Source: a candidate division FCPU426 bacterium (GTDB taxonomy: Bacteria > Oederibacteriota > Muellerivitia > Muellerivitales > Muellerivitaceae). Taken from it: DNA of 33,720 nucleotides. The first letter of the stretch is position 1; each line of letters begins with the position of its first letter. Both the position numbers and the translations under genes were made by a program. A model generated the notes under the pieces. The model was not told the DNA's origin and made no database searches. It saw nothing but the letters and a program-made list of their open reading frames with translations. Location of the stretch: NCBI GenBank assembly GCA_003152075.1, contig PLZG01000048.1, forward strand, positions 31,949 to 65,668, in the 5' to 3' direction. Positions 1-33,720 of the stretch are shown one piece after another.

Positions 1-137
1 AAGCTTTGCGAAATCTGAAGGGCTTCCAACCCATTCGAGGCTTCTCCCACGACTTTAACGTCCTTTATGTCCGAAAGAAGGCGCGCAAGCCTTGACCGCG
101 CCGGGGATTCATCGTCCACCAGTAAGACCTTAATCAT
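1..137 (-). CDS. Response regulator receiver domain, LytTR-type partner (3' part outside window)
   Basis: Only the first 45 codons are present, read leftward from an ATG whose first base is 137; the gene leaves the window at base 1. The peptide begins MIKVLLVDDESPARSRL, the typical first strand of a CheY-like receiver with the DD acidic pair, and continues with a VVGEASNGLEAL stretch normal for receivers. The phosphoacceptor Asp lies beyond the edge. The start overlaps the end of the upstream histidine kinase by 8 nt (ATGATTAA), so the two are probably translated together as a two-component pair. Partners of LytS-type kinases usually carry a LytTR DNA-binding domain; that is inferred from the kinase and not seen here. 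Confidence 0.85.
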   Translation of the reverse strand, partial: MIKVLLVDDESPARSRLARLLSDIKDVKVVGEASNGLEALQISQS

Positions 138-1287
138 GGTTCCTCCCATGGGCCGATCCGACTTTCGCCAGGGGCAATGTCAGGAGTACCCGGGTTCCCC
201 CACCCTCCCTAGGCGTTATCTCCATTTGTCCCTCATTGTCAAAACCAAGTTCCAGTCTTTTACGGCAGTTTTCCAGGGCCGTTCCCGAACCTGCGTAAGG
301 GGATTTGCCAAACCCTACCCCGTCGTCTTCCACCCAAAGTTCCAAATGGCCGTTTCTCTTTTTTGCGCCAATCCAAAGGTTTCCCCCTGAGGCGCGGGAA
401 GACAAGCCATGCTTGATGGCGTTTTCCACCAGGGGCTGAAGGAGCAATACGGGAACCAATATCTTATCCGGATCCATCCCATTGACTTTCTCGAAGCGGA
501 CGGACAACCTCTTTCCAAACCGGGCCTGCTCAATTTCAAGGTAATCCCGGCAAAACTCAAGCTCCTTTTCCAGAGAGTGGGTCCCCTTCCGGCTCGCTTC
601 CAAAAGCCCCTGAAACAGGTTGGAAAGTTTCAACACAATCTTTTCAGCCTTGACGGGGTCGTCATGAATGAGGGACGCGACCGTGTTCAAGGTATTAAAG
701 AGAAAGTGGGGATTCATTTGATCCTTCAACTTGGTCAATAGGGCTTGTAGCCTTTCCTTTTCAAGTTCCTCCGCCCTCAATTGGCTGAGCCTTACCGCGT
801 CACGCAATTCCAGCCAAGACACCATGAGGAAGCAAACCAATAAAAGGGCCCAAACCCAAAAAATCTCCGTGCCGTAATATTGCCACTGGAACTCGAAGGG
901 GATCGGATCACCCCCGTAATAAAAATTAATGAGGGCGACCATTAAATGCAGTGCAACGAAAAGGCCCGGGGGTGCCGCGAAAAACCCCACGAATAACAAG
1001 TACCAGCCCGTGCCATGTCGGGCCAGGGCCTTACCCGATCTGCGCGTCCAGAGGCTCTCAAGAAACAGGTAAGCCTTGACCAAAATGATCCCGAAAAGAA
1101 CAACCCACGTGGCCTCGAAAAGGCTCCACTCCCATCGAAAAAGGATGGAAGACGCGGTTCGATTGCCCAACATTACGCTGACAAGGAGGGTCCAGAGCGG
1201 GTTCCAGAGAACAAGAAGTTTCAGAAAGGAGGATAGGAACCCCTTCTCAAAATCCAGGGAAAATAATTTTTTCCATAAATATCCCAT
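130..1287 (-). CDS. LytS/YehU-type sensor histidine kinase
   Basis: A 385-residue membrane histidine kinase of the His_kinase (PF06580) family. Hydrophobic segments at about residues 21-40, 58-78, 94-122 and 141-158 form the membrane input region. A short coiled coil (165-190) leads to MNPHFLFNTLN with the phosphoacceptor His194. The N box is LVENAIKHG (Asn289) and the G box is VEDDGVGFG (319-327). It should autophosphorylate and pass phosphate to the overlapping receiver protein. I chose the ATG at 1287 because GAGGAAAA lies 5 nt upstream; a longer open frame reaches 1449 but its extra residues look non-coding. The signal sensed is unknown. Confidence 0.9.
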   Translation of the reverse strand: MGYLWKKLFSLDFEKGFLSSFLKLLVLWNPLWTLLVSVMLGNRTASSILFRWEWSLFEATWVVLFGIILVKAYLFLESLWTRRSGKALARHGTGWYLLFVGFFAAPPGLFVALHLMVALINFYYGGDPIPFEFQWQYYGTEIFWVWALLLVCFLMVSWLELRDAVRLSQLRAEELEKERLQALLTKLKDQMNPHFLFNTLNTVASLIHDDPVKAEKIVLKLSNLFQGLLEASRKGTHSLEKELEFCRDYLEIEQARFGKRLSVRFEKVNGMDPDKILVPVLLLQPLVENAIKHGLSSRASGGNLWIGAKKRNGHLELWVEDDGVGFGKSPYAGSGTALENCRKRLELGFDNEGQMEITPREGGGTRVLLTLPLAKVGSAHGRNHD

Positions 1288-1664
1288 TAAAGTTTTCCTC
1301 GGAACAGGTAAAACCATGGGCAAGGACGAAATCAATCGACCGCCAATTTGCCTTCGGGTTAGGACTGGGTGGCTTTTCCAAAAAAACCTTCCCTCCCAAA
1401 TCATAGCAATTGCGCCGAAATTCCATCGGCTAATTTTTTCGTTTTCCATGCCTGGTCGTTTTTCCTTGGGTCGGTTGTTCCCGCGCCCGAATACCCGCTT
1501 AAACCTAAAATACCCCTACCGGGAAAGGGGATGCGACCCGATTTGCCGAATGGTCGTTAAAACCAACCCGGCGGACGAGGGGAGACTTAGCACCCTCTCC
1601 TTGGAAGGGTAAAACCCTATGTTATACTGCCCAACGAAATCCACCCCAGCCGAGGTACTTTTCA
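1288..1664. other. Divergent intergenic region
   Basis: This 377-nt stretch separates the leftward kinase from the rightward lptF. Small open frames on both strands lack ribosome binding sites and family resemblance, so I see no gene. The only supported signal is the promoter-like sequence close to lptF. A kinase promoter must also lie here, but I could not pick one out. Confidence 0.5.
1601..1628 (+). promoter_or_regulatory. Candidate sigma70-type promoter for lptFG
   Basis: TTGGAA (1601-1606) and TATACT (1623-1628) are separated by 16 nt, about 37 nt before the lptF start. The spacer holds a perfect 13-nt inverted repeat, AGGGT-AAA-ACCCT (1606-1618), a possible operator. The assignment rests on consensus matching only. 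Confidence 0.45.
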
Positions 1665-2822
1665 TTGAAAACCGTTTCCCGATACGTCTTGATGGAAATG
1701 CTTCCGGCTTTCCTATTGGGCGTGACCATGTTGACACTCTTGTTTCTCATGAACCGGGCATCCTTCCTCTTGGACCTGATCCTGAACAAAAACGTACCCC
1801 TTTGGGACACTTTTTTGCTTTTTACCACCATGATGCCCTTTATCCTTTCCGTGACCATTCCCATGACCATGATGGTGGCCACCCTGCTTGCCTTTGGCAG
1901 ATTGAGCTCGGACATGGAGGTAACTGCCTTTAAAAGTGGCGGAGTCCACATGTTCCGTCTGATCGCCCCCGTCCTAGTTCTTGGTCTTTCCATGACCACC
2001 GTCATGCTTTTATTCAACGACAGGATTCTACCCATGGCTAATTTCACTTTTAAAAAGATCCACTTCAAGATGCTCAAGGACCAGGCCTCGATTGCCATTA
2101 AGGAAAAGGTCTTTATCAACACTTTCGAAGGGCAGCAGTTTTATATCGATCGAAAGGACAGCGACGGACAATTCGCGGGCGTGAAGGTGTTCGACCGTTG
2201 GTCCCCCCAAACCTCCATTCAAACCACCCTGGCCAAAACCGGAAACCTTGAGACAAACCAGGATTCTTTCCAGGTTTTTTTCCATTTGCGGGATGGTGTC
2301 ATGACATGGGATAACAAAAACTACAATACTTACAACCGACTTTATTTCAGCCATTACGCCATCCGCCTAAAATTAGAAAACCAGCTGGCCCAGATGACCG
2401 ATATCAAAAAGGGGTTCGAAGAAATGAACCTCTCCGAGCTTTCGCAAGAAATGGCGGCAACCTCCGATCCCATTCGTAAAAATTCACTGAGTAACGAGTT
2501 TCAAAAACGCCTTTCCTTGCCCTTTGCCTGTCTGGTCTTGACCTGGTTTTCCGCCCCACTGGGTCTCTGGATCAGGTCTAAGGGTTTCATCAGCTTCGTA
2601 CTGGGCCTGGCGATGATTTTTATCTATTACTTGCTTTTCAACTTGGGGCAGGTTTTAAGCGAGCGGGGTTCGGTGAGCCCCATTCTGGGCCTCTGGTGGG
2701 CCAACGGGCTTTTAGCCTTGGCCGGCGGCTTGATTTATTATCTCGTCATCTCGGAAAATTCATCCTTTCGCCGTTTCGCGCCTCCGGTCTTGACAAAACT
2801 ATCCTCGAAAGGAAAGGGCTAA
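1665..2822 (+). CDS. lptF: LPS export permease LptF (YjgP/YjgQ family)
   Basis: One of the paired inner-membrane permeases of the LptB2FG ABC transporter, which extracts LPS from the inner membrane and feeds it to the periplasmic bridge. The 385-residue protein shows the family plan: N-terminal membrane helices at about 12-30, 50-77 and 98-116, a long periplasmic beta domain (about 120-285), then three C-terminal helices. The cytoplasmic motif FGRLSSDMEVTAFKSGG (77-93) is closer to LptF than LptG. The start is TTG at 1665, preceded by GAGG at a suitable distance; it gives the expected KTVSRYVLMEML beginning. lptG follows after 3 nt. The F-versus-G choice rests on motif similarity and gene order. 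Confidence 0.88.
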   Translation: MKTVSRYVLMEMLPAFLLGVTMLTLLFLMNRASFLLDLILNKNVPLWDTFLLFTTMMPFILSVTIPMTMMVATLLAFGRLSSDMEVTAFKSGGVHMFRLIAPVLVLGLSMTTVMLLFNDRILPMANFTFKKIHFKMLKDQASIAIKEKVFINTFEGQQFYIDRKDSDGQFAGVKVFDRWSPQTSIQTTLAKTGNLETNQDSFQVFFHLRDGVMTWDNKNYNTYNRLYFSHYAIRLKLENQLAQMTDIKKGFEEMNLSELSQEMAATSDPIRKNSLSNEFQKRLSLPFACLVLTWFSAPLGLWIRSKGFISFVLGLAMIFIYYLLFNLGQVLSERGSVSPILGLWWANGLLALAGGLIYYLVISENSSFRRFAPPVLTKLSSKGKG

Positions 2823-2825
2823 TCC

Positions 2826-3914
2826 ATGAAGATATTGACCCGCTATATCCTTCTGGAGTTCTTGAAACCTTTCATCCTCTCGCTTCTGGCTTTCTGCATC
2901 TTGATTCTCGTGATTCAGGTTTTTAACGATATCCGGATTATCCTAGAGAACAAACCGGGCTTATTATTGGCCCTTAAATATTTTTTACTTCAAATTCCAG
3001 AACTCCTTATCAAGATAATCCCCATCGCGATTTTGATGGCGGTCCTTTTTTCCTTGAGCCACCTTTCCAAAAACAGCGAGCTAATCGCCATGCGAGCAGG
3101 GGGCGTCAGCGTTTTCCTGGTGGCCGTTCCCCTGTTTATCTGGGGTGTTATCATTTTCGCTCTCAGTGTCTTTTTGAATGAGGCGGTGGTCCCCAAGACG
3201 GCGAAAATGGTCCGGCATACCAAGGTGGTGGAAATTCAGAAACAAACTGAAGAAACCGAGAGAAAATTTCGGCAAAACATTTCGATGATCGGGGCGGAAA
3301 ACCAGCTTTATCACGTCGGGACTTTTGATGGTTCGACCAACTCCATGACCGACATCCTGATTTTAGTATTCATGCCCGGGAACCAAATGAAAACGCGTTT
3401 AGACGCGAGGAGCGCGAAATACGAGGATGGCCGGTGGATTTTTTACAACGGGTATTTGCGCGCTTTTGGTGACAACGACACCGAAATCTCCGCCCAGCAA
3501 TTCGAGCGGATGCCCTATGACCTTCCCGAAAAACCTTCTGACTTTCTCAAGGAGCAAAAGGAACCCAAGGAATTGAATTTTTTAGAGTTAACAGCCTACA
3601 TTCGCCAATTGAGGTTGAATGGGTCCGACTACCACAAAGAAATGGTGGCGCTTCAAACGAAAATCGCCATACCCTTTGGCTGCGTCATTTTGGCCATCCT
3701 GGGTATTCCCTGGGGCTGGAACATGCGAAAATACAGCGGGGTGGTGTTTAGTTTCGGAATTTGCCTTTTAGTGGCTTTTTTTTACATCGGCGGAATGGAA
3801 GTGGGCCATCAACTGGGCGATTCGGGAGTTCTCTCGCCCTTTTGGTCTATGTGGCTAATGAACATCCTTTTTGGAATTGGCGGGCCATTGCTTTTGATTC
3901 GTGCCAACCGGTGA
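2826..3914 (+). CDS. lptG: LPS export permease LptG (YjgP/YjgQ family)
   Basis: Second permease of the LPS transporter, 362 residues. It has the same plan as its neighbour: helices near 13-35, 48-76 and 95-118, a periplasmic domain, and three C-terminal helices ending at the last residues. The motif LSHLSKNSELIAMRAGGVS (74-92) matches the LptG-like coupling segment. It lies 3 nt after the lptF stop, so the two form an operon. The cytoplasmic ATPase LptB and the bridge proteins LptA/LptC are not in the window. The 3' end is only 9 nt from the 3' end of the convergent lpxI, with no hairpin terminator visible between them. Confidence 0.9.
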   Translation: MKILTRYILLEFLKPFILSLLAFCILILVIQVFNDIRIILENKPGLLLALKYFLLQIPELLIKIIPIAILMAVLFSLSHLSKNSELIAMRAGGVSVFLVAVPLFIWGVIIFALSVFLNEAVVPKTAKMVRHTKVVEIQKQTEETERKFRQNISMIGAENQLYHVGTFDGSTNSMTDILILVFMPGNQMKTRLDARSAKYEDGRWIFYNGYLRAFGDNDTEISAQQFERMPYDLPEKPSDFLKEQKEPKELNFLELTAYIRQLRLNGSDYHKEMVALQTKIAIPFGCVILAILGIPWGWNMRKYSGVVFSFGICLLVAFFYIGGMEVGHQLGDSGVLSPFWSMWLMNILFGIGGPLLLIRANR

Positions 3915-3923
3915 CCCCAACCG

Positions 3924-4733
3924 TTAAACTGCCAGGATAAAAATACCGCTTTTTTCGGCGGCCCTGACCGTTTTATCCCTTTCCAAAATGAAAACTTTCC
4001 TGGCTTCCAGAACCAATCCCTTCGCTTTTACCCGGGCTAACCCTTGTATAGTCCTTAACCCAACCGTGGGCACGTCGAAACGCCAATCCTGGCGAGGACT
4101 CGACACTTTGAACAGGATGGTTCCCGGCCCGGCCTTTTTACCAGCCCGTTGAATAACCTCATCTGTCCCTTCCATGGCTTCCACGGCAACCACGGCATTT
4201 TTTTTAACGATCAATGATTGTCCAACGCCATGGCCGGCTAAAGCCCTGGCCCGGACCAGGCCATATTTGAGGCTGGAGACATCTTTTAAATCGAATTTCG
4301 ACTTGGTAACCCATCCTTTCCTGGCAAGAAGGCCCTCCATTAAAAAACGACAGTCCATGATTCGAGTTCCATTCTTGGACAAATCCGTCGCCAACCCCTT
4401 CAAAAGCGATTCGCCCGAACGGTCTTTTAACCTGGCCCAAAGGGCTAGAGCTTTCCAATCCAGTCTTACGTTTTTGAAGTAATGCGCGTGCTGGATTTTG
4501 CCATGCATCACCGCGCGATGAACACCGTTTTTTTTGAAAAAAGCCATCAGCGAGCCCACCTGGCCTATCGAAATCCAAGTGATGGCATCGCTTAATAAAT
4601 TAAGCCGGGGAGACGCCTCCCCTCGAATAGCCACGGTTTTAATTTTTATATTTTTATTTTTAGCTTGTTGGACGAAATAGAGGGGCAAAGCTCCTGAGCC
4701 GGCGATCAAACCAATGGAGGGAGTAGTGGACAT
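3924..4733 (-). CDS. lpxI: UDP-2,3-diacylglucosamine pyrophosphatase LpxI
   Basis: Hydrolyses UDP-2,3-diacylglucosamine to lipid X and UMP, the fourth lipid A step; LpxI replaces LpxH in many non-gammaproteobacteria. The 269-residue protein has the family start IGLIAGSGALPLYF, the segment AVMHGKIQHAHYF, and the C-terminal half GHGVGQSLIVKK...GTDEVIQRAG typical of DUF1009/LpxI. I chose the ATG at 4733, 4 nt after the lpxA stop. A TTG at 4748 would add five residues and overlap lpxA; neither has a strong ribosome binding site. It is the last gene of the lipid A block; lpxB, often next, is missing. Confidence 0.93.
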   Translation of the reverse strand: MSTTPSIGLIAGSGALPLYFVQQAKNKNIKIKTVAIRGEASPRLNLLSDAITWISIGQVGSLMAFFKKNGVHRAVMHGKIQHAHYFKNVRLDWKALALWARLKDRSGESLLKGLATDLSKNGTRIMDCRFLMEGLLARKGWVTKSKFDLKDVSSLKYGLVRARALAGHGVGQSLIVKKNAVVAVEAMEGTDEVIQRAGKKAGPGTILFKVSSPRQDWRFDVPTVGLRTIQGLARVKAKGLVLEARKVFILERDKTVRAAEKSGIFILAV

Positions 4734-4737
4734 GGGT

Positions 4738-5523
4738 TCAGCGTACAATTCCGCGGGAGGAGGTACTCAAAAACTCGATCAATCGTTTTATTTCTTCCAA
4801 AGGCGGGAAATCATTATTGAGGGCTTGTATGGCCTCCTTGACCGTTAAGTTCTTTCGAAAAATGACTTTGTGGGCCTTTTTAAGGTTCTCAATAACCTCT
4901 TTGGGAAATTGGCTTCTTTCCAACCCCACTTGATTTACCCCGTATATACGCAAGGGTTCATCCCCGGCCATCATGTAGGGAACGACATCCTGAACAACAC
5001 GGACCCCCCCTCCCACCATGGCGTGTTGGCCGATGCGGACAAATTGGTGAACAGGAGTGCCGCCACCAACGGTGGCGTTATCCTCGATCACTGCGTGGCC
5101 TCCCAGCATGACCCCATTGGCCAGTTTCACGTGGTTATGAATAACGCAGTTATGCCCCACATGGGCTTGTATCATGATCCAATTATGATTCCCAATAACG
5201 GTTTTGCCCCCTTCACCCGTGCCTGGATTGATAGTGACATATTCACGGAAAATGTTCTCATCCCCAATTTCCAGATAAGTTTCCTCCCCATTGTATTTCA
5301 CGTCTTGGGGCTCGCTTCCCAACACCGCCCCGGTAAAAACTCGATTTTTTCTGCCCAAGACCGTATGACCGGTAATAACGCAATGAGCTCCAATGACAGT
5401 ACCGTCCCCAATGACCACGTTTGAATCGAGGATGGAATAGGGCCCCACAGTGATCCCCTCCCCCAACCGGGCTTTGGGGTCCACGAGGGCGGTAGGATGA
5501 ATTTTAACGGAGGATACGGGCAT
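4738..5523 (-). CDS. lpxA: UDP-N-acetylglucosamine acyltransferase LpxA
   Basis: First lipid A enzyme: transfers a 3-hydroxyacyl chain from ACP to UDP-GlcNAc in the cytosol. The 261 residues match the usual family length. The N-terminal two thirds is a left-handed beta helix of hexapeptide repeats (from IHPTALVDPKARLGEG onward). The catalytic-region sequence AHVGHNC holds His121 and His124, the latter matching E. coli His125. The C-terminal helical domain includes LERSQFPKEVIENLKKA. It starts 2 nt after the lpxC-fabZ stop with AGGGG just upstream, so translation is coupled. Confidence 0.97.
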   Translation of the reverse strand: MPVSSVKIHPTALVDPKARLGEGITVGPYSILDSNVVIGDGTVIGAHCVITGHTVLGRKNRVFTGAVLGSEPQDVKYNGEETYLEIGDENIFREYVTINPGTGEGGKTVIGNHNWIMIQAHVGHNCVIHNHVKLANGVMLGGHAVIEDNATVGGGTPVHQFVRIGQHAMVGGGVRVVQDVVPYMMAGDEPLRIYGVNQVGLERSQFPKEVIENLKKAHKVIFRKNLTVKEAIQALNNDFPPLEEIKRLIEFLSTSSRGIVR

Positions 5524-5525
5524 TT

Positions 5526-6860
5526 TTACTTTTCCCCTTGGACCATGTCCCTGTCCACGATGGCGCAGGTAATTTCCGCCTCAACCGCAACTTGCCCGTC
5601 CACGATCGCCTTGCCGGCGATTTTTCCAATTTTTGCCCGGACAAAGACAACGTCTATTTCGAATCTAATTTGATCTCCTGGAATTATCGGTTTCCGAAAA
5701 CGGGCGTTATCAACCCCGGCGAGATAAAGAATTTTACCCTTATTGGTGGGGTCGCATAAAAAGGCGATGCCGCCAACTTGGGCCATGGCTTCAATGACCA
5801 AAACGCCTGGCATAATGGGATGGCCGGGAAAATGCCCTTGGAAAAAAGGCTCGTTGATCGTCACGTTCTTGATTCCCACGACCCGCTTGTTGGGCTCGAG
5901 TTCCAAAATCCGATCCACCAATAAAAAGGGGTATCGATGGGGCAAAATTTTCTGAATTTCCAAAATATCACGCATAGAACCCTCGCTTAAAACTGTTTTT
6001 GATTTACCGGAGCCATTGCCGAATTTTTCCAAAAGAGCCTTGGCCAATTCCACATGGTAACGGTGGCCGGCTTTCCTCACCGTGATTTTGGCCCAAAGGG
6101 GCCGGTTTAAAAGCGTTAAATCCCCCAACAGGTCCAGCGTTTTATGCCGGACAATTTCATCCTCGTGCCGTAAAGGACCGTTCAAAATTCCCTTTTTGCC
6201 TATCACCAAGGCGCAGTTCAAGTCACCGCCTTTGATCAGACCTTGTTTCCGGAGCTGTTCGACTTCTTCCTCGAAACAAAAGGTCCTTGCGGGAGCCAAT
6301 TCTTTCTCAAAACTTCCTTCAACCAATTGGAACGATCGCCTCTGGTTTTCCAAGCCCGGATAAGGAAAGGACGTCGTTACATCCAAAAAGAGTCCTTCAG
6401 CAGGCTCCACCTTCAAAAAGACATCCCCAAACCTTAATTCAAAGGCCTCCGTGACCTTCAAGGGCTTGGTGGGTGTCTTTTGATCTTCCACTCCCGCCTT
6501 CCTAAATAGATCACAAAAGGGAATTGCGCTCCCGTCAAGGATGGGCATTTCCTCCGAGTCCATCTCGACTTTTAAATTATCAATCCCAAGCCCATGAACC
6601 GTCGCCAAGAAATGCTCCACCGTGTGGATGCTGGCCTTTTTCTCCCCCGTTAAGGTGGTTCCCCGGGCCGTGCTGGTGACCGAGAAAGGGGATATGGGGA
6701 TTTCGGCCTTCAAATCACTCCTGAAAAAATGGATCCCCGACCCCACCGGCAAGGGGGAAACTTGGACGTGGCATTTTTTACCCGTGTGTAAACCCACTCC
6801 CTCAAAGGTAAATGGTTTCTCGATTGTTTTTTGGGATCGGGCTCCCGGCTTATTATTCAT
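5526..6860 (-). CDS. lpxC/fabZ: LpxC-FabZ fusion: deacetylase plus hydroxyacyl-ACP dehydratase
   Basis: A 444-residue bifunctional protein. Residues 1 to about 280 are LpxC, the zinc deacetylase for the committed lipid A step: GVGLHTGKK (21-29), zinc ligands His83 (TVEHF), His239 and Asp243 (VRHKTLD), general base Glu82 and His266. Residues about 296-444 are Fab[13 protein letters not shown] (307-318), GHFPGHP with catalytic His343, and Glu357 in VIEAMAQ. All key residues are present in both halves. The fusion is known in Bacteroidota and some other phyla. It overlaps the end of lpxD by 8 nt and precedes lpxA by 2 nt, so all are translated as a unit. Confidence 0.96.
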
Positions 6861-7893
6861 CGCGAGTCACGCTTTTCAGTTCTTTCAAAGCCTTTTCAAG
6901 CGCCCGGACCCGTTTGATCAATTCGGGCAATTGCTTGCTCGCCGCGATTCTTTTCATCTCGGTCGAAATTTCAGTGGAGGGGGATCCAAAATAGACTCCC
7001 TTTTCCAATATATCTTCCATCACTCCCGTACGAGTTGCCAGTGTGACATGATCCCCAATCTTGAGGTGTCCGGCAATACCGACTTGCCCCCCCATCACCA
7101 CTTGGTTACCAATCTGGGTGGATCCGGAAATCCCAGTGAGGGCGGCCATGACCGTGTTTTCCCCTATTACTACGTTATGCCCCACTTGGATAAGATTGTC
7201 GAGTTTGGTTCCTCTCCCAATTCGGGTCGTTCCTAACACCGCCCGGTCGACGCACACATTGGCGCCCAATTCCACGTCATCCTCGATTACCACGTTACCC
7301 ACCTGGGGTATTTTGAGATATTTTTCTCCGTCTCGGGCGAACCCAAATCCATCGGAGCCGATAACCGCACCTGGCTGGAGAATCACCCGATTGCCCACCA
7401 CGCAGTTCTCACGGACTGTCACATTGGGATAAAAGAGGCAATCCTCCCCGACAACGGAATTTTCCCCCAAGTAAACTCCGGGAAAAAGAATCGTCCGGGA
7501 GCCAACTTTAGCCCCTGCCGCTACGGTTACTCCTGAGGCAACCGAAGCCCGGGGATGAACTGAGGCCAGTGCAGAAATCCAAGACCCGGGCTGTATTCCC
7601 TCCACCGGGACCGGCTTGGGGTAAAAGAGGCCGATAATTCGAGCAAGAGCCGCGTAGGGGTTTGGAGTCACCAAAAAAGATTTGGAAACTCCCGGAATCT
7701 CCCTTTCACACAAAATGGCCGAAGCCTTAGTGGCAGCGGCCATTTTTGAGTACCGGGGGTTGGTGACAAAAGTAATGTCACCGCTTTTGGCGGAATCCAA
7801 AGGGGAGACGCCTTTGATTTTAAGCGTTCCATCGCCCTTGACGGTTGCGCCAATTTCCTTCGCCAAATGTTCCAATGAATAGGAAATTTCCAT
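6853..7893 (-). CDS. lpxD: UDP-3-O-acylglucosamine N-acyltransferase LpxD
   Basis: Adds the second 3-hydroxyacyl chain, to the amine of UDP-3-O-acylglucosamine, after LpxC. The 346 residues fit the family. A uridine-binding N-terminal domain (1-100, with [12 protein letters not shown]) is followed by hexapeptide repeats forming a left-handed beta helix, and a short C-terminal helix (about 320-346). Catalytic His239 lies in [14 protein letters not shown], the same number as in E. coli. The ATG at 7893 gives the normal N-terminus although the ribosome binding site is weak. It is 24 nt downstream of ompH, an order shared with many diderms. Confidence 0.96.
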
Positions 7894-7917
7894 ACCAACC
7901 GCTTTTCAGAACAGGGA

Positions 7918-8463
7918 CTAATCTTTCTTCTTTTTAGACCCGGTATCGTCTTGGGAATCGGAATCGGAGACTTTGAAATCCTTGTCTTTTAATACATCAG
8001 GCGTTAAATCAACACCACCATTCACATAGACCGTCTTTTCAGAGTCCAAGACCAGGTCTACTCCCTTGTCCTTGGCAACACTCGCCACTATCCCTTTGAT
8101 TTCATCGAGGATCGATTGGGTCATTTCGGCTTCCTTGGTCGCCAAATCAGACCGAATTTGCGCGTCTTGCATTCTCAAAGCCTTTTCTTTTGTCTCGTAT
8201 TCAGTTTGTTTTTGCCTTTTCTGTTTAGTTGACAAAACTGACTTCGAGCTCTCCATGTCACCCGCCAGGTCTTTCAGCTCATCCGCGGCGTCCTGCAGGT
8301 CCTTTTGCTTACGTTGAGCCATCGCCGAGAATTTCTTTTGGGCGACTTTAGTGCCTGAGTACTCCTTGAAAAGTTTTTGAAGGTCTACGGTTCCAACCTT
8401 CATGTCCTTGGCCGACAGGACAGAGGCGACTAAAAAGCAACACAACACTGTAATGAAGCGCAT
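7918..8463 (-). CDS. ompH: OmpH/Skp-family periplasmic chaperone
   Basis: A 181-residue secreted protein that would hold unfolded outer-membrane proteins in the periplasm. The signal peptide MRFITVLCCFLVASVLSA is followed by KVGTVDLQKLFKEY, the family signature strand, a long charged coiled coil (about 40-120), then a return strand GVDLVLDSEKTVYVNGGVDLT. The tail is acidic then lysine-rich. AAGGAG lies 5 nt before the ATG. ompH upstream of lpxD is a common order; the BamA gene usually found just before it is absent, replaced by PilZ genes. Confidence 0.9.
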   Translation of the reverse strand: MRFITVLCCFLVASVLSAKDMKVGTVDLQKLFKEYSGTKVAQKKFSAMAQRKQKDLQDAADELKDLAGDMESSKSVLSTKQKRQKQTEYETKEKALRMQDAQIRSDLATKEAEMTQSILDEIKGIVASVAKDKGVDLVLDSEKTVYVNGGVDLTPDVLKDKDFKVSDSDSQDDTGSKKKKD

Positions 8464-8624
8464 GATTTCTCCTTGTTGTTTTCCGGTACAAAATCTACTT
8501 CTCGGCTAAAACAAAACGGGCCAGAGATAAAACCGGATGAAAAATGAAATGGGATTTTACACGAATAAGGCGGTTAGAACAACGGAAGCTTTATGCGAAA
8601 TGCGAAAATAAGGGATTCCTGGCT

Positions 8625-9005
8625 TTATCCGCCCGACACTTTAAGAAATTTTTCCAAAACCTCCCGAAAATGGGGGTGCATTCCCACGAATCGAAGGCCG
8701 TATTCATACCGGCCTTGATTTGGAAAATTCTGGTGGTTGGCCCTAACCACTTCGGCCTCGGCCCGCAACATTTCCTCGAACTCCTCCAAGAGGAACTCGA
8801 TTTCTATTAAGGATCCGATCTCGAAATAATTCTTGGTCGAGAGGAAAAATCCGGTTCGACTGACGTTCGACATTGTGTTATTCCCGTTGTGAAGTTCCGT
8901 CTCAGGTTTTTCACCCACGGGAGATTTCATCAAACGAAGCCGAATCTGGATTCTAACCGGGAACCGTTTCGCGATCCTGTGGTCCGAAGGCGAGGTCCCT
9001 GACAT
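8625..9005 (-). CDS. PilZ-domain protein (second of tandem pair)
   Basis: A 126-residue single-domain protein. The c-di-GMP contacts of PilZ are present: RxxxR at Arg10-Arg14 (RIAKR) and the NxSxxG motif in NVSRTGFF. The rest follows the beta-barrel pattern, ending with GLRFVGMHPHFREVLEKFL. It should bind c-di-GMP and relay it to an unknown target. The start codon directly abuts the stop of the preceding PilZ gene, with GGGAG upstream, so the pair is cotranscribed. The only GGDEF-like protein in the window appears inactive, so the c-di-GMP source is elsewhere. Confidence 0.85.
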   Translation of the reverse strand: MSGTSPSDHRIAKRFPVRIQIRLRLMKSPVGEKPETELHNGNNTMSNVSRTGFFLSTKNYFEIGSLIEIEFLLEEFEEMLRAEAEVVRANHQNFPNQGRYEYGLRFVGMHPHFREVLEKFLKVSGG

Positions 9006-9371
9006 CTAAGCTCTCCCTTTTAAATATTGGTTAAGTTTTATCAGGTCTTCCTCATACATGGGAATAAATTGAATGCCCGAGTTAAATTCGGCGCCATTGG
9101 ATCGGGAATCGGGCCTGCACCAAACCACTTTCGCCACCGTCCGAACAAGCTTTTCCCCCGGAATGGGAATTTCCAATTCTAAAACCTCTCCGGGCTGAAA
9201 AGCTTGGGTCGAGACTACCTGAATTCCCCCCATGCTCAAGTCCTGCAGTACCGCCTTAAAATTCAAGGTCGGATCCTGGATGTCTTTTTCAAGGTTATCA
9301 AGATTGAAAACCTTATAGTGGACGGGGAGCGAGAAAACTAGCCGACTATTTTTTCGTTGTTCAAGTTTCAT
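9006..9371 (-). CDS. PilZ-domain protein (first of tandem pair)
   Basis: A 121-residue PilZ protein. Arg6 and Arg10 (RKNSR) form RxxxR and DLSMGG supplies DxSxxG, so c-di-GMP binding looks intact. The C-terminal half (VRTVAKVVWCRP...FNSGIQFIPM) fits the barrel and final helix. I chose the ATG at 9371; an upstream TTG at 9395 would add eight atypical residues. Its ribosome binding site is weak either way. It differs clearly from its tandem neighbour, so this is an old duplication or a pairing of two PilZ types. Confidence 0.85.
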   Translation of the reverse strand: MKLEQRKNSRLVFSLPVHYKVFNLDNLEKDIQDPTLNFKAVLQDLSMGGIQVVSTQAFQPGEVLELEIPIPGEKLVRTVAKVVWCRPDSRSNGAEFNSGIQFIPMYEEDLIKLNQYLKGRA

Positions 9372-9478
9372 GGCAAAACATCCAAGCAACCTCAAAATTA
9401 TCTAACGATATTATGACACGGGGCATGCCTGGCATTGAATAAAAAGCAGGTAGAGGTTTTAAGGATTCCGGAAAGAGG

Positions 9479-10513
9479 TTATAGGAAAAGCAAAACCACC
9501 GTCACGACCGCAGTGGCCCCAACGGCTAAAATCTTTATGGCGCTTGAGGGCTGTTTCTTTTGCTGGTCCACATTGGTGATTTTCATGGCGTCAAAGGGGC
9601 GTCCATAGCTCCAAAAATCTTCCTCTTGGATTGCTGGCTTCTCCTGGGAACCAACCTTAGGTTGAGCACTGGCAACCGCTTGTCCGGCTTGGCCAGCCGG
9701 CATCCCCGCAAAGGGCATGAAGTTAATCCGACCTAAGCTCGCGCTATAGGCCCCGTCATAAATCGTCCTCATGATCTGCTGTGCGTCCAGCGTCTTGAAA
9801 TCGTTATTGGGGGCGGACAATGGTTTCGCTGAATAATTAACCATATTATATTTCAAGTTATTGTAAATTCGATTTCCTGTAATGGAAGGGGTTCCAAAAT
9901 CCTTCAAATAAAAGCCAAAATTATTATTGTATATTTCGTTGTTAGAGATGACTGGACTCGCCGAATCTGACAACAAAACAATTCCAACTCCATTTGCCGT
10001 TATTTTGTTTCCGGTAATTTGGGGTTGAGAATTCTGGGCGACTTCCACCCCGGTTTTTGCCCCATAAAGAGCGCACTGAGTAATGGTGGGTGAAGATGTA
10101 TTACAAATAATCCTCCCACCTTTCACCAAGCATCCTTGCAAAATGGAGTTCATTGGATCGCTACCGTAAAAATAAATAGCGCCCCAAAGCGAACCAGCCA
10201 CTGCGGGCATAAATGAAATAGGAGTAGTGCTATTTCCCACGGCTTTCAATCCACCTTGGATGACTAGGTTCGGGCCCGCGCCCACCTTTCCAGTGGTCGG
10301 AACCAAAAAATGCACCTCCACACCTGGGTCAATAGTGAGAATAGCCCCCTTCGCAACGGTAATATCATTTTGAACCACATAAGGGCTGTTATCTTTGGTC
10401 CAATTGGTCGAAACTGCAATGGCGTCCTTGACATAGGTAGGACCAACCGCATAAGCAACGGGGACATTCAATATAAGGAGCAGGCCAGTAACGAAGGGCA
10501 GAATATATTTCAT
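9479..10513 (-). CDS. Secreted right-handed beta-helix protein with C-terminal membrane anchor
   Basis: A 344-residue exported protein of unknown role. Signal peptide 1-22 (ends PVAYA). Residues about 45-240 resemble NosD/pectate-lyase-type parallel beta-helix repeats: YVVQNDITVAKGAILTIDPG, then coils such as SPTITQCALYGAKTGVEV, QPQITGNKITANGVGIVL, SPVISNNEIYNNNFGFYL and TPSITGNRIYNN, about 22 residues apart. A Pro/Gln/Ala-rich spacer follows, and the last 20 residues (IKILAVGATAVVTVVLLFL) form a membrane helix. It is probably anchored with the helix domain outside the cytoplasm. No catalytic motif is recognised. GAGGC precedes the ATG. Confidence 0.8.
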   Translation of the reverse strand: MKYILPFVTGLLLILNVPVAYAVGPTYVKDAIAVSTNWTKDNSPYVVQNDITVAKGAILTIDPGVEVHFLVPTTGKVGAGPNLVIQGGLKAVGNSTTPISFMPAVAGSLWGAIYFYGSDPMNSILQGCLVKGGRIICNTSSPTITQCALYGAKTGVEVAQNSQPQITGNKITANGVGIVLLSDSASPVISNNEIYNNNFGFYLKDFGTPSITGNRIYNNLKYNMVNYSAKPLSAPNNDFKTLDAQQIMRTIYDGAYSASLGRINFMPFAGMPAGQAGQAVASAQPKVGSQEKPAIQEEDFWSYGRPFDAMKITNVDQQKKQPSSAIKILAVGATAVVTVVLLFL

Positions 10514-10554
10514 TGAGGAAGCCTCTTTTTACTCAGGGTGGGAAAACGGGATTT

Positions 10555-10582
10555 AGTCTAACAAAAGCCCAAACCTTTGCAA
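10555..10582 (-). promoter_or_regulatory. Candidate promoter for the beta-helix gene
   Basis: Read on the minus strand, TTGCAA (10582-10577) and TAGACT (10560-10555) are 16 nt apart, about 42 nt before the start codon of the beta-helix gene. The surrounding 250-nt intergenic stretch is AT-rich and otherwise shows nothing I can name. Confidence 0.4.
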
Positions 10583-10763
10583 AGTTTAAATTTCCAATTC
10601 ACTTTGATACTAGAGCAAGCCGATGAAAGCAATGCAAACCGGTTTCATTAAGTGATCTAACGACAAAAGGTTACATTTCTTTAACTAAAACAAGTCGACT
10701 TAAAACGTTAAATCCCCATAAACCTCGTGCGCAACCTATACCAATTTCACTGACAACTAAAAC

Positions 10764-11093
10764 TCACCATTTCTTAAACACAAAAAAAACAGCACCAACC
10801 ATGAAACCAAACCCAACTAAATAATTCCATTTCAAGTCTTCTTTTAAAAACAGCAAGGTAAAACCGCAGAACACCAACAACGTAATGACTTCTTGAATAG
10901 TTTTGAGCTGGGCGGTGGAAAATTGATAACTGCCGATGCGATTGGCTGGAACCTGAAAGCAGTATTCGAAAAAAGCGATAGACCAACTCGCCAGAATGGC
11001 AATCCATAAAGGTGATGTGCGGTACTTCAAATGCCCATACCAGGCGAAAGTCATGAAGATGTTGGAAATCAATAATAGTCCGATAGTTTTCAT
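10764..11093 (-). CDS. DUF486 (DMT superfamily) small membrane protein
   Basis: A 109-residue protein with four predicted membrane helices (about 3-18, 28-45, 66-81, 88-107). MKTIGLLLISNIFMTFAWYG, FFEYCFQVPANRIG and FSTAQLKTIQEVITL are typical of DUF486 proteins, a DMT-superfamily group of unknown substrate. The ATG at 11093 gives the conserved N-terminus. It lies only 6 nt past the 3' CCA of ssrA, so no promoter or Shine-Dalgarno fits in between. The gene must be read from the ssrA transcript or from a start inside ssrA. Confidence 0.82.
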   Translation of the reverse strand: MKTIGLLLISNIFMTFAWYGHLKYRTSPLWIAILASWSIAFFEYCFQVPANRIGSYQFSTAQLKTIQEVITLLVFCGFTLLFLKEDLKWNYLVGFGFMVGAVFFVFKKW

Positions 11094-11099
11094 AAAAAA

Positions 11100-11442
11100 T
11101 GGTGGAGGTGGTGGGAATCGAACCCACGTCCTGAAAAACATCCGTAATGGGCCCTACGTGCGTAGCTCAAGAAAGAGTCTCGCCCCCCGCTCGCTCCCGA
11201 GCAGCCGGCGGAGAGCCAGTCCCATTGTTTCTCGTCTGGCCATCGGTGGAACAACCCTGATCCAGACCAGCCTACTGCTTACGTCCTGTTCCCTTAATAG
11301 GCATCAAGGACAAGACGCTAACCGCTTTAAGCGGCCAGAGCTAACTGATTGTCGGCAGTTAAACCGTTGCCATGTTTGACGAGCGATGGCGCCTCGACAC
11401 GCTCCCAAAAGTTCAGCTTCCCAGTCGAAACCGGTCACCCCC
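11100..11442 (-). ncRNA. ssrA: Transfer-messenger RNA (tmRNA, one-piece)
   Basis: The 343-nt RNA rescues stalled ribosomes with SmpB. The 5' end GGGGGTGACCGGTTTCGAC pairs through GGGGGTG with CACCTCC next to the encoded 3' ACCA; the T-arm GGTTCGATTCC is present. The tag frame ends at TAA 11327-11329: with resume codon GGC (11369-11371) it reads GNGLTADNQLALAA, ending in the canonical ALAA proteolysis signal. Downstream segments show paired stretches consistent with pseudoknots. The exact resume codon is inferred by position; the tag end is certain. Confidence 0.97.
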
Positions 11443-11471
11443 ACTTTCATTTAATAAGTACAAAATTCGAA

Positions 11472-11495
11472 CCAACCTCTACACTTTAAGGTTGG
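11472..11495 (-). terminator. Weak hairpin terminator after the ferredoxin gene
   Basis: On the minus strand CCAACCT and AGGTTGG (7-bp arms, 10-nt loop) enclose the ferredoxin stop codon and are followed by TTCGAATTTTG. The stem is short and the T-tract interrupted, so termination may be partial. It separates the upstream operon from ssrA. Confidence 0.45.
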
Positions 11496-11785
11496 ATTCC
11501 CAATTTGGCAAGAATAGCCGGGATATCAGCCAATTCGGCGTGGCTCAGCCAAAGGTTATCAGGGTAAATCAGCACATTGGCTCCCTCCTCGCAGACGTCC
11601 AGGCATTTGCTTTTGGACACACGGATACTTCCCGCCTTACCAGCTGTTTTCACGGCTTCCTTAAGTTTTTCCGAAAGCTCCTTGCCGCAAAAGGTGCCAC
11701 CACAGGAAACCCTCTCCCCCCCGGCTCGTTCATTCACGCAAACAAACACGTATTTTTCAAATTTAGGTTCGGATTGTTCCATCAT
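11486..11785 (-). CDS. Thioredoxin-fold [2Fe-2S] ferredoxin
   Basis: A 99-residue (2Fe-2S) ferredoxin-like protein. Cys16, Cys28, Cys33, Cys61 and Cys65 are available; the C-terminal [17 protein letters not shown] segment is characteristic of the thioredoxin-like ferredoxin family (NuoE-C-terminal-like fold). Four of these Cys should bind the cluster; Cys28 or Cys33 may be the extra one. The ATG at 11785 overlaps the yjbQ stop (ATGA), so it is translationally coupled. An electron-transfer role is expected; its partner cannot be told from the context. Confidence 0.85.
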
Positions 11786-12195
11786 TCCCCCATCACCTTA
11801 ACAATCACGCGTTTTTTTCTTTGGCCATCAAATTCAGCGTAATAAATCTGTTGCCAGGTTCCAAAGTCCAGCTTACCAGCCGTCAACGGCACCACTACCT
11901 CATGATGAACCAAAATGCTTTTCAAATGTGAATCGCCATTGTCCTCGCCGGTTTGATGGTGGCGGTAATCCGCCTTAAAGGGAGCGAGTTTTTCTAACCA
12001 TTCGTCAATATCCGCTATCAAACCATTCTCGGCATCGTTCACATATACGCCAGCCGTGATATGCATAGCCGAAACCAGAACCATTCCTTCTTTGATTCCA
12101 CTTTTTGTGACGGCCTTCTCCACTTCGGAAGTAATGTTGATATATTCCCTATGCTTCTTGGTATTAAACCAAAGGTATTCGGTCAAGAATTTCAC
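11782..12195 (-). CDS. yjbQ: YjbQ/UPF0047 family protein
   Basis: A 137-residue member of the YjbQ family, small cytosolic trimers; some members show thiamin phosphate synthase activity in vitro, but the cellular role is unsettled. Family landmarks are [34 protein letters not shown], the metal-binding His residues in these segments, and [13 protein letters not shown] near the end. The length is normal. It lies between the EamA transporter (18 nt upstream) and the ferredoxin (4-nt overlap), so it is part of an operon. Confidence 0.92.
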
Positions 12196-12213
12196 TTATT
12201 CCTCCTTAAGCGG

Positions 12214-13032
12214 TTAAGGCCTCCATAATACCAACACTAGGCCGCACAGAAGCAAGGCGGCCCCAAATCCCCTAGCTTTCCAGCCCTGGGTTTCCTTTAG
12301 ATGGAAGTAGCTCAAGAGAAACCCAACCACCAAATTAATGCGCACCAGGGGGCTAACGCGACTCAAGGGCGCTAACAGAAGCGCGTCATAAAAAACCACG
12401 GTGGAGACGGCTGAAAACAAAACCAGGAACCGGTTTCTCCAAATATTCCCGCCAATCGACTTGACCGATGTTGTCTTGCCTCTTAAGCCGACAAGCGTTA
12501 ACAGGATCGCCCCGATGAGAAAGGCAAAACAAGAGTGAAGAAGATATCCGCTCTCCGGCAAAGCCAATTTGCTAAAGAGTCCGCTTAAGGACCCAATGGC
12601 GGCCGACAATAGACCCCACCAGGACCAGTGCCCGCGGTAGTAAAGCCAAAGGGCTCCTACTACCACCAAACACACTCCAAGGCCAAGGGTTGGACTGATG
12701 TTTTCTTTTAGAAAAAAGTACGCCCAAAAAGCGCTGAATAGGGGTGTGACATTGCTCAACGCGTATGTGGAGTAAAAATCCTTTCGGGCCCCGCGGGTGA
12801 CAGCCCAAAGGCTCGCGCATTCCAATGTGCCGCTTAGGGTTGAGTAGGTCCACCACCTCAATGAAAGTGGTTTGAAGACATAAAGAGCGAAAGGCAAAAG
12901 CGCAAGCGCCACTCCCCATCGCATGCTAACAGTAAATGTTAAAGCTCCTTCTTTCTGGACCCGCGACTTGATTTGGGAACTCCAGAGGGCGTTCAAAACC
13001 CCCGAAGTTAAGGTTAGCCAAGCCCATGTCAT
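12214..13032 (-). CDS. EamA-family (DMT) transporter, second of pair
   Basis: A 272-residue inner-membrane protein with about ten hydrophobic helices in two EamA-like repeats (1-135 and 140-272). The motif YSTYALSNVTPLFSAFWAYF and the end SYFHLKETQGWKARGFGAALLL parallel those of the neighbour gene. Such proteins are drug/metabolite exporters of varied substrate; none can be assigned. It overlaps the upstream paralogue by 4 nt (ATGA), with GGTGG as ribosome binding site. The two may act as homologous partners. Confidence 0.82.
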   Translation of the reverse strand: MTWAWLTLTSGVLNALWSSQIKSRVQKEGALTFTVSMRWGVALALLPFALYVFKPLSLRWWTYSTLSGTLECASLWAVTRGARKDFYSTYALSNVTPLFSAFWAYFFLKENISPTLGLGVCLVVVGALWLYYRGHWSWWGLLSAAIGSLSGLFSKLALPESGYLLHSCFAFLIGAILLTLVGLRGKTTSVKSIGGNIWRNRFLVLFSAVSTVVFYDALLLAPLSRVSPLVRINLVVGFLLSYFHLKETQGWKARGFGAALLLCGLVLVLWRP

Positions 13033-13850
13033 GCGAATGCCACCAAAACGAGTCCCGCCATAATCAGACCTCCTCCCAAGGCTTTAGATTTCCAGCCCTG
13101 TCTTTCCTTTAACAGGTAATAACTAAAAATAAATCCGAATAAAAGATTGGCCCTGACCAAGGGATTGATTTTAGAAGCGGGTGCGTGCGCTAGGGCTATA
13201 TAGAAGAGTACCGAGGCAACAAAAGACAAGAAGGCCACTGGAAGCATCTTTTTCCACTCCTTCTTCATCACCTTAACCCGTAACTTGGCCCCACCCATAG
13301 CTTCCAAGGGGATTAATACGAGGGCTCCGATTCCAAAGGACCAGAAGGCAAAATATAGCGGAGGCGCGTCGGCTAAGGCCAATTTGTTGAATATAACACC
13401 CGCTGTCGAGAAGACGGCTCCCCACAAACCCGTCCAAGACCATTTCCCTAAACGATGAAAAACAAAGGCTCCCAAAGCAATCAAACACCCCCCAAAAACC
13501 AAAGACCCGGTTTGGGCTTCGCCCAAAACAAGAGGTGCGGCGAGAACAGTAAAGAAAGGTGTCAGATTATAAAAAGCGTAAGTCGTGTAATAATCCTTTT
13601 GAACACCGCGCGCCAGCATCCAAATACGTAAACCCTCGAATAATCCCGCCGCAAAAGTTAAACTCCACCATTTCAAAGAGTTCGGCCAAGTCCATTGGAA
13701 GAAAGCGGGCAGTAATAGGAATAGTGCGGTCAGAGCCCGGAAAACGAGGGTAAATTCACGGGGCGATTGATGTTGGAGTAATTTTTTAGAAAGAGCGGTC
13801 CAAAAAGCGTTAAAAAATCCCGCTACCACCGCCATGCCGAGCCAAATCAT
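13029..13850 (-). CDS. EamA-family (DMT) transporter, first of pair
   Basis: A 273-residue membrane protein with about ten helices. YYTTYAFYNLTPFFTVLAAPLV and SYYLLKERQGWKSKALGGGLIM align with the next gene, showing a tandem duplication with considerable divergence. AAAGGG lies just before the ATG. It follows the JAMM peptidase gene by 6 nt, suggesting transcription with cysM and the JAMM gene; export of a cysteine-related metabolite is possible but only inferred from that position. Confidence 0.82.
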   Translation of the reverse strand: MIWLGMAVVAGFFNAFWTALSKKLLQHQSPREFTLVFRALTALFLLLPAFFQWTWPNSLKWWSLTFAAGLFEGLRIWMLARGVQKDYYTTYAFYNLTPFFTVLAAPLVLGEAQTGSLVFGGCLIALGAFVFHRLGKWSWTGLWGAVFSTAGVIFNKLALADAPPLYFAFWSFGIGALVLIPLEAMGGAKLRVKVMKKEWKKMLPVAFLSFVASVLFYIALAHAPASKINPLVRANLLFGFIFSYYLLKERQGWKSKALGGGLIMAGLVLVAFA

Positions 13851-13856
13851 GGCCCT

Positions 13857-14264
13857 TTAACAGATCGGTTCTTCGTCGAATTGGGTCTGGTCGTTTAATA
13901 CCCAGGACTTCATGGAAGCGAACTTACCTTTTTGGATGGACATAATGACGTAGGAAAAACCCGGCCAAGCAGCTTGTCTGTCCGTTTCGGAGGCCTTATC
14001 CGGATGATCGGGGTGGGAATGGAAGATACCTAGAACGTCCAGCCCCTTTTGACGGGCCAGAGCTTCACCCCTCATATAGTCTTTGGGGTCCATGTCATAG
14101 CGAGTCTCAGGCTTCAGCTTATTTAGATTCCCGCATTCAAAGACTTCCGTCACGGTCCTTTCCCCGCCTCCTTTGCCAAACATCAAACCACATATCTCGT
14201 GAGGATAACCTTTCTCTCCAATAACGATCATTTGTTGTTTTGCCGGGGCATCAAACTTGATCAT
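13857..14264 (-). CDS. JAMM/MPN+ (M67) metallopeptidase, Mec-like
   Basis: A 135-residue zinc isopeptidase of the JAB1/MPN+ type. The JAMM motif is complete: Glu23 (HEICGLMFG), His82 and His84 in GIFHSHPDHP, Ser92 and Asp95 (SETD). In mycobacteria the related Mec releases cysteine from the C-terminus of the sulfur carrier CysO after CysM has built it. Here the ATG overlaps the cysteine synthase stop by one base (TAATG), so a matching role is likely. The ThiS/MoaD-like carrier and its activating enzyme are not nearby. Confidence 0.9.
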   Translation of the reverse strand: MIKFDAPAKQQMIVIGEKGYPHEICGLMFGKGGGERTVTEVFECGNLNKLKPETRYDMDPKDYMRGEALARQKGLDVLGIFHSHPDHPDKASETDRQAAWPGFSYVIMSIQKGKFASMKSWVLNDQTQFDEEPIC

Positions 14265-15184
14265 TATTCCCAAACCCGCGTGGAGAGGTATTTATCCCCC
14301 GAGTCGGGGAAAATAGTCACGATACAACCCTTCTTGATCTCCTTGGCCAATTGGACGCAACCCGCCATGGCACCGCCGCTGGAAAGTCCGGCTAAAATCC
14401 CCTCTTTGCGGGCTAGGGTCTTAACCCATTCATAGCTCTCATCCGTATCGATATCGATGTGTTGGTCGTAGGCCTTGGTGTCATAAATACCAGGCACAAT
14501 GGAGGAAGCCATATGCTTCAACCCTTCGAGACCGTGAAAAGGCTGGGAGGGTTCCAAGGCAACGATTTTTACCGAAGGTTTTATTTCCCTTATCCGCTTC
14601 CCTGTTCCAATCAAAGTCCCACTGGTGCCAATTCCAGCGGCGAAATGGGTGATATTATCCTTCAACTGTTCCATGATTTCCTCGGCCGTTGAGAGCATAT
14701 GGGCCTTGGGATTTTCGGGGTTGTTGTACTGATCAGGAATGAAATACTTCTCGGGATTCTGTTTATAAATCTCGCGGGCCAGAATAATGGCCCCGTCCGA
14801 GCCGTCCATCTCGCTGGAATAATGAACTTCAGCGTTAAAGGATTTGAGGATTCGTTTGCGCTCTTCGCTGACATTAGCCGGGACCGCCAAAACCACTTTA
14901 TATCCCATCGCCGCGCCGATCATGGCATAGGCGATGCCGGTATTGCCTGAGGTGGCATCCAAGATGGATTTATTTTTAGTAAGCTTCCCTGATTTGAGGC
15001 CTTCTTGAATCATGCGAAGAGCCGGACGGTCCTTGACCGAACCGCCAGGATTGAAGGATTCCAGCTTAGCGTAAACCTCCACCCCCAAAACGCCATGGGA
15101 GTGAATCTGAACCATGGGAGTGCGGCCGACCAAGTCGGTGACGCTTTCGTAAACCCGGGGTGGATTTGAAATGGTGGCGGCCAC
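14264..15184 (-). CDS. cysM: Cysteine synthase (CysK/CysM family, PLP-dependent)
   Basis: A 306-residue beta-family PLP enzyme making cysteine from an activated serine and a sulfide donor. The PLP lysine is Lys51 in NPGGSVKDRPA; SGNTGIAYAM is the substrate loop and GIGTSGTLIGTG binds the PLP phosphate. GLEGLKHM...IVPGIYD recalls the CysM type that uses thiocarboxylated carrier protein, which fits the adjacent JAMM gene, but CysK-type activity is not excluded. I chose GTG at 15184, with AGAGGGG 8 nt upstream; a longer frame to 15289 would overlap eno. Confidence 0.92.
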   Translation of the reverse strand: MAATISNPPRVYESVTDLVGRTPMVQIHSHGVLGVEVYAKLESFNPGGSVKDRPALRMIQEGLKSGKLTKNKSILDATSGNTGIAYAMIGAAMGYKVVLAVPANVSEERKRILKSFNAEVHYSSEMDGSDGAIILAREIYKQNPEKYFIPDQYNNPENPKAHMLSTAEEIMEQLKDNITHFAAGIGTSGTLIGTGKRIREIKPSVKIVALEPSQPFHGLEGLKHMASSIVPGIYDTKAYDQHIDIDTDESYEWVKTLARKEGILAGLSSGGAMAGCVQLAKEIKKGCIVTIFPDSGDKYLSTRVWE

Positions 15185-15227
15185 GAAAGTTTCCCCTCTT
15201 AAAACGGGGACAAACCCCCGCGTGATA

Positions 15228-17946
<2,719 letters not shown>

Positions 17947-18016
17947 GTTGAACCTTCCTGTTGTGCTTGGAGAGTTGTTTCAGGCAACTGCGGGCTGCCA
18001 TCTGCTGTGAGGCCAC

Positions 18017-18073
18017 CAGCCGAACAGCTAGCTTTGATAGTGCCAACTGTTAAATAACAGCTGGCGTCGGCTG
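18017..18073. repeat. Nested palindromes downstream of nrdR
   Basis: Outer arms CAGCCG (18017-18022) and CGGCTG (18068-18073) enclose an inner hairpin GCCAACTGTT (18042-18051) / AACAGCTGGC (18056-18065) with one G-T pair. A perfect palindrome CTGTCGACAG (18071-18080) adjoins. No T-tract follows on the minus strand, so a simple intrinsic terminator is unlikely. It may be a REP-like unit or an mRNA-stabilising structure. Confidence 0.45.
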
Positions 18074-18083
18074 TCGACAGGTG

Positions 18084-18542
18084 TTAGCTCTTGTGGCTCA
18101 ACATTTTCTTAACTTCATCCATGAAGGCGTTGATGTCCTTGAATTGACGGTAAACGCTGGCGAACCGCACATAGGCCACGTCATCCATCTCCTTGAGGCG
18201 GTTCATGACCATCTCCCCAATTTCGGTTGAGTTAATTTCCTTTGCCGCCCGTTCCATCAGCGCGTTCTCAATGTCATCTACCAGGGCCTCGATCTTCTCG
18301 GAGGAAACGGGGCGCTTCTCAACCGCTTTGCGGACACCGGACACGATCTTCAACCGGTCGAAGGGTTCCCGACGGCCGTCTCGTTTGACCACCATCGGAA
18401 GTATTTCCTCAATCTGCTCATAAGTCGTGAAGCGTTTTTCACATTTCAGGCACTCACGGCGGCGGCGGATAGCCGAACCACCCTTACTAGGTCTTGAGTC
18501 CATGACCTTGTCTTCCTGATGTCCACAAAAGGGGCACTTCAT
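18084..18542 (-). CDS. nrdR: Transcriptional repressor NrdR
   Basis: A 152-residue repressor of ribonucleotide reductase genes that senses ATP/dATP. The N-terminal zinc ribbon has Cys3, Cys6, Cys31 and Cys34 (MKCPFC...CLKC), followed by ATP-cone residues ([13 protein letters not shown] through [21 protein letters not shown]). Length and sequence are typical. I chose the ATG at 18542, with AGGAG 6 nt upstream, over a TTG one codon earlier. No NrdR box or nrd gene is seen in the window, so its targets lie elsewhere. Confidence 0.97.
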
Positions 18543-18584
18543 CAATGACTCCTCAACCGGTAGTGTCGATCAACAATGGGCGGA

Positions 18585-18593
18585 ATTATACCA
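18585..18593 (-). promoter_or_regulatory. Extended -10 promoter of nrdR
   Basis: On the minus strand the sequence TGGTATAAT (18593-18585) is a perfect extended -10 element, about 43 nt before the nrdR start codon. The -35 region is a T-run with no clear hexamer, which extended -10 promoters tolerate. Confidence 0.55.
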
Positions 18594-18687
18594 TAGGTAG
18601 ACGGCTTTAAAAAAAGGAACATCAAGAGGTTGATGGAAAGCTTGTCATAAAGCGGTTAAATGGGTTTTGGTGGAAAATAAAGGAAAA

Positions 18688-19551
18688 CTAAGGAATGATT
18701 TCGGTTCCAACGCCTTGGGGAGTGAATATTTCCAATAAAAGGGCGTGAGGCAGGGTGCCATCAATAATGTGGGTTTTATGAACGCCGGATTTCAAAGCAT
18801 GAAGGCATGCCTGAATCTTCGGGATCATTCCGCCGGATATAACTCCGGTTTTGAGTAGCTTTGGAACCTGATTCGCCTTGATGGTCGAAAGCAGGCTTTT
18901 GGGATCTTCCTTCCTTTTACAAATGCCAGGCACATCGGTAAGGAAGACCAATTTCTCCGCTTTCAGCGCGCCCGCAATAGCCCCAGCGGCTTCGTCCGCG
19001 TTTACGTTGTAGGTACGGCCATCTTTTCCAATTCCCAAAGGCGCAATGACAGGAATAAATTGCTCGCGGTTTAAACTATTCAGCACAGCCGCATTGACCT
19101 TGGACACCCTGCCTACAAAGCCGATATCTTTTCCCGACTTGGATTTTATCCGGTCAGCCTGAAGCATGGCGCCATCCTTGCCTGAAAGGCCGACCGCCCG
19201 TCCGCCCAGGCTATGGATCAACGCCACCAATTGCTTGTTAATTTTCCCGCCCAATATTTTTTCCACGATTTTCATTGTGGGTAGGTCAGTAACCCGAAGT
19301 CCGTCCACGAATTGAGACCGGATTCCCAGCTTTTCGGTCGCCCGGGTAATGTCCTTGCCGCCGCCATGAACCACCACGGGTCTCATGCCGACAAACTTCA
19401 TCAATACAATGTCTTGAAGAGTATTACGCAATTCATCAATGCCGGATCGGGTGCTCCCGCCATACTTGACGACTACCGTGCGACCCGACCATTGTTTGAT
19501 GAAAGGAAAGGCTTCGACGAGAACCTTGGCTTTTTGGATAGATTCCCTCAA
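18688..19551 (-). CDS. argB: Acetylglutamate kinase
   Basis: Phosphorylates N-acetylglutamate, the second step of arginine synthesis. The 287-residue protein has VVVKYGGSTRSG, the glycine-rich nucleotide loop VVVHGGGKDITRA, the substrate segment FVDGLRVTD, and the later YNVNADEAAGAIAGALKA and LLLEIFTPQGVGTEI. I chose TTG at 19551 because GGAG lies 5 nt upstream and the N-terminal helix then begins normally; the longer frame to 19647 runs through the end of topA. The 8-nt gap to topA indicates cotranscription. No other arg genes are present. Confidence 0.94.
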   Translation of the reverse strand: MRESIQKAKVLVEAFPFIKQWSGRTVVVKYGGSTRSGIDELRNTLQDIVLMKFVGMRPVVVHGGGKDITRATEKLGIRSQFVDGLRVTDLPTMKIVEKILGGKINKQLVALIHSLGGRAVGLSGKDGAMLQADRIKSKSGKDIGFVGRVSKVNAAVLNSLNREQFIPVIAPLGIGKDGRTYNVNADEAAGAIAGALKAEKLVFLTDVPGICKRKEDPKSLLSTIKANQVPKLLKTGVISGGMIPKIQACLHALKSGVHKTHIIDGTLPHALLLEIFTPQGVGTEIIP

Positions 19552-19559
19552 AAAATCTC

Positions 19560-22028
19560 CTAGGGCGCTGGCGCGACTGGCGCCGCGGGAGAAGCCGCGA
19601 CCACAGCCGGGGCCTCGTCTGATTTCGGGAATTCCTTGTAGTCGCATTCCTTATTGGGACAGGAAATATGAGGTCCCAGGGTTTTGGTGTACTTATCCAC
19701 CAAGTAAGGATTGGCGCATTGAGGACAAGCCCTAGCCACCGGTTTATTCCAGGAAACAAACTTGCACTCAGGGTATTTGTTGCAACCATAAAATATTCCG
19801 CGCCGGGAACCCCTGGAAACCACTTCCCCGCCGCAACCCAAAGGACATTTGATTCCCAGGGAAATCGGCATGGCGGTTTTGCATTCCGGGTATTTGGAGC
19901 AGGCCAGGAATTTCCCGAAGCGTCCCATCTTAACCACCATGTCGGCTCCGCATTTGGGGCATTTTTCGTCCGTCTTGGTATCCGTATCAACCTGAATGGA
20001 ACCATCCGAGGTTTCCTTAAGGCTTTTGGTGCTTTGGCATTCCGGATACTTGGAGCAAGCCAAAAACTTTCCATGCCTTCCCCACTTCACGATCATCATT
20101 TGCCCGCATTTCTCGCAAGGGATATCGCTTATTTGTTCAATTTTGGCTTTTTCTTCGCCGATTAACTTCTCGGCCTCAGCTAAGGAAATCTTGAAGGGCG
20201 CGTAAAATTCAGCGATAACCGTCCGCCATTCCCTCTCGCCTGATTCCACCTGGTCTAATTCGCCTTCCATTTTCGCCGTAAAGGCATAATCCAGGATAAC
20301 AGGGAAATTTTTCATGAGAATTTCCAAAACCAGGTTTCCCAACTCAATGAGGAAAAATCGGCCGGTTTCCTTTTTAACATAATGCCGAGTTTGGATTGTC
20401 TCCAGGGTCGGCGCGTAAGTCGAAGGCCTTCCAATACCCATCTCTTCCAAGGTCTTAATCATGGAAGCGTCCGTGAAGCGGGGTGGGGGCTGGGTAAAAT
20501 GCTGTTCGGGAACGGGTTCCTTCCAAATCATTTTCTGGTTTTCCTCGATGCCGGAAAGTTTATTCGGATTGACCTCTTCCGTCGCCTCGGTACCCGCGTC
20601 TCCTTCTTTTTTATCCTCGTCCGCCGCTTCCTCATAAACCTTGGTATATCCATCAAAAAGGGTCTCGGTGCCGGTAGCCCTGAAAACCGCCTCCCCACCG
20701 CTGACTTCCACGCTGGTTTCACGGTAGAGAGCGTTACTCATTTGGCTGGCCAGGAAGTCTTCCCAGATCAGCTGATAAAGCTTGAATTGCTCAGGCGTCA
20801 GGAAAGTTTTCAATTGGTCGGGAGTGCGAAAGGCCGAAGTTGGCCGGATCGCCTCGTGAGCGTCCTGGATTTTTCCCTTGGCTGATGTGTCCCTGTTTCC
20901 CGGTCCCAGGTACTTTTCGCCGTAGGCCTGGCCGATGAATTTTGAGGCCTCGGCTATCGCGTCCGGGGATATACGCTTGGAATCCGTGCGCATATAAGTA
21001 ATCAATCCCACCGGGGCCGATTCCCCGATCTCAATACCTTCATATAAACCTTGCGCGATCGACATGGTTTTCCGGGCGCCAAACCTCAGCTGTTTGTAAG
21101 CCTCTTGTTGGAGTTTGGAAGTGGTAAAGGGCATGGGGGGCTTTTTGGACTTCTCCCGGTGCAGGACAGCCGAAACCTTGAAATCCGCGCCTTTCAAACT
21201 CTCAATTAAAGCCTGTGTCTCCGCCTGAGTTTTCAAATCGGGCTTTTCGCCCTTTAATTTGGCTAATTTGGTCCGAACGATTCTATTGTCTTCGGTTAGA
21301 AAATCCGCTTCCAGGGACCAATATTCCACCGGCTTGAAAGCTTCAATTTCTTTTTCTCGTTCGTAGATGATGCGGAGGGCGACCGATTGAACACGGCCCG
21401 CCGACAAACCCCTACGGATGTTTTTCCAAAGAAGAGGGCTTATTCCATAACCTACCAAGCGGTCCAGGACCCTGCGGGCTTGCTGGGCGTTCACCATATT
21501 CAAGTCGACTTCGCTGGGTGACTGGATGGCTTCCTCAATGGCGGTTTTGGTGATCTCATTCAACCGAAGACGATAAATGGTCGGCATATTTTCCATGGCG
21601 CTCAGGAAATTCTTAATATGCCAGCCGATAGCCTCTCCCTCCCGGTCCGGGTCGGCGGCAAGGTATATAGAGGAAGCTTTCTTGGCCGCTTTTTTAAGTT
21701 CATTGATAATCGGGGCTTTTCCACGGATAGGCCGGTAGGTGGGCTCAAAATTGTTTTCAACATCAATACTTAACTTACTTTTAGGAAGGTCGATCAAGTG
21801 GCCTTTGGAAGCCAAAACAATGTAATCCGATCCGAGATACTTATTGATGGTTTTCGCTTTGGAAGGGGACTCAACGATGACGAGCTTCTTGGCGGGCTCC
21901 GTTTTTTTCCCTTTGGGCTTCTTTGCCACGGCTTTCACATGGGGCTTTTCAGTTCCATCTACAGAGGGCGTTCCAGCCTTGGTTGATTCTTCGCCTTCCG
22001 CCTCATTTGTCTTGGCTTTCTTTGCCAC
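19560..22028 (-). CDS. topA: DNA topoisomerase I
   Basis: An 822-residue type IA topoisomerase relaxing negative supercoils. After a Lys/Ala/Glu-rich N-terminal extension (1-46) comes the TOPRIM domain with VIVESPSKAKTI and the acidic motif AADPDREGEAIGWHI; Arg-rich GLSAGRVQSVALR follows, and the active-site Tyr345 is in GLITYMRTDSKRIS. The C-terminal quarter has zinc-ribbon repeats: CEKCGQ...CSKYPEC, CPKCGAD...CSKYPEC, CPLGCGG...CNKYPEC and a divergent CPQCANP...CPNKEC. The last 20 residues are Ala/Pro-rich. GTG start with GGAG 5 nt upstream. Confidence 0.97.
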   Translation of the reverse strand: MAKKAKTNEAEGEESTKAGTPSVDGTEKPHVKAVAKKPKGKKTEPAKKLVIVESPSKAKTINKYLGSDYIVLASKGHLIDLPKSKLSIDVENNFEPTYRPIRGKAPIINELKKAAKKASSIYLAADPDREGEAIGWHIKNFLSAMENMPTIYRLRLNEITKTAIEEAIQSPSEVDLNMVNAQQARRVLDRLVGYGISPLLWKNIRRGLSAGRVQSVALRIIYEREKEIEAFKPVEYWSLEADFLTEDNRIVRTKLAKLKGEKPDLKTQAETQALIESLKGADFKVSAVLHREKSKKPPMPFTTSKLQQEAYKQLRFGARKTMSIAQGLYEGIEIGESAPVGLITYMRTDSKRISPDAIAEASKFIGQAYGEKYLGPGNRDTSAKGKIQDAHEAIRPTSAFRTPDQLKTFLTPEQFKLYQLIWEDFLASQMSNALYRETSVEVSGGEAVFRATGTETLFDGYTKVYEEAADEDKKEGDAGTEATEEVNPNKLSGIEENQKMIWKEPVPEQHFTQPPPRFTDASMIKTLEEMGIGRPSTYAPTLETIQTRHYVKKETGRFFLIELGNLVLEILMKNFPVILDYAFTAKMEGELDQVESGEREWRTVIAEFYAPFKISLAEAEKLIGEEKAKIEQISDIPCEKCGQMMIVKWGRHGKFLACSKYPECQSTKSLKETSDGSIQVDTDTKTDEKCPKCGADMVVKMGRFGKFLACSKYPECKTAMPISLGIKCPLGCGGEVVSRGSRRGIFYGCNKYPECKFVSWNKPVARACPQCANPYLVDKYTKTLGPHISCPNKECDYKEFPKSDEAPAVVAASPAAPVAPAP

Positions 22029-22093
22029 AATAACTCCATGGGTCCAAAATTAAGTCCATGCCGTTGCCGATCAACCGACCCGACACAGGCGCA

Positions 22094-22122
22094 AGAATAG
22101 GCACGACTCCAAAAATTGTCAA
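22094..22122 (-). promoter_or_regulatory. Strong sigma70-type promoter for topA-argB
   Basis: On the minus strand a perfect -35 TTGACA (22122-22117) and a near-consensus -10 TATTCT (22099-22094) are separated by exactly 17 nt, leaving about 60 nt of leader before the GTG of topA. A CCCAATTTTGGG inverted repeat lies just upstream of the -35. Confidence 0.7.
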
Positions 22123-22272
22123 GTTTTCCCAATTTTGGGTCTATCAAAACAAAAATGGAAAAATTCGTCAAATCCTTTTAAATGCTTTGATTCCGTAAAC
22201 GAAAGGAGGGGGAAAATAAATCTTTAGCGGCGGCGATTTTAGTTGGAGAAAGGTGGAAAAGATCGGAGGAAA

Positions 22273-23385
22273 TTAAATCTTGAAGTAGCTATGTCCGGGT
22301 GCTTGTTGGATGAGTCCTTTCATCTCCAGCGTCAACAAAAGCTCATTCAAGCGCCTCAATACCATTTGGGTTTCCCTGGTTAAAATGTCGACATGAACGG
22401 GCGAATAGGTGAGTTTTTCTAAAATTTTATTCTCTTCCTCGGTCAGACTTTCCCTCGAAACGGGGTTCCCTGTCCCGGTTTTTCGGGCCTTAAAAACCGT
22501 CTCGGCCCGCCTGTCCTGAAGTTCATGAAATATATCCTCCACCCCCATGACAAGCTTGGCCCCCTGTTGAATTAAGGCGTGAGCCCCCTCGGATTCGGTG
22601 TGGGTAATGGGGCCCGGCACCGCGAAAACGGGCTTTCCCTGGTCAATCGCGTGATCCACGGTGATAAAGGATCCGCTGTCTTTTTTAGCTTCCACCACCA
22701 AGACGCCCTTGGAAGCCCCGCTGATAAGCCGGTTTCTTTGGGGAAAATGGAGGGCCAAGGGTTTCGACATGAGCGGATATTCGCTGAAAATCGCTCCCCG
22801 TTCGATGATTTCGCGCGCAAGCTTTTTATTTTCGGGCGGGTAAAGATTCAAGAGCCCACTGCCTAAAAAAGCGATGGTCCGCCCCTTGGGATAGTTGAGC
22901 GCCCCCTGGTGCGCCAGGGAATCGATACCGCGAGCCAACCCCGAAACCACGGTGTAACCCGCCTTTACGATATCTTCCGAGAGCCGAAGCGCCGCCTGCT
23001 TCCCATAAGCGCTGGGTTTGCGACAACCAATTACAGCGATCGCGTTCTCATCTTCCGGAAGGTAATTGCCAATACGCCATAAAACAAAGGGCGGATCATA
23101 AAGATGCTCAAAAGCCTTTGGGAATTCTGGATTTCCTTCAACAAGGGCGGTAATGCCCTGGGCCTCGGCCTTTTCAAGCTCCTGTTCCACCCGGCGAAAC
23201 GGGTCTTTCAGGGATTGGACTTTTTGGGCGCAGGGGGCGGTCCAATCGGGCAACCGACTTAATTGTTCTTCGGTGGCCCCAAAAATATCGGAAATATCCG
23301 GAAAGGCATCCCGGGCGGATTTTAACCTGCGGGGGCCGATAACTCCCGTCAAATGAAGGGCAAGAAGGGCGTAAGTAGTATTCAT
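22273..23385 (-). CDS. dprA: DNA processing protein DprA
   Basis: A 370-residue single-strand DNA binding protein that loads RecA during transformation. An N-terminal HhH-like region (1-75) precedes the Rossmann-like core: IAVIGCRKPSAYG, VVSGLARGIDSLAHQGAL, TIAFLGSGLLNLYPPEN, FPQRNRLISGASKGVLVVEA and GKPVFAVPGP. The C-terminal 60 residues (SREAEEN-type start through HSYFKI) form the winged helix found in many DprA/DprA-like proteins. No other competence genes are present. The ATG at 23385 has only a weak GGA upstream. Confidence 0.95.
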   Translation of the reverse strand: MNTTYALLALHLTGVIGPRRLKSARDAFPDISDIFGATEEQLSRLPDWTAPCAQKVQSLKDPFRRVEQELEKAEAQGITALVEGNPEFPKAFEHLYDPPFVLWRIGNYLPEDENAIAVIGCRKPSAYGKQAALRLSEDIVKAGYTVVSGLARGIDSLAHQGALNYPKGRTIAFLGSGLLNLYPPENKKLAREIIERGAIFSEYPLMSKPLALHFPQRNRLISGASKGVLVVEAKKDSGSFITVDHAIDQGKPVFAVPGPITHTESEGAHALIQQGAKLVMGVEDIFHELQDRRAETVFKARKTGTGNPVSRESLTEEENKILEKLTYSPVHVDILTRETQMVLRRLNELLLTLEMKGLIQQAPGHSYFKI

Positions 23386-23509
23386 TCCAGGGTTTCCATG
23401 AATTTAGTAACGGAGGTTGGACGAATGGGTGGGTCCGAAAGTTCTCAATTTTCAGTTTTTAGTTAAGACTTCCCCGCAAGTGGGAATTTTAGCGTTTACA
23501 ATTTAGAAC

Positions 23510-23641
23510 CTGTATCAAAACCACTAATCTCTCACCACAAAGGTCACAAAGGACACAAAGTAAGGCAAAAGCCCTGATAAAGACAAAAGATTTAACTTCG
23601 TGGTCTTCGTGTACTTCGTGGTGAGAAAGGTTTTGTGACAG
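23510..23641. repeat. Long imperfect inverted repeat with 9-nt period (HHE-type intergenic repeat)
   Basis: Left arm CTCACCAC plus three 9-nt units of CACAAAGxx (from 23536) faces a right arm (23595-23625) of the same design, so the 31-nt arms CTCACCACrAAG.. match with few changes. Outside them CTGT-CAAAACC and its complement extend the pairing to 23510 and 23641. Similar dispersed repeats, translated as HHEVHEDHE, are widespread in draft bacterial genomes. A small open frame across it (23489-23731) is an artefact of the repeat. Confidence 0.75.
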
Positions 23642-23660
23642 CCCTTTAATTTTGAATTCT

Positions 23661-24812
23661 TTATTCGGGTAGTACGGCCTTGTTGGGCCCGACTTCTTGG
23701 GCTTGGAGAAGAAGCTTTTCAGCGTTTTCAAAAAGCAAAAGGTGGTTCCCCGCGTGCTTAGGATAGGTGGAAGCGCTTATGTTCAAAAAAACGGGTGGGT
23801 TTTCACCCATAATTTGCTTATAAAACCTAAAAACCCTCTTGGCGATGATTCCGTAAGTATTATTCGCCGTGTCAGGCAGGATGATGCCGTATTTGTTCTT
23901 GTCCAACCGGCAAATGATATCCACCCGCCTCAAGCTCTTGGAGAGGATTTCGGCCACTTGAGTGGCGATGAAATTCTCATTTTGGGGAGTCGAACCCTGG
24001 TTAAGGAAAGTCACGCTTAAAAAAAGCAGGCTGACGTTGCGGGAATATCGTTTCGCCCTTTCAACCTCAATGGCGATGCACTCCTCAAAGTAATCCCGGT
24101 TAAAAAGCCGGGTGACCTCATCCACCAAAAGAACGGGCCTCTTTGGTTCCACGGTTTTTTCAATCGCTTTCGGGATTATCGCCGGGGCAGGCCCCTTGGC
24201 CACTGGCCGGGTAAAAGCCTCGTCCGAAAATAACAATTCGGTCTTCTCGTGAATCTTTGTTTCCGGCTCGGGGGATTCAACCGCCATCGTGGTGGTTTGG
24301 GGGGCTTCTATCTTCCCGGTCTTTAGGATTTTATGGACGGTCTCACGCAAAGTTTCCTGCCAGGATTTCCAAATATTGGTGAGATCTGTTAAAAGTTCTT
24401 GCTCGTAAGCCCTTGAATCCTGGTGAGCGCAACCTAAAAGGATAAAATCATGTTTCGCGCGGAAATAAGCTAAAAAAATTCCGCTATTGGGCTTTTGGAT
24501 TCGGAGGGAACCGGATTTGTTAAAAACAGGTTTTCCCGTCATGTCAGAGAAAAACTTGATAGGCACGTGAGAAAGGGCCACCCTTTCCTCCGCCCCCAAG
24601 CGGTAGAGGCAGGTATCCATAATCTCTTCCTTGCCTTCATATCCTAGGGCCGTTGGCGGGACTTCGGGGCTCGTGGAGTAGGCCACAAAAACGCAATCGA
24701 ACTTAAAACGCTGGAGGATTTCCTTGCAGCAGGCCGCGAGGGAAGCCTGGGTCGGGTGGTCCACCTCGCAATGTTGGACGAGTTTTTCGACAAAAATAGA
24801 ATCGCCGAGCAC
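23661..24812 (-). CDS. Degenerate GGDEF-domain protein
   Basis: A 383-residue protein. Residues about 10-150 may be a divergent GAF-like sensor; a Pro/Glu/Lys linker (165-228) follows; 229-383 is a diguanylate-cyclase-like fold starting DEVTRLFNRDYFEE. Where GGDEF is expected the sequence is DKNKY (304-308, in CRLDKNKYGIILP), so both glycines and the catalytic acid are lost. No RxxD inhibitory site is seen. It is likely an inactive nucleotide-binding or scaffold domain. GTG start with AAGG 7 nt upstream. It lies downstream of cheC. Confidence 0.8.
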   Translation of the reverse strand: MLGDSIFVEKLVQHCEVDHPTQASLAACCKEILQRFKFDCVFVAYSTSPEVPPTALGYEGKEEIMDTCLYRLGAEERVALSHVPIKFFSDMTGKPVFNKSGSLRIQKPNSGIFLAYFRAKHDFILLGCAHQDSRAYEQELLTDLTNIWKSWQETLRETVHKILKTGKIEAPQTTTMAVESPEPETKIHEKTELLFSDEAFTRPVAKGPAPAIIPKAIEKTVEPKRPVLLVDEVTRLFNRDYFEECIAIEVERAKRYSRNVSLLFLSVTFLNQGSTPQNENFIATQVAEILSKSLRRVDIICRLDKNKYGIILPDTANNTYGIIAKRVFRFYKQIMGENPPVFLNISASTYPKHAGNHLLLFENAEKLLLQAQEVGPNKAVLPE

Positions 24813-24981
24813 GAAAATACCTTTCAGGAAAGGGACAGACTGATTTTATTCACTTGAACGGCCATATCTTAACATGGTCCGCCAAAAAACAGTCCCTTGA
24901 AAATAAAGTGTTTTCAGTCAATCTTAATACCAAAAAATTAAAATAATTTTTCCAGATCGTTCGGATTAAGGGTTTGAATCG

Positions 24982-25596
24982 TTATTTTACTTTTATCGCC
25001 TGAAAAATCGCCCTCAACGACACCGCGTCCGGAACCAAAATAAAATAGCCTCCGATCACCTCGTTGGCGTCAATGAATTTCGTCTCAATACAAATAACTT
25101 TGGTGGAATCTTCCATGCCTTGAGTCATGGAGGCGAGAAGCGCCCCGGCCATGTCAAAAGCCAAGGTAGGAACTGAAATTAAGAGCAACATTCCCAAAAA
25201 CTCGTTAAGCGCGCTCAAATAGGCGCCCGTCAAGATATTTCCCGCTTCCTTAATGGCCGAATGTCCCATCTCGGTGAGTATCTTGCTGGTGCCAACCGGT
25301 TGTTTTAAAAGCAGGTCCGCCAGGTGGAGGGCCGAATCCCTTGGAAACAGGAGAACAATCTTACCAGTGGCGTCCCCCAAAATAGAAAGTGTCAAACCGG
25401 CTACAAGGGTGTTGGGATCCCCCACCAGCTTGGGAATTTCCGAAAGGGGTAGCACATTGGCTTTGGGAACCGTGATATGGATTTTTTTTCCCAATAGTTG
25501 GGAAAGTGCGGTAGCTCCATGCCCGGCTCCAATATTTCCGACTTCCTTCAGTGCGTCCAATTGGGAATCGGTAAGTTCGTCTAAGTTAAGCAACAT
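24982..25596 (-). CDS. cheC: CheC-type CheY-P phosphatase
   Basis: A 204-residue CheC/FliY/CheX-family phosphatase. Both active-site motifs are intact: DALKEVGNIGAGHGATALS (Glu18, Asn21) and SAIKEAGNILTGAYLSAL (Glu117, Asn120), so it should dephosphorylate a CheY-like protein at two symmetric sites. AAGGA lies 8 nt before the ATG. It follows cheA by 189 nt. CheD, the usual CheC partner, and CheY are not in the window. Confidence 0.92.
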   Translation of the reverse strand: MLLNLDELTDSQLDALKEVGNIGAGHGATALSQLLGKKIHITVPKANVLPLSEIPKLVGDPNTLVAGLTLSILGDATGKIVLLFPRDSALHLADLLLKQPVGTSKILTEMGHSAIKEAGNILTGAYLSALNEFLGMLLLISVPTLAFDMAGALLASMTQGMEDSTKVICIETKFIDANEVIGGYFILVPDAVSLRAIFQAIKVK

Positions 25597-25629
25597 TCAA
25601 ATTGTCCTTGTCTCTTAAAGTCTCTAACA

Positions 25630-25700
25630 TAAATCATTGGAACAATGACGTGCTTCGCACGCGCTGATGAACGCTGGTACAAAAAAATTTAAATCATTGG
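25630..25700. repeat. Direct repeats and decayed palindrome between cheA and cheC
   Basis: TAAATCATTGG occurs at 25630-25640 and again at 25690-25700. Between and after them lie GCGCTGATGAACGCTGG and the roughly complementary ATCTGCGTTTATCGGCTTTCATC (25711-25733), the pattern of a known type of dispersed intergenic palindrome (units like GATGAACGCnGATAAACGC). The arms are heavily diverged. Confidence 0.45.
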
Positions 25701-25785
25701 TTTTCTTCAAATCTGCGTTTATCGGCTTTCATCCCTGTTTCAATGCCTTTAATTTTGTTAGGAGTTCTTAGTATCAAAATTATCC

Positions 25786-27894
25786 TCAATCCTCGGCCAC
25801 GCCCGAGGAAACAACCGAGGGATGCTCGATTTGGAAGCGTCTTTCCTTTAAATCCTCGATCAAGCTGTTGATATCAAGGATAAGCGCTATCTTACCATCA
25901 CCAAGGATGGTGGCACCGGCAAATCCACGGACACCCTTCAAAAGCTTATCCAAAGACTTTATGGCGGTTTCCTGCTGGCCCAAAACCTCATCCACCAGCA
26001 GGCCTACCCGGGACTCACCCACTTCCACGATGAGTACCGACTCAATGTCACCCTCCAAGGGTTGGGTTGGATTTGATTCCATTTCGAGTAATTCCTGGAG
26101 ATGGTAAAGGGGAATGACCTCATCCCGCAAAAGAAATGTTTCCTGTTGCTGGATTTGCTTCTTTTCGGACGGGAGAATATCGACAATTTCGATGATATTA
26201 ACTACCGGGATGGCGAAGGTTTCGCCGCTGCATTTGACCAAGAGCGCCTTGATGATGGCCAGGGTCAGGGGGAATTTAAGGATAAAAGTCGTTCCCTGGC
26301 CCTTGCGGCTTTGAATCCGGAAGGTCCCGCCCAGGCTTTCCACTTTGGTTTTTGCCACATCCACGCCCACTCCCCGGCCCGAAACCTCGTTGGCCTTTTC
26401 CACGGTTGAAAAGCCCGGCAACGCGATGAGCCGAACCACTTCATCGTCAGAAAGTTTCATGACTTCATCGGTCGAAACAAGCCCCTTTTCCACCGCCCTT
26501 TTGCGGACCAGGTCCGGATCCACACCCTTCCCATTGTCGGACACCGATATGACCACGTAAGACCTCTCCCGCTTGGCCTGGAGGCGGATAGTCCCGAAAG
26601 CGTCCTTCCCATCCCGGATCCGTTCGTCGGGCAGTTCAATCCCATGGTCCACGGCGTTGCGGAGCAGGTGGACGATGGGCTCGCTCATCTCCTCAATAAC
26701 AGTCCGGTCTAATTCCACCTCGGCTCCATCCATCTCCAGGTCAACTTGTTTTGCCAAGGACTTGGCCAAATCCCTTACCATTCGGGGAAACCGGTCGAAG
26801 ATTTGTTTCACCGGCATGAGCCTCACCTTCATGATTTCGTCCTGCAACTCATCGGTGATGTGATGAAGCTGGAACAGGGGGTCGAGCAGTTCCTTAAGTT
26901 CCTTGGAGTGAACCACCTGCTCGAAGCGAATCTTGGAGATGACCAACTCTTGAACCAGGGCCATCAACTTATCAAGCTTGGAGGTATGGACCCGGATAGT
27001 GGGAAGCATGAATGATTTTTCATCCGGAGTTACAGCCGAACCTTCAGGACTTTGCTGGAGTGGGGCCTGCCCCTCGAAGCCTTGGCGTAGTGGGGTCGGG
27101 GGATCGGTCGCCCGGCGGCCCGCTTCCCTTCTTTCTTCCTCCTCGGGGCGGTAGGAATCAATCCGGACCTCTTTCACCTCGGTGACGCTCATCAAGGCTT
27201 GCCGGAGTTTTTCCTCCGTGCTGTCCGTCACCACCACCAGGACAAAGCCCCTCCCGAAAAGGCCCTTCTCCACTTCCTCCGGCGAGGGAAGGCTCTTCAC
27301 GATTTCCCCCAAACCGTTTACGTTTCGAAGAATCATGAAAGCCCGGACTTCCTTGAAGGCGCATTCCTCTACCAGCTCCACCATGACCTTGAAAACGGAA
27401 AACCCGTTCATTCGTGCCTGCGAAAGGATATCCTTTTCTTCCTGGGTGAATGACAAACGGCCGCTTTCCGCGGGTTCAGGGGAAGGTGGGGGCTCCGAGG
27501 AAGCCTGCCGAAGCGTTTCCGCCGCTTGTTGCAAGGTCTGAAGGGTGGCGGTCAAATCCTTCTCCTCAAGGGTATCTTGGGAGGATAAAATTCCCACCCA
27601 TTTTTCCAGTTGATCCAGGCAAACGAAAAGCGCGTCCATCAATTGGGGGGTGAGGGGCTTGGTGCCGGACCGGATTGGTTCCAACACGGTTTCCATTTGA
27701 TGGGTCAAATGGGCCATGGGCTCGTAACCCATCGTGGCCGACATTCCTTTTAAGGTATGGGCGGCCCGGAAAATCTCGTTGATGGATTCAGCCTGGGAGG
27801 GGTCTTTTTCCAGGGTGACCAGGGCGTTATTCAGCGTGGAAAGATACTCCCTCGACTCGGTCAAGAACACTTCTTTATAGTCGCTCGTTTCCAC
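25786..27894 (-). CDS. cheA: Chemotaxis-type histidine kinase CheA
   Basis: A 702-residue CheA. P1/HPt (1-130) has His46 in FRAAHTLKGMSATMGYEPMA. A P2-like response-regulator binding domain spans about 150-250. After a Pro/Gln-rich linker (250-295) come dimerisation (300-365), the ATPase with Asn413 in LLRNAVDHGIE, VSDNGKGVDP, and GRGVGVDVAKT, then a CheW-like domain (about 565-690). All catalytic residues are present. GTG start with GGGAGA 4 nt upstream. No receptor, CheW, CheR or CheB gene is nearby, so the pathway may not control flagella. The linker may contain a repeat-derived insertion. Confidence 0.96.
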   Translation of the reverse strand: METSDYKEVFLTESREYLSTLNNALVTLEKDPSQAESINEIFRAAHTLKGMSATMGYEPMAHLTHQMETVLEPIRSGTKPLTPQLMDALFVCLDQLEKWVGILSSQDTLEEKDLTATLQTLQQAAETLRQASSEPPPSPEPAESGRLSFTQEEKDILSQARMNGFSVFKVMVELVEECAFKEVRAFMILRNVNGLGEIVKSLPSPEEVEKGLFGRGFVLVVVTDSTEEKLRQALMSVTEVKEVRIDSYRPEEEERREAGRRATDPPTPLRQGFEGQAPLQQSPEGSAVTPDEKSFMLPTIRVHTSKLDKLMALVQELVISKIRFEQVVHSKELKELLDPLFQLHHITDELQDEIMKVRLMPVKQIFDRFPRMVRDLAKSLAKQVDLEMDGAEVELDRTVIEEMSEPIVHLLRNAVDHGIELPDERIRDGKDAFGTIRLQAKRERSYVVISVSDNGKGVDPDLVRKRAVEKGLVSTDEVMKLSDDEVVRLIALPGFSTVEKANEVSGRGVGVDVAKTKVESLGGTFRIQSRKGQGTTFILKFPLTLAIIKALLVKCSGETFAIPVVNIIEIVDILPSEKKQIQQQETFLLRDEVIPLYHLQELLEMESNPTQPLEGDIESVLIVEVGESRVGLLVDEVLGQQETAIKSLDKLLKGVRGFAGATILGDGKIALILDINSLIEDLKERRFQIEHPSVVSSGVAED

Positions 27895-27976
27895 AGGCTC
27901 TCCCGTCAGTTACTGGCTTTAGGCATTTTAGGTTAAAAGAGGGCGAGGGGATATCCCTTGTTTTCACAAGGATTTT

Positions 27977-28152
27977 GGTAGTGGGTCAATTTGAATGATT
28001 TTTATTTCCCCCTCACCCTAACCCTCTCCCTCGCAGGGGAGAGGGGAATCTAGAAAAGGCCTTTTCTAACCACCCTCGCCCCTTGCGGGAGAGGGTAGGG
28101 TGAGGGGTGATTTAAGGGCTCAATCAATTATTGACTAGATTGACCCACTACC
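27977..28152. mobile_element. MITE-like palindromic element with 8-bp target duplication
   Basis: The 176-bp element has perfect 14-bp terminal inverted repeats GGTAGTGGGTCAAT (27977-27990) and ATTGACCCACTACC (28139-28152). Exactly outside both ends stands AGGATTTT (27969-27976 and 28153-28160), an 8-bp duplication. Inside are a second inverted repeat (28009-28030 with 28087-28107; CCCCTCACCCTA... arms differing by one base) and a perfect 18-bp palindrome (28051-28068). It has no coding capacity. Confidence 0.8.
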
Positions 28153-28224
28153 AGGATTTTGGCGGGAATCATTCTAACCAAGGGGTTTTTAAGATGTCTT
28201 TATCACAAGGATAAACGCTGTCAT

Positions 28225-28253
28225 AAAAATTTTTAACCAGCCGCGCGCTGGTT
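28225..28253 (-). terminator. Intrinsic terminator of the subtilase gene
   Basis: On the minus strand, just 2 nt past the stop codon, AACCAGC and GCTGGTT (7-bp arms, 5-nt GC loop) are followed by AAAAATTTTT. The stem is GC-rich and the T-run is five long after a run of A, a plausible rho-independent terminator. Confidence 0.7.
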
Positions 28254-28255
28254 TC

Positions 28256-31200
28256 CTAACGCATCACGATCACCTTCAGGATGAGCTGTTTGTGTTGGGG
28301 TCCTCCCACATTCACCCTTAGGTAATACAACCCGTTGGCGACCATCCCTCCCCACCCGTCGCGTAGGTTCCAGGAAAGCGTCGCTTTTCCGGACAAGGCT
28401 TGGGCCCCACCGGTCACCTTGCGGTAAGCCGTAGTGAAAACATCCCAAGTAAGGTTGGAACCCGCGGGGGCCTGTGCGTCAAAGTAAACTGGCCCCTGGT
28501 TAAAAACAGGATTGGGGTAAGGCGGGCCGATGACGATAGTGGTAACGGGCGGAGTGGCGGTAATCGTGGGCGAAAAGGTGATCGTCGGGCTATTGCTGAG
28601 GGTGGAAGTGGGGGTCAGGGTTGGGCTGGAAGTGGGGGTCAGGGTCGGACTGGAGGTGGGCGTCTGGGACGCCGTCCAAGTGGCCGTAATGGTCGGGCTA
28701 TCGGTGGGAGTAGAGGCAGGGCTTGGAGTGGGGCTGGGGGTGGGGGTAAAGCTGGGCGTGGAGGTTGGGGTGACAGTGGGAGAAGAGGTGGGGGAATTCG
28801 TCGGAGAGTTGGTAGCCGTGGGAGTGAGGGTAGGAAGGTCACAGCAATTGGAAGTATAGAGGCCCGAGAGACCGGTTGACCAAACCTGCCCCTGGAAGGA
28901 TAGGCTGACTTGGGAATAACGGTTGACGGTCCCGAAGGGCAGCGTCGTGAGGGATTGGGCCCAATTGATCCCATCCGTGGTTACCCAAAGATCCGTGTCC
29001 TGCCCGGCGGCCCCGCTCCCGCCCATGACCCAAAGGGTGTTTCCGCAGGCCACGGCCAAATGATTCCACCGTGGGGAAAAAAAAGAACCCGTGGGTACGG
29101 AGGGGACCCATGTTGTTCCGTCCCCCGTGGACCATATCTCATTGCTGAACCCCGCGGCCGTCTGGCCCCCGATCACCCATAGGCGGCCATTGAACACCGT
29201 CGCCGTCTGTCCCATGCGGGCCGAAAAAGGCGGTGTAGCGGCCAGGGTCCAGGTTGAGCCGTCGGGGGAAGTCCAGGCGTCGTTGGTGGAACCCAGGGAA
29301 GTCAGGCCGGCCAGGACCCAAAGGTTGTTCTGGAAAACCACGGAGCTGAATTCGGAACGTCCGGCGAAGCCCGCGTTGGAGGTGCCCAGCAAATAGTGGA
29401 GACCGTCGAGGGAATACCAGGTGTCGTTTTTGTAGGTCGTGCCGCTGATAAGGCCCCCCAAAACCCAAAGCTTTCCGTTGAAAGCCACCACGTTGAACTT
29501 GCTCCGGTTGAGGAGGGGAGCCTGGGAAGAACCAAAAGCTTTCCAAATCCCGGCCTGGTAGTAATAAACCGTCACCGGATTGGTGGGCGCGGCTCCCCCT
29601 AAAAGAAAGGGCCCGGGGCCGTTTCCGTTTCCCTGGTCGAAAACCGCCCCGTCATCGGAACGGAAATCGAAAGACGTATTCAAAGCCCAGGTAGAACCGG
29701 GAACTGTCCCTCCGCAGGCGGCTGGCGTAGCCGTAGCGGTGGGTGGAACGGGGGTAGGCGTCGCGGTATAGGGTGTTTGCGCGCCCATTCCCACGGCGGA
29801 AAGGACAGCCGCGTTTAAATCCAGGCGGCCCCAGCCGGTGGTCGTGTTGTAGGTACCGGGGGAACCTAAAATCTGGTGGGCCGTGCTTTCCAGGATCTGG
29901 ACCACCTGGGGCGCTTGCAGGGTGGGGTTCATCGCGAGCAGGAACGCCGCCGCCCCCGCCACCACGGGCGAAGCCGCCGAGGTCCCTGAGGCCTCACCAT
30001 AGTTGTTGTCACAGGGGTCGATAATAAAAGCTGGATCGACGGTGGGTGAGGGGCAGTTCAGCATGCAGCCGAAAAAATTGTCGGCGGTGTCCAAGGTATT
30101 CGGCAAAGCCACATTCGCGCCTCCGGGCGCCATCATCCCCATTCCGGGTCCCGTTTGGGTGTAACCGGGGATGGAATCGGCCGGGCCTACCGCCCCCACG
30201 GCCAGCACCCCTGGGAAGCCGGCCGGATAACTCACGGGCACTCCGTTTCCGCTGTTCCCCACCGCCGCCACTAAAACGCAGCCATGGTTGAGCGCGAAGG
30301 TTACCGCCTGTCCCTCCAGGGGGTCCGGCACAGCCGTACCCAGGGACATGTTGAGTACCTGCGCGCCGTTGAGGGCGGCGAAATAGATTCCCTCCATCAG
30401 GGTACCGGTCGTGTTGGCCCCCGTCGAGTTCGCCACCTTCACGGGCATGATCTTAACCATACCCGGGTAGCCCGCCACCCCCACCGCGCCCCCGTTAAAA
30501 TTGCCCGGGGGAACCGTACCCGTTAAACAAGCGTTGGCCACCCCTCCGTTGTTCCATTGGGCCGCGAGTATCCCGGTAACGTAGGTCCCATGCCCGTGGT
30601 TGTCGATGGTGTTGGTCGTATCCCCGCCCCAGTCCCCCGAGGAGTTGTACCCGGGAATAAAAAGCGAGGAAGGCAAATCAGGATGGTTGGTTTGAAGGTA
30701 ACTGGAGGCCACTCCCGTGTCCAATACCGCCACCGTGACAGGATTGGCCGCGGGGCAAGAAAGGCTGGAACCCGCCAGCGCCCAGGCCGCGGGGGCGTTG
30801 ATCAACAGGTACGGCCAATTGACGTTACCGTTTCCCGTAATGACATTGCAGGGAACCGCCGGCACGACCCCCGAGGTGTAATAAGCGTCCGAGGCCGCCG
30901 TGGGGACGGTACAGGCCTGGAAGAGGTGGTAAAGATAATTGGGCTGGGCCAGTAATACCGCCGGATCGTTTTTTATCCGGGCAAGGGCCTCTTCCACCGA
31001 AAGGCCGCTGGGAATTTTGATCCGAAGCAAGTCAGCCCTAAAATGAAAGGGGTGGGCTTTGCCATTGGCACTTGATACCCTTTCCCTTTCCCCCGCCGAA
31101 AGGCCTGGTTTGAGTTCCACCAGGATTTCCCCCGCCACATATTGGCTGTTAGTGGTAGCGGCCAAGCCGGGGGCGGTAAGGAACAGGGCTTGCGTTAGGA

Positions 31201-31258
31201 AAAACAAAAGGAAGGGTAACCTTGGGAAACTTTGAAAACCGGCCTTGGTCGCCTTCAT
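28256..31258 (-). CDS. Secreted modular subtilisin-like serine protease
   Basis: Exactly 1000 residues. Signal peptide 1-34 (ends GLAA); fervidolysin-like prodomain 40-112 (AGEILVELKPG...AQPNYLYH); S8 peptidase about 145-490 with Asp180 (VLDTG), His223 (GHGTYVTG), oxyanion Asn335 and Ser427 (GTSAASP). A TPT linker (498-512) leads to kelch-like repeats (580-800; WVLGG, WVLAG, WVIGG, WVMGG). A Thr/Pro/Ser linker (808-906) precedes a FlgD-Ig-like domain (910-1000; PYPNP...GLYYLRV) resembling T9SS-type sorting tails. The ATG at 31258 has AAGGGG upstream. A longer frame starts at TTG 31279 but lacks a site. It stands alone, with its own terminator. Confidence 0.93.
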   Translation of the reverse strand: MKATKAGFQSFPRLPFLLFFLTQALFLTAPGLAATTNSQYVAGEILVELKPGLSAGERERVSSANGKAHPFHFRADLLRIKIPSGLSVEEALARIKNDPAVLLAQPNYLYHLFQACTVPTAASDAYYTSGVVPAVPCNVITGNGNVNWPYLLINAPAAWALAGSSLSCPAANPVTVAVLDTGVASSYLQTNHPDLPSSLFIPGYNSSGDWGGDTTNTIDNHGHGTYVTGILAAQWNNGGVANACLTGTVPPGNFNGGAVGVAGYPGMVKIMPVKVANSTGANTTGTLMEGIYFAALNGAQVLNMSLGTAVPDPLEGQAVTFALNHGCVLVAAVGNSGNGVPVSYPAGFPGVLAVGAVGPADSIPGYTQTGPGMGMMAPGGANVALPNTLDTADNFFGCMLNCPSPTVDPAFIIDPCDNNYGEASGTSAASPVVAGAAAFLLAMNPTLQAPQVVQILESTAHQILGSPGTYNTTTGWGRLDLNAAVLSAVGMGAQTPYTATPTPVPPTATATPAACGGTVPGSTWALNTSFDFRSDDGAVFDQGNGNGPGPFLLGGAAPTNPVTVYYYQAGIWKAFGSSQAPLLNRSKFNVVAFNGKLWVLGGLISGTTYKNDTWYSLDGLHYLLGTSNAGFAGRSEFSSVVFQNNLWVLAGLTSLGSTNDAWTSPDGSTWTLAATPPFSARMGQTATVFNGRLWVIGGQTAAGFSNEIWSTGDGTTWVPSVPTGSFFSPRWNHLAVACGNTLWVMGGSGAAGQDTDLWVTTDGINWAQSLTTLPFGTVNRYSQVSLSFQGQVWSTGLSGLYTSNCCDLPTLTPTATNSPTNSPTSSPTVTPTSTPSFTPTPSPTPSPASTPTDSPTITATWTASQTPTSSPTLTPTSSPTLTPTSTLSNSPTITFSPTITATPPVTTIVIGPPYPNPVFNQGPVYFDAQAPAGSNLTWDVFTTAYRKVTGGAQALSGKATLSWNLRDGWGGMVANGLYYLRVNVGGPQHKQLILKVIVMR
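28541..28837 (-). repeat. Low-complexity Thr/Pro/Ser linker repeats in the subtilase gene
   Basis: The DNA encoding residues 808-906 consists of degenerate TPT/SPT codon repeats, including an almost exact 24-nt tandem duplication that encodes TSSPTLTP twice (around 28605-28660). Such tracts expand and contract by slippage and are prone to assembly errors. Confidence 0.85.
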
Positions 31259-31456
31259 ATAAGAAGCCCCTTTAACCAAATAAACCGGTTCAAAATAAAT
31301 GAAATAAGAATGATCATCATTTTATCACCCTTTTTCAGGCGGGCGTGAAAGGGGGTGAAAATGGGTTTTTAATCTTCGTCCGGTATAGGTCACAAAATAT
31401 AGTGTTTCCGCAACATTCTTTATTCCACCCATTCGGTGGAAACCCTTAAACCGTAG

Positions 31457-31671
31457 GAGGGGAAAGCGCGGAAGGAGTTCGGGTGTTATTACCCCCACGC
31501 GGTTGAAACCCAGGTCCAAGACCCCTCGGGCAGCGTTTTCTTGGACCTCATCGGCATCCCCAGGGCGGATATCGAAGCCGCCCAAAAGGGCAAACCCCAG
31601 GGCGAGCCCCTCCCCTTTCAAATCCTCAAACTATTTGTCCTCCAAATAGGCCTAAGCATTGGGTTTCTAAG
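31457..31671 (+). pseudogene. Possible gene remnant interrupted by repeats
   Basis: Open in one plus-strand frame from just after a TAG (31454-31456), without a credible start. The translation contains YPHAVETQVQDPSGSVFLDL and IPRADIEAAQKGKPQGEP, and the codons favour G/C in third positions like the downstream ParB-like gene. From about 31672 the frame runs into palindromic repeats. I do not recognise the family; it may be the tail of a lost gene or chance. Confidence 0.22.
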
Positions 31672-31787
31672 GTCTGGCTACGCTGACCCTTCCGCTACTG
31701 CTCCAGCTACGCCAGACAGGCAGGCCTCCCTACTCTCTAATAGCTTCTCCCGGCGCTCCCTGAGCTCTGGGAGACAGGTCGGGAGGC
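31672..31787. repeat. Cluster of interspersed palindromic repeats
   Basis: GTCTGGC (31672-31678) pairs with GCCAGAC (31711-31717); GCCTCCC (31724-31730) with GGGAGGC (31781-31787); and CTCCC (31756-31760) with GGGAG (31769-31773) around GAGCTC. Part of the minus strand (GGCCTGCC...TGGCGTAG) resembles a segment inside the cheA linker at 27063-27091, so this looks like a dispersed family. Confidence 0.55.
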
Positions 31788-31935
31788 AGGTCAAAATAAG
31801 TGCGGTTCTTAGTCTTAAAAAGGCTTGTGCTTGTTGGATTTTCCAAAAAGCGGACAAATCTTTGGGACTAGCCTAAAAATGCTTTAAGGATATATCTTTG
31901 CGCCGTAACTCAATTCACGGCAAAAGGAGAATTCC

Positions 31936-33720
31936 ATGTCCACTCTATTGGTAATCCACACCAGCAAAATCATGCCCAATCCGGATAACCCCCGGGGTCC
32001 CGTAAACCCCACCGAAGCCCAAACCATGGCGGATTCCATGAAGGAAGTAGGCCAAAAGACCGAGGTTCGGGTAAGGCCCCTGACGGAAGAGGAGAGGACC
32101 AAGTTCCCCACTTACGAGTACCTGCTGATCGGGGGACATGTGCGCCTGGCCGGAGCCAAGCTTCCGGGTTGGAGACCCTGCAGGCCATAGTGGTGGAGGG
32201 GGGTACCCCCGACCAAGAGTTTAAGGACGCCGCGTTGGACAACCGGTCCAACGATATGGGCTGGTGGAAGTGGGACCTCATCATTGAGAGACTCCTGAAG
32301 CCTACCAATGGGGAGGGTCAAAGGAAGCTGGCGGCTGAACTGGGTTACGCCCCACCCAAAGTAAACCGGGCCTGGAAGATTACCCAGGCTTTAACCCCGG
32401 CCGCCAGGGATTTGGTGACCCAAAGTGTTACGCCGCGTAACACCCAAAGTAAGGGTTTTTTGATCACCGAGTCCATCCTGCTGGCCCTTGCCGACCTTGG
32501 GGACCCTGCCCAGGTCGAAAAGGCCCTACGGGAAGTCTTGGACAAGGAGATGACCGAGGCCCAGGTCCGGGAGTTGGTAAAGGGCCTCAAGCCAGCTGGG
32601 GATCCCGTGGCTTCGAGGGCAGATGGGCCGGGGGTACCGCCCAGCGGGGCGGTTCAGGCTACCTCGAAAGCAAAGAAAACCATAAAACCTGAACCAAAGG
32701 GTACACAGGGTGCCTCTGCCCTGAGGTCACAAGCCGACCTGTCCCCCGGAGTTTTAACGCAGGGGGAAAGCCTCCTTTGGGATGGGCTGGCGGGGGTTTC
32801 GGTGGTTGGCCGGATCAAATCCAAGATCAAAAAGGGGGAAAGGCCTACCTGGTGGGAATTCTTGATCCTTGCCGGGGCCACCCTACTTGTACCGGTTAAG
32901 TGGATCGGGCACCTGGCCTGGAAGGCTTTGAAATGGGTGGCTAGGGAGCTTTTTCACGGCACCCGCCAGGCGGCCCGGGGGCTGGCCAAGCTGGTTGGCG
33001 GGGTGGTGGGAGGGGTTTTGAAAATGGTCCTCATGGTCGCCCTGGTCTTGTTGCTGGTCTGGGGGGCCTATGAGGTTTTGTTCCAACACCGGTCGGTGGG
33101 TAGCCTGGTTAAGCAGGTGGTGATGTGGCCGGTTGAAACCATTAAAACTGCATTTAACCAACATCCTCTTACGAGGATGACCGCCACAAAGGGCACCAAG
33201 AAAGACAAAACCGATAGTGGGGACGGAAAAGAAATTGAGAACCCACAAACTATTTCGATTGAACCGCCAAGTTCGCCACGGGCGCCAAGAGAGGCGAAAA
33301 GAAAAGAAAATCCGGTTGTTCAAAACGTGGCAAAACCAACCGTTCAAGCTTGGAACGCGGAGATCGAGGACCGGAGTTATCTCGAAGCCGAAATCGCCGC
33401 GGTGCCCGGACCCGGCTGGATCATATCCTTCCCCTTTGAGCCCATTCCTATGAGCGGGGACATGTCCATCCGCCGGTTGGGGGACCTGCAGGACCAGGAA
33501 AAATATTCCTTGATCGTGGGGCACGACAAGAGGAAGGTCCTGTCGGTCTCCCCCGCCATGACCGGCTTCACCCTGACTTATGAGGACGGGCTCCCCATCG
33601 GGGGCATCCTGGGCGGCCCCGCCAAGATTGATTTTTATTGGGAGGACGTGAAGGCCATTCACAGCGACGAGATCGATTCGGGCGGCCGGAAAATTTACCA
33701 ATTCAGTTTGGTGGTGAACG
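31936..33720 (+). CDS. ParB-like membrane protein, frameshifted, 3' end outside window
   Basis: ATG at 31936 with AAAAGGAG 6 nt upstream. Frame one stops at 32190, but homology-like sequence continues in the -1 frame from about 32163 and stays open for 519 codons to the window end. Joined, it begins with a ParB/methyltransferase-associated fold: MPNPDNPRGPV, YEYLLIGGHVRLAGAK, SGLETLQAIVVEGG, ALDNRSND. A helix-turn-helix follows (QRKLAAELGYAPPKVNRAW, 32319-32375), then a charged linker, two hydrophobic segments (32850-32921 and 33024-33071), a second linker and a beta-rich region (33400 on) I do not recognise. The shift near AAGCTT is a real mutation or a one-base sequence error. A DNA-binding, membrane-tethered role is inferred. 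Confidence 0.7.
32418..32450. repeat. 19-nt palindrome between direct repeats inside the ParB-like gene
   Basis: GTGTTACGC-C-GCGTAACAC (32425-32443) has perfect 9-bp arms around one central base. ACCCAAAGT flanks it at 32418-32426 and 32442-32450, so the protein reads TQS-VTPRN-TQS. The form resembles ParB/KorB operator sites, or the scar of a small in-frame insertion. Confidence 0.7.
33264..33296. repeat. 9-nt periodic repeat arm inside the ParB-like linker
   Basis: CGCC recurs exactly every 9 nt at 33265, 33274 and 33283 (CGCCAAGTT, CGCCACGGG, CGCCAAGAG), followed by AGGCGA. The same 9-nt design is seen in the repeat at 23510-23641. Here it is translated in frame within the Pro/Lys-rich linker. 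Confidence 0.5.

Follow-up and report, generated by a model that had tools for sequence, protein, structure and literature searches.

The ParB-like gene at the window edge

Proteins with a ParB fold act as DNA clamps under nucleotide control and are known from the cytoplasm. A gene located at positions 31936-33720 of the DNA studied here raises the question of whether such a fold can also form part of a membrane protein and, if so, what this protein might do. The DNA, referred to as the window, is a 33,720-nucleotide stretch (G000:C39:31949-65668, where G and C numbers designate genomes and contigs, respectively) of the 4.1-Mb genome of a candidate division FCPU426 bacterium. Contig C39 stops at the window edge, within the ParB-like gene, and any further genes of the GC-rich block proposed by the initial annotation would lie beyond the available sequence. 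The initial annotation described a ParB-like N-terminal domain and a helix-turn-helix (HTH), then a linker, hydrophobic membrane segments and a tail rich in beta structure, and all of these features are present (Table 1).

Table 1. Features of the window copy and of the DNA preceding it.
Feature	Coordinates	Strand	Basis or remarks
3'-end copy of a gene for a membrane protein (complete on C33)	31473-31616	+	92% identical to C33
Surviving half of the ~75-bp promoter-like element	31607-31648	-	nhmmer E 4.5e-8
5' flank common to C109 and, in part, to C99	31731-31935	+	last 104 bp 96% identical to C109
ParB/Noc-type N-terminal (CTPase-fold) domain, first frame	31936-32190	+	ORF with Shine-Dalgarno sequence; TIGR00180
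Second frame of the same gene, 517 aa, open up to the contig end	32169-33719	+	
Box III equivalent LDNRSND	32235-32255	+	family alignment; Asn invariant in the family
HTH region	32304-32396	+	aligns with HTH_24/HTH_ParB matches of paralogues
First hydrophobic segment	32844-32906	+	membrane score +1.03, basic flanks
Transmembrane helix, predicted with its N terminus inside	33015-33077	+	membrane score -2.48
Conserved beta-rich domain, truncated by the contig end	33345-33719	+	predicted strands, low confidence

The first ORF is preceded by a good Shine-Dalgarno sequence, AAAAGGAG, at nucleotides 31922-31929. A profile search with this ORF gave two ParB-family matches, both of them below the cut-off (TIGR00180, E 1.3e-4; PF02195, E 0.038), and the encoded piece shows 60-66% identity to intact relatives. 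The gene is interrupted by a frame change near nucleotide 32160, and over the C-terminal half the second frame shares 48-62% identity with its closest paralogues, located on C109, C99, C31 and C36. Since relatives cross the same junction in one frame, the two frames are rightly joined and their adjacency is not due to chance; the idea of one open frame after a single correction is supported to this extent, but the window copy itself stands in two frames. A frame change or in-frame stops were found in four members of the family (the window copy, C36, C108 and G005:C23), and as three of these are other members with in-frame stops, the window copy is as likely to be a decayed gene as to contain a sequencing error.

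Box II of the window copy, encoded by the first frame, reads GGHVR within the sequence GGHVRLAGAK. The reported replacement of the usual GERR by this motif is correct for the window copy, but GGHVR marks a single head class among several, and GENRYRA or GERRYWA is kept in others. In the family alignment the box II G and R are nearly invariant and the box III Asn is invariant, while other positions vary.

The gene family and its distribution

The C-terminal half of the protein is encoded at eight loci of G000, those of the window, C109, C99, C31, C36, C82, C13 and C54. The longest copies, on C109 and C99, code for 850 and 853 amino acids and include the full plan, which consists of a ParB fold, an HTH, a basic juxtamembrane region, a strong transmembrane helix, a conserved beta domain and a PDZ domain. 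A Pfam scan of the C109 protein identified PF02195 (E 1.4e-7), for which several relatives also exceed the gathering score, and PDZ_2 (E 3.9e-4); a PDB sequence search produced weak PDZ matches only. The C-terminal domain originally described as unknown is indeed a beta-rich tail, but in the window it is cut by the contig end, and intact copies extend about 140 amino acids past this point, including the PDZ domain. The strand pattern of the beta domain gives the impression of a PH-like fold, but no more than that.

The copies on C31, C82, C13 and C54 do not have the ParB fold; they start with an HTH-like segment and keep everything downstream. On C108 there is a soluble relative composed of two ParB-HTH units, with a counterpart of similar build in G002:C69. 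The canonical ParB of G000 is a separate 288-amino acid protein encoded on C96. The C-terminal ParB dimer domain (PF23552) was absent from Pfam scans of family members, and no ParA was recognized among the neighbors of family genes in the loci read. The dN/dS values between copies for the C-terminal half range from 0.16 to 0.6 and are mostly 0.2-0.35, and this half is under purifying selection.

A search of 59 genomes identified relatives in five further genomes that belong to the GTDB family of G000, and in one genome of a different family, G018, without a transmembrane helix in the latter case. The family is absent from the congener G001. Across 45 genomes of the phylum, family relatives stood far above the canonical ParBs of about 290 amino acids found in most genomes. 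When the C-terminal half encoded in G000 was aligned against GTDB contigs and the viral contigs of IMG/VR, no relatives came up, and no plasmid or phage record matched outside the ParB head. The gene family has so far been seen only in the uncultured candidate phylum FCPU426. Members from G004, G005 and G006 (L045, L040, L042, L043 and L044) have a short hydrophobic C-terminal motif after a long linker, with the variants KALGL, KAFGF, KTFGF, KNLLGF and KKALGF.

Fold and predicted membrane topology

The AlphaFold2 model of the window piece had a mean pLDDT of 40, too low for a fold search, and the fold was analyzed with a model of the relative G006:C102 (L054), built from a shallow alignment, in which the ParB and HTH regions mostly have pLDDT values of 50-90. 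Foldseek matched this model over about 230 residues to Noc (7nfu, the best match, E 7.4e-8), ParB and KorB. The helices H135-142 and H146-158, equivalent to the window HTH region, matched the DNA-binding domains of Noc and ParB. Together with the TIGR00180 match and the PF02195 matches of paralogues and relatives, these results support the ParB kinship that the initial annotation had proposed. The C-terminal domain of the same model showed a weak resemblance to the NTF2-like folds of DotI/VirB8 (E 0.03-0.1).

Transmembrane segments were called with a simple biological-scale scan. Of the two hydrophobic segments described in the window copy, where the initial annotation expected helices within nucleotides 32850-33071, the second is a convincing helix (residues 283-303 of the second frame, KD 2.16), but the first is marginal, includes a Pro, has flanking charges of +5 and +2, and is probably interfacial. 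A strong transmembrane helix, at least one per protein, is predicted in all eight G000 copies of the C-terminal half, those on C13 and C54 with extra hydrophobic segments, as well as in 11 of 11 membrane-type relatives from G002, G004, G005 and G006. These predictions support the proposed membrane tethering, and profile matches and helix prediction place a DNA-binding domain and a transmembrane helix in one chain. Since basic residues usually precede the helix, the head is expected on the cytoplasmic side and the C terminus beyond the membrane.

With this structure the family probably acts from the membrane as a gene regulator or as a DNA tether. The main rival to regulation is a Noc-like or PadC-like tether, in which the ParB/Noc fold would load on DNA and the helix would hold a locus or the chromosome at the envelope, in an organizing role. 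Noc, which has a ParB/Noc fold and an HTH, is the best structural match, and it links DNA to the membrane under CTP control (PMC8429893). The TIGR04285 "nucleoid occlusion" profile was also matched with an E value of 1e-11, but the score of 44 bits is far under the curated cut-off of 315, so that the Noc threshold is not reached. Noc is not known to reach the membrane by anything other than a surface helix. This short amphipathic helix is N-terminal and Noc has no extracytoplasmic domain, whereas in the family a transmembrane helix comes after the head and is followed by an additional domain. The multiple copies, the patchy distribution, the four copies devoid of the ParB fold and the sensor-like C-terminal domains also argue against a tether, and we consider this explanation doubtful.

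Modular organization

A tree of the heads defined four classes, most of them with strong support. Heads of the GGH type are found in the window copy, C36 and members of G002, G004, G005 and G006; those of the GEN/GER type in C109, C99, C108 and members of G002, G003 and G004; those of the SGQRR type in G004, G005 and G006; and the HTH-only heads in C31, C82, C13 and C54, all from G000. The head classes cross genera while the membrane and C-terminal halves are largely genome-specific, and the proteins are therefore modular. Members of G004 with different heads have in common a 200-bp stretch that is 95% identical, and members of G002 whose heads differ can be aligned over 1.2 kb. The window copy is a mosaic itself: its 5' flank resembles that of C109 (Table 1), its head is nearest to those of other genera, the DNA of its membrane part is 86% identical to C109 and 46% to C36, and its beta domain is 97% identical to C36.

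This distribution of heads and halves fits several heads, with different targets, reading one signal. A nucleotide-dependent DNA clamp set through the membrane by an extracytoplasmic sensor, with exchangeable heads on a genome-specific sensor by which one signal would reach several loci, is a possibility that we raise tentatively. If the transmembrane helix and the far-side domain are true, an envelope signal would be directly linked to a nucleotide-controlled DNA clamp, and the swapping of modules in each genome would offer natural material on the cooperation of head, membrane span and sensor.

An element linked to the family genes

The 5' flank of the window gene includes an inverted repeat, GCCGT/ACGGC, at nucleotides 31902-31921. 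Upstream of this flank lies one half of an intergenic element of about 75 bp; its TAGAATT half is lost, and the surviving half meets the C33-gene fragment at a shared 10-bp tract, CCCCTCCCCT. Only 3'-end fragments of the C33 membrane-protein gene are present beside the array, and a functional link to this gene was dismissed.

Nine full copies of the element were identified in G000, none of them farther than about 5 kb from a family gene. Its conservation centers on TTTGAAA and TAGAATT, which are separated by a G-rich tract, and the core TTTGAAA-N20-24-TAGAATT occurs exactly 8 times in the 4.1 Mb, always beside family genes, compared to once for the reversed control. In six of the nine copies the element is located 25-56 nt ahead of the ATG of an ORF longer than 120 amino acids, with the G-rich strand as the sense strand, and two more copies are located 109 and 147 nt ahead of an ORF start. 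The genes linked to the element include those for envelope or secreted proteins (a beta-lactamase fold, a SecY-like protein and an outer-membrane barrel). The element was found in G000 only, beside the family genes of C13, C36, C99 and C109 and as the half copy at C39; it was weakly detected at C54 and is not beside those of C31, C82 and C108. Degenerate copies also exist on C37 and C5, away from family genes, and two of them precede ORFs.

We read the element as a putative shared promoter or operator, although its copies could merely have been duplicated along with the genes. No conserved pairs were found when an RNA structure was considered for the 75-bp sequence. An integron-like attC reading was also considered, because single genes, all oriented alike, lie between the element copies, but it was dropped as first choice in view of the regular position ahead of start codons, the conserved promoter-like hexamers and the lack of a recognized recombinase. 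At L011 (9940-12617) two elements bracket a gene for a caspase-like protein and, after it, one for an alpha/beta hydrolase, and at L015 (4985-6400) a short SecY-like protein (SecY E 4.7e-24, DUF2007) is encoded directly downstream of an element, beside the C13 gene.

Proposed function

The best fit for the family is a membrane transcription regulator of the ToxR/CadC type built on a ParB/Noc head, a proposal to which we give about even chances. What we infer about topology, nucleotide use, signal, element binding and regulation would combine as follows: a cytoplasmic ParB/Noc-type head, with its nucleotide-binding fold and HTH, would bind DNA; the basic juxtamembrane region and one transmembrane helix would keep it at the inner membrane, mostly as a single-pass protein; the far-side C-terminal domain (beta domain plus PDZ in G000, NTF2/VirB8-like in sister genera) would take an envelope signal or bind a partner; and genes near each copy would be regulated via the shared promoter-like element. 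We favor regulation because of the head predicted inside, the membrane helix, the sensor- or adaptor-like domain outside, the exchangeable heads and the local promoter-like elements. Counted against it are the four copies that have an HTH only, the patchy occurrence of the element across copies, its long promoter-like spacer (21-23 nt, exceeding that of standard sigma-70) and the degenerate copies away from family genes. The element, unique to G000, is a concrete first candidate binding site.

The predicted plan is that of ToxR and CadC (PMC10269533), in which a DNA-binding head in the cytoplasm is connected through one membrane helix to a domain on the far side, but the head of the family is of the ParB/Noc type. 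The fold, the box II G..R and the box III Asn of ParB/Spo0J, KorB and VirB, of which KorB and VirB are gene regulators, are kept in the family; however, all these proteins are soluble, and the family shows no detectable ParB dimer domain. Orphan ParB folds joined to lineage-specific domains have been described among ParB-CTPase-fold fusions, with HNH, methyltransferase, CBS, ASCH and other domains in a PNAS survey (PMC12704722). The word "transmembrane" is absent from this survey, "ParB" is absent from the main text of the one on transmembrane regulators (PMC10269533), and to that extent the combination of a ParB head and a membrane helix is not described in either of them.

Duplications and genetic neighborhood

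Near several family genes, inserted genes (Fic, MazEF and others) sit between the 3' end of a gene and a direct copy of this 3' end. These 3'-end copies are about 100-255 bp long and 83-96% identical, and were found at L014 (5045-5299/6260-6514), L041 (3499-3602/4773-4876), L048 (5951-6060/6719-6828), L038 (5222-5317/6474-6569) and L075 (5567-5667/6326-6427). Insertion with duplication is a recurrent pattern in this bacterial group.

The family could also be a decaying, locally duplicated accessory family that marks insertion hot spots, with the element and the 3'-end duplications as footprints of insertion rather than of regulation. The four interrupted members, the duplicated 3' ends around inserted genes and the 10-bp tract at the window junction are consistent with this; the purifying selection on the C-terminal half, the persistence of intact copies in several genomes, and the conservation of the element around TTTGAAA and TAGAATT at a regular distance from the ATG speak against it, and we regard this explanation as unlikely.

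Accessory genes of the toxin-antitoxin, restriction-modification and other types lie near the relatives, and PemK/MazF, Fic, ORF6N, RES, OLD-type ATPases, methyltransferases and DUF5131 were recognized there. Such a context would suit a component of defense or mobile loci that anchors invading or integrated DNA or controls defense genes, but housekeeping genes are also common in these neighborhoods. Family regions gave hits to 240 PADLOC families, a number inflated by similar ATPase models, versus 66 for random control regions, and since the control regions match too, the enrichment in defense islands is suggestive but not clean. A non-exhaustive search recognized no integrase, relaxase or conjugation genes in the family loci read, and plasmid or phage records matched nothing outside the ParB head; the mobile-element anchor suggested by the initial annotation is not supported. 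We consider a role in defense or mobile loci very unlikely.

In the window, the family gene is adjoined by a gene on the minus strand (28256-31279) for a subtilase of 1007 amino acids that has Kelch-like repeats and a stretch rich in Thr, Pro and Ser. At L043 (951-3983), immediately upstream of the G006:C102 member, genes for a TIR-like protein, a nucleotidyltransferase-like protein and a small membrane protein were read by eye as a possible CBASS-like locus.
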